A stretch of DNA of 50,446 nt from Deltaproteobacteria bacterium CG03_land_8_20_14_0_80_45_14 (lineage in GTDB: Bacteria; Desulfobacterota; BSN033; UBA1163): positions 1-50,446 of the forward strand of contig PEUO01000208.1 of NCBI GenBank assembly GCA_002780715.1, given 5' to 3'. A model generated the notes under the pieces. It was given only the letters and a program-made list of their open reading frames with translations. It ran no database searches and was not told the DNA's origin. A program made the position numbers and the translations under genes. How positions within the stretch are numbered: the stretch's first letter is position 1; each line of letters begins with the position of its first letter. Shown here piece after piece: positions 1 to 50,446 of the stretch.

Positions 1-2
1 CT

Positions 3-1187
3 GCGTATCGTCGCCTGATGATGGCTTATTACTTTATGGTAAAGCATCCAAACTGGTTTGGCAAAAAAGTGGCATGGATTACAAGTGGTGGCCCAGTAGA
101 ACCTCTCTACGCAATGGGGGGCCTCCCATTTTATCCAGAAAATTATGGAGCGATGTGTGGAGCATCTCGGATGTCAGTCTCCCTCTGTGAAGCCGCTGAA
201 CACAAAGGATACTCCCATGATCTCTGCTCTTATGCGCTCACGGATATTGGATCTTCCTTAACTGGGAAAGGGCCTCTTGGAAAACTCCCTGAACCGGATT
301 TTCTGGTATGTGGCAACAACATCTGTGGAACAGTCATCAAATGGTATGAGCTTCAAGCCCGTGCCTTTAATGTACCTGTCTTTTTCTTTGACACTCCCTT
401 TATACACAATGAGATAGAAGAACATACCCTGAATTATGTTCAGAATCAGATGAAAGAATATATCATGTTTCTCGAGAAGCAGCTTAAACATCCGTTTTCA
501 GAGAAACGTTTTCAAAAGGTCTGTTCCCGTTCTTTTGAAACGATCACTTTGTGGAAAGAGATTCTTGACATGCCCCGCCATCATCCAGCCCCCTTAGCTG
601 CCTTCGATGCTTTTATCCACATGGCTCCTATTGTCACCTTAAGAGGAACACGCTGGGCAGTCCGTTATTACAGAAAGCTCAAGAGAGAAATGGAAGAAAG
701 AGTGAAAAAGGGTGTGGGAGCTTTCACCCGTGAGGAAATACGGCTCATCTGGGATAACATTCCAATCTGGTACGATATTCGAAACCTTTCTAAAATGCTT
801 TCCTCCCAGGGAGCTGTTCTGGTCGCCGATACCTATACTTCGGCCTGGGCCCTGGATCAGATTGATTTGACTCAACCTTTGAATGGATTGGCCAAGGCCT
901 ATGCCACCATTCATCTCAATCGCGGCTTAGAGTATAAGATACAGAAAATGGCCAATCTGATCGAAAAGTATAAAGCCCATGGATTTATCATGCATTCCAA
1001 TCGGAGCTGCAAACCCTACTCCCTGGGTCAGTTAGATCTCAAACGGGAAATAACCAGGCTAACCGGAAAACCTGGGCTGATGATTGAGGCTGACCATACT
1101 GACTCACGAAGCTACGCCCCCAAACAGGTTGAAAAACAGATTCAAATCTTTTTGGATATTATTAAAACGAAGGATAAAGTTACCTGA
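3..1187 (+). CDS. 2-hydroxyacyl-CoA dehydratase / benzoyl-CoA reductase subunit (HgdB/BcrC-like), 5' end cut by window
   Basis: This looks like one subunit of the 2-hydroxyacyl-CoA dehydratase / benzoyl-CoA reductase family, cytoplasmic iron-sulfur enzymes that use ATP-activated low-potential electrons to dehydrate 2-hydroxyacyl-CoA or reduce aromatic CoA thioesters. Visible are the family-like segment ITSGGPVEPLYAMGG, cysteines at about residues 47, 57, 70, 98 and 103 counted from the ATG at 18, and a late SNRSCKP motif near residue 331. The frame is open to the left edge, and family members normally have several dozen residues before the GGPVEP segment, so the true start probably lies outside the window. 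The substrate cannot be told without the partner subunit and activator ATPase, neither of which is in the window. Confidence 0.8.
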   Translation, partial: AYRRLMMAYYFMVKHPNWFGKKVAWITSGGPVEPLYAMGGLPFYPENYGAMCGASRMSVSLCEAAEHKGYSHDLCSYALTDIGSSLTGKGPLGKLPEPDFLVCGNNICGTVIKWYELQARAFNVPVFFFDTPFIHNEIEEHTLNYVQNQMKEYIMFLEKQLKHPFSEKRFQKVCSRSFETITLWKEILDMPRHHPAPLAAFDAFIHMAPIVTLRGTRWAVRYYRKLKREMEERVKKGVGAFTREEIRLIWDNIPIWYDIRNLSKMLSSQGAVLVADTYTSAWALDQIDLTQPLNGLAKAYATIHLNRGLEYKIQKMANLIEKYKAHGFIMHSNRSCKPYSLGQLDLKREITRLTGKPGLMIEADHTDSRSYAPKQVEKQIQIFLDIIKTKDKVT

Positions 1188-1254
1188 GTTGCTTCAAAGC
1201 ATCCCAGGCAGGCCGAGGGTTGCCTTCGGTCACGTTCGCAAACTCCTGTCAGGA

Positions 1255-1905
1255 TTAGTAAACAAATTCTAATACCTGATCCACAGGCTTTCTACCCTTC
1301 TGAGGCGATTCATCAGGATACCCCACAGCGATCAGGCAGATGAGATCCATATCCGGTGGAACTTTTAAGATGGCTTCAATTTCTTTTTTGGCTTGAATGG
1401 GCGATACCAGCCAGACAGCCCCCAACCCCATGTGATGAAACACAAGAAGCATCGTTGCCACGGCAGCGGCTGCACTCTGAATCGCTGTAGGCGCTGATCT
1501 TCGAAATCCCAGGATCTCCTTCGCTTCACGGTCAAAGGATTCCCGGGCAACCAATACCTTATCCATAGGACTTTGATAGACACCGCTAAAAACTCCGATG
1601 CAAGCCGGGGCATTTCTGAAAAAGGAGGCATTCTTCTGATAACGATTAACATCTTCCTGCCACGACATCGCTTCCGGCCAAGAAGCAATTTTATCTGCAA
1701 CAGACTGGACGGCACTTGCCATTTTCTCAATCATTTCTTTTTTCTTCACAATGATGAAACGCCATCCTTGATAATTACCTCCATTGGGAGCCCATGTCGC
1801 CAACTCCACCGCCTTCCTTAAGAGCTCGTCCGGAACTTCCTGTTTTTTCCACTGCCTGATCGAACGCCTTTCCTTGATTAGCTTTTCTAAATCCTGGATA
1901 TTCAT
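1255..1905 (-). CDS. nitroreductase family protein
   Basis: A FMN-dependent nitroreductase-family oxidoreductase of about 216 residues, a normal family length. The N-terminal RRSIRQW segment is the usual phosphate-binding start of the FMN site, and WAPNGGNYQGWRF matches the conserved (S/A)P(S)xxNxQxWRF motif that follows. The C-terminal half carries the LGAVWLVSP and ICLIAVGYPDE segments typical of the fold. I chose the ATG at 1905 because AAGGAGGG lies seven bases upstream; a longer frame from 1932 has no comparable ribosome site. The substrate is unknown: members reduce nitroaromatics, quinones or enones, or have thiol or dehalogenase roles. It stands alone, convergent with the dehydratase subunit. 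Confidence 0.85.
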   Translation of the reverse strand: MNIQDLEKLIKERRSIRQWKKQEVPDELLRKAVELATWAPNGGNYQGWRFIIVKKKEMIEKMASAVQSVADKIASWPEAMSWQEDVNRYQKNASFFRNAPACIGVFSGVYQSPMDKVLVARESFDREAKEILGFRRSAPTAIQSAAAAVATMLLVFHHMGLGAVWLVSPIQAKKEIEAILKVPPDMDLICLIAVGYPDESPQKGRKPVDQVLEFVY

Positions 1906-1981
1906 TTTTTCTCCCTCCTTAAACAACACCAAGGACTGTTAAACGAAGACAAATTGAAAAAGGATAAATACAAAAATTGTT

Positions 1982-2995
1982 TTAAAACCTTAAAGCATAG
2001 CGGTGGGCGAGGTTGAAATATTTTTGGGCCCTTTTCAGGGCTTCTTTTTTTTCTTCTTCCGGGATATGGAAATCATCTAACCGAAAACTCTCCACCTTCC
2101 CGCGGACATAGGCTCGGTAACATTTGTAGAAATCCAGCACTTCCATTAATTCATGGTCGCCCGACTCCCCGATAAAGGCCCGTATGAGATGTCCGCTGAG
2201 ATCCTGCCTGCCGTGGTAATCGAGATCCATCGCTAAAAAGCCGATGTCCGCTGCAATATCCGTGTAGCGGAATCGCTCATTAAATTCAATGCAATCGAAA
2301 ATAGAGAGCTCCTCCCCCCAGAAGATATGTTCCAGTCGAAGGTCTCCATGGCAGTCTCGAATTCGATCGGTCGCGATCCTCTCCTGAAAAATATTCTCCC
2401 TCGTTCTAAAATATTCGTTTGTCCTATTCTTCACCTCTTCATAAACTTCCCGGGGAATGGTCACATCAATATATTTCTCTGTCTGTTCGAAGTTCTCATC
2501 AGTATCTTGTTTCACGCGCTCTGGTTTAGCAAAGCTTTTGATGAGATCATTGGTCTCTGCGGTGAAATAGAATTTTACCAATTTTTCTGAGACGGCCTCA
2601 ATCATTCTGGAAGTCACTTGTTTTTTTTCAAGCAACTTGTCCATCAGAAATTCTTCGGGAATCTGTTTCATCTTAACGGCATACTCCACTAACTCCCCTC
2701 TTCCATCCAAAAAAATCTTATTGCCTTCTTTTGTAATCCTCACGACACCCAGATAAATATCCGGAGAGAGCCGCCGATTCAACTTAACCTCTTGCTCACA
2801 AAAATATTTCCTTTTTTCAAGAGAGGTGAAATCCAGGAATCCAAAATCTACAGGCTTTTTCAACTTGTAAACATGATTTCCTGTTAAGAAAAGGAGGGAG
2901 ATATGGGTCTCAATAAATTTTATGGTTCGGGGATGGTCGGGATAGATCTCCGGATTGAGAAGCGCTTTTTGTAGGAATGGGATGTTTAGAGTCAT
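1982..2995 (-). CDS. aminoglycoside phosphotransferase-like kinase domain protein (COG2187 type)
   Basis: A protein-kinase-like (APH/choline kinase fold) protein of the COG2187 type. The N-terminal LTGNHVYKLKKPVDFGFLDF segment is diagnostic of the group. The catalytic loop reads CHGDLRLEHIF and the metal-binding region reads FDCIEFNERFRYTDIAADIGFLAMDLDYHG, so the phosphotransfer residues look intact. In many bacteria this domain is fused to an AAA/P-loop kinase domain; here the P-loop partner is the separate upstream gene, and the two frames overlap by four bases (ATGA), implying translational coupling. The substrate is unknown and antibiotic resistance should not be assumed. Confidence 0.75.
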   Translation of the reverse strand: MTLNIPFLQKALLNPEIYPDHPRTIKFIETHISLLFLTGNHVYKLKKPVDFGFLDFTSLEKRKYFCEQEVKLNRRLSPDIYLGVVRITKEGNKIFLDGRGELVEYAVKMKQIPEEFLMDKLLEKKQVTSRMIEAVSEKLVKFYFTAETNDLIKSFAKPERVKQDTDENFEQTEKYIDVTIPREVYEEVKNRTNEYFRTRENIFQERIATDRIRDCHGDLRLEHIFWGEELSIFDCIEFNERFRYTDIAADIGFLAMDLDYHGRQDLSGHLIRAFIGESGDHELMEVLDFYKCYRAYVRGKVESFRLDDFHIPEEEKKEALKRAQKYFNLAHRYALRF

Positions 2996-3597
2996 CTTTT
3001 TTCGATTTTTTTAATTTTCCAATCAGGGGGCGTGTCATATTCCGTATCGATCGTGAGGTAGATGATCGGAAGCGTCTTAAACCGTTTTTTAAAATCTGCC
3101 GTATCAATGGGTTGAAACAAGGTTTTATTATTTAAGTAAGCCTCTTTGGTTAATGCATTCGACTCATAATTTTCTTTTGTCCTTTTCGAAATCCGCTCAA
3201 TGGACCTCTCTTCTGTGCAAACACATTCTGCAATGACAAAACTCCGATTGGCCTTTTCAGCCAACTCAGCAGCCTTTGATCTCAAATCCTGTGTGAAAAA
3301 AGTGGCGTCCAAGATCAACCCATCCTGGGTCGTCTTCAATGTATTCTCCGCCCGTCTGAACATCTCTTCATAAACCCTTTTTCTCCTATTCGGGTCAGAA
3401 GCCACTTTATTGTCAAAGATATCCTCACCCTTTAGAACTTCCAGCCGGATTATATCGGATCGAAGAATCTGAAACCCCTTCAATCTTGCAATCTCCTCCG
3501 TCACCGGACTTTTCCAACTTCCCGGCAGGCCCACCGAGATCAGGACACACTCCTTGGGGATTTCAGACTGGATGACCTCTGAAAAAGCTCTTTCCAT
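2992..3597 (-). CDS. P-loop kinase-like protein (COG0645 type) with altered Walker A
   Basis: A small P-loop NTPase/kinase-like protein (about 201 residues) that normally partners the COG2187 kinase domain encoded immediately downstream with a four-base overlap. The Walker A region reads GLPGSWKSP, where the family has GLPGSGKST, so the last glycine is Trp and the final Thr is Pro; each change is one nucleotide away from the consensus codon. The following RSDIIRLE and LILDATFF segments match the family's lid/Walker B regions. The ATG at 3597 is preferred over 3666 because GGGAG sits seven bases before it. Whether it still binds ATP is doubtful; a sequencing error at both places is less likely than divergence but possible. 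Confidence 0.7.
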   Translation of the reverse strand: MERAFSEVIQSEIPKECVLISVGLPGSWKSPVTEEIARLKGFQILRSDIIRLEVLKGEDIFDNKVASDPNRRKRVYEEMFRRAENTLKTTQDGLILDATFFTQDLRSKAAELAEKANRSFVIAECVCTEERSIERISKRTKENYESNALTKEAYLNNKTLFQPIDTADFKKRFKTLPIIYLTIDTEYDTPPDWKIKKIEKR

Positions 3598-3704
3598 TTT
3601 AAATCTCCCTTTACTCAATCTTAACTTTGCTTGAAGATTGCTTAATGAAATCCTTAAACGCTTCAATCTAAGAGTATTTTTCTTATATTTTGAAAGCCTA
3701 TATG

Positions 3705-3771
3705 GTCATGCTGAACTTGGTTCAGCATCTCGTTTTGTTCATGCGGTGAGATCCTGAAATGAATTCAGGAT
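3705..3771. repeat. dispersed palindromic repeat (GTCATGCTGAAC family)
   Basis: Two adjacent inverted repeats, TGCTGAAC/GTTCAGCA and ATCCTGAA/TTCAGGAT, lie in the spacer between two minus-strand genes. Closely related palindromes recur at about 25890-25960 and 27969-28125, so this is a dispersed intergenic family rather than a gene-specific regulator. Confidence 0.6.
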
Positions 3772-3849
3772 AACAGCCCAATGAATTTCAAATACCCTTA
3801 ATCAGGAATGACTTGAAATTTGGTTGTTGGAATTTCTTGGTGTATTTTA

Positions 3850-4842
3850 TCATATTTCCAATGCCTTTAGAACCACATCGTGTAAAATACCATTAGTCAC
3901 CACTACACCGTGATTCTTTTTCATTTTTATCCCACATGAAAAATCTAATGGATGCCCTAAAACATCTGTCACCTTTCCCCCAGCCTCTTCAGCAATGATC
4001 GATCCTGCAGCATGGTCCCAAATGTTTTCCTTGTACCCTGGCTCTGAAGGGGATGGGACTCGAAGATAAAGGGTGACTTCCCCTCTTGCTAAAATCCCAT
4101 ATTTTGCCTGGCTATCCATTCTGAGGGAAGGCTTTGAAATATTCAATTTTTGTGCAAGCCGTTGATGAGTAAGATGATCTGCATGGTCGGGCTCAACGCT
4201 TTCCGTGATGATCGCTTCGGGGGGGCTCTTCACTTTGGAAACGGAGATGGCCTGTTGGTTCATACTATTACTATCCATCTGCACTGACCCTTTTCCCTTC
4301 AACGCAACAAAAAGGCACCCTTTCTCCTCAAAAGGCTGGTGGATATCCACATAGAGGTTAGGACAGGCTAAGAGACCTAATTTCACCACGCCATTTTCAA
4401 TGAGCGCTAAGGCAATCGCATATTGATCTCCTCTGAGAAACCCTTTTGTTCCATCAATGGGGTCTAAAGCCCAAAAACGATCGTTGATAGAATTGGAACT
4501 GAAATCAATCCAAGAACACACTTCCTCCGAAGAGGAAGCCGGAACGAAAACATTAACAAAGTTTGTGACCTGCTCAAGGATTTTTGAACGATCCGGTCTC
4601 CTTAATTCTTTTGAATCCTCCTCTGCGACAATCGTGTCATTAGGGAATCTTTCTCTGATCAATTTACAAATGATGGCCTGAGACCCATAATCTGCAATCG
4701 TCACAGGGCTCTTATCGCTTTTCAGGATGGACTCCCCGCCCACAAGGTCCACCCTTATTTTTTGGCAGAGTGTTGATGCTTTAATGGTCGCCTGAATGGC
4801 GGTGACCACTTCAGGAGAATTTTCGTCCATGGTTGAAACCAT
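3850..4842 (-). CDS. 3'(2'),5'-bisphosphate nucleotidase / inositol monophosphatase family (HAL2-like)
   Basis: A Mg-dependent, lithium-sensitive-type phosphatase of the inositol monophosphatase superfamily; length (330 residues) and organisation are closest to HAL2-like enzymes that hydrolyse 3'-phosphoadenosine 5'-phosphate, a by-product of sulfate activation and sulfotransfer. The metal-binding motifs are visible: AEEDS, WALDPIDGTKGF and the late WDHAAGSIIAEEAGG. The start is uncertain: ATG at 4842 and an in-frame ATG twelve bases later both lack a good Shine-Dalgarno sequence. A glycolytic fructose-1,6-bisphosphatase role cannot be excluded from sequence reading alone, but the loop after the DPIDGT motif (KGFLRGDQYAIALALI) resembles HAL2. 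Confidence 0.75.
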   Translation of the reverse strand: MVSTMDENSPEVVTAIQATIKASTLCQKIRVDLVGGESILKSDKSPVTIADYGSQAIICKLIRERFPNDTIVAEEDSKELRRPDRSKILEQVTNFVNVFVPASSSEEVCSWIDFSSNSINDRFWALDPIDGTKGFLRGDQYAIALALIENGVVKLGLLACPNLYVDIHQPFEEKGCLFVALKGKGSVQMDSNSMNQQAISVSKVKSPPEAIITESVEPDHADHLTHQRLAQKLNISKPSLRMDSQAKYGILARGEVTLYLRVPSPSEPGYKENIWDHAAGSIIAEEAGGKVTDVLGHPLDFSCGIKMKKNHGVVVTNGILHDVVLKALEI

Positions 4843-4984
4843 TACGAACAGAACGAATAACAGCGAATATCAACTAATAAATTCAATTTCATCCGTTCAA
4901 TTCGTTATCATTAGCATAATTCGTTTCTTATTAAAAATAACAAAAGGAGGGGTATTCTCACCTCTCCTCCTGTGGTTCATCTAA

Positions 4985-5070
4985 TGGTGCCGAAGGGGGG
5001 ATTTGAACCCCCACGGGGATTACCCACCACCCCCTCAAGATGGCGTGTCTACCAATTCCACCACTTCGGC
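4985..5070 (-). tRNA. tRNA-Leu (anticodon GAG), CCA encoded
   Basis: The minus strand folds into a complete class II tRNA. The acceptor stem is GCCGAAG paired with CTTCGGC, followed by A and an encoded CCA. The D-arm contains GTGGAATTGGTAGACAC, the anticodon stem CCATC/GGTGG encloses the loop TTGAGGG with anticodon GAG, and there is a long variable arm followed by the T-arm GGGGGTTCGAATCCCCC. The G-A-G anticodon and long variable arm identify tRNA-Leu reading CUC/CUU. It lies directly downstream of secG, a common arrangement. Confidence 0.95.
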
Positions 5071-5085
5071 AATCGATCCGCTATC

Positions 5086-5159
5086 AAAAAAAGTCAGTTC
5101 AGTGCTGCGGTTATGCAGTATTGCGGTGTTGCAGTTCAAACGGCAGCACAGCAGCACTG
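5086..5159 (-). terminator. putative terminator of the gap-pgk-tpiA-secG operon, built from a dispersed repeat
   Basis: Read on the minus strand just after secG, CAGTGCTGC pairs perfectly with GCAGCACTG (5151-5159 with 5100-5108), and a run of seven T follows at 5092-5086. The interior is made of CTGC-rich units that also occur at 11102-11175, so a repeat element seems to have been used as a terminator. The loop is long (about 42 bases, itself foldable), which lowers confidence. Confidence 0.45.
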
Positions 5160-5177
5160 CCATACGGCAACACTTCC

Positions 5178-5504
5178 CTATTTCTTCTGCTCAGGTGCTG
5201 GCGCCTGAGGTTGAACCGGCATCTCTGAAGGCACTGAAGGAGCCGTCGGAGCCGGCCTTTCTTTCATGACCGTGGAAGCCCTTCTCGTTGAGGAGAAAGT
5301 TAGAAGAAGCGAGGTAATCATAAAGACAATGGCAGCGACGGTGGTCAACTTGGAAAGAAATCCCATCGTCCCAGCGCTCCCGAAAATCGTCTGACTCGCT
5401 CCTCCAAATGCGGCCCCCATCTCCGCCCCTTTTCCTGCTTGAAGAAGAACGATCAAAATGAGCGCAACGCATACTAAAACATGGATAACAACGATAATGC
5501 TCAT
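5178..5504 (-). CDS. secG: protein translocase subunit SecG
   Basis: SecG is the small accessory subunit of the SecYEG channel in the inner membrane. The protein has two hydrophobic helices (about residues 3-20 and 52-69) separated by the hallmark loop LQAGKGAEMGAAFGG and the segment TIFGSAGTMGFLSKLT. The C-terminal tail of about 38 residues is a proline/alanine-rich low-complexity stretch, frequent in SecG. It follows tpiA on the same strand with a 33-base gap and precedes tRNA-Leu, the gap-pgk-tpiA-secG order known from many bacteria. Confidence 0.95.
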   Translation of the reverse strand: MSIIVVIHVLVCVALILIVLLQAGKGAEMGAAFGGASQTIFGSAGTMGFLSKLTTVAAIVFMITSLLLTFSSTRRASTVMKERPAPTAPSVPSEMPVQPQAPAPEQKK

Positions 5505-5537
5505 AAACCCAATCCTTTCTTAATTTTTGAATCTATA

Positions 5538-6311
5538 TCACAATTCTTTAAATCTGACAATCTTTGAAAAGGACTCTGCCTTCAGACTTGCCCCTCCCAT
5601 CAATGCGCCATCGATATTCGGCTGGTTCATCAGTCCTTTGATGTTTTCCGGGGTCACGCTCCCACCATATTGGATCCGGATTTCCTCTGAGACTCCTCGT
5701 GAATAAAGTTTTTCTATTTTTCCCCTGATGAACCGATGCACCTCTTCAGCCTGTTCTGGAGTGGCTGTTTTCCCCGTTCCGATGGCCCAAACGGGTTCGT
5801 AGGCGATCACCATATTTCCCATTTCCCTGTCGTCCAATCCTTTCAATCCGCCCTCCATCTGTCTCTCGATCACTGAAAAGGTCTTCCCCCCTTCCCTTTC
5901 CTTTAACGTCTCACCAATACAGAAGATCACCTTCAAACCCTGGGCCAGCGCTGCCTTGATCCTTCGATTCACTGTCTCATCTGTCTCTCCAAAAAACTGC
6001 CGCCTCTCAGAGTGACCGATGATCACATAGTGACAGCCTACTTCCTTGAGCATGAGCGGAGAGATCTCGCCGGTGAAGGCGCCCTTTTCCTCCCAATAAA
6101 GATTCTGAGCAGCGAGAAAAATAGAAGAACCTTCAATCTCTTTACGGACAGCATAGAGCGCCGTAAAAGGAGGAGCAACAGCCACTTCCACTTCCCCTTC
6201 AACTCCTATGACTCCTGAAATGGCCGCTTTCAATCCCTTGACGAGATCGAGGGCTTCCCCCACCGTTTTATTCATCTTCCAATTTCCCGCAAAAAAGGGT
6301 AATCTCCCCAT
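5538..6311 (-). CDS. tpiA: triosephosphate isomerase
   Basis: Interconverts dihydroxyacetone phosphate and glyceraldehyde 3-phosphate in glycolysis and gluconeogenesis. All catalytic motifs are present: NWKMN near the N-terminus (substrate-binding Asn and Lys), IIGHSERR (electrophilic His), AYEPVWAIGTG (catalytic Glu and the flexible loop), and the phosphate-gripping QYGGSVTPEN and DGALMGGASL segments. Length of 257 residues is normal. Its start codon overlaps the stop of pgk by one base (TAATG), so the two are translationally coupled. Confidence 0.97.
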   Translation of the reverse strand: MGRLPFFAGNWKMNKTVGEALDLVKGLKAAISGVIGVEGEVEVAVAPPFTALYAVRKEIEGSSIFLAAQNLYWEEKGAFTGEISPLMLKEVGCHYVIIGHSERRQFFGETDETVNRRIKAALAQGLKVIFCIGETLKEREGGKTFSVIERQMEGGLKGLDDREMGNMVIAYEPVWAIGTGKTATPEQAEEVHRFIRGKIEKLYSRGVSEEIRIQYGGSVTPENIKGLMNQPNIDGALMGGASLKAESFSKIVRFKEL

Positions 6312-7495
6312 TATTCCCTCCTCAGAGCCTCAATGCCGGGCAACTTTTTCCCCTCGAGAAATTCGAGGGAGGCTCCGCCTCCCGTAGAAATATGACTGAT
6401 CCTATCCGCCACCCCTGCCTGGTTCACCGCTGCAACAGAATCTCCTCCTCCCACAACACTGAAGGCTGAGGAGTTAGCGATCGCCTTAGCAATGGCAAAA
6501 GTCCCCTCACTGAATGGCTCCATTTCAAAGACACCCATGGGCCCATTCCATACAATGGTTCTGGCAGATTTGATTTCCTCTGAAAATGTCTTGACTGTCT
6601 CTGGACCAATATCCAGGCAGACCCAGTCCGGAGGAATCTTATCATTCTTCACAACCTCACTCTTTGCTTGGGCATCCATTCTCTCTGCAGCGATGTGATC
6701 AGAAGGGAGAAGGAACTTAATCTTTCCCTTCGCTTTTTCAAGGAGATTGAGCGAGAATTCAATCTGATCCTCTTCAACAAGTGATTTTCCCACCTGAAAT
6801 CCCTCAGCTTTAAGGAAAGTATAGGCCATCCCTCCCCCGATGAGGAGAGTGGTCACCTTATCCAGAAGATTTTGAATCACACCTATCTTATCAAAAACCT
6901 TTGCGCCGCCAAGAATCGCCACATAAGGTTTTTGCGGGTTCACGAGAGCCTTCTCCAGACTCTCAACTTCTTTCATCATTAAAAAACCCGCCGCCACAAT
7001 CTTTACAAATTGGGTCATTCCTTCTGTAGAGGCATGAGCCCGGTGGGCAGCGCCGAACGCATCATTGACATACACATCACAGAGGGAGGCCAAAGCCTTT
7101 GAAAAAGCCTCTTCATTCTTCTCCTCCTCAGGATGGAACCTGAGGTTTTCCAGGAGAAGGATTTCCCCTTCTTTCATCCCTCCAATCTGTTTCTGAACCT
7201 CTTCTCCAATGCAATCCATAGCGAAGGCCACTTTTTTCCCCAATCGTTGGGATAACCTTTCAGCAACTGGGGCCAGACTAAATTTAGGGTCCTTCCTTCC
7301 CTTGGGTCTTCCCAGATGAGAGGCAAGGATCACCTTTCCACCGGCTTCACTGACAAACCGGATGGTTGGAAGGGAAAGGAGAATTCGAGTATCATCGGTG
7401 ATGTTATTCTTCTCGTCCTGAGGAACATTAAAATCGACTCGAATAAATACCCGTTTACCTCTTAATTCAAGTTGGTCAACTTTCCGAATGGTCAT
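6311..7495 (-). CDS. pgk: phosphoglycerate kinase
   Basis: Transfers the acyl phosphate of 1,3-bisphosphoglycerate to ADP. Recognisable are the N-terminal VFIRVDFNVPQ, the substrate-binding SHLGRPKG, LLENLRFHPEEEKN, the VNDAFGAAHRAHAS signature, ILGGAKVFDKIGV and the nucleotide-binding C-terminal STGGGASLEFLEGK. The preferred ATG at 7495 has AAGGAG seven bases upstream; the longer frame to 7531 would add twelve atypical residues that include this ribosome site. Length of 394 residues is typical. It sits between gap and tpiA. Confidence 0.96.
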   Translation of the reverse strand: MTIRKVDQLELRGKRVFIRVDFNVPQDEKNNITDDTRILLSLPTIRFVSEAGGKVILASHLGRPKGRKDPKFSLAPVAERLSQRLGKKVAFAMDCIGEEVQKQIGGMKEGEILLLENLRFHPEEEKNEEAFSKALASLCDVYVNDAFGAAHRAHASTEGMTQFVKIVAAGFLMMKEVESLEKALVNPQKPYVAILGGAKVFDKIGVIQNLLDKVTTLLIGGGMAYTFLKAEGFQVGKSLVEEDQIEFSLNLLEKAKGKIKFLLPSDHIAAERMDAQAKSEVVKNDKIPPDWVCLDIGPETVKTFSEEIKSARTIVWNGPMGVFEMEPFSEGTFAIAKAIANSSAFSVVGGGDSVAAVNQAGVADRISHISTGGGASLEFLEGKKLPGIEALRRE

Positions 7496-7697
7496 CCTTT
7501 CACTCCTTGCCATGCTGTAATCGTTGTCCACACTTGCCTACAAACTGGCTTGAACGAAAAACCGGTTACGGTTACGAGGCCCGTTTGGTTTAAGGGTAAA
7601 GGGTTACGTTAACTTCTTAAGACGAAGAACGTAACCGGATGACGATACGGGCATCGTTACCTTGACCGTTTGACGAGGCGCTTATTTTCTAAGCAAG

Positions 7698-8717
<1,020 letters not shown>

Positions 8718-8734
8718 TCAAAAATTAGAATTAT

Positions 8735-8764
8735 TATATAACTTTTTTTCACCTGTGGCGTCAA
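8735..8764 (-). promoter_or_regulatory. sigma70-type promoter for gap operon
   Basis: On the minus strand TTGACG (8764-8759) is followed after 18 bases by TATATA (8740-8735, overlapping TATAAT two bases further). It lies about 35 bases upstream of the gap start and is the only good match in the spacer for that strand. Confidence 0.55.
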
Positions 8765-8787
8765 TATTTTTCAGGAAATTTAGGGGC

Positions 8788-8816
8788 TTCACAAAGAGGG
8801 GATGACCTGGTATATT
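8788..8816 (+). promoter_or_regulatory. possible promoter for the 8839 gene
   Basis: TTCACA, a 17-base spacer and TATATT lie just upstream of the plus-strand gene, divergent from the gap promoter. Match to consensus is moderate, so this is a suggestion only. Confidence 0.35.
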
Positions 8817-8838
8817 GGACACAACCAGTGGAGGTGAA

Positions 8839-9822
8839 ATGGAAAAGAAATCCCAAGTGACACGCGATAGATATATATTAGAAATCGTACGGGGACTTCT
8901 CCTCTCGGAGGTCGCTTTCCAGGAGATCTTTAAAAAATACAAAGAGGGTCGCCTTCACTTCTCAGATATTGGCATTTGGATCGATGACAAAGGTCATAGC
9001 CTCCTTTACAACTTAAAGGAACAGTGCCACTCCCTCTTTCGATATAAAGGGAAAAAGCTAACCCACAAAAATGAGTGGCTTCTCGACTTAGTGATCGGAT
9101 CGATCTTCCACGAAGCAATGAAATTGAGAGAGAATATTTATCAAATGGAAGTCTATCAGCCCAAGTATCTCCAATACAAATCGAAGGTCGGGAGATCCGA
9201 CTATGAAAAGGACTACCTCCAACAATTTGAACGGATTATCCTGAAAACCAAACTGGGAGTGACTGAAGGAATGGAGGAGACTCGATCTCTCTTTCAAGAT
9301 GCCATGGTGCAATTAATCGATCTTTTTAAAGAGGGCGCTAAAAATACATTTTTAGTCCGTTTCCTCTTGGAAAATTTAACTCTCCTCCAAAAGGTTTATG
9401 GTTCCAAAAAGGCCAAAGAGATTTTCGATTTGATGTTCAAAAAAGGATTTTTAGACGCCTACCAGGTGGTCGGCCAAAGCTATCTGCAGAGTGAACATTA
9501 CGACCTCTCCTCAAACTATTTTTTAAAAGCTCTAAAAATGGATCCCTATAACCACGACCTCCAGTTCCTTCTGAATTTCAGCCTCGGGATGAATGAGTAT
9601 TTTAGAAATGCTTATTCAAAGTCATTGTCCTATTTTGCCAAGTTGACCCCCCTCAAATTAAATAGAAAATTGAAAAAGGAGTATTTGAGGAAAGTGGAAG
9701 AGGTTTGCAATAAGATCTTTTCCGAGTTGAAAGAAGAAAAAGGTCTTAAGGGCGCCAGAAAAGCAGGCTCTCTTGTCGATCGAATAAGAAAATGTTACGA
9801 TGAATTGAAAAGGAGTTCGTGA
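8839..9822 (+). CDS. uncharacterised helical protein with a TPR-like segment
   Basis: I do not recognise a named family. The 327-residue product is mostly charged and helical, has no signal peptide or membrane segment, and contains at least one clear TPR-like pair around residues 200-240 (AYQVVGQSYLQSEHYDLSSNYFLKAL is split here as AYQVVGQSYLQSEH and YDLSSNYFLKALKMDPYN). A scaffolding or protein-interaction role is therefore plausible. The ATG at 8839 is preferred because GGAGGTGAA immediately precedes it. The gene is followed after one base by the FmdB-type zinc ribbon gene, so the two are probably co-transcribed. Confidence 0.6.
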   Translation: MEKKSQVTRDRYILEIVRGLLLSEVAFQEIFKKYKEGRLHFSDIGIWIDDKGHSLLYNLKEQCHSLFRYKGKKLTHKNEWLLDLVIGSIFHEAMKLRENIYQMEVYQPKYLQYKSKVGRSDYEKDYLQQFERIILKTKLGVTEGMEETRSLFQDAMVQLIDLFKEGAKNTFLVRFLLENLTLLQKVYGSKKAKEIFDLMFKKGFLDAYQVVGQSYLQSEHYDLSSNYFLKALKMDPYNHDLQFLLNFSLGMNEYFRNAYSKSLSYFAKLTPLKLNRKLKKEYLRKVEEVCNKIFSELKEEKGLKGARKAGSLVDRIRKCYDELKRSS

Positions 9823-9823
9823 G

Positions 9824-10045
9824 ATGCCTATTTACGAGTATCAGTGTGATCAATGCCAAAACGAATTCGAAAAACTGGTATTTAATACCTCCGAAAAGAT
9901 CGCCTGCCCTAAATGCAAAAGCAAAAAAGTTCATCGGATGATGTCTGCCTTTGCCTTTTCCAGCGGTGGAAAGTTTAAGAGCGCCGCCAGTTCCTCCTGC
10001 GGAGGCTGCTCAGCCACCAGTTGCTCCACCTGCGGCACGAAATAA
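9824..10045 (+). CDS. FmdB family zinc ribbon protein
   Basis: A 73-residue FmdB-type zinc ribbon. The N-terminal MPIYEYQCDQC and the paired CPKC knuckle define the domain (four Cys ligands at about residues 8, 11, 28 and 31). The C-terminal tail is rich in Ser, Gly and Cys (CGGCSATSCSTCG), which is common in this family. Functions proposed for FmdB proteins are regulatory but weakly supported. It begins one base after the preceding helical protein gene. Confidence 0.9.
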   Translation: MPIYEYQCDQCQNEFEKLVFNTSEKIACPKCKSKKVHRMMSAFAFSSGGKFKSAASSSCGGCSATSCSTCGTK

Positions 10046-10151
10046 TGGAATATTGGAATATTGGATAATTGGAATAATGGGTTCAAAAATAAGAAGGCCT
10101 AGAGTGGTTTCTTTCCCTTTAAACACATTATTCCATTATTCCATCATTCCA
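10045..10151. repeat. AT-rich inverted repeat between convergent genes
   Basis: TTGGAATAATGG on the left pairs with CCATTATTCCA on the right, and both arms are extended by iterated TGGAATATTGG/CCATCATTCCA units. Placed between convergent genes, it may serve as a bidirectional terminator, and it belongs to the class of iterated hairpin repeats seen throughout the window. Confidence 0.55.
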
Positions 10152-10152
10152 G

Positions 10153-11076
10153 TTAAAGATTCGTAAGGTGTCTTCTCATCTCCATCTCTTCCCTCAATAA
10201 GTCATTTTCTTTGAGCCCTCTTAAAGCCTCATCAATCATCTGAATCATTTTTTCTTTATCTTCGGGGAGTTTTCCATGGAGGGGAAGAAGATTAGAGATA
10301 TGATCACTTAAAAATTGAGAGGTCACTTGAAGTTTTTCCAAAAGCAGTTTTGTTTCCTTTAATATCGTTTCTGGCGAACCCGGTTGGAAACGCCCCTCTT
10401 CCATGGCCTCATAGAGTGGAGAGTTGGGTTGGGGGATAAATGTCCGAACACGGATGAAATGGGGATCGACTTGATTTAATACCTCTGCTGTCCCTTGGGC
10501 ATGTTGTTCCCATTTTTCTTCACCGCCAATCCCTAACAAAACATATAAAGAATATTCAAACCCGGCTTCCTTAGCTTTTCTCCCCGCTTCGATCATCTCC
10601 TCTGGAGTCGCCCCTTTCTCAATCTCCTTGAGGAGCTCTCGATCGCCGGTCTCAAGACCCACATGGAGCCTGGCTAAACCTGCTTGATATATTTTTATCA
10701 AATCCTCTAAAGGCTTTTTGGCAATGGTCTTGGCTCGCGCATAACTGGTCACTCTTTCGATATGGGGAAAGGAGGAAAATAAAACATTTAAAATTTTGAC
10801 CAACATTTCGGTCTTCGCCACAAGACTATTGGAATCTCCAATAAAAACTGTCCTGATCCTATCCCCATAAAGATCCCTGGCTAATTGGATATCTCCCAGA
10901 ATCTCTTCAAGATCCCTGATCTCGAACTTCATCCCTTTATACATCGAGCAGAAGGTGCATCGGTTCCAGGGGCATCCTCGGGTAACTCTTAGAAGAAGGC
11001 TGTTTGCCTCACTGGGCGGTCTGAAGGGTGGAAAATCGTAATCTCCTCTTCTCAATCCAAATCTGCCGATCGTCAT
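10153..11076 (-). CDS. radical SAM protein (COG1032-like, CX4CX2C cluster)
   Basis: A cytoplasmic radical SAM enzyme. The cluster motif is GCPWNRCTFCSMY, i.e. CX4CX2C rather than the common CX3CX2C; this spacing is known in a subgroup of radical SAM proteins whose reaction is not generally established. Downstream are FIGDSNS (the glycine-rich SAM region), LHVGLETGDRELL and the IPQPNSPLYEAM segment that resembles Elp3/coproporphyrinogen-type enzymes. AAGGAG lies six bases before the ATG at 11076. There is no B12-binding domain in the 307 residues. No neighbour suggests a substrate. Confidence 0.75.
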   Translation of the reverse strand: MTIGRFGLRRGDYDFPPFRPPSEANSLLLRVTRGCPWNRCTFCSMYKGMKFEIRDLEEILGDIQLARDLYGDRIRTVFIGDSNSLVAKTEMLVKILNVLFSSFPHIERVTSYARAKTIAKKPLEDLIKIYQAGLARLHVGLETGDRELLKEIEKGATPEEMIEAGRKAKEAGFEYSLYVLLGIGGEEKWEQHAQGTAEVLNQVDPHFIRVRTFIPQPNSPLYEAMEEGRFQPGSPETILKETKLLLEKLQVTSQFLSDHISNLLPLHGKLPEDKEKMIQMIDEALRGLKENDLLREEMEMRRHLTNL

Positions 11077-11101
11077 GGCTTACTCCTTAAGCGTGAAGTA
11101 T

Positions 11102-11175
11102 CAGTGCTGCGGTATTGCAGTGCTGCGGTATTGCAGTGCTGCGGTATTGCAGTTAACGGCAGCACGCCAGCACAG
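11102..11175. repeat. three perfect 16-bp tandem repeats plus inverted partner
   Basis: CAGTGCTGCGGTATTG is repeated three times without change (11102-11149), followed by an inverted partner rich in GGCAGCAC. The same vocabulary occurs downstream of secG at 5086-5159. The copies are back-to-back with no spacers, so this is not a CRISPR array. Confidence 0.8.
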
Positions 11176-11234
11176 CATAACACTAACACCGTTTTTAGTC
11201 ATTTTAGCCCACTATAGGCGCCTTAGTCACTTCT

Positions 11235-11990
11235 TTAAAATATCATCGATACAGGAATTCCCTTTTTCTCAAAACGCTCCTTCAACTCCGCTCCAACTAC
11301 ATGAAAATAATCCTCTTCCAAATACTTCTCCAACTTGGCTTTGCGATAAATTGCCTTCACCTTATTCGGATAATTCATTCGATCGATAAGCGCCTCGTCA
11401 ATCAACCCATCGAGCATCGCCACCAGTGGCTTCGGATCTAAAGGAAGCATCGGACCAACAAACGCATAGGTCTCAATCTTTTCTTGACGAAGGATTCTCA
11501 GCGCTTTCACTCGAGAGTGGATAGAGGGAGAATAGGGTTCAAAAATCTTCTTGATCCCCTCATCATGAGTTGTAATAGAGAGGCCTACTTCAATTCTTTT
11601 AAACTGTTTAAATAGATCGATATCTCTCAGACAGAGAGGTGAACGGGTCAATATATTTACTGAAAGTTGGGTTTCCAAAAGAGCTTCCAAACATTTCCGA
11701 GTCAGGTGATACTTCATCTCGATAGGCTGATAGGGGTCGGTCACTGTGCTGAGGGCAACGATCCCTTGCTTTGCCCTCTTTAACTGCTTTCTCAACAAGT
11801 AAGGAGCATTCACTTTCACGTCGATGAACTCCCCCCACGGTTCCAGATGACCGGTAAAACGCTTCATGAAACTGGCATAGCAGTACCGGCAACCATGCCC
11901 ACATCCTACATACGGATTGATACAGTAATCAAAACCAGAGATAGCTGTCTTGGTCAAAATGGTCTTGGCAAAGATCTCTTTGACTTCCAT
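11235..11990 (-). CDS. SPL-family radical SAM protein (COG1533)
   Basis: A radical SAM protein of the spore photoproduct lyase-like group that is widespread in non-sporulating bacteria. The cluster motif is NPYVGCGHGCRYCYASF (CX3CX2C). Further family marks are the VKVNAPYLLRKQL and STVTDPYQPIE segments and the VGLSITTHDE strand. The ATG at 11990 begins MEVKEIFAKTILTK, the usual family start; the open frame continues upstream to 12176 but reads through a repeat and is hydrophobic in an atypical way. There is no Shine-Dalgarno sequence, but a -10 box lies seven bases upstream, so the message may be leaderless. The function of this subgroup is not established. Confidence 0.78.
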   Translation of the reverse strand: MEVKEIFAKTILTKTAISGFDYCINPYVGCGHGCRYCYASFMKRFTGHLEPWGEFIDVKVNAPYLLRKQLKRAKQGIVALSTVTDPYQPIEMKYHLTRKCLEALLETQLSVNILTRSPLCLRDIDLFKQFKRIEVGLSITTHDEGIKKIFEPYSPSIHSRVKALRILRQEKIETYAFVGPMLPLDPKPLVAMLDGLIDEALIDRMNYPNKVKAIYRKAKLEKYLEEDYFHVVGAELKERFEKKGIPVSMIF

Positions 11991-11997
11991 TAATAAT

Positions 11998-12026
11998 ATT
12001 ATAACGAAGGGGAAAGAAAATGGAAA
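11998..12026 (-). promoter_or_regulatory. promoter placing transcription start at the SPL-like gene's ATG
   Basis: On the minus strand TTTCCA, 17 bases and a perfect TATAAT end seven bases before the ATG at 11990, so the predicted start of transcription falls at or within one or two bases of the start codon. Confidence 0.4.
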
Positions 12027-12049
12027 GTTCCTTAAATTAAAAAGGTCTT

Positions 12050-12238
12050 TGGGTTCAAGGATTTCAGGATTCAGGGGTACAAGTGAAGTGACTAAAAACA
12101 ACAAGGAATCAAAAAGGCTGTTGGAGAGAATAATAGCAAAGATGAGGATTTTGAACAGTTTTGAAAAGTCTAGCAAATATTAGAAAGATTTTTCTGACTC
12201 TAGAACCCTTAACCCTAGAATCCTTGAACCCTTTTATG
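12050..12238. repeat. GGTTCAAGG/CCTTGAACC dispersed inverted repeat
   Basis: The left arm is built from GGGTTCAAGGATTTCAGG-like words and the right arm from CTAGAACCCTTAACCC and CCTTGAACCC words. The same family occurs at 19395-19505, 32326-32442 and 49433-49522. No coding capacity is apparent. Confidence 0.55.
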
Positions 12239-12240
12239 GT

Positions 12241-13002
12241 TTATTGGGCAGGTAGGTCAAATAAAGGTGAATGAGAATTCGCAGCCCCTTTTAATGGAAA
12301 GGTCCCACCCGAATGAGAATAGACCTTCTCGAAGAACCCAAAGATGTCAATCTCTCCTCCTTTTGCTTTCTGGCAGAGCTCATAAAGGTGATGAGTAGTG
12401 ATGAAACTCATATTGTGCCGGATTAAGAAACTTCCCAGTTCTTTGGAGATCTGACTCACCTGGCTCCTTTCAGAAAGCGGAAGGTGGATATGGGTGCTTG
12501 CAATAATCAAGGATTTTTCATTCTCCCTTTTTTCTTTCTCAAACTGTAAGGCTCGGTTGATCTTGGGATGGTTTCCCTCCACCTCTCCTTCACTCATCAG
12601 AATCTGTATTCCAAAAACCATCTGGGTTTCTGGAATTTTAACAATGCGATCTACGAACTGGTAGTTGATCCCGCCGGCAATCTTGAATCCCAAATCTTTG
12701 AAGATGGAATGAACGGCATCAATTAACAACAATTCACTTTTTGGCCAGAGCAGTGATTCGACGAGGAAAAAATTCTGATCTTTGATTGCCATGGATTCCT
12801 TCTTTGACGCTTTGTCAATTTCTGAATGTAAAAAACTCATCCGCGCTGTTTTTTTCTCAGATTTTCCTTTTTCGACCCGACTGACGACGAGCATTGCAAT
12901 AAGACAAGCTAAAGGCACGACAAGCTTCAGCCCTTCAGGAAATTTAAGGACGCTATAGATTGCAAAAACAGCAAATAAAAGTTGGATCAAACCGAGCATC
13001 AT
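12241..13002 (-). CDS. uncharacterised membrane-anchored protein
   Basis: I do not recognise the family. The 253-residue product begins with two hydrophobic helices (about residues 3-18 and 25-42), then a charged linker and a soluble domain of about 190 residues. That domain alternates helices and strands and includes FGIQILMSEGEVEG, SLIIASTHIHLPL and SFITTHHLYELCQKAKGG; the last resembles the closing segment of some restriction-endonuclease-fold domains, but no catalytic PD-(D/E)xK set is evident, so I make no functional claim. The ATG at 13002 is chosen over a TTG six bases upstream; AGAGA precedes it by eight bases. Confidence 0.5.
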   Translation of the reverse strand: MMLGLIQLLFAVFAIYSVLKFPEGLKLVVPLACLIAMLVVSRVEKGKSEKKTARMSFLHSEIDKASKKESMAIKDQNFFLVESLLWPKSELLLIDAVHSIFKDLGFKIAGGINYQFVDRIVKIPETQMVFGIQILMSEGEVEGNHPKINRALQFEKEKRENEKSLIIASTHIHLPLSERSQVSQISKELGSFLIRHNMSFITTHHLYELCQKAKGGEIDIFGFFEKVYSHSGGTFPLKGAANSHSPLFDLPAQ

Positions 13003-13453
13003 GTTCAAATCTCTTTAAAAATTAAATGAAAACAACAGGTTAAACTATGATTATTTGAGCAATTTTTGTACCAACATTGCAATTTTTGAAAAAGGTCATG
13101 ATTTCAATTGATTAGCTTATTATTGCTTCGGGATGAAGGAGTCCAAATATGCAAATATTTCACGATTTGAACGGAAAGTGTCATCTTTTGACACAAATGC
13201 ATAACCCATCAGTTACGGGTAAAAAATCCTTAAAAGAAAGTGTAACTTAGGGCTTTAGCCCTGATTCTTCCCTCCGGGCCAGGCTCCGCCCCGGAAGGGC
13301 TCATTCCCCGGAGGGAGGCCCTCATGGGCCGGCGGCAGCCCTAAAGGGCTGAGTTACAGGCTAAGGTAAACTTCAGCCGACCATAACTGAGGCCTTACCA
13401 AATGTATACCAATTTTGGCGGAATTAATAGAGGGTTATTTTCAGGTCTACATG
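13003..13453. other. 451-base spacer: AT-rich part plus nested GC-rich palindrome
   Basis: No gene is visible. Bases 13003-13240 are AT-rich and unstructured to the eye. Bases 13242-13356 form a nested inverted repeat: outer arms GTAACTTAGGGCTTTAGCCC and AGCCCTAAAGGGCTGAGTTAC, inner arms CCTCCGGG and CCCCGGAGG. The outer arms belong to the same GAGTTAC family as the elements at 24774-24910. Confidence 0.6.
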
Positions 13454-14449
13454 TTAACGAGGTGAGGGTGTAAAAAGATATTCAATCGTTCGATTCAACA
13501 TCTTTGCTCCCTTAACCTCTGTCTCAAATAAAGGAACAATCGCCCTCACCCTGTCTCCAAATATCTTCCAAATCTCTTCCATATGCTCATCTTGCATCTT
13601 AACTCGGTTGAGGACGAACTCCACAGCATCTTTTCCCACCTGGTCCTTTTGAATCACTCCATTGACGATGACGCCACCCACTGGAATCCCAAATTCATGG
13701 AACCAGTTGATGAACCGGGTGATCACGGCGATAGGAAGACTTTCAGGCAAGGTGACAAAAAAGAAGGCGGTGAGAGCCTCATCGGTCAAAAGATTTTTGG
13801 CATTACCCATCCTGTCCTTAAAACCTAAGAGGTAATCTAAGAGAGGATCTTTCTTTTGCTTCTTGGAGAAAGAAAGTATTTCCTTCAGGGATTTTGCCTC
13901 TTCCCTGCTCTTCAGCATCTTCTCTACCCACAGGGAATAAACCTTCGACATCCCCAGGAGACGCCTGGCGTTTGCTGTCGGTGCGGTATCAAAAACGTAA
14001 AACTCATATTCATCCTTGAACATGAGATCCACCATATTCTCAAACATAGCCGACTCTTCGAAGGCAGGATTCATGGTGGCTGATTCGATGAAATCCTCTG
14101 CCTTTGTCGTAATGTCTGCAAATTTTAGAAACCAGTTGATCTTCTCGCGGATTTCTCGCTTGGACCGTTCAATCGTATCCTTTGTATCGATCTCAAAGGC
14201 ATAGCATTTCTCTTCATCGCAAACGACGGCTGCCTTTCCAAAGACATCCTTTTCTAAGAGGTTAGAAAGGCTATGGACAGGATTGGTCGAGGCGAGCAAC
14301 GTCTTCTTTCCTTGTTTGGCTGACCAGAGCGCTGCGGCCCCAGCCATGACGGTCTTTCCCACTCCTCCCTTTCCCCCAAAAAAAATGTATTTCAAGCGGG
14401 GGTGATCCTTTAAAAATTTTTTCATATCAATTGTGATTTGGTCCACCAT
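13454..14449 (-). CDS. ArsA/Get3-family ATPase, subunit 1 (altered switch residues)
   Basis: A soluble SIMIBI-class ATPase of the ArsA/Get3/CooC type. The deviant Walker A GGKGGVGKT (residues 25-33) with the intermonomer lysine is intact. The switch I segment reads STNPVHSLSN where ArsA/Get3 proteins have STDPAHSLSD, so the presumed water-activating Asp is Asn (residue 56). Switch II reads DTAPTAN instead of DTAPTGH. AAGGAG lies four bases before the ATG. It is followed on the minus strand by a repeat-filled spacer and preceded by a second ArsA-like gene, with which it may form a heterodimer. The client (metal, anion, membrane protein or metalloenzyme) is unknown. Confidence 0.78.
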   Translation of the reverse strand: MVDQITIDMKKFLKDHPRLKYIFFGGKGGVGKTVMAGAAALWSAKQGKKTLLASTNPVHSLSNLLEKDVFGKAAVVCDEEKCYAFEIDTKDTIERSKREIREKINWFLKFADITTKAEDFIESATMNPAFEESAMFENMVDLMFKDEYEFYVFDTAPTANARRLLGMSKVYSLWVEKMLKSREEAKSLKEILSFSKKQKKDPLLDYLLGFKDRMGNAKNLLTDEALTAFFFVTLPESLPIAVITRFINWFHEFGIPVGGVIVNGVIQKDQVGKDAVEFVLNRVKMQDEHMEEIWKIFGDRVRAIVPLFETEVKGAKMLNRTIEYLFTPSPR

Positions 14450-14556
14450 TTAACTCCTTCCCCTCATAGGATACCAGGTTACCAGACTATCAGGGAATCA
14501 GGTAAAACCTGTTATCCTGATATCCTGATGTTCTGATACCCTCATCTCTCCTGGGG

Positions 14557-15543
14557 TTAAAAATTCCCAAACATCGCCTTGGCCATCTTCTCAATCATAG
14601 CAAGGCCGGTTACATCTCGCTCCATTTCAGGGACGGATGCTAAAATCTGTTTACCAAAAGTGGTGTCAATCACCTTCAGGTAATGTTCCTCCATCACGAG
14701 ACGATTTTTTAAATATTCGGGAATATTTTGGTCCTTCAATCCAAGAGGCAGAACCCGATTGATAATATATCCACTCAAAGGAACGTCAAACTTAGCAAAA
14801 AGTTCTGCTGCCTTTAAGGTGTCCTTAATGATCATCTCCTCAGCGGTTATGACGAAAAAGAAGGCTGTTTTCTTTTTATCGGTCAGGATGCTCGATGATT
14901 TGTTGATCCGGTCTTTGATAAAAAGAAGTTCATTCAGAATGGCATCTTCATCCAATTCCTTTTCACGCCGGATCACAGCAGCCACCTGGTCATATTCCCT
15001 CATCTGTTCTCGGAGGCCGGTGATCTTATCGATCCAGGCATCATAGACGGATGCCATGCTCAAATAGTAAAGGGCATGGCCTAAAGGGACTAAATCGTAG
15101 ATATAGTAGTCATATCCACCCTTGACGACAATATCAACTACCTCATCAAAAATGGCGCTTTCTTCCATGGCAGGCTCTGCTGCTGCAGCCTGGATGTAGC
15201 TCTCTATCTCATCCGGAATCTTATCCATACCATACATATCAAAGATCTTCTGCCGGATCTCCTGCTGATATTCCTTTACACGATGGTCGGCATCGATCTC
15301 TTGTGCATAGAGGTTGGGAATGATCTCTGTTGGCCCCTTGCCAAAGATATCTCTCTCGAAGATATCGGTTAAAGAGGCCTGAGGATCGACAGAAAAGACC
15401 AAGACCTTTTTCCCTTTTTTAGCTAAATAATAGGCCGTGGCTGCTGAAAAAGTGGTTTTCCCCAACCCCCCTTTTCCACCAAACATGATGTATCGCCGAT
15501 CCGGAAACTTTTCAAATATATCTGCTAATGGAATGTGAATCAC
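14557..15543 (-). CDS. ArsA/Get3-family ATPase, subunit 2
   Basis: A second ArsA/Get3-type ATPase of 328 residues, clearly paralogous to the downstream gene. Walker A reads GGKGGLGKTT (residues 22-31). Switch I keeps the Asp (SVDPQASLTD, residue 53), but the switch II region reads DLVPLGH rather than DTAPTGH. The two proteins thus deviate from consensus at complementary positions. The frame starts at a GTG at 15543 with only a GAGGG run directly adjacent, so the start is uncertain. The 107-base gap to subunit 1 contains a short palindromic repeat. It is preceded by the 91-residue gene, suggesting a three-gene operon. Confidence 0.78.
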   Translation of the reverse strand: MIHIPLADIFEKFPDRRYIMFGGKGGLGKTTFSAATAYYLAKKGKKVLVFSVDPQASLTDIFERDIFGKGPTEIIPNLYAQEIDADHRVKEYQQEIRQKIFDMYGMDKIPDEIESYIQAAAAEPAMEESAIFDEVVDIVVKGGYDYYIYDLVPLGHALYYLSMASVYDAWIDKITGLREQMREYDQVAAVIRREKELDEDAILNELLFIKDRINKSSSILTDKKKTAFFFVITAEEMIIKDTLKAAELFAKFDVPLSGYIINRVLPLGLKDQNIPEYLKNRLVMEEHYLKVIDTTFGKQILASVPEMERDVTGLAMIEKMAKAMFGNF

Positions 15544-15550
15544 CCCCTCT

Positions 15551-15630
15551 GGGTTATCGGGTTACTTGGGTTGCTTGAGTTCTTTGGGTTAACACAATAA
15601 ACTCAATGAACCCAACAAACTCAATAAACC
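15551..15630. repeat. GGGTTNNNTTGGGTT inverted repeat
   Basis: Left arm GGGTTACTTGGGTTGCTTGAG and right arm built from CTCAATGAACCCAACAAACTC form an imperfect hairpin centred on TTTGGGTTAAC. A related structure lies at 37561-37640. Confidence 0.5.
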
Positions 15631-15633
15631 ATA

Positions 15634-15909
15634 TTAGGCAAGCGCATCTGTTAAATCTTTTTCTCTCAACATTCTCCGTTTCCAGGTGGAAATCTGGGGA
15701 ACGACATAGGGCAATAACCTTAAAGAATAGTATGGAGGTAGAATCGGAACTCCCAGCATATCTCCCATGGTAATGAGAATGAAGAGGTGCTCCATGCTCG
15801 CCCTTGTCTTCATAGCAAAACGGGCTGAGTCATGAGCCGCCATACCATAAACAAATTCTTGAACCGCCTTAAAAAATCCGCCCTTCTTTTTTTTCTTCTC
15901 TTCTGTCAT
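15634..15909 (-). CDS. small conserved-looking protein encoded with the ArsA-type ATPases
   Basis: A 91-residue protein with no family I recognise. It has a strongly basic N-terminus (residues 4-9 are mostly Lys), a central hydrophobic stretch (HLFILITMGDMLGVPILPPYY) too interrupted by Asp and Pro for a standard membrane span, and a basic C-terminal part. GGGAG sits eight bases before the ATG at 15909. Being first in the ATPase cluster on the same strand, it is a candidate partner or client of the two ArsA-like ATPases. This is inference from position only. Confidence 0.55.
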   Translation of the reverse strand: MTEEKKKKKGGFFKAVQEFVYGMAAHDSARFAMKTRASMEHLFILITMGDMLGVPILPPYYSLRLLPYVVPQISTWKRRMLREKDLTDALA

Positions 15910-16386
15910 AAATCTTTCTCCCTTGAAAAAATTTAATCCCTCCTTACCCCCCTTTAGAAAAGGGGGGATGGGGGGATTTGAATGCTGTTTTCACCGCCAC
16001 CCCTGCCTACCAAAAGCAGGCAATAAATGAGGGCACTACACATCTGCTCAGCGACTTTTGTAGCCGCAACCTTCAGGTTGCGTCATATTCCGCTAACGCA
16101 GGCTAAAGCGTTCGACCGAGCTCACGCCGAAGTCCTGCGACTACATGTTTGAAAAATTTCAGGGGCTTGATCTACCCAACCCTTTTTAACAAAAGTATTC
16201 AAGTAAATCAAGCCCCCAGACTCTTTTTCACCCCCACCCCCTGAACCATTTGAGGTTCAGGGCTTTGCCCTGCACCCAACGTGGTGCAGGGCTTACCCTC
16301 CCCCATCAAGGGGAGGGTATTATCCTGAATGGGTAGAGGATTTCTCATTAGGCTTAACGCCTTCCGCCTTACACCTTACGGAATAA
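15910..16386. other. 477-base spacer filled with hairpin repeats
   Basis: No gene is visible. Contents in order: a long C-rich hairpin at 15935-15978 (AATCCCTCC.. with ..GGGGGGATT); a GTAGCCGCAACCTTCAGG...CTGCGACTACA element at about 16061-16145; a GGGGCTTGAT...ATCAAGCCCC hairpin at about 16162-16218; a perfect GCCCTGCACC/GGTGCAGGGC hairpin at 16267-16292; and ACCCTCCCC/GGGGAGGGT at 16295-16318. One of these could terminate cstA, but none has a clear T-run on that strand. Confidence 0.6.
16267..16318. repeat. two adjacent perfect hairpins downstream of cstA
   Basis: Stem GCCCTGCACC (16267-16276) pairs with GGTGCAGGGC (16283-16292) over a six-base loop; stem ACCCTCCCC (16295-16303) pairs with GGGGAGGGT (16310-16318), also over a six-base loop. 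They may fold in the cstA transcript's 3' end. Confidence 0.6.
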
Positions 16387-18075
16387 TTATGCCTTCGCAG
16401 GTGCAGGTTGAGCTTTCACCGCACGGTAACGATTAAAAGCCTTCACTCCTTCCACTGCCAGAATGATGGCAGCAATAACGAGGAAGAACCCAATCAATCC
16501 CATGAGTGTATTTCCTATCAAGGCCTCTGTACCCTTCACAGCCCCTGTAAAGACTCTGCTAAGCAGCCCATAGGAGGTATACAGAAGAGCAGCTACAGTC
16601 GTGACGAACATGAAGATCATTGGATAAAAGGCGTAAGCAGCCGGCTTTCCTTCTGACATCAAATAGGCTGTTACCAACATTAATGCTAAGGAAGCCATCA
16701 ATTGGTTCGCTCCTCCGAACAACACCCACAAGTATTGAAACCATCCTGTCAATACCAGAATAATACTAAGGATGCTGGCGATGATCGTCCCAATGTGGGC
16801 ATTTTTAAAGATCGGGCTGATATCGCCCAACAATTCTGAGGTTGCCACTCTCATAAATCGGATGACCAGTTGCAAAATGGTGACGGCCAGGACGATCATC
16901 ATGACGCTTCCATAAGATGCACCTATATTCGCTGGGAGTCCTAATGTCCCCAGGAATTTCGAAACCCCAACTGAAAAAACAAATCCGGCTCCCTTACCCA
17001 ATGCTGCCCCATATTCGGCTGGAGAAGCATAAATTGCTCCTGCAATGACCAAGGCGAATAAAGCAAGCATCATCTCCACAAACATCACGCCGCCTCCAAC
17101 CGGACGAGCATCGGTTTCGTACTCTAACTGTCTGGCGGTCCCTGAACTCGACACAATGCTATGCCACCCAGAAATAGCCCCGCATGCAATGGTCACAAAC
17201 ATGATTGGCCAAATGGGTCCTATTTTTATTGAAAAACTGGTATAAGCAGGGAGGGTAAAATCAGGATGGAGAACAAACACCCCAATGATTCCAAAAAATA
17301 GTCCCAGGAAAACGATGTAAGAGCCCACATAGTTAATGGGAAGTGCAAACCTCCAGATGGGTAATACTGCAGCAAAATAACAGAAGACAAATGCAGCGAT
17401 AGCCCATAAGAATCGACTATTGGCAAGTGAATCTCCGATAATTTTATTCGAGGGTGCAGCTGTCCCAAGCCATATCCCAATCAAGACTATGACGACTGTG
17501 ACCACAGTGGTCAGAATAATATCCTTCTTCCAGCGATAGATCATCTGCCCAGCCAGTACTCCGCCGATCGTCAGGAAAAGCCAAGCCATGGGAGCGGCTT
17601 TAAGGCCTATGGCTGTGCCGACAACGACATTACCAAAAGCGCCAGCAATGAGAAGTAGGTAAAAATAGATAAAAGAAAGAAGGATGATTCGAGCCCTTGG
17701 TGAAATCAGTTTGTGGCTCAAACCTCCAAAGGAAGCTCCTTCGTGTCGCATAGCTATCATGGCGCTTGAATAATCCTGCACCCATCCGATGAAGAAGGTA
17801 CCTGCCAAAATCCATATGAGTGCAGGAAGCCATCCCCATTGAATGGCAATGATTGGTCCGATTATTGGCGCTGCCCCTGCAATCGATTTGAATTGGTAAC
17901 CAAAAAGGATGTTTTTACTGGTGGGCATAAATTCCACTCCATCCATATACATCTTGGCTGGAGTGGCCTTCTTGGGGTCAGCCTTCATAATTTTCGTATC
18001 GACGTACTTTGAATAGAAACGGTAACCAATGAAAGCAACAACAAAACCTAAAATCAGGACAACAACTGAATTCAT
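16387..18075 (-). CDS. cstA: carbon starvation protein A family transporter (CstA)
   Basis: A polytopic inner-membrane transporter of the CstA family, whose studied members import pyruvate or peptides. The 562 residues contain roughly 14-16 hydrophobic helices. Family segments include the N-terminal IGYRFYSKYVDTKI, NILFGYQFKSIAGAAPIIGP, IAIQWGWLPALIWI, the GWHSIVSSSGTARQL motif and the LFGGANQLMASLAL motif near the C-terminus. AAAGGAGGT precedes the ATG. The length matches the shorter CstA forms lacking the extended C-terminal domain. No lytTR-type two-component system is next to it. Confidence 0.93.
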   Translation of the reverse strand: MNSVVVLILGFVVAFIGYRFYSKYVDTKIMKADPKKATPAKMYMDGVEFMPTSKNILFGYQFKSIAGAAPIIGPIIAIQWGWLPALIWILAGTFFIGWVQDYSSAMIAMRHEGASFGGLSHKLISPRARIILLSFIYFYLLLIAGAFGNVVVGTAIGLKAAPMAWLFLTIGGVLAGQMIYRWKKDIILTTVVTVVIVLIGIWLGTAAPSNKIIGDSLANSRFLWAIAAFVFCYFAAVLPIWRFALPINYVGSYIVFLGLFFGIIGVFVLHPDFTLPAYTSFSIKIGPIWPIMFVTIACGAISGWHSIVSSSGTARQLEYETDARPVGGGVMFVEMMLALFALVIAGAIYASPAEYGAALGKGAGFVFSVGVSKFLGTLGLPANIGASYGSVMMIVLAVTILQLVIRFMRVATSELLGDISPIFKNAHIGTIIASILSIILVLTGWFQYLWVLFGGANQLMASLALMLVTAYLMSEGKPAAYAFYPMIFMFVTTVAALLYTSYGLLSRVFTGAVKGTEALIGNTLMGLIGFFLVIAAIILAVEGVKAFNRYRAVKAQPAPAKA

Positions 18076-18371
18076 AATTTTACCTCCTTTTGGTGATCAA
18101 ACCACCTATGAGATATCAATGAATTCCCCCACCCTATTCTTTTTTTGACGCCCTCTCACCTCCTTCAAAATCCCCCCAGCACCCTTTTTCCCTCCGGGTC
18201 AGCTTCCGGCTCGTAGAGGTCTCCAGCTCGGAGAGAGACCGCTCTGGGTCGGAGACTAAAGGGGGGGAAGGGGGGATTAATGGCTTTATTATATTCAAAT
18301 GTTTTTTTTTGTCAACCCCTCGGCACGCTCGGGGTTGACCCTGAGCCCTGTCGAACGGGTCAAACCAGAAT
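18076..18371. other. 296-base spacer upstream of cstA with interrupted repeat
   Basis: Contains a C-rich hairpin whose arms (AATCCCCCC at 18169 and GGGGGGATT ending at 18278) are separated by an extra GC-rich palindrome, and a CCTGAGCCCTGTCGAACGGG repeat near 18330-18352. An open frame across it is a repeat artefact. The cstA promoter should lie between 18076 and about 18165, but I see no convincing boxes. Confidence 0.5.
18169..18278. repeat. C-rich hairpin family, copy carrying a nested insertion
   Basis: The outer arms match the compact copies at 15935-15978 and 33569-33612, but here about 65 bases of another palindrome (CTCCGGGTC...GGTCGGAG) lie between them. Confidence 0.6.
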
Positions 18372-18548
18372 TTATTCAAAACACCCCAACTGGCACTGGC
18401 TGATTTTGATCTTTATCTCATTCAGGACTTTCGTCAACTCCTTTTTCGGTATTCCAAAATCATCGGCGATCTTAAAACAAACCGCACAGGGAAGCTTTCC
18501 ATCCTTGGCTTTTTTTTTAATTACTTCCTCTAACTTCTTGCGATCCAT
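18372..18548 (-). CDS. small cysteine-containing protein
   Basis: A 58-residue protein beginning MDRKKLEEVI, with a CAVC pair near residue 21 and a C-terminal CQLGCF. The middle (IADDFGIPKKELTKVLNEIKIKI) looks like a helix-turn-helix-type or small helical bundle. GGAGG lies five bases before the ATG at 18548, which decides the start over an ATG twelve bases upstream. The four Cys could bind a metal. I do not recognise a named family, although the spacing CX2C...CX3C is compatible with a small iron or zinc site. Confidence 0.6.
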   Translation of the reverse strand: MDRKKLEEVIKKKAKDGKLPCAVCFKIADDFGIPKKELTKVLNEIKIKISQCQLGCFE

Positions 18549-18601
18549 AAAAACCTCCATTCCATTTCAAAATGCAAAATTCAATGAATTCGTAAAAAGT
18601 T

Positions 18602-18726
18602 GTCATTCCCGTGAAACTTGTCCTCGACAGCGATCGGGGAACGGGAATCCAGGGTAATTCTAAATAGCTAAAAAGACTGGATTCCTGCTGGAGTTTACCC
18701 CGTACTTGATACGGGGCAGGAATGAC
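18602..18726. repeat. GTCATTCCCG...CGGGAATCCAG dispersed repeat
   Basis: Starts with GTCATTCCCG and ends with the inverted GGCAGGAATGAC; inside are GGGAATCCAG and CTGGATTCC, plus CCCCGTACTTGATACGGGG. A second copy with the same layout is at 28478-28620. Confidence 0.65.
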
Positions 18727-18805
18727 AGAAAATAGCCTTTAAACTTTTTACAATTCCATCAAAGCTTAAGCTTTTATTTTGCAATTTTCAATTTGCAATG
18801 TTTTT

Positions 18806-19267
18806 TTACTCTTCTACTTTCTTTTCTCTTGAAATATAAATCCCATATTCGAATCCATCCACCAACGCCAGAAAGGAGGCCCTGCATATATTTTCAGAAA
18901 ATGCCTTCACTCTCCATGCGTCTTTCCCATTGCTGAACAAAATCTCCACCTCCACCCCTGCGGCCGTTCCGGCTCCCGGGTCGAAGATTCTTGAACTGAA
19001 ATCGATCAATTTCACCTGATCAATCTCAGGAAAGATCGATTTGAGCGATTTCTTCAAAACCTTTGCCAGGGCGTCCACTGGTCCCACCCCTGTATCCGCT
19101 TCATGCATCTCCTTGCCATTGGCTTGGAGCATAATGGTGGCCTCTGGTCGAACGCCATCATCAATCAGACGATAATTTCCAATGATCTCAAAATGGGGTT
19201 TATAGCCGGACATCGATCTTAAAAGATTTAAAATCTTCGTCGCATCCTTGATTTTTTCCTCGACCAC
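18806..19267 (-). CDS. stand-alone LeuA/CimA-type regulatory (allosteric) domain protein
   Basis: The 153 residues correspond to the C-terminal regulatory domain (LeuA_dimer type) of 2-isopropylmalate or citramalate synthase, without the catalytic TIM barrel. Visible are RPEATIMLQANGKEMHEADTG, GPVDALAKVLKKSL, the DPGAGTAAGVEVEI segment and SENICRASFLALVDGFEYG. The SENIxxASxxALVD segment is closer to citramalate synthase (CimA) than to LeuA. The start is a GTG at 19267 with GGGAG six bases upstream. In the complete synthases this domain binds leucine or isoleucine; as a free protein it may regulate another enzyme in trans or sense an amino acid. No synthase gene is in the window. Confidence 0.75.
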   Translation of the reverse strand: MVEEKIKDATKILNLLRSMSGYKPHFEIIGNYRLIDDGVRPEATIMLQANGKEMHEADTGVGPVDALAKVLKKSLKSIFPEIDQVKLIDFSSRIFDPGAGTAAGVEVEILFSNGKDAWRVKAFSENICRASFLALVDGFEYGIYISREKKVEE

Positions 19268-19394
19268 TGCTTTCTCCCATTAGAAATTTCCTCTCATTAC
19301 AATAGGATTAGTGATAATTGTCAAGAAAAATTATAACATATGGGTCAGTAAAACGTTATTTGACGGAACATAGAGTCTCATGTTATTTTTTAAG

Positions 19395-19505
19395 GGTCCA
19401 AGGGGTCCATGATTCAATGCCTGCGGCAGGCAGGAAGTGTCAAGTGAAAATCTTAAACTATTTATTACTCGAACCCTTGAACCATAGAATCCTGGAACCC
19501 TAATA
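19395..19505. repeat. GGTCCAAGG/CCTTGAACC dispersed repeat
   Basis: Words TCCAAGGGGTCCATGATTC on the left and CGAACCCTTGAACCATAG on the right form another member of the CCTTGAACCC family, interrupted by GCCTGCGGCAGGC. It lies in the divergent spacer before the aldolase gene. Confidence 0.5.
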
Positions 19506-19526
19506 TTTTATGAAAGGAAATCGCTT

Positions 19527-20414
19527 ATGAAACTCAACGGTGTTTTGCCACCCATCACTACCCCTTTTCAAGATGGGAAATTGGCTTCGGATAAACTCAA
19601 AAAGAATTTTCAAAAATGGAATAAGACAGGTCTTTCCGGCTATCTCGTCTTGGGATCAAATGGAGAGGCTGTCTATTTAAATGAGAAGGAAAAAATAAAA
19701 GTCGTCGAGGTCTCAAGGGAATCTATTCCCACCTCAAAGATTATGCTTGTTGGAACAGGAATGGAATCGACTCAGGAGACTATTCGATTTACCAATCAGG
19801 TAGCTAAAATGGGGGCGGATTATGCTCTGGTTGTCACCCCTTCCTATTTTAAAGGGTCTATGAGGCCACAGATTCTATACGATCATTTTATTGCTGTCGC
19901 AGAATCTTCCAAAATTGGAATCCTCATCTATAACGTTCCACAATTTACTGGAATTAATTTAGAGCCGGAATGGGTGGCCAAGCTCTCTGAGTATCCCAAT
20001 ATCGTGGGAATCAAAGACAGTTCAGGGAATATCGGTCAATTGAGTGAAATTATCCATCTGTCTAAAAAAGGATTTGCTGTTTTTGTAGGCTCGGCGCCTG
20101 TATTCTTTCCTGCCCTTTGTGTAGGAGCAGTGGGTGGAATCCTGGCTGTGGCAAATGTGGCTCCTCAAGAGTGCGTCCAGATTCAGAACCTCTTTAACAA
20201 AGGGAAAACGAATGAGGCAAGGGCATCACAAGGTCGATTAATCCCCTTGGCCAAAGCAGTGACAATAAAATATGGCATCGGCGGCTTGAAGGTAGCGATG
20301 GACCTCGCAGGATATTTTGGCGGAAATCCAAGACTTCCTTTAAAAAAGCCAAGCAAAGAAGTTAAGGAAGAATTGAAACGGTTATTGCTCCAACTAAAAA
20401 ATTCCCGGGCGTAA
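19527..20414 (+). CDS. DapA/NanA-superfamily aldolase, 4-hydroxy-2-oxoglutarate aldolase-like
   Basis: A class I (Schiff-base) aldolase of the dihydrodipicolinate synthase/N-acetylneuraminate lyase superfamily, 295 residues. The Schiff-base lysine lies in VGIKDSSGN and the catalytic tyrosine in IYNVP. The substrate loop reads GSNGEAVYL rather than the GTTGES of true dihydrodipicolinate synthases, which is more like 4-hydroxy-2-oxoglutarate aldolase (pyruvate plus glyoxylate) and related sugar-acid aldolases. A good AAAGGA ribosome site precedes the ATG, and an intrinsic terminator overlaps the stop. The neighbouring glyoxylate-producing genes fit a hydroxyoxoglutarate role, but this is inference. 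Confidence 0.72.
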   Translation: MKLNGVLPPITTPFQDGKLASDKLKKNFQKWNKTGLSGYLVLGSNGEAVYLNEKEKIKVVEVSRESIPTSKIMLVGTGMESTQETIRFTNQVAKMGADYALVVTPSYFKGSMRPQILYDHFIAVAESSKIGILIYNVPQFTGINLEPEWVAKLSEYPNIVGIKDSSGNIGQLSEIIHLSKKGFAVFVGSAPVFFPALCVGAVGGILAVANVAPQECVQIQNLFNKGKTNEARASQGRLIPLAKAVTIKYGIGGLKVAMDLAGYFGGNPRLPLKKPSKEVKEELKRLLLQLKNSRA

Positions 20415-20431
20415 AGAGCCGGGATTTTTTT
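20403..20431 (+). terminator. intrinsic terminator of the aldolase gene
   Basis: TCCCGG pairs with CCGGGA over a ten-base loop and is followed by seven T. The stem overlaps the last codons and the stop codon. Confidence 0.8.
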
Positions 20432-20482
20432 ACCTATCGGGTTGAAAAATTCATCCCTCTTCATTTCTTCTTCGACAATGAA

Positions 20483-21634
20483 TTAAGACCCCATGGCCTC
20501 CAGAACGACTTCTGTGATATCCATCACTTTAAGATCAATTTCTTTCTTCCTGGCATAACCCGAAATAGTTCGGATACATTGTTGACAGGACGTGACCACG
20601 ACTTCAGCCCCTGTATCCTGAATCTCCTGAATCTTCCTCTCCGCAATGGCGGCAGAGAGTTCCGGATCGATCATCTCAAGGTCTCCTCCACCCCCACAGC
20701 AGTTACACAACTGCCGGTTGTTTGCCATTTCCACCAGCTTAAGTCCAGGAATTGCGTTCAGGATATTCCTCGGTGGATCGAAGACCTTGCTGTTTCTCCC
20801 CAGATCGCAGGGATCATGATAAGTTACCGTCTTGTTGAAACCGTTGTTAAAGACAATTTTTTTCTCATTAATTAATCTCTCCATATACTGGGTTGAATGG
20901 AGCAGTTCTGCATTGGTATTATACTTTTCTTTCCAAGTATGGAAGCAAGAGGGACAGGCAAAAACAACTGTTTTCGCACTCACTTGTTTGACTTTTTCCT
21001 GATTATGCTCCACCAATTTTTGCATCTTCTCTTCCATCCCCATCTGAATGAGGGGAAAGCCACAACACCACTCCTCCCCTCCGAGGATGGTAAAGTCCAC
21101 TTTGCTTTTATCTAAAACCTGAACGAAGGCCTGCGGAATCTTCTGGACCAAGGGAAAGAAAGCCGCCACACATCCCACAAAATAGACCACCTCGGCTTTC
21201 TCCTTCTGGTACATGTGCTCTGGAACGTTCTTTAAGAAATCCATCCACAGGGTACGATCTTCGTTAGGTTCATCGGAGATATTGAAATTATTCTCCAGCG
21301 CTTCCACCACTCGATCCACTATTTTTGGGTACTGGTGCATATCTGCTAAACATGCCCTTCCTGCGAGAACCCCTTGGTTGGTTTCTACAGCAGGAAAACA
21401 GGTTTGCGTACAAAGCCTACAGCCTGTGCATCGGAAAAGTGTATCTTCTATTTCTGGTGTCCAGCCGATTTTCCCCTCGATGATAGCTCTGACAAGGGCA
21501 TTTTTCCCCCGTGGTGTAGCCCATTCTCTTCCCATTATTGTATATATTGGACAGTGTGCCAGACAGAAACCGCATCGATTACATTTGGCGATTTCGTCAT
21601 ATAATAAGGTTTTGAGCTCTTCTTGTTTCATCAT
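20483..21634 (-). CDS. glcF: glycolate oxidase iron-sulfur subunit (GlcF-like, CCG protein)
   Basis: An electron-transfer subunit with two N-terminal [4Fe-4S] ferredoxin motifs (CNRCGFCLAHC and CTGCRLCTQTC) and two C-terminal CCG domains as in HdrD/GlcF/LutA. The first CCG domain shows FVGCVAAFF, WCCGFPL and ACPSC; the second shows HDPCDLGR, CCGGGGDLEM and SCQQC, so both look intact. It would take electrons from the GlcD/GlcE flavoproteins encoded upstream on the same strand. AAGGAG precedes the tandem ATGs at 21634 and 21631. A close paralogue lies at 34224-35408 in the window. Confidence 0.85.
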   Translation of the reverse strand: MMKQEELKTLLYDEIAKCNRCGFCLAHCPIYTIMGREWATPRGKNALVRAIIEGKIGWTPEIEDTLFRCTGCRLCTQTCFPAVETNQGVLAGRACLADMHQYPKIVDRVVEALENNFNISDEPNEDRTLWMDFLKNVPEHMYQKEKAEVVYFVGCVAAFFPLVQKIPQAFVQVLDKSKVDFTILGGEEWCCGFPLIQMGMEEKMQKLVEHNQEKVKQVSAKTVVFACPSCFHTWKEKYNTNAELLHSTQYMERLINEKKIVFNNGFNKTVTYHDPCDLGRNSKVFDPPRNILNAIPGLKLVEMANNRQLCNCCGGGGDLEMIDPELSAAIAERKIQEIQDTGAEVVVTSCQQCIRTISGYARKKEIDLKVMDITEVVLEAMGS

Positions 21635-21659
21635 TCACTCCTTGTCCTCAAAAAATCAT

Positions 21660-21779
21660 TGCAAAATTAACAATAATCAATTAGCAATTATCAATGATCC
21701 CCACTAAATCCGCATATCCGTGCCTTAACTTTACATTGCTAATTGATAATTTCTCATTGATCATTTTGCATTGATCATT
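21660..21779. repeat. AT-rich inverted repeat between glcE and glcF
   Basis: CAATTAGCAATTATCAATGATC on the left (given as its first twenty-odd bases around 21678-21699) is mirrored by ATTGCTAATTGATAATT and TTGATCATT words on the right. It is a hairpin-forming spacer without coding capacity. Confidence 0.5.
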
Positions 21780-21783
21780 CCGC

Positions 21784-23154
21784 TTAAATTCCTCCCACAA
21801 ACCGGCCTATATTTAGAATACCACCTGGGTCTATTTGTTCTTTCAATCGGCGCACGACCAGATAATCACTTCGGGATTGTCCCCATACATCCACCTTCTT
21901 TTTAATCGAAAGGGGAGACGATTCCACCACAAGGTTGCCTTCGTTTTTCATCGCTTCGAAGGTCAGTTTTCCGATAAGCTCAACAAGGGATTCAATCTTT
22001 GATCGAAAATTCTTCGCTGGCAAGATATAGGAATATAGAATTCCATTCCCCGCATGAGAGATGAAGGCTCCATCTATTCCCAGACCTTGGGTAATTTTTT
22101 CATAACTCTCCAGCATCTCCCCGGATTTAGAGATTAAGAAGTTTGATTTCAGGGAGATGAGGTTTGGGCATTTCTCGGTTAATCCCTTGGAGAAGTCACG
22201 GATAGCGATCCAGAAAGCCTGATGCTTCTCCGAATATAGAGTCACTGCTTCAAGAATCCCATGTTTCTTTCCTATCTCACTCATCTCAAAAATCTGCCTA
22301 TCAATGCTTTCAGCGACCCCTTCCAATCCAATGGCAACGAGATAATTTCCATTAGGAGGCATGGATATGGCGTATTTCATCTTCTGCACAGCTATTGCAT
22401 TGAGAGTTTCAATGGATGAAGGGATTAACTGGGAGCCTCTCATTTCACGAACGAAGTTATCTGCCTCCTCTAATTTGGCAAAAGAGAGCAATAAGGTTGC
22501 CTCCTTTTCAGGGAGAGGAAGAAGTTTAAAAGTCATTTCACAGAGTATACCCAATGTTCCATAAGAACCGATCAAGAGTTTACACATGTCATACCCGGAA
22601 ACGTTTTTAACTGTCTTTCCACCAGAAACCACAATATCCCCGTTTGGGAAAACAGTCTTAGCGCCAATGATCAAATCCCTGACCGTGCCGTAGAGGAGCC
22701 TCTTGGGCCCGCTGGAGTTAGTCGCTATAATACCACCCAAAGTAGCTTTTTCTGTGAAAGGTGGATCAAGAGGAAGAAAATATCCTTTTCCCACTTTCGC
22801 CAAACTTTTTTGAACTTCATCCAGAGTCATTCCACTTTCAGCGGAGAGGGTCAGATTTTCGCAGTCGCTATCTGTGATACGGTTGAGCTGGCTGGTGGAA
22901 AGAATAATATCAATCTTTTTTGGAATTCCACCCATTCCCATTTTGGTTCCGTTCCCTCTCGGGGTGATGAAGAGATGCTGCTGATTGGCATGGGCAACGA
23001 CCTTTGAAACCTCATCAATTGTCCCTGGAGAGACGATTACCTTCGGTTTCTTTCCATCTATGGCATAGGCCTTGAGCTTATCCGGATCTTGGATGACATT
23101 GGCTTCTCCAATGATCTCTCTCAATTTGGAAAAAAGTTTATCAGTCTTGGGCAT
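21784..23154 (-). CDS. glcE: glycolate oxidase FAD-binding subunit (GlcE-like)
   Basis: A FAD-binding type 4 (PCMH) oxidase subunit of about 456 residues. The FAD motifs are TPRGNGTKMGMGG and the later LLYGTVRDLIIGAKTVFPNG with GKTVKNVSGYDMCKLLIGS and GTLGILCEMTFK, a pattern diagnostic of GlcE. GGGGAGGAG lies eight bases before the ATG at 23154, which decides against the longer frame to 23208. It lies between glcD and glcF on the same strand, separated by palindromic repeats, giving the classic glcDEF order of glycolate:quinone oxidoreductase, which makes glyoxylate. Confidence 0.85.
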   Translation of the reverse strand: MPKTDKLFSKLREIIGEANVIQDPDKLKAYAIDGKKPKVIVSPGTIDEVSKVVAHANQQHLFITPRGNGTKMGMGGIPKKIDIILSTSQLNRITDSDCENLTLSAESGMTLDEVQKSLAKVGKGYFLPLDPPFTEKATLGGIIATNSSGPKRLLYGTVRDLIIGAKTVFPNGDIVVSGGKTVKNVSGYDMCKLLIGSYGTLGILCEMTFKLLPLPEKEATLLLSFAKLEEADNFVREMRGSQLIPSSIETLNAIAVQKMKYAISMPPNGNYLVAIGLEGVAESIDRQIFEMSEIGKKHGILEAVTLYSEKHQAFWIAIRDFSKGLTEKCPNLISLKSNFLISKSGEMLESYEKITQGLGIDGAFISHAGNGILYSYILPAKNFRSKIESLVELIGKLTFEAMKNEGNLVVESSPLSIKKKVDVWGQSRSDYLVVRRLKEQIDPGGILNIGRFVGGI

Positions 23155-23177
23155 AACAGATTCTCCTCCCCTATCCA

Positions 23178-23360
23178 CCCTCACCCTCCCCCTCAGAGAC
23201 TGTGTCACAATGTCATTCTGAGGCGTTAGCCGAAGAATCTCTGTTTTCTAACTTATTGACTCCATGAGATTCTTCACTTCGTTCAGAATGACAAACATGC
23301 CATTTCCCTCATTGTGAAACAGCCTCTCAAGGGGGGAGGGAGAGGGAGGGGGTGAGGGGG
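23178..23360. repeat. nested composite hairpin repeat (copy 1)
   Basis: Outer arms CCCTCACCCTCCCCCTC and GAGGGAGGGGGTGAGGG enclose second arms GAGACTGTGTCACAAT and ATTGTGAAACAGCCTC, which enclose inner arms TGTCATTCTGA and TCAGAATGACA. The same three-layer layout, with a different core, is at 25839-26024. Confidence 0.7.
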
Positions 23361-23371
23361 TGTTGTACAAT

Positions 23372-24757
23372 TTATTCTTGAATTTCCGGTAAAACCTTTC
23401 CCGGATTGTAAATGTCTTCCGGATCGAAGGCCATTTTCACCTTTTTCATGGCGCCAATATCTTGAGGAGTAAAGACGAAGAGCATCTCCTTCTTTTTCTC
23501 CGTGCCAATGCCATGCTCGCCGCTGATCGTTCCACCCGCCTCCGCGCATAATTTCATGATTTCAGAGCCTGCCAAATGAACCTTTCTCAATTCCTCCTCA
23601 TTTCGCTCGTCGAAAAGGATCAGAGGATGGAGGTTTCCATCTCCCGCATGGAAGACGTTTGCAATCGAAAGATCATATTTTCTCCCCACCTCCATGACCT
23701 TTGTCAAAACTTCCGGAAGCTTTGTTCTTGGAACAGTGCCGTCGCAGACCAGATAATTAGGCCGAAGCCTGGCAATGGCGCCAAAGGCTCCCTTTCGACC
23801 TGCCCAGAGCTGCATCCTTTCTGCCTCGGTTTTTGCCGCCTTGACTTCCCGGACATTATTCTTTTTGCAGATCTCCATGATCCTTTCGGCCAGCCTCTCC
23901 ATCCCATCCTTGAGTCCATCCAGTTCGATTATCAGAACAGCCTCAGCATCCAATGGAAAACCTGCATGAATAGATTCCTCGACCGCTTTGATGGTCAGTC
24001 TATCTAACATCTCAAGAGTCGCAGGAACGATGCCATCGCCGATAATGGCTGAGACTGTTTTTCCAGCATCCTCTAAAGTATTGTAAATGGCCAGCATGGT
24101 CTTGACCGCTTCTGGTTTTGGCATGATTCGCAGAATCAACTTCGTGGCAATTCCAAGGGTGCCTTCTGAACCCACGAGAACCCCTGTCAAATCATACCCT
24201 GGATTGTCTAACGTCTTGCCGCCCACATGGACAACATCCCCGTTATAGAGGACTACTTCGGCTCCCAAGATGTGATTGGTTGTCACTCCATATTTGAGGC
24301 AGTGTGGTCCTCCTGAATTTTCTCCAAAATTTCCGCCGAAAGTGGAGACCTTTTCACTGGCAGGGTCTGGTTGATAAACATATCCGTAGCGTGCCAATGC
24401 GTTTTTCAAAGCGAGTGTAAAGACCCCTGGCTCTACCACAGCCCTCTGATTTTCGATATCAATCTCTAAGATTCTATTCATCCTGGAAAAATGGACGACG
24501 ATTCCGCCTTGTGTTGGAATAGTGCCACCGCTCAGGTTTGTCCCTGACCCTCTGCCCACAACGTGAACCCCTGCTTCATGGGCAAATTTTACTATTTTGG
24601 AAACTTCTTCCGTTGAACCAGGAAGAACAATACAATCAGGTTTTCCCCGAAAAAGAGAGGCATCGTAACCGTAGAGGTATAAATCTGTCTCTGAGGATAA
24701 GACATTTTCTTTCCCCACAAGCTTGACAAGTTCTTCAACCATTTTTTCCCGGTCCAT
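23372..24757 (-). CDS. glcD: glycolate oxidase FAD-linked subunit (GlcD-like)
   Basis: A FAD-linked 2-hydroxyacid dehydrogenase of the GlcD/D-lactate dehydrogenase family, about 461 residues. The N-terminal FAD domain shows VVGRGSGTNLSGG and QPDPASEKVSTFGGN; the C-terminal domain shows NVFHAGDGNLHPLILFDE and the closing GTISGEHGIG. AAGGAG lies six bases before the ATG at 24757; the open frame continues upstream only because it reads through two palindromic repeats. With glcE and glcF downstream it should oxidise glycolate, or another short 2-hydroxy acid such as D-lactate, to the oxo acid. A paralogue at 30951 is interrupted. Confidence 0.88.
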   Translation of the reverse strand: MDREKMVEELVKLVGKENVLSSETDLYLYGYDASLFRGKPDCIVLPGSTEEVSKIVKFAHEAGVHVVGRGSGTNLSGGTIPTQGGIVVHFSRMNRILEIDIENQRAVVEPGVFTLALKNALARYGYVYQPDPASEKVSTFGGNFGENSGGPHCLKYGVTTNHILGAEVVLYNGDVVHVGGKTLDNPGYDLTGVLVGSEGTLGIATKLILRIMPKPEAVKTMLAIYNTLEDAGKTVSAIIGDGIVPATLEMLDRLTIKAVEESIHAGFPLDAEAVLIIELDGLKDGMERLAERIMEICKKNNVREVKAAKTEAERMQLWAGRKGAFGAIARLRPNYLVCDGTVPRTKLPEVLTKVMEVGRKYDLSIANVFHAGDGNLHPLILFDERNEEELRKVHLAGSEIMKLCAEAGGTISGEHGIGTEKKKEMLFVFTPQDIGAMKKVKMAFDPEDIYNPGKVLPEIQE

Positions 24758-24773
24758 AACATCTCCTTCTATA

Positions 24774-24910
24774 TCAAGGCTAAAGCCTTGAGTTACAGAT
24801 ATCTTAGGTTTGTAACTCAACCCTTTAGGGTTGATTTCTCCTTCGTCAAGGCTAAAGCCTTGAGTTACGGGTCTCATAATCCTGTAATTCAACCCTTCAG
24901 GGTTGATTCA
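24774..24910. repeat. two tandem 72-bp palindromic units (GAGTTAC family)
   Basis: Unit one (24774-24845) and unit two (24846-24910) each contain the palindromes TCAAGGCTAAAGCCTTGA and TCAACCCTTNAGGGTTGA joined by GTTAC words. They fill the gap between the formyltransferase-like gene and glcD, and abut the former's stop codon. Confidence 0.8.
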
Positions 24911-25819
24911 TCCGCCGAACCGATCTCCAATTTTCACATCCACTAATTTCGCAAATTCAACTGGCCCTATCTTCTCCCCTTTGTCCACTCTAAGTTTGCC
25001 AACTCGTATGACTCCACTTTTTACAGCGATTTGAAGATTCCCCTCTTCGATCGAGACGATTTCACCAGGTTGTTTCTCAATTGCCGAAGGGTACATTTTA
25101 GCATCATAAAGCCTTACCCTTTTCCCTTTAAAAGTCGTATAAGCGCCTGGTTGAGGATCACATCCCCTAATTAAATTGTAAATGTCCTTAATCGGTTTTT
25201 CAAACTTCACGGATGCGACTCGATCATCACAAGGAGGTTCGTAAGTTGCTTTGGATTCATCCTGCGGGATCCTTGGCGCTTTTCCTTTTTTGATCAATTC
25301 AACAGCCTCCACCATGGCATTCACTCCCATTGCAAAGAGGGTATTGAAATAAAGAGATCCCGTGGTCTCATCAGGGCTAATCTCTACTTCTTTTTGGAGC
25401 AAGATGGGACCAGTATCAATGCCTTTATCAACCCAAAGAATGGTCAAACCCGTTCGGGTATCTCCTTGAATGATGGCCCAATTAATAGCGCTGGCGCCGC
25501 GATGTCTCGGTAAAATAGAAGGATGATAACAGATGGTTCCCAGGGAAGGGACAGTGAGTAACTTTTCAGGGATAATATCAGTTACAAATGCCAATATGGC
25601 AAGATCTGGTTGCAATTTCAAATAAGCATCATAAATCTGAGGATTCTTCATTAAATTTGGACGAAAGAAGGGGATTCCCGATTTCTCAGCCAAGGTCTTC
25701 ATCGCCTCGCCCCTTTTATCTGGAGGAGAGAAGGACCCGACTACCTTCTCTCCTTTTTGAATCAAGGCTTGCAGTACCTTCTCTCCAAAGGGGCCCTGGC
25801 CGACAAGGATAATCTTCAT
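24908..25819 (-). CDS. formyltransferase-fold protein resembling the 10-formyl-THF hydrolase domain
   Basis: A 303-residue protein of the methionyl-tRNA formyltransferase fold. The substrate loop reads YHPSILPRHRGASAINWAI and is followed by WVDKGIDTGPILLQ, which is closer to the N-terminal hydrolase domain of 10-formyltetrahydrofolate dehydrogenase than to bona fide Fmt (usually HASLLPRWRG). The catalytic His and Asp appear present. The C-terminal half carries the beta-barrel domain expected of the family. Activity could be formyl transfer to a specific substrate or hydrolysis of 10-formyl-THF. Its place between glcD and the malyl-CoA-lyase-like gene hints at C1/glyoxylate metabolism. Confidence 0.72.
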   Translation of the reverse strand: MKIILVGQGPFGEKVLQALIQKGEKVVGSFSPPDKRGEAMKTLAEKSGIPFFRPNLMKNPQIYDAYLKLQPDLAILAFVTDIIPEKLLTVPSLGTICYHPSILPRHRGASAINWAIIQGDTRTGLTILWVDKGIDTGPILLQKEVEISPDETTGSLYFNTLFAMGVNAMVEAVELIKKGKAPRIPQDESKATYEPPCDDRVASVKFEKPIKDIYNLIRGCDPQPGAYTTFKGKRVRLYDAKMYPSAIEKQPGEIVSIEEGNLQIAVKSGVIRVGKLRVDKGEKIGPVEFAKLVDVKIGDRFGG

Positions 25820-25838
25820 AATTCAAATTTTATTACAT

Positions 25839-26024
25839 CCCCCTCACCCTCCCCTGACTGCGGAGACTGTGTCGCAATCGCCTTTTTGTCACTCTGAACT
25901 TGGTTCAGGGTCTCGTAACTCATTGAATTTTTAGATGCTGAAACAAGTTCAGCATGACATTTTTACCATTTTCCCCATTACGACACAGTCTCCGACTGCG
26001 GGGGAGAGGATAAAGGTGAGGGGG
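25839..26024. repeat. nested composite hairpin repeat (copy 2)
   Basis: Outer arms CCCCCTCACCCTCCCC and GGTGAGGGGG, second arms GGAGACTGTGTCG and CGACACAGTCTCC, inner TCTGAACTTGGTTCAGG and GCTGAAACAAGTTCAGCATGAC palindromes. Same architecture as 23178-23360 with a different innermost part. Confidence 0.7.
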
Positions 26025-26034
26025 CCCGAGGACC

Positions 26035-26928
26035 TCATTTCTTCCGTTTTGAATCAAAAGCTGCAATCTCTGCTACAATGGCAAGGATCGTCCGGGCATT
26101 CTCATAGACCGGGGTGTCCACCATTTTCCCCATATAGGAAACAGCCGCAGCGCCCTTCGCAATTCCCTCTTCCTCAAAAACCTTTACAACACCTTTTGCC
26201 CAATCCACATCTTCTGGAGATGGGGTGTAGATTTTATGTGCGGGTTCGATCTGGCTTGGATGAATAAGCATTCTTCCTTCATAGCCTAACTGACGGCCGA
26301 AGCGCGTATTCTTCTCAAAGGCTTCTGTGTCTTTAAAAGCTACAAATGGACAATCAATGGCAATGCAACCCGCAGCCCTGGCAGCCACAGCGTTATGAGC
26401 TCTCGCATATAATTGTTCATCTCCTTCGATGGTGAGTTTCACCCTCATATCTTTTGTATAATCGACAGCGCCGAAGATAAGAGAATTGACTCGTTTGCTG
26501 GCGATGGCTGAAGGATAAGCATGAATCACCCCTTTGGCTGTCTCGATAAGAAGCTGAATGGCGATGCTCCCTACTTTGAGCCCTCTCCTTCGCTCTAACT
26601 CTTCCAGTTTCCAGTCAAGACGTTGAACATGATCCGCACCGCCACACTTGGCGAGGCAAACACCCGAAAGCCCTTCATGAACAATGGCCTCAAGATCATC
26701 ATTGGTCATCAATGTCTCCCAGTTGTTGATTCGAACATAAATAGTAGATCCACCCGATCCTGCAAATTTCAAGTTCTCCCGCGTCATTTCACGAGCTTTT
26801 GGTTTCTCGGCAGGGGGGACGGAATCCTCCAAATCTAAAGTGATGATGTCAGCTGGAGTTTCGGGAGCCTTGGAAATCATCTTATCATTATTACCCGGAA
26901 TATAAAAAACGGATCTCATCACAGTCAT
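26035..26928 (-). CDS. HpcH/HpaI aldolase / CitE family: malyl-CoA or citramalyl-CoA lyase-like
   Basis: A TIM-barrel CoA-ester lyase of about 297 residues. The N-terminal RSVFYIPGNNDKMISKA and LDLEDSVPPAEK (metal and acyl binding), the QLLIETAKGVIHAYPSA segment (catalytic Glu), and GRMLIHPSQIEPAHKIYTPS near the C-terminus are typical of CitE/Mcl proteins. AGGAGGT precedes the ATG at 26928 by seven bases. It follows the SucD-like gene, matching malate-CoA ligase plus malyl-CoA lyase pairs that split malate to glyoxylate and acetyl-CoA, as in the serine cycle. A citramalyl-CoA or other 3-hydroxyacyl-CoA substrate remains possible. Confidence 0.78.
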   Translation of the reverse strand: MTVMRSVFYIPGNNDKMISKAPETPADIITLDLEDSVPPAEKPKAREMTRENLKFAGSGGSTIYVRINNWETLMTNDDLEAIVHEGLSGVCLAKCGGADHVQRLDWKLEELERRRGLKVGSIAIQLLIETAKGVIHAYPSAIASKRVNSLIFGAVDYTKDMRVKLTIEGDEQLYARAHNAVAARAAGCIAIDCPFVAFKDTEAFEKNTRFGRQLGYEGRMLIHPSQIEPAHKIYTPSPEDVDWAKGVVKVFEEEGIAKGAAAVSYMGKMVDTPVYENARTILAIVAEIAAFDSKRKK

Positions 26929-27030
26929 GTTAGCACCTCCTATTTTATTTTTATGATAAATCGTGAGGCGTAAAGCGTTAGGGGTAAGGCGAAAACCCCT
27001 CACACCTAACGCCTTCCGGCTCACGTCATG

Positions 27031-27927
27031 TTAGGCTTTTAATAGCCGTTTAATAGTTGGAGCGATTTCATCGGGCCGGTCCACTACATGAACTCCTGCT
27101 TCTTTAAGAGAAGCGATCTTACTCTTCGCTGATCCCTTCCCTCTTTCGATAATACTGCTCGCATGGGAAAACCGCATTCCTTCCGGAGCCCATGCCCCGG
27201 CCACATAAACAACAAGGGGTTTCGTAAATTTTTTTGTTCTCACTGCATCGGCTGCCTCTTCTTCATAAGGACCGCCAATTTCACCAAAGATCGCAACACC
27301 CTTTGTATCCTTATCCGCTTCGAAAAGAGGCAGGATGTCGCCGAAGGACTGACCCACAACCGGCTCTGTCCCGATATGCAAGACCGTGGTCACACCAAGG
27401 CCTGCCTGTTGAATAGCCCATGGCACCGTACCAGACTGCCCACCACTTCTTGAGATGACACCCACAGGCCCTGGCACAAAAACTCTTTTTGCAAACTCCG
27501 GAGTGCCTCCGAGCCAGCCCGCGGCCGCAATGCCAGGACTGATAATGCCAATTGATCCTGGGCCCAAAAGGCGGGCGCCTTTCTGTTTCCCATAAGCCAT
27601 CATTTCAAGGATGTCGTACAAAGGAACCCTCTCCACAGGCATGACGATGAATTTAATCCCAGCATCCAATGCCTCAAGCACCGCATCCTTCAGGCCTGGG
27701 CCGGGAACAAATGTCACGCTTGCATCAATGGGACCTTTCATCCTCACAGCCTCTTCGACGGTGTTAAAGACAGGAATTCCTGAGACTTCTTCTCCGCCCC
27801 TTCCAGGTGTTACCCCGGCCACTACCTTGGTGCCGTAACCTTTCATAAATGCGGCTCGAGCCGAACCTTCTCTTCCTGTAATTCCTTGGACTAAAATCGT
27901 TGTATTCTTTTCAAGTAGAATAGCCAT
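27031..27927 (-). CDS. succinyl-CoA synthetase alpha-like subunit, possibly malate-CoA ligase
   Basis: A SucD-type CoA-binding ligase subunit of 298 residues. The N-terminal TTILVQGITGREGS is the CoA-binding Rossmann start, GPVGVISRSGGQSG lies mid-protein, and the phospho-histidine is in MRFSHASSIIERGKGSA (SucD: MGHAGAIIxGGKGTA). GGAGG lies nine bases upstream of the ATG at 27927, preferred over 27990. With the SucC-like subunit and the CitE-like lyase it fits a malate thiokinase (MtkB), but succinate or other dicarboxylate use cannot be excluded. Confidence 0.78.
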   Translation of the reverse strand: MAILLEKNTTILVQGITGREGSARAAFMKGYGTKVVAGVTPGRGGEEVSGIPVFNTVEEAVRMKGPIDASVTFVPGPGLKDAVLEALDAGIKFIVMPVERVPLYDILEMMAYGKQKGARLLGPGSIGIISPGIAAAGWLGGTPEFAKRVFVPGPVGVISRSGGQSGTVPWAIQQAGLGVTTVLHIGTEPVVGQSFGDILPLFEADKDTKGVAIFGEIGGPYEEEAADAVRTKKFTKPLVVYVAGAWAPEGMRFSHASSIIERGKGSAKSKIASLKEAGVHVVDRPDEIAPTIKRLLKA

Positions 27928-27968
27928 CTCTCTCAGCCTCCGTCTGTCAAAGATTGCACAAAGTGTTA

Positions 27969-28125
27969 TGCTGAACTCTGAAAGTGTCATGCCGAACCAG
28001 GTCCTGAACTTGATTCAGGATCTAACGATTTCGGCATCTCTTCAGGGCAGGCTTGTTTCAGCATCTCATGAACCAGACCCTGAACCAACCCGTGAAACAA
28101 GTTCAGGGCATAGTTCAGGGTGACA
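27969..28125. repeat. GTCATGCTGAAC-family palindromes
   Basis: Several copies of TGCTGAAC/GTTCAG and CCTGAACTTGATTCAGGATC form overlapping hairpins in the spacer between the SucD-like gene and the small Cys-rich gene. Confidence 0.55.
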
Positions 28126-28163
28126 AGAAGAGAGTTTCAACATCATAAATTTGTAATCTGAAA

Positions 28164-28448
28164 TTAAACGACGCCATGTTTTCTTTTATACTCTTCTAGT
28201 CCGGGGATCGGGGCTTCAATGGTGATTGCCTTGTTTCCTCTGAACCAGCATTCGTACTCGCATGCGAGACACTCTGTCCCCACGCGTTTAGCAAATTCCG
28301 CATCCCCTGCAAGGGCCGGTTTTCCATCCATGATGACCAGAATGCCTCGATCAAAGAGTTTGCATCCCGCAGCGCAGGCATGGGTTTTACAATCAAGACA
28401 TTTGCTATCATCGATGATGACCTTGATTGTCCTCTCTTCAAATTGCAT
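28164..28448 (-). CDS. small cysteine-rich ferredoxin-like protein
   Basis: A 94-residue protein with Cys motifs CLDCKTHACAAGC (CX2CX4CX3C) and, further on, CLACEYEC (CX2CX3C). The arrangement suggests one or two iron-sulfur clusters, as in atypical ferredoxins. Sequence around the Cys is acidic to neutral and there is no membrane segment. It lies between the SucC-like and SucD-like genes, which are otherwise adjacent in most genomes, so an electron-transfer or regulatory partner for the CoA ligase is conceivable. I know no assigned function. Confidence 0.65.
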   Translation of the reverse strand: MQFEERTIKVIIDDSKCLDCKTHACAAGCKLFDRGILVIMDGKPALAGDAEFAKRVGTECLACEYECWFRGNKAITIEAPIPGLEEYKRKHGVV

Positions 28449-28477
28449 AAACCTTCCTCCTTAACGATCTAAGAGCT

Positions 28478-28620
28478 GTCATTCCCGCCCCGTATCAAGT
28501 ACGGGATAAACTCCAGCGGGAATCCAGACGTCGTCTCTGCGGAAGCAGGGATCTATAATAAAGAAACTGGGTTCCTGTTTGCACAGGAAACCCTGGATTC
28601 CGGATCAAGTCCGGAATGAC
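28478..28620. repeat. GTCATTCCCG...CGGAATGAC dispersed repeat
   Basis: Second copy of the element at 18602-18726: opens with GTCATTCCCGC, contains CCCGTATCAAGTACGGG and GGGAATCCAG, and closes with TGGATTCCGGATCAAGTCC and GGAATGAC. Confidence 0.65.
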
Positions 28621-28652
28621 AAGATGTGTAAAGTCATTTCTGAGACAGTACA

Positions 28653-29906
28653 CTAGGCCTTGATGCCTCTTTTCTTTCGATATTCATCAATGAGGGCCCT
28701 CATGCGTTTTGCCAGAAACTCGGTCTCATACACTTTATCGCTTCCATAGATTTCGATCGGATTCTGCAAATCCGCTGTTCCCTCCTTTAGAATTTCCATC
28801 GATTCCTTTTCCTTATTTCCGCAAAGCAAGAGCACACAGGGGAACCCGGGTCTCTTGGGAAGCTCTTCTCTCAGGGCCTTTACCACTCCGTGGGCATGGT
28901 GCCACTGCTCCTGATTGGCCACAATGAACCCGCCGAGCATGTAACCTTCAATATCCGGTTGAGAGATAATGACCTTAGCAGCCCGGTAGACTTTTGCGGC
29001 GGTCGGGTTACCGCTCGTATCGGCATAGTTGGCAATCTTGAGACCCTGGCGATTCAGTGCGTCCACGCCAAGGATAGCGCCGCCTCCTCCGATTCCATGG
29101 TAGCCGACGTAACCCAGTCCTTTCTTATCTGGAGCCATTTGAGCAATATAACAGGTCCCCCGGAGATCGCCCTCCTCGATCCACCATGCAATCTTGTCAA
29201 ACTCGGTGGGAGGAGTCGGGGCCTCCCGGGCTACATCGATGCCCAATTCGGGATGGCGGAATACTGACGAGTCGTCGATGGCCATACGGCAATCCCCAGC
29301 GATAATTTTTCCTTCTTTAGTTTGGATCAGAGGATTAATCTCTGCTGTCCGGCAATTATATCCCTTGAACGTCTGATACAAACCCATGATCGCCTGGGCA
29401 ATGGAGGGGAGAACCTTGGTAGGAACCTTTAGCTTCACACAAAGGTTGAGAGCATCATAGAGGCGGAAGCCTCGAAGGACATCCACATTTATTTGTGCGA
29501 TTTTTTCCGCAGGCACCGATTCGATATCCATCCCGCCTTCCGTGCTAAACATGACGACTGGAGCCCTCACCTCTCTCGAAGCATCGATGATGACTCCGAC
29601 ATAATATTCCTTGTCGACGTTGAGTTTCTCTTCAACGAGCGCCTTTTCAACTTTTAGATTCTTGATCTCCATTCCGAAGAGATCTTTAGCAACCTTCTCC
29701 GCATCATCAGGGTTATTCGCAAATTTAATCCCCCCTGCTTTTCCACGACCACCAGCCCAGACTTGTGATTTGATGGCCACGGGCTTGCCGATCTTTTCGG
29801 CTATCTTCCGGACCTCCTGTGGAGTCGTGACTACCTCACCCTGAGGGATTGGCACCTTCGCTCCCTTAAGCAACTGTTTTCCCTGATATTCATATAATCG
29901 AGCCAT
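28653..29906 (-). CDS. succinyl-CoA synthetase beta-like subunit (ATP-grasp), possibly malate-CoA ligase
   Basis: An ATP-grasp CoA-ligase subunit of 417 residues, slightly longer than SucC (about 388). The start MARLYEYQGKQLL, the nucleotide-binding VWAGGRGKAGGIKF and AEINPLI metal-binding motif are intact. The C-terminal domain (VGYHGIGGGGAILGVDAL, SGNPTAAKVYRAAKVI) diverges from standard SucC at the position of the GNGAGLAM and GGGA loops. It is the first gene after the divergent promoter region with the FadR-type regulator, and heads the operon with the ferredoxin-like, SucD-like and lyase genes. Confidence 0.78.
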   Translation of the reverse strand: MARLYEYQGKQLLKGAKVPIPQGEVVTTPQEVRKIAEKIGKPVAIKSQVWAGGRGKAGGIKFANNPDDAEKVAKDLFGMEIKNLKVEKALVEEKLNVDKEYYVGVIIDASREVRAPVVMFSTEGGMDIESVPAEKIAQINVDVLRGFRLYDALNLCVKLKVPTKVLPSIAQAIMGLYQTFKGYNCRTAEINPLIQTKEGKIIAGDCRMAIDDSSVFRHPELGIDVAREAPTPPTEFDKIAWWIEEGDLRGTCYIAQMAPDKKGLGYVGYHGIGGGGAILGVDALNRQGLKIANYADTSGNPTAAKVYRAAKVIISQPDIEGYMLGGFIVANQEQWHHAHGVVKALREELPKRPGFPCVLLLCGNKEKESMEILKEGTADLQNPIEIYGSDKVYETEFLAKRMRALIDEYRKKRGIKA

Positions 29907-29963
29907 AACTACCTCCTAAAAGGCCACTAATTTGAAAAATTAATTGGGTTAACATTTTGCAAT

Positions 29964-29992
29964 TTTATAACAAATGAGGCGAATCTTGTCAA
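29964..29992 (-). promoter_or_regulatory. promoter for the SucC-like operon
   Basis: On the minus strand a perfect TTGACA (29992-29987), 17-base spacer and TATAAA (29969-29964) precede the SucC-like start by about 57 bases. The TGGT-N3-ACCA operator at 30014-30026 lies just upstream of the -35 box. Confidence 0.7.
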
Positions 29993-30013
29993 CAAAAAAG
30001 ATTCAATGTGAAA

Positions 30014-30026
30014 ATGGTCAGACCAT
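30014..30026. promoter_or_regulatory. FadR-type (GntR) operator 1
   Basis: ATGGTCAGACCAT is a perfect 13-base palindrome containing TGGT-N3-ACCA, the half-site pattern of FadR-subfamily GntR regulators. It lies 21 bases upstream of the -35 box of the SucC-like promoter. Confidence 0.7.
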
Positions 30027-30087
30027 AAAACAAAATTTGATTTTTACCTTTAGATTTCGAATAATTAAATGATTTTTTATTTTAATA

Positions 30088-30116
30088 TTGACAAAATATT
30101 GAGATTTTTTTAAAAT
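30088..30116 (+). promoter_or_regulatory. promoter for the GntR regulator and downstream genes
   Basis: TTGACA, a 17-base spacer and TAAAAT on the plus strand, about 70 bases before the regulator's ATG. The -10 box overlaps operator 2, which is consistent with autorepression. Confidence 0.65.
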
Positions 30117-30128
30117 GGTTTGACCATT
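30114..30128. promoter_or_regulatory. FadR-type (GntR) operator 2
   Basis: AATGGTTTGACCATT, a 15-base palindrome with the same TGGT-N3-ACCA core as operator 1. The centres of the two operators are 101 bases apart. Confidence 0.7.
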
Positions 30129-30185
30129 AAAACATCGCAAATTAAATGAAACTCTGAAACCCACCCTCTTGGTAGGGGGTCTTTT

Positions 30186-30884
30186 ATGTTCAAATCCATC
30201 AAACACACCAAAATTTCTGATGAGATTGTGAATCAGATAAAAAGTCAAATCAGCGAGGGGATGTTAAAGCCTGGAGATCGCCTTCCCCCTGAAAGAGAAC
30301 TTGTCAATCAATTTGGTGTGAGCCGTCCGTCCCTTAGAGAAGGCCTGAATTTCTTGGTTGCCATGGGCTTTTTGGAAGTAAGAGGAAAAAGGACCTACAT
30401 CAAATCGGTGGCGTCAGAGAGTATGCAAAATCCTCTCTCTTTGCTCATCAAGGCAGATACCCAGAAGATCTTCGACCTGATCGAGGTAAGAAAAGCTATA
30501 GAGGTTTGGGGCGCTTTTCTTGCTGCCCAGAGGGCTACAGAAGAGGATATTAAACAATTGGAGAATATCATCGAGGAGATGAGGAAATCCTTTGAGGAGG
30601 GACGTTCCTGGGAAAAGCAGGATGCCGACTTTCATCTCGGCATTGCTCAGGCAACCCATAACACCATCCAAACCCATATAATGTCCACAATCTATGACCT
30701 TCTCAGGGAATCTATGGCAAAGGTTTTTAAAGACCGAACAAAAGTGAAGAAATTGATCGATCAGCATTATCGAATATTCAGTGCGATTAAAAACCACTCT
30801 CCCGATAAAGCCCGAGAAAGAACCCTCGAGCATCTGAATTATGTCGAGTCAGAGGTGAAGGCATCGACCGTTCGCAAGGAATAG
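30186..30884 (+). CDS. FadR-subfamily GntR transcriptional regulator
   Basis: A 232-residue DNA-binding regulator. The N-terminal winged helix shows the GntR pattern GMLKPGDRLPPERELVNQFGVSRPSLREGL; the C-terminal FCD ligand domain carries the putative metal-binding residues in DADFHLGIAQATHN and DQHYRIFSAI, with a final His in EHLNYVE. FCD-domain regulators commonly sense small organic acids such as glycolate, lactate or malonate-type ligands. It is transcribed divergently from the SucC-like operon and upstream of the second glcD-like cluster, and the spacer holds two matching operators, so it probably controls both sides and itself. Confidence 0.88.
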   Translation: MFKSIKHTKISDEIVNQIKSQISEGMLKPGDRLPPERELVNQFGVSRPSLREGLNFLVAMGFLEVRGKRTYIKSVASESMQNPLSLLIKADTQKIFDLIEVRKAIEVWGAFLAAQRATEEDIKQLENIIEEMRKSFEEGRSWEKQDADFHLGIAQATHNTIQTHIMSTIYDLLRESMAKVFKDRTKVKKLIDQHYRIFSAIKNHSPDKARERTLEHLNYVESEVKASTVRKE

Positions 30885-30950
30885 ATGCAGGGCGTGATGG
30901 TTGAGGATGGAATGACCCAGGGGTTATAATTGTTATAGGGAGTCTAAGGT

Positions 30951-32321
30951 ATGTTTGCAATACAAAAACTGATTGAAATCGTCGGAGTAGAAAATTTCAC
31001 CGATCAGTTGGAAGAATTGGTTCCTTATAGTTATGACGCTTCGATGAATGTTCATCGACCCGATGCGGCGGTCTGGCCTGAATCAATCGAGCAGGTCTCT
31101 AAAATCGTCAAGCTTGCTAATGAATTTAAGATCCCTGTTGTCCCCCGAGGAGCAGGAACAAGTTTGAGTGGTGGAGTTATTCCCATCCGTGGTGGAATCA
31201 TTATTGACCTATCCCGGATGAATCGAATTCTTGAAGTCAGCATTGAGAACCGTTATGCTCGAGTTCAGGCCGGCGTGGTCTGTGATGATCTCAACAGAGA
31301 ATTAGCAAAACGTGGTTTTACTTTTCCTCCTGACCCTGCAAGCAGTACGGTTGCCACACTCGGAGGAAACGTTGCGACCAACGCTGGCGGAATTAAAGGG
31401 GCTAAATATGGCACCACCCGGGACTATGTCCTTGGCCTCCAGGTAGTTCTGCCAACTGGAGAGATAATGCACACAGGCTCTTATACGATGAAATGCGTCT
31501 CTGGTTACGATTTGGCTAAGCTTTTCATCGGGGCGGAAGGAACGTTGGGAGTGATCACTGAGGTTACATTAAAAATCAATCCCCTTCCCCGTCATGCCAT
31601 GACTGCCGTGGCCACTTACGCCAAATTGGAGGATGCAGGGAAAGCCATCTTTCAGACCATGACCAGTGGAGTGATTCCCAGTGTCATGGAGATTCTGGAC
31701 AAGGTCACGCTCAAATCGATTAAAGAGAACACGGACATCGATCTTCCTGAAGCAGAGGCAATGATCTTGACGGAAACAGACGGATAAACCTGGGAAGAGG
31801 TGGAGGCCCAGATGGAGGTGGTCCTTCGTATTCTCAAGCAGAATAACCCCACAGAGATCAAGACAGCGAAAGATGAAAAGGATCGGCTCAATCTCTGGAA
31901 AGCTCGTAAATCCGCTTATGCTACCCTCGCCCGGGTAAGCGCCAGTTTTGTCCTGGACGATGTCACGGTTCCTATTTCCAGAATACCCGAGTTACTGGTT
32001 GGAATTCAGGAGATCTCCCAAAGATACGGGATCGTGGTCGCCACCTTTGGTCATGCCGGCGATGGAAACCTCCACCCACAGATCCTCTACGATGAATACG
32101 ATCCAGAACAAGTGGAAGGGATGGAAAAGGTCGAAGAGGAGATTTTTCGCCTCGCCATTTCACTCAACGGAACCCTCTCGGGTGAACACGGTATCGGCCT
32201 CTCCAAAGCAAACTATATGACATTGGAACATGATCCCGTAGAAATGGCCTTGATGAAACAGATTAAGAGAACCTTGGATCCCAACAACATTATGAATCCT
32301 GGGAAAAGGGCATTGGATTAA
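30951..32321 (+). pseudogene. second GlcD-like FAD-linked 2-hydroxyacid dehydrogenase, interrupted by in-frame TAA
   Basis: A full-length GlcD/D-lactate dehydrogenase-type protein of 456 codons is encoded in one reading frame apart from a single TAA at 31785-31787 (codon 279). The N-terminal part has VVPRGAGTSLSGG, FPPDPASSTVATLGGN and GAEGTLGVITE; the C-terminal part after the stop has FGHAGDGNLHPQILYDEYD and GTLSGEHGIG. No frameshift is present and both halves look under protein-coding constraint. It resembles the glcD at 23372-24757. It may be a recent pseudogene, a sequencing error, or two interacting fragments; recoding of TAA is least likely. It is followed by CCG and lipoyl-protein genes. 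Confidence 0.8.
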
Positions 32322-32325
32322 GAAA

Positions 32326-32442
32326 GGGTTCGAGGGTTCAAGGTTCCAAGGGTTCAAGGGTTCAAGTGAAGATATTAAAGAGGAATTGTTTTTAATTTAT
32401 TAAACCCTGTAACCCATGACCCCTTGACTCCTTGAACCCTAT
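32326..32442. repeat. GGTTCAAGG/CCTTGAACC dispersed inverted repeat
   Basis: Left arm GGGTTCGAGGGTTCAAGG and following iterations, right arm CCCCTTGACTCCTTGAACCC. Same family as 12050-12238 and 49433-49522; the most regular copy. Confidence 0.65.
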
Positions 32443-32460
32443 TTTTAATTAGGAGGACTG

Positions 32461-33567
32461 ATGACCAATCAACTGCAGTTCGATGAAAAACAGCGGAAGG
32501 CCATTACCCAGTGTTCCCGCTGCGGCTTTTGCCGGGCGGTCTGCCCTATCTTTGACCTTACCAAAAGACCCATTACCAATGCTCGTGGGAAGATGATTCT
32601 CATGAAAGAGGTGATGGAGGGAAAGCTTCCCGTAAGCGAGGGAGTGGCCCAGGCTCTTCTCCGCTGCACCACTTGCATGAATTGCACGGTTAACTGTCCT
32701 TCAGGTGTGGATCCTCAGGAAGTGATTAAGGCTGCACGGAAGGATGTGGTCGCAGCGGGATACGACAACCTGTTTAAGAAAATGGGCGAGGTAGTTGAAA
32801 AATACGGAAATATCTATGGAGAGGAAGAGCGGCATGACTGGGGACACAAAAAGGGAAGCGCTCCTTACGTCCTTTTTGTGGGCTGCGTGGGAACTTACCG
32901 GGAAGAAGAAAGTGTGGAAGAGACCCTCCGGCTATTAGATCTTCTAAAAGTTGATTTCACCATGATCAATGAGGTCTGCTGCAGTGGTGTGATGGAGGAT
33001 GTGGGTTACAAGATCAAGGAGGAGTTGGCCCAGCATAATGTTCAAGAGCTACAGAAAACTTCCGCCAAAACACTGATCACGACTTGCCCTTACTGTTACC
33101 GGGTGTTCAAAGAACATCCTTCCTACAAAGATTTAGGAATGGAGGTCAAACACATCACTCAATTCCTCATAGACTTTGACTTTGGAGTGAAAACCAATAA
33201 AAAAGTGACTTACCACGATCCCTGCGATCTGGGCAGACACGCCGGCATCTATGATGAGCCAAGGGAGATCATCCGAAAGATTGCATCCAATTTTGTGGAG
33301 CCAAGGCGGACAAGAGAGAATGCCATGTGTTGCGGCTCAGGAGGCGGACTCAGGGGGTCGTTTCCTGAGGACTCCATCGAAATTGCAAGAAATCGCCTGA
33401 GCCAAATTATCGAAGAGACAGGAGCTGAAGTTCTGCTCACGGAATGTCCTTCCTGTCTGCACAATTTCAGAAATGCCAAGCTTAGAAAACAGAAGATTGA
33501 AATCTATAACATCACAGAGTTTATCGCCCTGCTGTTACAAGAGGCGCATAAAAAAGAAGCGGCATAA
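32461..33567 (+). CDS. CCG-domain iron-sulfur oxidoreductase
   Basis: A 368-residue protein with two [4Fe-4S] motifs (CSRCGFCRAVC and CTTCMNCTVNC) and two CCG-type domains. The first CCG domain reads FVGCVGTY, EVCCSGVME, TCPYC, so the usual CCG triplet is CCS; the second is canonical (HDPCDLGR, MCCGSGGGLRG, ECPSC). AGGAGG lies well placed before the ATG. It follows the interrupted glcD-like gene and precedes the lipoyl-protein gene on the same strand. Related proteins (GlcF, LutA, HdrD) pass electrons from a flavoprotein to a disulfide or quinone. The loss of one Cys in the first domain may reflect a different cluster. Confidence 0.82.
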   Translation: MTNQLQFDEKQRKAITQCSRCGFCRAVCPIFDLTKRPITNARGKMILMKEVMEGKLPVSEGVAQALLRCTTCMNCTVNCPSGVDPQEVIKAARKDVVAAGYDNLFKKMGEVVEKYGNIYGEEERHDWGHKKGSAPYVLFVGCVGTYREEESVEETLRLLDLLKVDFTMINEVCCSGVMEDVGYKIKEELAQHNVQELQKTSAKTLITTCPYCYRVFKEHPSYKDLGMEVKHITQFLIDFDFGVKTNKKVTYHDPCDLGRHAGIYDEPREIIRKIASNFVEPRRTRENAMCCGSGGGLRGSFPEDSIEIARNRLSQIIEETGAEVLLTECPSCLHNFRNAKLRKQKIEIYNITEFIALLLQEAHKKEAA

Positions 33568-33568
33568 A

Positions 33569-33612
33569 AATCCCCCCTCGCCCCCCTTTACTAAAGGGGG
33601 GTTGGGGGGATT
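33569..33612. repeat. long C-rich hairpin
   Basis: AATCCCCCC and CCCCCCTTTA on the left pair with TAAAGGGGGG and GGGGGGATT on the right, with a one-base loop and a TCG/TT internal loop. Same family as 15935-15978. It sits directly after the stop codon of the CCG gene and may attenuate transcription. Confidence 0.75.
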
Positions 33613-33670
33613 ATACGAGTCACGAGACACGGACACGGTCACGTTATTTTCTATTTGAGGGGGTGCGAAG

Positions 33671-34093
33671 ATGAATATCGAAGGATACGAATTTCCAGAA
33701 GGACTTTATTACGACAAGAATCATTTTTGGGCTCGAGTAGAAGGGGATCTGGTGGTCATGGGAATGAATGATTACGCCCAGAAGATGGCTGGTAGCGTTG
33801 TTTATGTGGGTCTTCCCCCCGAAGGGAAAAAACTTGTCCAGGGGAAAAACTTTACTAAGATTGAGTCAGGGAAGTGGCTTGGAAAGGTCTTTTCAGTCGT
33901 GAGCGGTGAGTTGGCGGCGGTGAATGAAGAGTTAGAAAAGAAAGCCAAATTGATCAACGAGGACTGCTATGGCAAAGGATGGATGTTTAAGATTAAACCC
34001 GACAACATGGATGAGCTCAAGAATCTCATGACCGATCCTGCTGTCATCCAAGAATGGCTTAAAGTAGAGATTGCCGAACACGGCCAGAAGTGA
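33671..34093 (+). CDS. GcvH-like lipoyl carrier protein
   Basis: A 140-residue protein of the glycine-cleavage H-protein fold. The lipoylation region reads KIESGKWLGKVFSVVSGEL, aligning Lys68 with the lipoyl-lysine of GcvH (ESVKAASDIYAPVSGE type). The start GLYYDKNHFWARVEGDL and late YGKGWMFKIKP are typical. The residue before the modified Lys is Gly rather than Val, and the C-terminus is about ten residues longer than usual. No gcvP, gcvT or lpd is in the window; instead it lies between two CCG iron-sulfur genes and upstream of a lipoate ligase. This resembles the lipoate-binding proteins (LbpA) that partner Hdr-like complexes. A redox-carrier role is therefore inferred. Confidence 0.85.
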   Translation: MNIEGYEFPEGLYYDKNHFWARVEGDLVVMGMNDYAQKMAGSVVYVGLPPEGKKLVQGKNFTKIESGKWLGKVFSVVSGELAAVNEELEKKAKLINEDCYGKGWMFKIKPDNMDELKNLMTDPAVIQEWLKVEIAEHGQK

Positions 34094-34223
34094 AGATGAT
34101 GGAGGTTGAAGGAGCGGCCCTTCAGGCCTTGAGGATAGAGGGTAAATCATTTGCCTCAAACACTTGCCTGCAGTAGGCAGGAAGTGCTCCTCAAGCGTAG
34201 CGCTCCTCAAACCTAAAACAAAT

Positions 34224-35408
34224 ATGAAGTTATCCGCCCTTTCTCCCAAACAACTCATTGAGATTGATGCCTGCACTCGCTGCGGCGAATGTTTGAAGGT
34301 TTGTCCTGTCTATACTCAGAAAGGTGAGGAGGAGATTGACCCTCGAGGAAAAATTCAAACCTTCAAGTCCTTTATCCGCAGCCAGTACGGACTATGGGCA
34401 AAGATTTTCGGCCCGAAGAAGCTGGATGAAGAGAAACTCAAAAAATTCTCAGAAATGGTCTATCGCTGCACCCTCTGTGGGGAGTGCAGCGTAAGCTGTC
34501 CTGTCTCCATTGATGCCAAACATCTCTGGACTGCATTGCGCGAGACTTTGGTAGAGATGGGTCATTTTCCAGAAGCAGCCAAGCGAATGAAAGCGAACGT
34601 CCTTAAGGCCCATAATGTCTCCGGAGATGAAAACGAAGAAAGAACAGAGTGGCTGGAGTTTTTGGATGAGCTTCCTAATCATCAATATCAGAAAGAAAAA
34701 GCCGAGGTTGCCTTTTTTGTAGGGTGTGTGGCTTCTTTTTTCCCCCTCGTTCAGAAGATTCCCTTAGCCTTCGTTGAAATCCTGAACAAAGCAGAAGTGG
34801 ACTTTACACTCCTGGGTGGAGAGGAGTGGTGCTGTGGTTTTCCACTCATCGGCGCTGGGATGAAAAAAGAAGCCGAGGTTTTAATCCAGCACAACTTGGA
34901 AATTGTGAAAGAAAAAGGCGTGAAAAGAGTGGTCTTCGCTTGTCCTTCTTGCTACCATACATGGATGGAGGAGTATAAGACGGATGTCGAGATCTTTCAC
35001 TCCACACAATTTATCAAAAAACTGATTGATGAGAGAAAGATCACCTTCAAGGAGAAAACAATAAAGGTGACCTACCATGACCCCTGCGATTTAGGGAGGG
35101 CAAGCGGAGTTTATGAAGCCCCAAGGGAAATCCTCTATGCCATCCCCGGCGTTGAATTGATAGAGATGGAAAACAACAGGGAGCAGTGTAAATGTTGCGG
35201 GGGGGGCGGAAACTTAGAGATGGTGGATCCGGATCTCTCGGCAGCTCTTGCTCAAGAGAAGATCAACCAGATCCAGGGGACAGGAGCCGATACGGTCATT
35301 ACGGCCTGTCAGCAGTGCGTCCGCACCATCTTAACCACAGCCCGAAGAAAAGAGATTCCCATCAATGCGATGGACATTACGGAGTTTGTGCTCAAGAACA
35401 TGGCATAG
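34224..35408 (+). CDS. CCG-domain iron-sulfur oxidoreductase, paralogue of GlcF
   Basis: A 394-residue CCG protein with ferredoxin motifs CTRCGECLKVC and CTLCGECSVSC and two complete CCG domains (FVGCVASFF, WCCGFPLIG, ACPSC; then HDPCDLGR, CCGGGGNLEM, ACQQC). It is very similar to the GlcF-like protein encoded at 20483-21634, sharing the VGCVAxFFPLVQKIPxAF and GGEEWCCGFPLI segments. The ATG at 34224 has no good ribosome site, and the frame upstream runs through a CCTGCCTGCAGTAGGCAGG repeat, so the start is the least certain part. It sits between the lipoyl-carrier gene and the cytochrome b gene. Confidence 0.85.
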   Translation: MKLSALSPKQLIEIDACTRCGECLKVCPVYTQKGEEEIDPRGKIQTFKSFIRSQYGLWAKIFGPKKLDEEKLKKFSEMVYRCTLCGECSVSCPVSIDAKHLWTALRETLVEMGHFPEAAKRMKANVLKAHNVSGDENEERTEWLEFLDELPNHQYQKEKAEVAFFVGCVASFFPLVQKIPLAFVEILNKAEVDFTLLGGEEWCCGFPLIGAGMKKEAEVLIQHNLEIVKEKGVKRVVFACPSCYHTWMEEYKTDVEIFHSTQFIKKLIDERKITFKEKTIKVTYHDPCDLGRASGVYEAPREILYAIPGVELIEMENNREQCKCCGGGGNLEMVDPDLSAALAQEKINQIQGTGADTVITACQQCVRTILTTARRKEIPINAMDITEFVLKNMA

Positions 35409-35490
35409 CGCATGGAGCATAGAGCATAGCGTTTTAAATCTGAATCCATTTTACGCTTTGTGCTAAGCGCTCTGCGCTTTGCGTTTTTTT
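35403..35490. repeat. GCATAGCG/CGCTTTGCG inverted repeat
   Basis: Iterated GCGCATGGAGCATAGAGC words on the left are mirrored by CGCTTTGTGCTAAGCGCTCT on the right, followed by a T-run at 35485-35491. It may act as a terminator or attenuator between the CCG and cytochrome genes. Confidence 0.5.
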
Positions 35491-35497
35491 TAAACAA

Positions 35498-36346
35498 ATG
35501 GACAAACACCTCATCTTCTATGTTATGTTTTTCCCCACGTTGATCTTCTTCTTTTGGGGGATGGGCCTCCATGTCAGTATATGGCTGGAGGGAACCCTCG
35601 AAGGAGCAGAGAAGGCCGCCAAATGGGAAAAATTCAAGATTTACATCAGGAGAGGTTGGGGAGGATTCTGGGCAAGACCAGGTTGGTATATTAAAATCCT
35701 CATCATTGAAGTGATTTTCCATCGAAAACTTTTTGGCAAGTCTTTCTATCGCTGGCTCGCTCATACTCTATTGGTATTTGGTTTTGTGGCCACCTTTGTT
35801 GTGGACATGATAAAGGGTTTTACCACAGGTTATCTTGTAGAATTCAGCCATAGCATTCCATTCTTCTCTTTTGCCCGCGTGTTTGAGACGGGTGCGATCC
35901 GTCCTTTTCTCGATTTCTTCCTCGAATTCTTCAGCTTCCTTATATTGGCGGGTTGTATTATGGCTATTGTTCGCCGCTTTGTGATTCGCCCTGATCAACT
36001 CCGAACAGAAGAAGAGGACATCACCACCCTACTCTTCATCCTCTTCCTTGAGCTTTCTGGCTTTTTTATCGAAGGGTATCGTATTGCTCATCATGAAGTC
36101 GTTGAGACACATGTCTACCTGGCTAACTTCACACCCGCCAGCGCCAACAACTGGATTTCATTTGGAGGTTACTTTCTCTCTCAACTCCTACAAGATATAA
36201 AAATCAATGTAGACTTCCTCTGGTATTTCCATGTCGTTCCCAGCCTCATCTTTTTTATCTATATCCCTCATAGCAAATTGCTCCACATTTTCTCCTCTTC
36301 AATGACCGTTATTTCCGACCGCCAAAAGGAACTGTTAAAAAGGTAG
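35498..36346 (+). CDS. membrane cytochrome b-type subunit (NarI/HdrE-like)
   Basis: A 282-residue integral membrane protein with five to six hydrophobic helices, of the NarI/HdrE/DsrM-type cytochrome b group. Candidate haem ligands are the His in helix 1 (GMGLHVSIW), in FYRWLAHTLLVFGF, and the paired His in the last helix region (WYFHVVPSLIFFIYIPHSKLLH). It would connect the upstream CCG iron-sulfur proteins to the quinone pool. The ATG at 35498 lacks a clear ribosome site, probably because a repeat occupies the spacer. Position in the cluster, directly after a GlcF-like protein, supports the electron-transfer assignment. Confidence 0.82.
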   Translation: MDKHLIFYVMFFPTLIFFFWGMGLHVSIWLEGTLEGAEKAAKWEKFKIYIRRGWGGFWARPGWYIKILIIEVIFHRKLFGKSFYRWLAHTLLVFGFVATFVVDMIKGFTTGYLVEFSHSIPFFSFARVFETGAIRPFLDFFLEFFSFLILAGCIMAIVRRFVIRPDQLRTEEEDITTLLFILFLELSGFFIEGYRIAHHEVVETHVYLANFTPASANNWISFGGYFLSQLLQDIKINVDFLWYFHVVPSLIFFIYIPHSKLLHIFSSSMTVISDRQKELLKR

Positions 36347-36444
36347 TTTGAAAAATTCTTTTTGGCATGTTACTAAAAAATACGCGACCGTGTCCCTGCC
36401 TACCGAAGGCAGGCGTGTCACGTCACCGTAATAGGAAGAAGGAG

Positions 36445-37512
36445 ATGTATCTATTCGATCTTGGGAAACTCCCTGGTCAGCAATCCATGCTCATCTTCCA
36501 TGCCCTTGCCCAATTGGGAATTGAGGCTCTTGTCATTGTCTCACCTAAAATTCCTCTTGTAAGCATTGGATATTTCCAGGACGCCGCAGAGGAAGTAGAT
36601 CTTCAATATTGCAGGGAATCCGGAATTCCTTTCATGAGACGAGAGGTGGGTGGAGGAGCTACTTATTTAGATGAGAATCAGATTTTCTATCAACTTATTT
36701 GGAAAAAATACAATCCAAAATTTCCCAAAGCGATTGATGAGATTTACCCGTGGTTCTCACAAGCGCCGGTGGACACTTACAGAACGTTCGGGATCGAGGC
36801 AGAATTTCGAACCGTGAATGACATTATCACAAGTACAGGAAGAAAGATTGCCGGGGAGGGTGGAGGAAACATCGGAGACTGTATGGTTTTCGTGGGCGGA
36901 ATCCTCCTCGATTTTGACTATCAAGCGATGAGTAGAATTCTGAAAGTGCCTGATGAGAAATTCAGGGATAAAGTTTATAAAACAATGGGAGAAAACCTGA
37001 CTACGATGAAGAGAGAATTAGGGATGATTCCATCGCGGGAAGAAGTCATCTCCGTTCTCAAAGAGAAATTTAAAAAAATAGTGGGGAAGTTGAAGCCAGC
37101 TTCATTGAACCCAGAAATTCTTGAGAACATGAGGCAAATAGAAGCTTGGATGACCTCAGAAGAATTTCTCTTAAAAAAGACTCCCAGAATTCCAGGAGGA
37201 GTTAAGATCAAGGAAGGCGTAGAGGTTCTCTATGGTCTCCATAAGGCCAGGGGAGGTCTGATTCGAACTACTGAGGAAATTTCAGAAGGAAAAATTGAAG
37301 GCATAAACATTTCTGGAGATTTTACATTTTATCCAAAAGAACGCCTCGATGGATTAGAGGGATCTTTAGAAAAGGTCTCTTTGAAAGAAGAGAAAATCAT
37401 CGAAAGGGTAGAAACTTACTATGAAAAAGAAGGGGTTGAATCACCCGGGGTGGAATCGAAAGACTTTGCAACGACGATTTTAAATCCTGTTAAGGATGCC
37501 GAAGTGGATTGA
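36445..37512 (+). CDS. lipoate-protein ligase A family protein
   Basis: A lipoyl/lipoate-protein ligase of about 355 residues. The N-terminal catalytic domain shows the RREVGGGATYLD motif (RRxSGGGxVxHD in LplA) and the active-site Lys region GRKIAGEGGGNIGD. The C-terminal part (KARGGLIRTTEEISEGKIEGI, GDFTFYP) is the accessory domain needed for lipoate activation, so a single polypeptide may carry both functions. AGGAAG lies six bases before the ATG at 36445. Its position after the lipoyl-carrier, CCG and cytochrome genes suggests it is dedicated to the GcvH-like protein of this cluster. Some LplA relatives are octanoyltransferases, so donor specificity is open. Confidence 0.82.
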   Translation: MYLFDLGKLPGQQSMLIFHALAQLGIEALVIVSPKIPLVSIGYFQDAAEEVDLQYCRESGIPFMRREVGGGATYLDENQIFYQLIWKKYNPKFPKAIDEIYPWFSQAPVDTYRTFGIEAEFRTVNDIITSTGRKIAGEGGGNIGDCMVFVGGILLDFDYQAMSRILKVPDEKFRDKVYKTMGENLTTMKRELGMIPSREEVISVLKEKFKKIVGKLKPASLNPEILENMRQIEAWMTSEEFLLKKTPRIPGGVKIKEGVEVLYGLHKARGGLIRTTEEISEGKIEGINISGDFTFYPKERLDGLEGSLEKVSLKEEKIIERVETYYEKEGVESPGVESKDFATTILNPVKDAEVD

Positions 37513-37761
37513 ATTAATAGTATTCTTATTAGACGTTAGAACCCGAATCTTTACCTCTTTGGTTTATCTCGTTTCTTTATTCTATTTTGTTTCTTTGGTT
37601 AACCAAACAAACCCGAGAAACGAAAATAACCAAATCAACCAGACTTCGCACTTCCAAAAATCCCCAAAAAGGTGTATATTCCAACCGTAAATTGACAATA
37701 GAGACATACTCCAAGCTCACCGGAGGGATGCCAATACGAACCGAAGGAATACGAATTCTGA
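37513..37761. other. 249-base boundary region left of the cassette array
   Basis: No gene is visible and no integrase remnant is recognisable. At 37561-37640 a large imperfect palindrome centred on TTTGGTTAACCAAA resembles the element at 15551-15630. A GTTAGAAC word at about 37534 could be a decayed recombination site, but this is weak. Confidence 0.5.
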
Positions 37762-37819
37762 TTCGAACAAGTCACTCCAGCGGATGGCTTAGAGCCACCG
37801 CTCAACTCCGCCGTTATGC
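37762..37819 (+). repeat. attC-like site 1
   Basis: R''-like TTCGAAC, arms AGCGGATGGCT and AGCCACCGCT pairing completely except for one unpaired A, and R' GTTATGC (37813-37819). This is the upstream boundary of the first cassette. Confidence 0.82.
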
Positions 37820-37879
37820 GGGATGAAATTGATTTTTCCTCGGTTTTTTGATATTCTTTCAAATATAGGAGGCGCTGCC

Positions 37880-38068
37880 ATGTCAAGTCTAATGGAGAAA
37901 GAACAAGCCCACAAACTGGTTGACCGGATGCCTGAAAACGCCACTTGGGATGACCTCATATATGAAATCTACGTGCGTGAAGTTATCGAACGGGGTTTAG
38001 CGGACAGCAGGGCCAACAGAACAAAAGACGTGAAAGAGGTTCGGGCGAAGTACGGCTTGCCGGAATGA
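37880..38068 (+). CDS. antitoxin of a ParE/RelE-type toxin-antitoxin pair
   Basis: A 62-residue acidic protein (MSSLMEKEQAHKLVDRMP...), with the WDDLIYEIYVREVIERGLADS segment typical of small antitoxins that precede RelE/ParE-type toxins. AGGAGG is placed seven bases before the ATG at 37880, and its stop overlaps the toxin's start (ATGA). It lies in cassette 1 between attC-like sites 1 and 2. No DNA-binding fold is obvious, though autoregulation would be expected. Confidence 0.75.
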   Translation: MSSLMEKEQAHKLVDRMPENATWDDLIYEIYVREVIERGLADSRANRTKDVKEVRAKYGLPE

Positions 38069-38364
38069 AAGTTTACTGGACAGATACAGCAGAGGGACAT
38101 CTTGACGCCATCTACGCTTACATTGCCCAAGACTCTCCCCAGTATGCCAAGCGAATGGTGGATCGGCTTACCCGGCGATCGCAGCAGATCGCTGATTTTC
38201 CTCTCTCCGGACGCAAAGTGCCGGAATACAAAATGGACCAGATTCGAGAGGTGATCGAGGGGCTATACCGGATCATCTATCACATCAAATCGGACCAAAT
38301 CGATGTTTTGGCCGTCATTCATGGCTCCCAGGATATTCTTCGCCAAGATAAAAAAGAAGACTGA
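38065..38364 (+). CDS. ParE/RelE superfamily toxin
   Basis: A 99-residue toxin of the RelE/ParE fold. Recognisable are the N-terminal VYWTDTAEGHLDAIYAYIA, the middle IADFPLSGRKVPE, and the C-terminal strand region YRIIYHIKSDQIDVLAVIHGSQD. The RxxxP-type end and lack of catalytic His/Arg/Lys set of RelE suggest a ParE-like gyrase toxin, but this cannot be decided by eye. It overlaps its antitoxin by four bases. Toxin-antitoxin modules are common in large cassette arrays, where they may stabilise the array. Confidence 0.88.
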   Translation: MKVYWTDTAEGHLDAIYAYIAQDSPQYAKRMVDRLTRRSQQIADFPLSGRKVPEYKMDQIREVIEGLYRIIYHIKSDQIDVLAVIHGSQDILRQDKKED

Positions 38365-38422
38365 CCTTGAGGACAATAGGACAGCCACCATTTAGTTTTT
38401 TTGAAAGTAAAATTAAAATAAA

Positions 38423-38480
38423 CCCTAACGAATCACTCCAGCGGATGGCTGATAGCCACCGCTGATTTTTATCGTATACC
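38423..38480 (+). repeat. attC-like site 2
   Basis: R'' CCCTAAC, arms AGCGGATGGCT and AGCCACCGCT with one unpaired A, R'-like GTATACC. The arms are the same as in site 1. Confidence 0.8.
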
Positions 38481-38622
38481 TCTTAAAATAGGGAACGGGA
38501 GGCTGTCCCTGGGCTATTTTGAAACACAAAAAGATTTTTTGAGACATGCATAGGCTTATTTTTTAGGAAACCATGGCAACAATATAGAAAAAAGTTTGGG
38601 AGTTCAAAGGAGAAGATTGGCA

Positions 38623-39567
38623 GTGGAAGGGAATGAAGCAACCCTCGACACCGTAAATGTCTATTTGAAGCAATTGCAAGAAACGGTAGAGCGCATTAGA
38701 GAACAGTTTTTGGAGCCAGTCCTGAGGCAACGAGAGGCATTTCAGCAATGGATGCAGCCAATAATCGAAGCTCAGAACGCATTACAAGAAACACTTGAAC
38801 CGATTTTGGCGGAGCAAAAACGGTGGAAGAACGTGGTTGAATCAATACAAATTTCAAAATATACACTCCCTGATATCTCTCAGATAGTGCAGCCTTCTTT
38901 AGAGTTTCAGAAATCTATTCAGGGTCTTATAACCCCAGCTTTCGAACAACTGCAAGAGAGCTTTCGGAGACTACCTCCTCGTACACAGGAAGCTGTTCTA
39001 TTACTTGGTGAGCACGGTTGGTACCTCGATCTAGAGATGCCAATCCCTGGTCTATGGGAGCTCAAAAAAGCTTTATCTGAAGGAAACGTAGAAGAAGCCG
39101 AGGAAGCACTAGCTGAATATTTCACTGGCAGATTAGACGAGATTGAAGCCTCGATCATTGAAAGATTTCCAAACAGACAAAAGATGATAAGAGCTGCGTT
39201 TAATGCACACCGGAGACAGGAGTATGAGCTTTCAATACCCGTTTTCCTGGCTCAAACGGACGGAATCTGTAAAGAAGTAATAAAGCAATACTTGTTCATT
39301 AAACAAAATAGAAAACCAAGAACTGCAATTTACGTAGAACAAATAGCATCGAACACCTTTAGGGCAGCACTATTGCAGCCGCTCGCTCACCCTCTTCCCA
39401 TCGCTGCTTCAGAGCGAGAGAGAGCAAAAGGCTTTAATGAATTAAATAGGCATATGGTGCTTCACGGTGAATCTTTGGATTATGGAACTCAGATAAATAG
39501 CTTAAAGGCGATATCGCTAATCAATTATGTGGCGCGTGTACTTACATTGGACGATAAGAATCCCTAA
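38623..39567 (+). CDS. HEPN-type (RX4H) cassette protein with coiled-coil N-terminus
   Basis: I infer a two-part protein. The first 130 residues are helical and rich in Gln and Glu, a likely coiled coil. The C-terminal half ends with FNELNRHMVLHGESLDYGTQ, where R-H-M-V-L-H matches the RX4H active-site motif of HEPN ribonucleases, a fold used by many toxins and abortive-infection effectors. Start choice is uncertain: GTG at 38623 (nine bases after AAAGGAG) is preferred over TTG codons at 38617 and 38596. The stop codon is part of the R'' box of the next attC-like site. No antitoxin partner is evident in the cassette. Confidence 0.6.
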   Translation: MEGNEATLDTVNVYLKQLQETVERIREQFLEPVLRQREAFQQWMQPIIEAQNALQETLEPILAEQKRWKNVVESIQISKYTLPDISQIVQPSLEFQKSIQGLITPAFEQLQESFRRLPPRTQEAVLLLGEHGWYLDLEMPIPGLWELKKALSEGNVEEAEEALAEYFTGRLDEIEASIIERFPNRQKMIRAAFNAHRRQEYELSIPVFLAQTDGICKEVIKQYLFIKQNRKPRTAIYVEQIASNTFRAALLQPLAHPLPIAASERERAKGFNELNRHMVLHGESLDYGTQINSLKAISLINYVARVLTLDDKNP

Positions 39568-39648
39568 CATGCCATGCAATTAACCACCTTTCCGCCGGTG
39601 CACTTCGCTACGCGGCTCCAAGGCGGCAATTGATAGCCAGGGTTATAT
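39562..39648 (+). repeat. attC-like site 3 (long form)
   Basis: R'' CCCTAAC overlaps the preceding stop codon; arms CCGCC/GGCGG and CAATT/AATTG; R'-like GTTATAT at 39642-39648. The loop is longer than in the other sites (87 bases overall), which is within the natural range of attC sites. Confidence 0.65.
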
Positions 39649-39694
39649 CCCAATGCATATTTCGATTGATTGTAGGCCGTTTATTGGATAGACA

Positions 39695-42600
39695 ATGATA
39701 GACACATATATCAAAAAGATCGCATCGATAACAAAGCGAGGAGATGCTCGTGAGGAATCCTACTATCCTGCCCTTGCGGCACTTCTCGAAGAGTTCTCCG
39801 AAACGGAGAGAAAAAAGAAGGCCCACGTCACCGTGCTGCCAAAGAAGACCGAAGCAGGCAATCCAGACTTTCGAGTCTGGGACGGCAAGCATTCTCAAGT
39901 CGGCTACGTTGAAGCGAAGCAGCCCAGAGCTAATCTCGATGAAATTGAGACTTCCGACCAATTGAAGCGTTACATTTCCACATTTCCTAATCTCATCCTG
40001 ACAAACTTCTATGAGTTCCGGCTCTACCGTAACGGCCAGCGTGTTGACAATGTCCTGCTTGCGCGCCCGTATATTCCGACAAAACTAAAAACCATTCCTC
40101 CTGCTGAGCATACCGTTGAGTTCCTGGCCTTACTGGAGAGGTTCTTTCAATTCTCCCTACCGACGAAGTTTACCGCTGAGAGTCTTGCAAAAGAACTCGC
40201 CACACGCACGCGCTTCCTCAGAGATCAAGTGATCAAAGAGGAACTCCGCGAGGCATCCGACGCAGGCGCGAAAAAGATTCTTGGATTCTATGAGGCGTTC
40301 CAGAAACATCTCATTTTCAACCTTAAGCCGGATGACTTTGCCGACCTGTATGCCCAAACCATAACCTATGGTCTCTTTGCCGCGAGAACCCGAGCCAATG
40401 GAGTATTCAATCGAATCCTGGCTTACGATCTGATTCCCAAGACTATCGGTATCTTGCGCGAAATCTTCCACTTCGTTTCATTCGACCCACCAGAGCAGCT
40501 CCAGGCGACCGTTGATGACATTGCGGAAGTCCTCGCCGTCGCGGATGTCAGGAACATTCTTCAGCAGTATTTCAAAGAGGGCAAAGGAAGCGATCCGATT
40601 TTTCATTTCTATGAGACCTTTCTTGCCGAGTACAACCCTCAAGAGCGTGAGCGACGAGGCGTTTATTATACGCCTGAACCCGTTGTCTCATACATTGTCC
40701 GTTCTCTTAACACCATCCTCAAGGAGAAATTCGCACGGCAGGACGGGTTTGCCACGCAATCCGTTACCGTACTCGATCCTGCTGGCGGAACGCTCACCTT
40801 CCTCGCCGAAGCGGCAAGGCTTGCCGTGAAGGAATTTGTCAGCAAGTACGGTGAAGGCTCAAAGGGAAAATTCATTGAGGATCACATTCTCAAGCACTTC
40901 TTCGCCTTCGAGTTGATGATGGCTCCATACGCAGCAGGCCACTTGAAGATGGGTTACCTCTTAGAAGAGTTGGGCCACAAGCTCTCAGGCGATGAACGGT
41001 TCCAGTTCTATCTGACGAATACGCTTGAAATGGAGGAGCTTGCCCAAACATCTCTTCCGGGAATGGCTTCCCTTTCGGAAGAATCCCACCTTGCCGGCAA
41101 AGTAAAGAGAGAGAGGCCCATTCTTGTTATTCTCGGCAATCCGCCGTACTCCGGACACTCAGCAAACAAAGGCGATTGGATTAGGGATCAAATCGAGACC
41201 TATAAGAGGATTGATGGGAAACCCCTTGGCGAGAAAAATCCCAAGTGGCTTCAGGATGACTACGTCAAGTTCATCCGATTCGCCCAGTGGAAGATTGACC
41301 AGATCGGCGAAGGTGTTCTCGGGTTTATCACGAATCACAGCTATCTCGATAACCCTACCTTCCGAGGGATGCGGCAATCGCTCATGAACTCATTTGACGA
41401 AATATACATCCTCGATCTTCACGGCAATTCACTCAAAAAAGAAAAAGCTCCTGATGGCTCTAAAGACGAAAACGTGTTTGACATACAGCAAGGCGTCGCT
41501 ATTGCCCTTTTTGTGAAAAAGAAGCAGAGTACCGCCCCCAAAATCTTGAAGCATAGTGAGATTTGGGGTGTGCGAGAACGTAAATACGAATGGCTGATAA
41601 AGCATGAGTTGAAAAAAACAGATTGGAGCGAGCTTAAACCCGTTTCACCCTTCTACCTGTTCGTTCCAAGAGATGAAAGATTGAACGTGCGGTTCCAATC
41701 GTATCCGAGCATTCCAGCGATTTTCCCTGTGAACAGCGTAGGAATTGTGACGGCCAGAGATCATTTTGTTATCGACTTTCAGAAAGCTCCGCTTCAACGT
41801 CGCATTGAGCAGTTTGCCAACTCTTCTTTTGACGATAGTTTCATCGCTCAAGCATTTAATCTGAAAGACTCTGGTGCCTGGGAGTTAAAGGCCGCACGAA
41901 AGAAGGTTATTGATGACAAAGAAAGAGGCAAACACTACACCCAAATTCTTTATCGTCCGTTTGATATCCGGCACTTGTTCTATCATGATGCTGTCATTGA
42001 ACGTGGACGTCGAGAAGTCATGCTGCATATGTTGCAACCTAATCTCGCCATTATCTCGCCTCGTCGCGTTGAAACCGCTATTCCCTGGTCACACGTTTTC
42101 TTGTCGAACCAACTGGTCGAGCACGTTGCTGTCTCTTTGAAAACGATTGACTACTGTTTTCCGCTGTATCTATATGTAGAATCTGGCTCGGGCGGTTCTG
42201 GTCGTGCGGGCCGATTCTCTCATTATCAAGCTGCGTTCATATTTGAACCGGCAGCAGCGTACTCGGTCCGCCGCCCAAACCTCAGTTCTAAGCTGCTAAT
42301 TTCGCTGGCGAATTCTTACAAACGACAACCAACGCCCGAAAAAATCTTCCATTACATCTATGGTCTTCTCTTTTCGAATGCTTACCGGAAAAAATATGCG
42401 GAGTTCTTGAAGACCGATTTTCCCCGCGTCCCCTTCACAAAAGATTACAAGCTTTTTAACAAACTTGCCGAAAAGGGCGAGGAGCTTGTTGATCTCCACC
42501 TGCTCAAATCCAAGAAGCTTTTCAAACCTATCGCAAAGTGTGAAGGCTCTGGCAACCTCCGTGTGGACAAAGTAAGTTACGATCAAAACAAGGCTCATGT

Positions 42601-42841
42601 TCACATTAACCCTGAGAAATGGTTTACCGATATTCCTCTTGAGGTCTGGGAATATCACACCGGCGGCTATCAGGTCTCGGAGAAATGGCTCAAGGACCGG
42701 AAGGGCAGGGAGCTTTCATCCGAAGAAGTAGCTCACTACACAAGGGTGGTAACAGCCATCGCAGAGACAATCAGAATACAAGAAAGTTTAGATGAATTGT
42801 TCAAAGAAGTCGAAACAAACCTGCTCGAAGTGAGGCTGTGA
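39695..42841 (+). CDS. fused nuclease-DNA methyltransferase (type ISP/IIG-like) restriction enzyme
   Basis: A 1048-residue restriction-modification protein. The N-terminal nuclease shows a PD-(D/E)XK-type set: GNPDFRVWDG (Asp58) and VGYVEAKQP (Glu73, Lys75). From about residue 355 the gamma-class N6-adenine methyltransferase begins, with motif I DPAGGTLTFLAEA and motif IV NPPYSGHS (about 482). The remainder would be target recognition. Type ISP enzymes carry a helicase between nuclease and methylase and are about 1,500-1,600 residues, but I see no helicase here, so a type IIG-like enzyme may fit better. It occupies one cassette of about 3.3 kb, very large for an integron cassette. Confidence 0.8.
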   Translation: MIDTYIKKIASITKRGDAREESYYPALAALLEEFSETERKKKAHVTVLPKKTEAGNPDFRVWDGKHSQVGYVEAKQPRANLDEIETSDQLKRYISTFPNLILTNFYEFRLYRNGQRVDNVLLARPYIPTKLKTIPPAEHTVEFLALLERFFQFSLPTKFTAESLAKELATRTRFLRDQVIKEELREASDAGAKKILGFYEAFQKHLIFNLKPDDFADLYAQTITYGLFAARTRANGVFNRILAYDLIPKTIGILREIFHFVSFDPPEQLQATVDDIAEVLAVADVRNILQQYFKEGKGSDPIFHFYETFLAEYNPQERERRGVYYTPEPVVSYIVRSLNTILKEKFARQDGFATQSVTVLDPAGGTLTFLAEAARLAVKEFVSKYGEGSKGKFIEDHILKHFFAFELMMAPYAAGHLKMGYLLEELGHKLSGDERFQFYLTNTLEMEELAQTSLPGMASLSEESHLAGKVKRERPILVILGNPPYSGHSANKGDWIRDQIETYKRIDGKPLGEKNPKWLQDDYVKFIRFAQWKIDQIGEGVLGFITNHSYLDNPTFRGMRQSLMNSFDEIYILDLHGNSLKKEKAPDGSKDENVFDIQQGVAIALFVKKKQSTAPKILKHSEIWGVRERKYEWLIKHELKKTDWSELKPVSPFYLFVPRDERLNVRFQSYPSIPAIFPVNSVGIVTARDHFVIDFQKAPLQRRIEQFANSSFDDSFIAQAFNLKDSGAWELKAARKKVIDDKERGKHYTQILYRPFDIRHLFYHDAVIERGRREVMLHMLQPNLAIISPRRVETAIPWSHVFLSNQLVEHVAVSLKTIDYCFPLYLYVESGSGGSGRAGRFSHYQAAFIFEPAAAYSVRRPNLSSKLLISLANSYKRQPTPEKIFHYIYGLLFSNAYRKKYAEFLKTDFPRVPFTKDYKLFNKLAEKGEELVDLHLLKSKKLFKPIAKCEGSGNLRVDKVSYDQNKAHVHINPEKWFTDIPLEVWEYHTGGYQVSEKWLKDRKGRELSSEEVAHYTRVVTAIAETIRIQESLDELFKEVETNLLEVRL

Positions 42842-42881
42842 GCAGAACCAAACAAGCAACAAAAATTGGCAATACCATGTA

Positions 42882-42931
42882 TCTTAATTCAGCGAACGGC
42901 TAAAAGCCTCCGCTGATTTCAGTCGTTGAGT
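42882..42931 (+). repeat. attC-like site 4
   Basis: Arms CAGCGAACGGCT and AGCCTCCGCTGA, R' GTTGAGT (a full match to GTTRRRY) at 42925-42931, degenerate R'' TCTTAAT. Confidence 0.75.
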
Positions 42932-42948
42932 CTATAGGAAAAGGCCAA

Positions 42949-43743
42949 ATGACTGATCAAAGTGGACATTGGAGATGGAATGTGAATCCCACATGGGAGC
43001 ATTTTTCATCTCTTTGCCAAGAGTCTAATGAGGCAATCTTAGCCCCAAATGATTTCTTCAAATATCATCATATCAAGGCGTGTTTATATTTCGGAATCGG
43101 GTCTATAGAATCCTTTCTCAACGAGTCAATGAGAAAAAAATTGCATTCGGAGGGCATTGAAGAAGAGAAAATTTATAAAAAACTTCGTTATGAAGGTTTT
43201 CGTGAAAAGGTAAAAAAATGGCCATCTGTGTTGGCCGAGCAAAGCATTAGCATTCCAGAAGAAGTGGTAGAATTAATTAACGATTATGGAGATCTTCGTG
43301 GTGAGGTTACCCATCCCAAAGCCAGAAATCATTCAATTTATAAGCTCCTCGACAATGTCCACGTCTCTAATATGCCCATTATTGTTGCGGAATTTATAGT
43401 TAGGGTATTGGAAGCATGTCGACAAACGTTCCCATATTGGTTACTCGGATGGAATTATATTGGAATGAATGGAGATGAGAATTGGCCGGCGCTTATCAAT
43501 AACCAACAATTTATGTTTTCTTTGTACTCATTCGGATTTAAAGTGCCGATACCATTGGCTGATGAAATGTCGAAGTGGGAAGCTCAACATATGTCAACCC
43601 TCCGCGGTTTCCAGTCTCTATCAGTCAACTTAGCCCAACTTAGTCGCTGCGAACTTAAGGATAAACGTTTTCCAAAGAAACCGCGCTTATGTAAGGAATG
43701 GTGGGATAAGGACCATAAAAAATCCTGTGGTGTAGTATTCTAA
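42949..43743 (+). CDS. HEPN-like cassette protein
   Basis: A 264-residue protein with the segment YGDLRGEVTHPKAR, in which Arg117 and His122 form an RX4H motif as in HEPN-fold proteins (the usual LRNxxxHP pattern). The preceding half is helical with an aromatic-rich N-terminus (HWRWNVNPTWEHF), and the C-terminus is basic with scattered Cys. It may be a toxin or a structural HEPN protein without catalysis. There is no recognisable antitoxin or nucleotidyltransferase next to it. Its stop codon lies inside the R'' box TTCTAAC of the next attC-like site, a hallmark of cassette genes. Confidence 0.6.
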   Translation: MTDQSGHWRWNVNPTWEHFSSLCQESNEAILAPNDFFKYHHIKACLYFGIGSIESFLNESMRKKLHSEGIEEEKIYKKLRYEGFREKVKKWPSVLAEQSISIPEEVVELINDYGDLRGEVTHPKARNHSIYKLLDNVHVSNMPIIVAEFIVRVLEACRQTFPYWLLGWNYIGMNGDENWPALINNQQFMFSLYSFGFKVPIPLADEMSKWEAQHMSTLRGFQSLSVNLAQLSRCELKDKRFPKKPRLCKEWWDKDHKKSCGVVF

Positions 43744-43810
43744 CTTCCGCCTGCAGCGGACGGCTACCTTGGCTCTCGCTAAGTCTCTGCGGCTGAACGA
43801 ACGGTTGGAA
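43738..43810 (+). repeat. attC-like site 5
   Basis: R'' TTCTAAC overlaps the stop of the upstream gene, CAGCGGACGGCT arm, and R'-like GTTGGAA at 43804-43810. Confidence 0.7.
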
Positions 43811-44121
43811 TGAACTAAACACTTAGAAACGGGGTCAAAGCTAAACTATACGTCTTAGAGAGTGGGGTCAACGACAGCTACCATTTAGCAGGTGAGACAA
43901 TGGAACTTCATAAGTTCCCCCAGCGGACTGTTGATAGCCGCTGCTCATTTTGGGCATTGGGCTGAGAGATCGATGGCCAGAATGCGGAAAACAATATCGG
44001 CGCTTAAACAAAAGCAGTTGCTTCAGGAAGAGCAGGAAATTTGAGGGTCAGACTTGAGTATTGAATTAATAAGAAGTATCACCTAACTGAGACGGCTGGT
44101 AGCTACCGTTGAGTTTTCGCG
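43811..44121 (+). other. two short cassettes without a convincing gene
   Basis: Between attC-like sites 5 and 7 the two intervals (about 150 and 165 bases, separated by site 6) have no open frame longer than 23 codons on the plus strand; the best is MARMRKTISALKQKQLLQEE at about 43973. They may be ORF-less cassettes, carry a small RNA, or be decayed. Confidence 0.5.
43908..43962 (+). repeat. attC-like site 6
   Basis: CCAGCGGACTGTTGATAGCCGCTG core with R'-like ATTGGGC (GTTGGGC with one change) at 43956-43962 and degenerate R'' TCATAAG. Confidence 0.6.
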
Positions 44122-44127
44122 TTGACT
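44081..44127 (+). repeat. attC-like site 7
   Basis: R'' ACCTAAC (full match to RYYYAAC), core GACGGCTGGTAGCTACCG, R'-like GTTGACT at 44121-44127. The shortest site, at 47 bases. Confidence 0.72.
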
Positions 44128-44168
44128 AGATGAAACGAAATTTATTTTGAAGTATAATGGGTGTAAAG

Positions 44169-44429
44169 ATGCCGGAGATATGTCGATTCTATGGTATAAT
44201 TATAGGGATGTTTTTTGATGATCATAACCCACCCCATTTTCATGCCCGGTATGGAAAGGAAAAGGTAGCAGTCGAGATAAACTCTCTGCGTGTATTGGAG
44301 GGGCGAATTCCTCCTCGAGCTTTAGGGCTTGTAATGGAATGGGCGTCTCAACACCAGAGCGAGTTGCTGCAAAATTGGGAGCTGGCGAAAAATAACCAAC
44401 CCCCAGAGAAAATTGCGTCTTTGGCGTAG
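44169..44429 (+). CDS. DUF4160 domain-containing protein
   Basis: An 86-residue protein of the DUF4160 type. The diagnostic core is YGIIIGMFFDDHNPPHFHARYG, with conserved His residues that suggest a small metal or nucleic-acid-binding site. The ATG at 44169 is preferred over 44157 because the family starts MPEI; a TATAAT lies just upstream. DUF4160 and DUF2442 genes are often adjacent and have been proposed to form toxin-antitoxin-like pairs. The downstream gene starts 14 bases after its stop, without an attC site between, so both share one cassette. Confidence 0.85.
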   Translation: MPEICRFYGIIIGMFFDDHNPPHFHARYGKEKVAVEINSLRVLEGRIPPRALGLVMEWASQHQSELLQNWELAKNNQPPEKIASLA

Positions 44430-44442
44430 ATGGAGGTCTATG

Positions 44443-44763
44443 ATGATCCACGATGTTGTTTCTGCATCTTATAAGGGTGAATACAAGATTGAAGTGACAT
44501 TCGATGATGGGAAGGAAGGGGTCGTAGATTTCTCAAAATATCTTGACAAAGGGGGCGTCTTTAGCCGTTTCAAGGATATTAATTTTTTCAGGAACTTTAA
44601 AATAAACCAAGAGCTCGGGGTTCTCACCTGGCAGGATGGGATAGACGTCGCGCCAGAGACACTTTATGCGGAAGCCACTGGGACATCGCTTCCGAATTGG
44701 ATGGAAAAGAAGCGAAAATCTTCAGCGAACAAGACACTACGGACGGCTAATAATCGCCGCTGA
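44443..44763 (+). CDS. DUF2442 domain-containing protein
   Basis: A 106-residue protein with the DUF2442 pattern: YKIEVTFDDGKEGVVDFSKYL, GVFSRFKDINFF, and GVLTWQDGIDVAPETLY. GGAGG lies six bases before the second of two ATGs (44440 and 44443). The last residues (LRTANNRR) are encoded by the downstream attC-like site, and the stop TGA lies within its L' arm, so the original C-terminus was probably altered when the cassette formed. It is the likely partner of the DUF4160 protein. Confidence 0.85.
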   Translation: MIHDVVSASYKGEYKIEVTFDDGKEGVVDFSKYLDKGGVFSRFKDINFFRNFKINQELGVLTWQDGIDVAPETLYAEATGTSLPNWMEKKRKSSANKTLRTANNRR

Positions 44764-44778
44764 TTTCAGTCGTTTGTA
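44724..44778 (+). repeat. attC-like site 8
   Basis: Arms GGACGGC and GCCGCTGA, R'-like GTTTGTA at 44772-44778; the reading frame of the DUF2442 gene ends inside it. Confidence 0.7.
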
Positions 44779-44786
44779 GTGAATAT

Positions 44787-45002
44787 ATGAATTTGAAGAA
44801 AGTCAATTCAAGCATGGTATATGCAATAGGGTACGACTCCAAGTCGAAAACCTTGGAAGTGGTTTTTAGGAGCGGAAAGGCATGGGGATACGAGGAGGTT
44901 CCGAAAAAGGTATACCAAGAATTATTAAAATCAGAATCGATTGGATCATACATGCGCGAGAATATCATCGATTGCTATCCATCCTATCCCATTAGACGAT
45001 AA
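44787..45002 (+). CDS. KTSC domain-containing protein
   Basis: A 71-residue protein that is essentially one KTSC domain (a small domain also found at the C-terminus of some lysyl-tRNA synthetases). The pattern VNSSMVYAIGYDSKSKTLEV, FRSGKAWGYEEVP and SIGSYMREN with the final Tyr-Pro is clear. The function is unknown. It shares a cassette with the next gene, since no attC-like site lies in the 13-base gap. Confidence 0.88.
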   Translation: MNLKKVNSSMVYAIGYDSKSKTLEVVFRSGKAWGYEEVPKKVYQELLKSESIGSYMRENIIDCYPSYPIRR

Positions 45003-45015
45003 GATTCCCAAAACA

Positions 45016-45384
45016 ATGACAAAGAAAAGAACAAGAATGAAAGACTACATTGGGACCTGGAGAATCACGGAAATGGATCAATGGGACATGGATTACATTG
45101 ACATGGAATCGCCCGGCCGCATTGTCATAGACAAGAATGGACAAGGCAAGATTCACTTTGGGGCTGTCGACGTTGAGATAGACTGCAGGTTAGAGTCACA
45201 TGGAGGGGGTGCTCGCCTTGGATTCTCATTTGAAGGAAATGACGAATGTGATCCTGTGAGTGGGCGAGGATGGGCCTTGATAGATGGAGAAGAAATGGCA
45301 GGACATATCTTCTTTCATTTGGGTGACGACTCAGAATTCAAGGCGAAGAGGCAGAATAAAAAGCCACTAAGAAGCGCTGAATGA
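45016..45384 (+). CDS. uncharacterised cassette protein (MKDYIGTWRI family)
   Basis: A 122-residue protein with no assigned function. It contains the segment MKDYIGTWRITEMDQWDMDYI followed by a beta-rich middle (KIHFGAVDVEIDCRLE, LGFSFEGNDECDPVSGRGWALI) and a closing HIFFHLGDDSEFKAKR. The pattern suggests a small lipocalin-like or jelly-roll beta barrel. ATG at 45016 is used; the conserved part begins at the ATG at 45037, and neither has a ribosome site. The protein is acidic and soluble. Confidence 0.65.
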   Translation: MTKKRTRMKDYIGTWRITEMDQWDMDYIDMESPGRIVIDKNGQGKIHFGAVDVEIDCRLESHGGGARLGFSFEGNDECDPVSGRGWALIDGEEMAGHIFFHLGDDSEFKAKRQNKKPLRSAE

Positions 45385-45437
45385 ATCACTGTAGAAGGGG
45401 CCATCTGCTACCATAAAGCCCCTTACAAAAGATTACT
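45385..45437 (+). repeat. possible degenerate attC-like site 9
   Basis: Arms GTAGAAGGGGC (45391-45401) and GCCCCTTAC (45418-45426) pair except for two unpaired bases, and GATTACTC could be a decayed R' box. Boundary boxes are poor. Confidence 0.35.
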
Positions 45438-45465
45438 CACCACCTTAAGCCTTTGTGATGATAAT

Positions 45466-46050
45466 ATGTCTCTTAGACCGATAACATATAAAAACAGAAG
45501 ATCTCAAACCTTTTATCTCCATCAAGGCAAAACAAAAATAGGTCGTCCAAACTATTTCTTTTCGTTAAAGAGCTCTGGCCCTTTGGCTGATACTATGCCT
45601 GAAGGGTATGAAATGTATGAAAATCCAAGAGGCCAAGTCTTCCTATGTAAAAAGCAACCTAAATTGATTAGTGACTCTGAAATCAGAGTTGTGGATGAAG
45701 GCATGAGGAAATATTCCGGCATAGAGTATTACAGGCTCGATATCAAGAAGAATACCATCATCGTTTATTTGGTAGATCAGGATATGGAAACGATAGGAGA
45801 GCTACTTCCTGAAAGGTATATTCTCAAGTACGGCGGTACGGAGAAGGCCCTGGATTCCATATTGGAATATTCACCCATGATGAGGTTTGTTCTGACGGAT
45901 GATGAGAAAAGGAGGTTTGTAGTGGAAAGATATTGTTTTCTTGGGTCAATAGACGATTGGATAAACATAGGTGGACCTGATAAGTTGGAGAATCTGACAA
46001 AAAGGTATTTAAAGCATTTAGGGAAAGAGTCATTCTTCGAGCTATTCTAA
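45466..46050 (+). CDS. uncharacterised cassette protein
   Basis: A 194-residue soluble protein that I cannot place. It has the features FYLHQGKTKIGRPNYFFSL, MPEGYEMYENPRGQVFLCKK, and a C-terminal half with alternating strands and helices (EYSPMMRFVLTDDEKRRFVV, GSIDDWINIGGPDKLENLTK). Proteins with the HQGKTKxGxPxYFFS segment occur in many bacteria as hypothetical genes. It lies between attC-like sites 9 and 10. Confidence 0.6.
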   Translation: MSLRPITYKNRRSQTFYLHQGKTKIGRPNYFFSLKSSGPLADTMPEGYEMYENPRGQVFLCKKQPKLISDSEIRVVDEGMRKYSGIEYYRLDIKKNTIIVYLVDQDMETIGELLPERYILKYGGTEKALDSILEYSPMMRFVLTDDEKRRFVVERYCFLGSIDDWINIGGPDKLENLTKRYLKHLGKESFFELF

Positions 46051-46054
46051 TCTA

Positions 46055-46111
46055 TCCTAACAAACTGTGGGGCATGCGGATAACCCGTGCCACTTGGTCA
46101 GAATGTTGGGA
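46055..46111 (+). repeat. attC-like site 10
   Basis: R'' TCCTAAC at 46055-46061, arms GTGGGGCA and TGCCAC, R'-like GTTGGGA at 46105-46111. The last recognisable site of the array. Confidence 0.7.
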
Positions 46112-46132
46112 TGAAATAAAGGGAAAAGCGAC

Positions 46133-46930
46133 ATGAAAGACCCAGTACAACCACTGGCAGAAGTTTTTGGGCATTTGATAACAGATCACTCCGAAAAGGC
46201 CTATCGATACCGGTCTCGTCGTCTTTGTCCATTTAACAACAAGGTACCGAATTGCACAAAAGACAAAGCGAAAGACCCACTTGGAGTTTGTAGCATTTAT
46301 CACGAAAATCAACCTGTGATCACCTGCCCCATTCGCTTTCGTGAGGACTGGATAATTACAGACGATGCTGCATCTTTTTTCTTTCGCGAAGGAACGAATT
46401 GGAGCTCTCTCACAGAAGTCCGATTGAATGACTCAAAGGGTAAATCCGCTGGAAACATTGATGTTGTGCTCGTTGCTTACGATGCCAAAAGTAAGGTATA
46501 TGATTTTGGAGCACTGGAAATCCAGGCAGTTTACATTTCCGGAAACGTGCGTGATCCTTTTGAGTACTTCATGAAATATCCGAAAGCACGAGCATCAATG
46601 GATTGGGCAAAGGAGCCGAATTATCCAAGACCTGATTATCTTTCATCTTCCCGGAAAAGACTTGCTCCCCAACTTCTCTTCAAAGGCGGCATCCTTCACG
46701 GTTGGAGAAAGAAGATCGCCGTGGCTCTAAATAAAACTTTCTTTGATACGCTACCGAAATTGAAGCATGTTTCAAGGTCCAAAGCAGATATAGCATGGTT
46801 CATCTACGATTTAGAACTGATTGAAGATAGAAAACATGGGCCAGGAAGATACACTCTGAAGAAGGTTGACGAAGTATTCACAGAGTTCCAATCTTTCACT
46901 CAGAACTCTATGGTCTTCGATCTTCATTAA
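46133..46930 (+). CDS. NotI-family restriction endonuclease
   Basis: A 265-residue type II restriction endonuclease of the NotI family. The iron-binding Cys set is in LCPFNNKVPNCTKDKA and PLGVCSI followed by ITCPIRF; the catalytic PD-(D/E)XK variant is GNIDVVLVAYD with FGALEIQAVY (Asp, Glu-x-Gln), as in NotI. Length is shorter than NotI itself, but the catalytic and iron-binding parts are complete. AAAGGG precedes the ATG. There is no cognate cytosine methyltransferase in the window. It occupies the last cassette; an attC site after the gene is not visible. Confidence 0.9.
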   Translation: MKDPVQPLAEVFGHLITDHSEKAYRYRSRRLCPFNNKVPNCTKDKAKDPLGVCSIYHENQPVITCPIRFREDWIITDDAASFFFREGTNWSSLTEVRLNDSKGKSAGNIDVVLVAYDAKSKVYDFGALEIQAVYISGNVRDPFEYFMKYPKARASMDWAKEPNYPRPDYLSSSRKRLAPQLLFKGGILHGWRKKIAVALNKTFFDTLPKLKHVSRSKADIAWFIYDLELIEDRKHGPGRYTLKKVDEVFTEFQSFTQNSMVFDLH

Positions 46931-46998
46931 TGGCCAGACTTTATGAAGTCGCCCCCGCCCAACAATTTGCAATTTGCAATCTACAATTTGAAATCTTT
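46931..46998. other. spacer marking the right end of the array
   Basis: After the NotI-like gene, GCCCAAC (a perfect R''-type heptamer) occurs at about 46958, but no matching L or R' boxes follow; instead CAATTTGCAATTTGCAATC repeats begin. The terminal attC site may have been truncated by this repeat. Confidence 0.35.
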
Positions 46999-48123
46999 TT
47001 ACGATAGGATTTCCTTCAATGCTCCCGTCAGACAATGGATATATCGGAGCTTGCAGGTCTCTCCCATGAGGCCGACTCTCCATATTTTTCCCTTCAGTCG
47101 GCCTAAACCTCCTCCTACTTCGATGTTATACTCGTTCAGAAGCCTCGACCGTATCTTGGCATCGTCGGCCCAATCAGGGATAGTCACAGAGGTCAACATA
47201 GGCAAACGATACCCATCTTGCGCGAAAGGTTTGAACCCAAACCCTTCCAGTTCCATCTTTAAACGGTCGCCCAAAACCTCATGGCGCCGAAATCTTGCCC
47301 CGAGTCCTTCTTCAAAGACAATCCTCAGCCCTTCCCTTAATGCATAAAACATCGATACAGGAGCGGTGTGATGATAAACCCTTTCTTCTCCCCAATATTT
47401 TTCAAGCAATAATAAATCAAGATAAAAACTCTGAACCTTTGTCTTGCGGGACCTGAGGACATCCATCGCTTTGGGGCTCACGGTGATTGGAGAAAGCCCT
47501 GGTGGAACGCTAAGACACTTTTGGGAACTACCGTAGCAGACGTCAACTCCCCATTCGTCAACCTTCACATCATATCCTCCCAAAGTGGTCACAGCATCCA
47601 CCACCAGAAGGGTGCTCCCTTTTTTGCAGTTAGCCCCAATCTCTTCAAGCGGCTGCCTCACTCCGGTGGAAGTCTCCCCATGAACGACGCCACAGATCTT
47701 GGCCTCGGGATGTTCCTTTAAGGCCTTGACCATTTTTTCCGGCTCAATCATCTTTCCCCAATCCTGATCGACCCGAATGACCTGAGCGCCACAGCGGGAA
47801 GCCACCTGAGTCATCCTTTCTGCAAAGAAGCCGTTTACTCCAATGACAACAACATCTCCAGGCTCAACGAAATTGACAAACGAAGCCTCCATCCCTGAAC
47901 TCCCGGTAGCAGAGATAGCCAGAGTGACCTGGTTTTTTGTCTGGAAAATGCCTCTTAACATCTCACTGATCTCGTCCATACAGGCCAGAATTTGGGGATC
48001 AAGATAACCGATGACCGGGTTAGACATGGCTTGATAAACCCGGTAATGGACATTGCTCGGCCCGGGGCCCATAAGAATCCGATAGCTCGGATGCATATCT
48101 CCTCCCATCCATTTTTCCATCAT
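46999..48123 (-). CDS. class V aminotransferase: alanine/serine-glyoxylate aminotransferase-like
   Basis: A PLP-dependent fold type I aminotransferase of about 374 residues, in the alanine-glyoxylate / serine-glyoxylate transaminase group. Key segments are RILMGPGPSNVHYRVYQAM, the glycine-rich SATGSSGMEASF, VVDAVTTLGGYDVKVDEWG (PLP Asp region) and the PLP lysine in YGSSQKCLSVPPGLSP. The start ATG at 48123 overlaps the preceding stop (TGATG); an in-frame ATG at 48096 also has GGGAGG before it. With the glycolate oxidase and malyl-CoA lyase-like genes, it would remove glyoxylate to glycine. Confidence 0.85.
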   Translation of the reverse strand: MMEKWMGGDMHPSYRILMGPGPSNVHYRVYQAMSNPVIGYLDPQILACMDEISEMLRGIFQTKNQVTLAISATGSSGMEASFVNFVEPGDVVVIGVNGFFAERMTQVASRCGAQVIRVDQDWGKMIEPEKMVKALKEHPEAKICGVVHGETSTGVRQPLEEIGANCKKGSTLLVVDAVTTLGGYDVKVDEWGVDVCYGSSQKCLSVPPGLSPITVSPKAMDVLRSRKTKVQSFYLDLLLLEKYWGEERVYHHTAPVSMFYALREGLRIVFEEGLGARFRRHEVLGDRLKMELEGFGFKPFAQDGYRLPMLTSVTIPDWADDAKIRSRLLNEYNIEVGGGLGRLKGKIWRVGLMGETCKLRYIHCLTGALKEILS

Positions 48124-48893
48124 CAAACCTCCTCTAAATCAATTTTCATTCCATCGCTGGCAGCAATTACTTTCAATCCCAATTCTTTCTCTAATTCAGC
48201 AGCCACGACCCAGGGTTTAGCTTTGATCATCGTCATCCCAAAATGGGTCAGGATGGTCAATCTCGGCTTTGCTTTCTTGAGAATACTTTTCACATCTTCG
48301 ATCGAGAGGTGATCGATTGGATCATCCCCAATCGGTTTAAGCCGAACGACATGAATGACCAGGATCTCTCCTCGATAAAGGTTCAGGAGCTCCGGAAAAA
48401 ATTTTGTATCAGTGATAAACGAAATTGTACGGGGCGATATTTTAAAATTGAGCCCATAGGTCTCTACTCGGTGTTGATGCCTTTGGGCAGTCGAGAACCG
48501 GATGTCCCCGATCAGATATTCCGAATCCTCCTTCAACACCTCCACTTTTTTAACATAACCCATCGCATATTTTAAAACAACTGGATCTTCCTCCAGAGCA
48601 TCCCTGGGCGCAAACAGAACCCCCTTTTTTTTGAATCCTCCATCTGTCATGGCCTCAATCATAATGTTGACATCACCGGAATGGTCTAAGTGTTTATGGG
48701 TGAGGAGAATACCGTCCAATGTGGATGGTTCTAATCTGGGTTTGCTGCTGAGACACCGAACCAGAGCGCCAGGTCCCGGATCGATATAGAGATTCGTTTT
48801 CCCCACTGAGAGCCAGACGCCACCCGAGGCTCGGAGTTGTTTCATCACCACAAATCGGGCGCCTGCCGTGCCTAAAAATTTGATGAAAGACAT
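48123..48893 (-). CDS. MBL-fold metallohydrolase
   Basis: A metallo-beta-lactamase-fold hydrolase of 256 residues. The zinc-binding motif is THKHLDHSGD, with the later His in LTHFGM and the preceding IDPGPGALV strand typical of the fold. It resembles the tRNase Z/ribonuclease BN or phosphodiesterase side of the superfamily more than glyoxalase II, but the substrate cannot be read. Its stop codon overlaps the start of the aminotransferase gene, so the two are co-translated. No signal peptide. Confidence 0.85.
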   Translation of the reverse strand: MSFIKFLGTAGARFVVMKQLRASGGVWLSVGKTNLYIDPGPGALVRCLSSKPRLEPSTLDGILLTHKHLDHSGDVNIMIEAMTDGGFKKKGVLFAPRDALEEDPVVLKYAMGYVKKVEVLKEDSEYLIGDIRFSTAQRHQHRVETYGLNFKISPRTISFITDTKFFPELLNLYRGEILVIHVVRLKPIGDDPIDHLSIEDVKSILKKAKPRLTILTHFGMTMIKAKPWVVAAELEKELGLKVIAASDGMKIDLEEV

Positions 48894-48900
48894 ATATATA

Positions 48901-49040
48901 AATGATAAGGTTAAGGCTGAGGTTGAGGAAATTTACCTATCGGCAAACATCAAATGTTCAGTCACTAACCTCAATCACTTCCGACTTAACATCCATTCTA
49001 AATCCAAATCTTAACCTTAACCTAAACCTGAACCTAAAAA
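48901..49040. repeat. AAGGTTAAGG/CCTTAACC inverted repeat
   Basis: GATAAGGTTAAGGCTGAGG on the left and iterated CTTAACCTTAACCTAAACCTGAACC words on the right (about 48990-49036) form a large imperfect hairpin between two minus-strand genes. Confidence 0.5.
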
Positions 49041-49053
49041 AGTTTTGTTATCC

Positions 49054-49428
49054 TTATTCGTTTTCCAGTTCCCTTAACCTCTCATCATCCAGTCCGAAGT
49101 AGTGCCCGACCTCGTGGATCACCACCTCTCTGACTTTCTCTTCAATCTCTTTCTTCGTTTTACACATCGATTCGATGGGGATTTGAAAAAGTGTGATTTT
49201 ATCCGGAAGGACATTCCCGTAATAAAACCCCCTTCGATCTAACGGAACGCCTTGATAAAGTCCCAATAATTCGAAGGGGGATCGTAAACCCATCTCTAAA
49301 AGAAGCTCTCGCGAGGCATGGTCTTCCACCACCACATCCACATTCTTCATTTTCTTTTTAAAAAATTTAGGAAGCCTCTCCAGCGCTAAAATCACTAACT
49401 CCTCAAACTCTTTTCGAGTCAGTTTCAT
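49054..49428 (-). CDS. zincin-type metallopeptidase family protein (HExxH)
   Basis: A 124-residue protein of the small zincin-like metallopeptidase family, with the zinc-binding HEVGHYFGLDDERL motif near the C-terminus and the preceding PIESMCKTKKEIEEKVREVV helix. The length is typical for the family. The N-terminal half includes LPKFFKKKMKNVDVVVEDHAS and the loop DRRGFYYGNVLPDKITLF. The physiological substrate is unknown. Confidence 0.85.
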   Translation of the reverse strand: MKLTRKEFEELVILALERLPKFFKKKMKNVDVVVEDHASRELLLEMGLRSPFELLGLYQGVPLDRRGFYYGNVLPDKITLFQIPIESMCKTKKEIEEKVREVVIHEVGHYFGLDDERLRELENE

Positions 49429-49432
49429 GAAT

Positions 49433-49522
49433 AGGGTTCAAGGATTCAAGGGTTCCAGGGTTCAAGGTTTTATTTTTAAGGTCTTCACTAGACCCCTTGA
49501 CCCCTTGACCCCTCGAACCCTT
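49433..49522. repeat. GGTTCAAGG/CCTTGAACC dispersed inverted repeat
   Basis: GGGTTCAAGGATTCAAGGG and CCAGGGTTCAAGG on the left pair with CCCCTTGACCCCTTGACC and CTCGAACCC on the right. Same family as 12050, 19395 and 32326. Confidence 0.65.
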
Positions 49523-49525
49523 TTT

Positions 49526-50446
49526 CTATTTTTGGAGTTCCGGGACGATCTTTTCAAAATAATCCAGAACCTCTGGGTTCATCAAGGCATCCCTGTTGAG
49601 AACCGGTCTCCCGTGAATGATATTGGTGACAGCGCTCTCCACCTTCTTCATATTCATGGTATAGGGGGCATCAGGCATCTCCATGATGATCGCCGGAACA
49701 TGGCGAGGAGAAGCCTTTTCCCGTAGCGTCTTTTTAATCTTATCCATCAATTCTTTTGTCAAACTGCCCCCCGGAGCAAGTTTCACAAAGAGGATAATAC
49801 GCTGTTCACCCTCCCAATTTTGTCCGATGGCAAGGCTGTCTGCAACTCCCTCTATCCTCTCCACGACATTATAAATTTCAGCTGTGCCGATCCGGACTCC
49901 GGATGGCTTCAAAACAGCGTCGGAACGGCCATAAAAAGTGATCCCCTTCGTGTCACTGTGAAAGACAACATAGTCGCCATGCCGCCATATGTTGGGATAG
50001 CGCTCAAAGTAGGCGCTTTTATACTTTTCCCCATTGGGATCGTTCCAGAAATAGAGAGGCATGCATGGAGCAGGAGCTTCGCATACCAACTCTCCCTCCT
50101 TATCCCAGACGGGTTTCCCGTTTTCATCATAGGCCTTCACCTTCATGCCGAGACCTGCGCCCTGTAGCTCCCCGGCAAAGACGCTTTGAATCGGGCTGCC
50201 AATGGCAAAACAGCCGTTGATGTCCGTGCCGCCGGCGATGGAGTTAAAATGGAGGTCCTTCTTGACCTCCCGGTAGACCCACTCGAACCCTTCCGCTGAA
50301 AGCACAGACCCTGTTTGGGAAATCTCTCTGAGGGAGGAAAGATCATACTTCTTTCCGGGCTGGATCCCCTCGCTTCGAAGATAGTTAATATAGCTGGCAC
50401 TGAGGCCAAAAAAGGTTATCTTTTCGTCCTGCACCATTTTCCACAT
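49526..50446 (-). CDS. acetoacetyl-CoA synthetase, C-terminal part (start beyond window)
   Basis: The visible 306 residues are the C-terminal half of an adenylate-forming acyl-CoA ligase, closest to acetoacetyl-CoA synthetase. Features are the GGTDINGCFAIGSPIQSVFAGEL segment, the hinge region GRSDAVLKPSGVRIGTAEIY, and the C-terminal catalytic Lys region APYTMNMKKVESAV. The frame is open to the right window edge, so the N-terminal half is missing. The reaction makes acetoacetyl-CoA from acetoacetate, ATP and CoA in the cytoplasm. It follows the metallopeptidase gene after a repeat spacer and shares its strand. Confidence 0.85.
   Translation of the reverse strand: MWKMVQDEKITFFGLSASYINYLRSEGIQPGKKYDLSSLREISQTGSVLSAEGFEWVYREVKKDLHFNSIAGGTDINGCFAIGSPIQSVFAGELQGAGLGMKVKAYDENGKPVWDKEGELVCEAPAPCMPLYFWNDPNGEKYKSAYFERYPNIWRHGDYVVFHSDTKGITFYGRSDAVLKPSGVRIGTAEIYNVVERIEGVADSLAIGQNWEGEQRIILFVKLAPGGSLTKELMDKIKKTLREKASPRHVPAIIMEMPDAPYTMNMKKVESAVTNIIHGRPVLNRDALMNPEVLDYFEKIVPELQK

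What the first reader, a model, noticed from the sequence alone, without database searches (positions are those of the whole stretch)
37762..46111. Integron-type cassette array without integrase (CALIN), loaded with defence and toxin genes
About ten palindromic elements share attC architecture: R''-like and R'-like heptamers (ACCTAAC, TTCTAAC, CCCTAAC; GTTGAGT, GTTGACT, GTTATGC), AGCGGAYGGCT/AGCCNCCGCT arms and one unpaired base inside an otherwise perfect stem. Every gene between them lies on the plus strand, several stop codons are inside the R'' box, and cargo is unrelated to the flanking core genes. No intI is in the window. Chromosomal cassette arrays are well known in Vibrio and Xanthomonas but less documented in relatives of anaerobic Desulfobacterota.
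Basis: partly seen in the sequence, partly recalled or inferred. Interest (0 to 1): 0.9.

Follow-up and report, generated by a model that had tools for sequence, protein, structure and literature searches.

The report
Integrase-less cassette array with shared leader
A stretch of bacterial chromosome holds a row of mobile gene cassettes (restriction enzyme, toxin-antitoxin pairs and unknown genes) with no recombinase beside it; a sister species carries a reshuffled version at the same spot, and the row begins with part of a leader element that starts other such rows in the same bacterial family.

Summary
The finding is real: window 37.6-46.9 kb is an integron cassette array without integrase (CALIN). 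A covariance model built only from attC sites outside the window finds five sites here (S1, S2, S4, S6, S8; E 2e-11 to 1e-3), all + strand, and no other full-length site in the 50 kb. S3 rests on synteny, S5 and S10 on R boxes alone; S7 is a half site; S9 is not an attC. No intI is in the window, and no complete one was found in the 86.6%-complete genome, where three contigs hold internally deleted remnants. The flanking genes lie about 73 bp apart in one sister species. In another (Syntrophaceae bacterium UBA2188) the gap holds a smaller, reordered array; shared DNA starts exactly at an attC crossover point. Both arrays start with a promoter-like leader that is dispersed in the family. Elsewhere 22 loci keep its far end, attI-like in 19; 12 of the 22 are followed by attC sites, and no integron integrase was found in the fetched loci. 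The window surely keeps only the promoter half. The array is ordinary; the stand-alone attI-like leaders look new.

The parts
36367..37512 (+). left flanking core gene (lipoate-ligase-like name is my reading), outside the array
   Evidence: its match in G014:C15 ends 73 bp before that of the right flanking gene = empty site
37636..37706 (+). promoter half of the dispersed leader element (AAAAAGGTGTATATT...), left border of the array
   Evidence: R3 58.1 bits, but this copy is one of the 18 model seeds; nhmmer E 1.8e-8 with a profile that does not contain it; 65-bp block shared with the sister array; not in the G014 gap
37762..37819 (+). attC S1
   Evidence: R1 55.4 bits, E 2e-11
37880..38068 (+). 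ParD-like antitoxin (short)
   Evidence: weak NCBIfam RelB/ParD match E 0.099, far under its cut-off; partner position; 49 of 62 aa identical to the G015 copy
38065..38364 (+). ParE/RelE toxin
   Evidence: PF05016 E 1e-19; TIGR02385 over its cut-off
38423..38480 (+). attC S2 (R' degenerate)
   Evidence: R1 53.3 bits; R2 57 bits
38498..38591 (+). possible diverged attI half of the leader
   Evidence: nhmmer 17.3 bits, E 0.0014; attI matrix score 8.4, only second in the window: suggestive only
38596..39567 (+). 323-aa protein of unknown function; stop codon inside R'' of S3
   Evidence: no Pfam over cut-off; ORF end
39562..39648 (+). attC S3 (other type)
   Evidence: not found by R1/R2; shared DNA with the sister array starts at its GTT, 39642
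39695..42841 (+). type ISP / IIG restriction-modification enzyme
   Evidence: PF18135 E 2.4e-84; PADLOC REase_MTase_IIG E 1.5e-260
42874..42931 (+). attC S4 (R'' degenerate)
   Evidence: R1 30.5 bits at 42882-42931; homologous attC after the same gene in G015
42949..43743 (+). 264-aa protein of unknown function; stop codon inside R'' of S5
   Evidence: no Pfam match
43738..43810 (+). attC-like S5 (TTCTAAC...GTTGGAA)
   Evidence: R boxes only; not found by R1/R2; fold not better than shuffles
43905..43962 (+). attC S6 (R' ATTGGGC)
   Evidence: R1 24.9 bits, E 0.0011
44082..44129 (+). S7, attC right half
   Evidence: aligned in A1; not found by R1/R2
44157..44429 (+). DUF4160, DhiT-like toxin
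   Evidence: PF13711 E 5.6e-23; NF048015 84.5 bits, under its cut-off of 100
44443..44763 (+). DUF2442, DhiA-like antitoxin
   Evidence: PF10387 E 1.1e-16; NF048016 31.4 bits, under its cut-off of 200
44724..44778 (+). attC S8
   Evidence: R1 34.7 bits, E 3.7e-6
44787..45002 (+). KTSC-domain protein
   Evidence: PF13619 E 2.2e-19; 67 of 71 aa identical in G015
45044..45384 (+). unknown 114-aa ORF (only its beginning is left in the G015 array)
45466..46050 (+). unknown 194-aa protein
   Evidence: no family match
46055..46111 (+). attC-like S10 (TCCTAAC...GTTGGGA)
   Evidence: R boxes pair over 7 bases, one a G-T pair (sequence); not found by R1/R2; fold z -0.85
46133..46930 (+). probable type II restriction enzyme, last array gene; no attC found after it
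   Evidence: PADLOC REase_II E 1.3e-5; no NCBIfam match; no PDB match
46999..48126 (-). right flanking core gene (aminotransferase-like name is my reading), outside the array
   Evidence: 92% identical at the other side of the sister array

Best explanation
The region is a chromosomal cluster of integron gene cassettes without its own integrase, sitting between two convergent core genes. Cassettes were gained, lost and moved by IntI-type recombination at attC GTT points, the enzyme acting in trans from intI genes elsewhere in the genome or lineage. The array starts behind a promoter-like leader element, which in its full form elsewhere in the family ends in a stand-alone attI-like site. SHOWN: attC sites, shared cassettes in a different order in a sister species, an empty site in a third species, the leader's promoter half at the left border, intI remnants elsewhere in the genome. 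INFERRED: that IntI (not homologous recombination) moved the cassettes, that it acted in trans, that the leader drives transcription and once received cassettes at this locus. In this genome the system looks partly worn out (degenerate R boxes, deleted intI copies).
For: Five attC found by two models that contain no window site. R2 run on 78 of the 80 IntI loci of named records (two from G015 left out) gives 97 hits in 34 of the 78, and 91 of the 97 lie on the strand opposite to intI, the canonical layout. The same attC type lies in the array of a complete intI in G015:C108 and 2.4 kb from an intI remnant on own contig C76. The flank-gene matches are 73 bp apart in G014. G015 holds R-M, attC, ParDE, KTSC in the same gap; the window has ParDE, R-M, KTSC with further cassettes between; the shared R-M block starts at the GTT of S3 (win 39642) and runs into S4. 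The leader's promoter half is at the left border of both arrays. Of 135 leader hits used, 16 have an attC within 5 kb downstream on the same strand and 0 on the opposite strand. 22 loci keep the far end of the long leader, 19 of them with a GTT at the end; the tail matrix has its best match of the whole locus at the attI position in two complete integrons. Two own-genome leaders, 93% identical, diverge at G|TT.
Against: S5, S7, S9 and S10 are not supported as attC. No complete intI was found in this genome, which is only 86.6% complete. The attI half of the leader is at best weakly preserved in the window (17.3 bits) and was not found in the sister array. The ParDE move is one event and could in principle be homologous recombination. 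Of nine complete integrons with upstream sequence only two have an attI clearly like the leader tails, and the leader profiles find no significant match in any complete-intI locus held. 119 of 135 leader hits have no listed attC within 5 kb downstream, so the promoter half alone is not specific to cassette arrays. Three of the 22 leader ends have no GTT (G004:C9, G010:C16, G006:C192).
Confidence: 0.88

Rival explanations
1. A former complete integron at this very locus that lost intI and attI by deletion; the cassette differences between the two species arose before the loss.
For: intI copies in the own genome are deleted in three contigs; one of the three CALIN origins summarised in PMC8618304 (passage).
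Against: No intI scrap in the window or in the G015 locus; neither of two species keeps intI here, while both keep the leader's promoter half; other fetched leader loci of the family also have no integron integrase in them.
Confidence: 0.25
2. Cassettes were inserted off-target into an ordinary promoter region (attG-type insertion) by IntI elsewhere; the leader is only a common promoter that makes insertions visible to selection.
For: attG insertion is an established route (Loot 2024, seen as a citation in PMC11023631 and described in PMC12901181, passages); 119 of 135 leader hits have no listed attC within 5 kb downstream, for instance one in front of a dehydrogenase-like gene (gene name is my reading).
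Against: Long leaders are conserved for about 265 bp up to the GTT and then diverge, and their tails match the attI of two complete integrons; a random promoter would not end in attI.
Confidence: 0.3
3. Not integron at all: dispersed palindromic repeats or terminators at gene ends, mixed by homologous recombination.
For: A purely structural scan (paired R boxes plus stem) is not specific: 7 and 6 hits on the two strands of the window, 12 of the 13 outside the array.
Against: The covariance models, the same sites in arrays of complete intI, and the sharp block boundary at GTT.
Confidence: 0.03

Closest known systems
[quoted passage not shown] Cury 2016 as cited in PMC9024848 and PMC8618304; also PMC12444791)
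   Same: At least two attC, all in one orientation, cassettes with toxin-antitoxin and restriction genes, no intI nearby.
   Different: Headed by the promoter half of a family-specific leader; a sister species carries a reshuffled version at the orthologous place.
Xanthomonas CALINs at conserved secondary loci (PMC12444791, passages seen)
   Same: Integrase-less arrays at recurrent chromosomal places away from the intI locus; the paper says CALINs can be mobilised in trans.
   Different: No stand-alone attI-like leader is described in the passages I saw.
Integrons of Archaea and their bacterial relatives in MAGs (PMC9668308, passages seen)
   Same: Cassette arrays in uncultured organisms; toxin-antitoxin and restriction cargo; the paper states that CALIN cassettes can be excised in trans.
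   Different: Here the dynamics are seen by comparing two species and an empty site.
attG off-target insertions (Loot 2024; paper not read, cited in PMC11023631, described in PMC12901181)
   Same: Cassettes placed outside the intI-attI platform by IntI.
   Different: The long leaders are one homologous family ending in an attI-like sequence, not scattered consensus sites.

Membership tests
CALIN | at least two attC sites by covariance model | tested here: met
   five sites with R1 and R2; the published attC_4 model itself was not available
CALIN | no intI near the array | tested here: met
   tblastn of 11 family IntI on the window, best E 0.91; the right side is limited to 3.5 kb by the end of the window
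CALIN | genes between attC sites in one orientation, attC at gene 3' ends | tested here: met
   the ORFs taken as genes are all + strand; stop codons inside R'' of S3 and S5; the S5-S6 and S6-S7 intervals hold no ORF of 60 aa
CALIN | cassettes behave as mobile units | tested here: met
   order and content differ between G000 and G015 at the same locus, with the R-M block bounded by attC; one pair of species, no experiment
complete integron | intact intI with adjacent attI | tested here: not met
   no match over the TIGR02249 cut-off in the own genome; remnants only
stand-alone attI platform (proposed) | attI-like crossover without intI, head of an array | tested here: inconclusive
   In the family 22 loci keep the leader's far end, 19 with a GTT, 12 with attC within 5 kb downstream; for the window itself only the promoter half is certain
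stand-alone attI platform (proposed) | recombined by IntI in trans | not testable with these tools
   needs a recombination assay

The most novel reading that the evidence does not exclude
Distributed integron: in this Syntrophaceae-related family the integron platform is split up. Stand-alone platforms, each a promoter plus an attI-like site of one homologous leader family, are scattered over the chromosome, receive cassettes from IntI made elsewhere in the genome, and express them. The window's array is one such platform in decay. 22 loci with the leader's far end were found (14 nearly full length), 12 with attC downstream on the same strand; no integron integrase was found in the leader loci fetched, which hold about 0.5 to 6 kb upstream of the leader, except G015:C147, where the contig begins.
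Probability: 0.45. Interest if true: 0.75.

Novelty: new variant of a known kind. Interest (0 to 1): 0.55.

Why it matters
It turns a debated point, whether integrase-less cassette arrays are dead remnants or still exchanged in trans, into something testable: the same locus exists empty, with three shared cassettes, and with a longer reshuffled set in related species. If the long leaders are true attI sites, the usual one-intI-one-attI picture does not hold in this family, and searches that look for attI only beside intI would miss such platforms. The cargo (type ISP restriction enzyme with an exchanged specificity region, two toxin-antitoxin pairs, unknown genes) adds a possible source of defence genes in this lineage.

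Tried and rejected
Rfam at gathering scores: on the window only a tRNA; on seven leader loci only a group II intron.

A purely structural attC scan (paired R boxes, stem energy) was not specific and was dropped; it missed the true sites and hit other palindromes. Single-strand folds beat shuffles clearly only for S2 (z -4.85); S4 (-2.41), S9 (-2.38), S1 (-1.91) and S3 (-1.67) are intermediate, S6 (-1.12), S10, S8, S7 and S5 are not special. S9 folding better than most true sites shows that folding alone does not decide.

RNAalifold on 16 long leaders gave no consensus structure, so the leader is not claimed to be a structured RNA.

I first took the leader for an ordinary promoter; the directional link to attC and the attI-like end changed that. 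The promoter half alone is not specific.

C68 and C136 looked like one cassette behind two attI sites; only about 85 bp after GTT are shared, so I rely on C35 versus C68.

PDB search with the restriction-enzyme-like protein: no match at E up to 1. No structure prediction was run.
Full report
What was checked. 

attC sites. I built a covariance model (R1) from eight sites outside the window: five in arrays of complete intI genes of relatives (G015, G010, G008) and three on other contigs of the own genome. On the window it gives five sites, all + strand, at 37762-37819, 38428-38475, 42882-42931, 43905-43962 and 44724-44778 (55.4 to 24.9 bits), and otherwise only the reverse complement of one core (11.1 bits). 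A second model (R2, 34 sites outside the window, the R1 seeds among them) gives the same five. As a check, R2 was run on 78 of the 80 loci fetched by IntI similarity alone (two from G015 left out): 97 hits in 34 of the 78 loci, 91 of them on the strand opposite to intI; the six exceptions are all in L144. In the own genome R1 gives 33 matches at E up to 10, of which 27 at E up to 0.01 on 15 contigs. The remaining proposed sites are weaker: S3 is carried by synteny; S5 and S10 by complementary R boxes only; S7 is a half site; S9 is not an attC. Of the five detected sites two have a damaged R' (S2, S6) and one a damaged R'' (S4).

Cargo. A ParDE toxin-antitoxin pair (antitoxin match weak), a type ISP/IIG restriction-modification enzyme, a DhiTA-like pair (both under the NCBIfam cut-offs), a KTSC protein, a probable type II restriction enzyme, and four proteins without a family. 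The S5-S6 and S6-S7 intervals hold no ORF of 60 aa.

No integrase. tblastn of 11 family IntI finds nothing in the window better than E 0.91. In the own genome no match passes the integron-integrase cut-off. Three contigs (C41, C128, C76) hold the N-terminal extension followed by the C-terminal end with roughly 290-345 residues missing; C240 holds a 34-44% identical middle piece at a contig end. Of 17 genomes in the order, the own one included, 9 have at least one intI over the cut-off.

Synteny. The matches of the left flank gene (36367-37512) and right flank gene (46999-48126) lie 73 bp apart in G014:C15, the empty site. In G015:C4 they are 4.4 kb apart and the gap holds, in order, the restriction-modification gene, an attC (R2 24.9 bits), ParDE, a worn S8-like site and KTSC. 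In the window ParDE comes before the restriction gene and further cassettes lie between. The shared restriction block starts at window 39642, the GTT of S3, and ends inside S4; the KTSC block starts in S8; the ParDE block starts about 30 bp after the R' of S1, so its edge is less exact. In G016 the two flank genes lie on different contigs, with an unrelated kinase-like gene in the gap (the gene name is my reading). The two restriction enzymes are 78-100% identical per 50 alignment columns except for six consecutive 50-column stretches in the C-terminal specificity part (18-54%), which has been exchanged.

Leader. A 65-bp block left of the first site is shared by the window and G015 arrays (53 of 66 columns) but is not in the G014 gap. 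Its motif gives 18 hits in five genomes of the genus, against one for the reversed pattern. A sequence model of those 18 (R3) has hits in 15 of 17 family genomes. Of the 135 leader hits used (of 164), 16 have an attC within 5 kb downstream on the same strand, 0 downstream on the opposite strand, and 1 upstream on each strand. Seven of the 16, window and G015:C4 among them, were in the model's seed set. Longer alignments show that the long members are conserved for about 265 bp and end in ...CAGCATAAAAAATAATG|TTRGRY, after which the sequences differ. I count 22 loci that keep that end, 14 of them nearly full length: 19 come from two DNA searches of 17 genomes with the leaders of G015:C147 and G000:C35, three more from loci fetched before. 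Nineteen of the 22 have a GTT there; G004:C9, G010:C16 and G006:C192 do not. Twelve of the 22 have an attC within 5 kb downstream on the same strand, among the 19 from the DNA searches ten, both query loci included; G014:C189 is cut by the contig end after about 0.7 kb. In the ten further loci read to look for missed attC (L196-L205), two gained one (G010:C16, G015:C32); G000:C136 has only a weak hit (E 0.034), upstream. A matrix of 18 tails has its best match of the whole locus 288 bp and 152 bp upstream of intI, in cassette direction, in two complete integrons (L036, L037; scores 21.4 and 22.9); in 1.37 million positions of the 80 named intI loci the highest score is 16.5. The other seven complete integrons with upstream sequence do not show it clearly, and the leader profiles find no significant match in complete-intI loci, so the likeness is confined to the tail. 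The C-terminal part of the own intI remnant on C128 is closest to that same lineage (86-88% over 42 residues), its N-terminal part to the IntI of G015:C108 (55%). Two own-genome leaders (C35, C68) are 93% identical up to G|TT and then carry different sequence. No integron integrase was found in 33 leader loci or in 18 further stretches, upstream ones included, apart from one distant recombinase about 3 kb upstream of the G004:C18 leader (27-39% identity over 44-175 residues).

For the window itself the promoter half (37645-37706, E 1.8e-8) is certain; an attI-half match at 38498-38591 is weak (17.3 bits, E 0.0014), and the matrix score there (8.4) is only second in the window, behind an unrelated place (11.4).

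Reading. The array is a CALIN by the tests I could make. The best mechanism is exchange of cassettes by IntI in trans, at an integrase-less platform behind a promoter-like leader; the trans step and the promoter activity are inferred. The bolder reading, scattered stand-alone attI platforms, rests on sequence only.

Literature. IntegronFinder 2 (PMC9024848), archaeal integrons (PMC9668308), Natural History of Integrons (PMC8618304), Xanthomonas integrons (PMC12444791), Treponema integrons (PMC3607928), PMC11023631, PMC12901181 and PMC13064858 were seen as passages only. CALIN mobilisation in trans is stated in PMC9668308 and PMC12444791; defence genes in chromosomal integrons are in print (Darracq 2025, seen as a citation in PMC13064858). 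I saw no paper on stand-alone attI leaders in the listings; searches matched 224 and 190 papers and listed 15 and 20, and the library holds open-licence papers only.

Noticed in passing
G000 C41 (L038:978-1364), C128 (L039:5418-5762), C76 (L040:2571-2845); also G008:C94 (L025), G016:C67 (L018): intI copies in which the N-terminal extension is followed by the C-terminal end with a large internal deletion; five cases with different end points, three of them in frame by the coordinates (C41, C128, G008:C94). Cause unknown.
   Followed up: partly
L035:8768-10060 and relatives L027-L037; named loci L085-L164: Nine of the eleven family IntI over the cut-off read as 415-469 aa (L027 377, L034 369 and cut by its contig start), with an extra N-terminal region of roughly 100 residues; full-length relatives occur in records titled Nitrospirae, Omnitrophota, Scalindua, Verrucomicrobia and others.
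   Followed up: no
window 41517-42329 versus L077:3562-4341: The specificity part of the type ISP restriction enzyme has been exchanged between the two species while both ends stay 83-87% identical in DNA.
   Followed up: partly
L181:3055-3219 (G010:C138): Group II intron match (RF02001) downstream of a leader with attC sites.
   Followed up: no
window 45385-45440: Palindrome without attC boxes after the 114-aa ORF; perhaps a terminator.
   Followed up: no
window 38596-39567 and 42949-43743: Both unknown proteins carry an R-x4-H stretch (NRHMVLHG; LRGEVTH) reminiscent of HEPN nucleases; the motif is recalled, not tested.
   Followed up: no
L144 (JADHWG010000004.1): Six attC hits on the same strand as intI, unlike the other 33 loci with hits; intI on the same strand as its cassettes is described for Treponema (PMC3607928, passage).
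   Followed up: no
leader hits without listed attC, e.g. L166 (G013:C133), L174 (G015:C123): The promoter half of the leader also stands in front of genes without a detectable attC nearby.
   Followed up: partly

Follow-up and report, generated by a model that had tools for sequence, protein, structure and literature searches.

A 3'-truncated NotI-family endonuclease gene at the end of an integron-like array is very probably the remnant of a restriction-modification cassette

We analysed a 50,446-nt stretch of DNA (the window) from Deltaproteobacteria bacterium CG03_land_8_20_14_0_80_45_14 and focused on the ORF at 46133-46930 on the forward strand. The results showed that this ORF is a 265-aa endonuclease gene of the Pfam NotI family (PF12183; E 2.7e-64, 217 bits against a curated cut-off of 22), in agreement with the first-pass annotation, which had recognised a NotI-type cysteine set and a catalytic Asp/Glu-x-Gln. 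The putative metal-binding residues Cys32, Cys41, Cys53 and Cys65 and the predicted catalytic residues D110 and E129-I-Q131 (PD-(D/E)xQ) were all present, and their columns were conserved over 35 aligned homologues. The PF12183 match and the alignment to relatives assigned residues 1-252 (46133-46888, +) to the retained endonuclease. Within these 252 residues, the protein deviated at none of the columns conserved at 96% or more, and private or non-synonymous changes were not in excess. Since the retained part lacks signs of decay, the break looks young relative to the divergence of the family.

Homology to the relatives ended at residue 252, and the final 13 residues were unrelated to them (QSFTQNSMVFDLH, with the stop codon at 46889-46930, +). 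The relatives extend about 42 residues beyond this point in a conserved pattern, including a Gln (position 275 of the full-length relative L005) that is invariant in the other aligned sequences and absent from the window copy. DNA coding for this C-terminus was detectable in all compared loci except the window and L058. The fold was judged on a model of L005 (mean pLDDT 77), standing in for the window protein, and this model matched the NotI structures 3C25 and 3BVQ in Foldseek (E 7e-10 and 2e-9, respectively). Its helices 252-260 and 267-281 lie in the part missing from the window copy, so the window protein comprises the front five-sixths of a NotI-like enzyme without the C-terminal helices of the complete protein. 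The truncated copy in L075 was considered as proof that the C-terminus is dispensable, and was dropped because the DNA that encodes its C-terminus persists in a different frame.

The broken gene is the last unit of an insertion at about 37.5-47.0 kb, between an lplA-like gene and the host aminotransferase gene (46999-48126, -) that bounds the array. Congener comparison showed that in G014 the site is empty, with the lplA-like and aminotransferase genes adjoining 58 bp apart. Congener G015 carries 4.5 kb at the same site, with some of the window's units reordered: the type IIG gene, the unit at window 37861-38342 and the KTSC unit are common to both. The last unit of the G015 array also stops mid-gene near the same boundary. 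The endonuclease itself was found in none of the four congeners of the window organism. Profile matches identified a type IIG restriction enzyme-methyltransferase of the m6A type (Type_ISP_C; 39695-42841, +), a separate restriction-modification (R-M) system 3.3 kb upstream of the endonuclease, together with a DhiT/DhiA-like gene pair (DUF4160/DUF2442; 44157-44763, +) and the KTSC-domain gene (44787-45002, +). The ORFs at 45466-46050 (194 aa) and 42949-43743 (264 aa) matched no Pfam family, and the interval 37500-47000, a hot spot between the lplA-like and aminotransferase genes, also holds unknown ORFs. No relatives of the other array genes were found in the fetched loci.

Several attC-like hairpins lie between the units. 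The one immediately before the endonuclease (46050-46114, +), detected by its fold and upstream motif, has a 9-bp outer stem (ATCCTAACA/TGTTGGGAT) and a terminal GTTGGGAT placed 28 nt before the start codon. Repeat and fold evidence located further copies at 37778-37804, 38439-38465 and 42890-42916 (all +), and the repeat search added weaker ones at 43921-43947 (+, 3 mismatches) and 44740-44774 (+). The repeat pattern, which was drawn from these very copies, gave 4 matches against 0 in shuffles. The hairpins have the shape of attC with degenerate R' boxes, and a strict attC pattern returned no site in the array, whereas the relaxed repeat, fold and upstream-motif tests did find candidate sites. 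Of 73 endonuclease genes (a set that includes the window and a duplicate record, L007/L082), 13 had the motif GTTRGGAY within the 60 nt before the start, compared with a background of 0.4%. An intact integron integrase adjoins the pair described below in Ca. Roseilinea (L018; 475.7 bits against a cut-off of 265), and a decayed one lies beside the pair in L007. No integron integrase was seen in the window, and all matches to TIGR02249 in the genome fell below the cut-off and on other contigs; an Rfam scan of the array gave no match. With no integrase near the array and no match to a strict attC pattern, the array can be called integron-like and no more, and with this proviso the earlier description of the gene as part of a cassette was appropriate.

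To place the gene in its family, we scanned public genomes and kept 80 loci with 63-85% identity. These span Nitrospirota, several deltaproteobacterial lineages, Planctomycetota, Chlorobiota, Chloroflexota, Thermus, Acidobacteriota and others, as well as Methanothrix archaea. In 69 of the 80 loci, the endonuclease gene is followed on its own strand by a gene for a D12-class adenine-N6 methyltransferase. The two genes mostly overlap or abut, and in a few of these loci (e.g. L009, L029 and L058) the methyltransferase gene is split or partial. The assignment to the D12 m6A family was accompanied by a match to the PDB adenine methylase 7m6b. Of the 11 loci without a methyltransferase, L032 and L056 reach the contig edge immediately behind the endonuclease, and the other nine form one Chlorobiaceae group. 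Thus, outside the Chlorobiaceae clade and wherever the contig continues, the methyltransferase is directly 3' of the endonuclease in 69/69 loci. A search of 17 genomes of the window's own taxonomic family revealed three other genomes with the endonuclease, and the D12 methylase adjoins it in all three.

The window departs from this arrangement. No homologue of the relatives' methyltransferase, the cognate partner in a type II R-M system, was found in the window or elsewhere in the 86.6%-complete assembly. This assembly is a fragmented draft with 253 contigs, and the methylase could sit in a missing part. The junction between the broken gene and the aminotransferase gene (46931-46998) contains no methylase or C-terminus remnant, and a search of the window in all frames gave no significant match to either. 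A search for the source of the approximately 50 bp that separate the break from the host flank also found none. The first-pass annotation had stated that no cytosine methyltransferase lies near the enzyme, and none does; the companion of this lineage is an adenine methyltransferase, so the wrong kind had been sought.

The survey also yielded observations on the family itself. The predicted cognate methylase of L005 (L005:5613-6608) gave a better match to PADLOC PD-Lambda-5_B (E 6.5e-40) than to the models of ordinary type II methylases, which suggests that it and its homologues are akin to the methylase of the PD-Lambda-5 defence system. The Methanothrix pairs (L019, L041, L043, L045 and L048) formed one clade with support of 100/95 among bacterial copies, pointing to transfer between bacteria and archaea. 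In L011, L012, L034, L064 and L075, the endonuclease frame is split or frameshifted and the downstream methylase is intact, which is the opposite of the window case and the expected direction of decay.

The methylase-less Chlorobiaceae loci (L065-L067, L069-L071, L073, L078 and L081) usually carry two convergent NotI-family genes, as in L066 (7479-8816, + and 9454-10536, -), at a largely conserved chromosomal place. The proteins have N-terminal extensions, some with a weak DUF2383 match; 14 of the 15 copies have His in place of the catalytic Gln, and changes also affect basic residues that hardly vary elsewhere (R97, R166 and R176). These copies cluster in a single clade (100/100), nested in a Chlorobiaceae group in which intact R-M copies occur as well. 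They look like a domesticated nuclease pair.

We then considered the NotI site. The octamer GCGGCCGC lies at 27521-27528, inside the SucD-like ORF 27031-27990 (-), as the first-pass annotation had reported, and it is the only copy in the window. Shuffled versions of the window contained 0.17 sites on average and at least one site in 17 of 100 cases, so that a single site is unremarkable. The whole assembly has 16 sites, compared with 23 for a reversed-pattern control; the octamer is neither surprising nor strongly avoided there. GCGGCCGC contains no adenine. Since the cognate methylase of this lineage is of the m6A type, the target should contain an A, and the cognate enzyme could not protect GCGGCCGC. 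From the chemistry of the methylase family, it is therefore very unlikely that the lineage shares NotI's target, and the ancestral target would be an adenine-containing sequence different from GCGGCCGC. The octamer in the window is thus probably irrelevant to this lineage. A search of the genome for cytosine methylases gave one match, an open frame of 146 aa, which would be irrelevant if the target contains an A. Our literature search found no paper on the chemistry of M.NotI.

Taken with the break, these results make it very probable that a recent truncation left the window gene as an inactive remnant of a two-gene type II R-M cassette of a NotI-fold lineage. The intact form would consist of a gene for an endonuclease of about 294 aa of the Fe-Cys4-type PD-(D/E)xQ kind, followed by an overlapping or abutting D12 adenine-N6 methyltransferase gene, and the pair would travel as a gene cassette, inside integrons in some hosts, across bacterial phyla and archaea. 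Such a cassette would have landed at the right end of the integron-like array, between the lplA-like and aminotransferase genes, where one deletion would have taken the last ~42 codons of the endonuclease gene and the whole methyltransferase gene together. Loss of the methylase alone would have exposed the chromosome to cutting, and the simultaneous loss of the C-terminus plausibly made the deletion survivable. The missing conserved C-terminal helices would be expected to abolish or cripple activity, and with a crippled enzyme the cell could survive without the methylase. Against this stands the full conservation of the retained 252 residues at nearly invariant positions: as these positions are kept and non-synonymous changes are not in excess, the shortened protein may still be able to fold and the cell may tolerate the truncation.

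That conservation also bears on whether the shortened protein could still be a working solitary endonuclease, with the chromosome protected by an unlinked methylase such as the type IIG m6A enzyme 3.3 kb upstream or another methylase in the genome. We consider this improbable. The catalytic and Cys residues are intact, other methylases exist in the genome, and separated R-M systems are known (PMC3488263), but the conserved C-terminus with its invariant Gln has been lost and the assembly holds no relative of the cognate methylase. In addition, type IIG enzymes modify their own target, so that a matching specificity would be a coincidence. It is a shade less likely again that the truncated enzyme stayed active and was tolerated without a methylase of its own, which would make it a solitary NotI-type nuclease of reduced length whose target contains adenine.

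As improbable as a working solitary enzyme protected by an unlinked methylase is an assembly artefact, in which the organism has an intact pair and a misjoin at about 46890 created the break; the draft state of the genome and the undecayed coding part would allow this. However, the sequence on the right belongs to the true host locus, as in the congeners, and the break is not repeated in the genome, where the only other match is short and lies downstream of the break (query 84-121). The mid-gene truncation near the same boundary in G015 is of the same kind and also speaks against a misjoin. Finally, domestication of the gene for another role without its methylase is scarcely plausible: although a methylase-less clade of single origin does exist in Chlorobiaceae, that clade retains a C-terminus, if a shorter one, has additional N-terminal sequence, differs at catalytic and basic residues and sits in conserved synteny. 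The window copy shows none of these traits and is absent from its four congeners.

The remnant reading removes the apparent paradox of a NotI-like enzyme beside a NotI site. Both facts behind that paradox hold; the contradiction falls away, with the gene truncated and its target probably not GCGGCCGC. Among the explanations offered in the first-pass annotation, a specificity different from NotI gains indirect support, as the 69/69 informative relatives pair with a predicted m6A D12 methylase. Protection by a methylase elsewhere gains no support: relatives of the cognate methylase are missing from the 86.6%-complete assembly, and the relevant site is probably one other than GCGGCCGC. A silent gene came near the best answer, without the reason now proposed, namely 3' truncation with co-deletion of the partner; the truncation, the adenine-type companion and the nearby type IIG gene had all been missed. 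The locus is a documented solitary endonuclease gene for which in situ deletion is the simplest explanation, and it can be compared with intact relatives, with a reordered array and with an empty site. The Pfam label "NotI" here covers a widely transferred cassette of an endonuclease and an adenine methylase, for which NotI specificity is very unlikely. The remnant is ordinary decay of a known kind; more interesting than the gene are the survey of its family and the methylase-less clade in Chlorobiaceae.

Compared with known systems, the lineage resembles NotI (PDB 3C25 and 3BVQ; PF12183) in fold, as judged on the L005 model, in family model, in the Cys4 set and in the D...ExQ active site; NotI itself has an Fe Cys4 motif and a Gln in place of Lys (PMC4081073). 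It differs in having only ~15% identity over the fold alignment and an adenine methylase as partner, and the window copy lacks the C-terminus. When the PDB was searched with the endonuclease by phmmer and by profile, no NotI chain was returned, and the fold comparison alone matched NotI. Closer parallels are plasmid pairs annotated as "NotI family restriction endonuclease" and "DNA adenine methylase" on Thermus brockianus pTbrSNM4-1c, Aeromonas veronii unnamed3 and Achromobacter pEST4011, which share the endonuclease family and the adenine methylase directly downstream and, unlike the window, are intact two-gene systems. The Thermus endonuclease is 69% identical to L005, whereas those of Aeromonas and Achromobacter reach only ~30% identity. 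On a Sedimenticola plasmid, the partner of a NotI-family gene (about 32% identical) is a cytosine methylase; because both kinds of partner occur in the family, modification type and specificity vary within it. R-M genes in integrons are known (PMC4176335, PMC3874152), and the window array resembles such cassettes in its single-orientation units with attC-like hairpins between them, but has no nearby integrase and only degenerate attC-like sites. A pan-genome survey suggests that recent degradation rarely explains solitary R-M genes (PMC4176335). Truncated solitary endonucleases are nevertheless a known class, with 16 type II cases that are probably truncated (Ershova et al. 2012, PMC3488263), and the window gene is like them in having no methylase and in being shorter than its homologues. 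Its loss of ~14% (10% when the unrelated tail is counted) is below the 20% cut-off used in that study, but it is documented against intact relatives.
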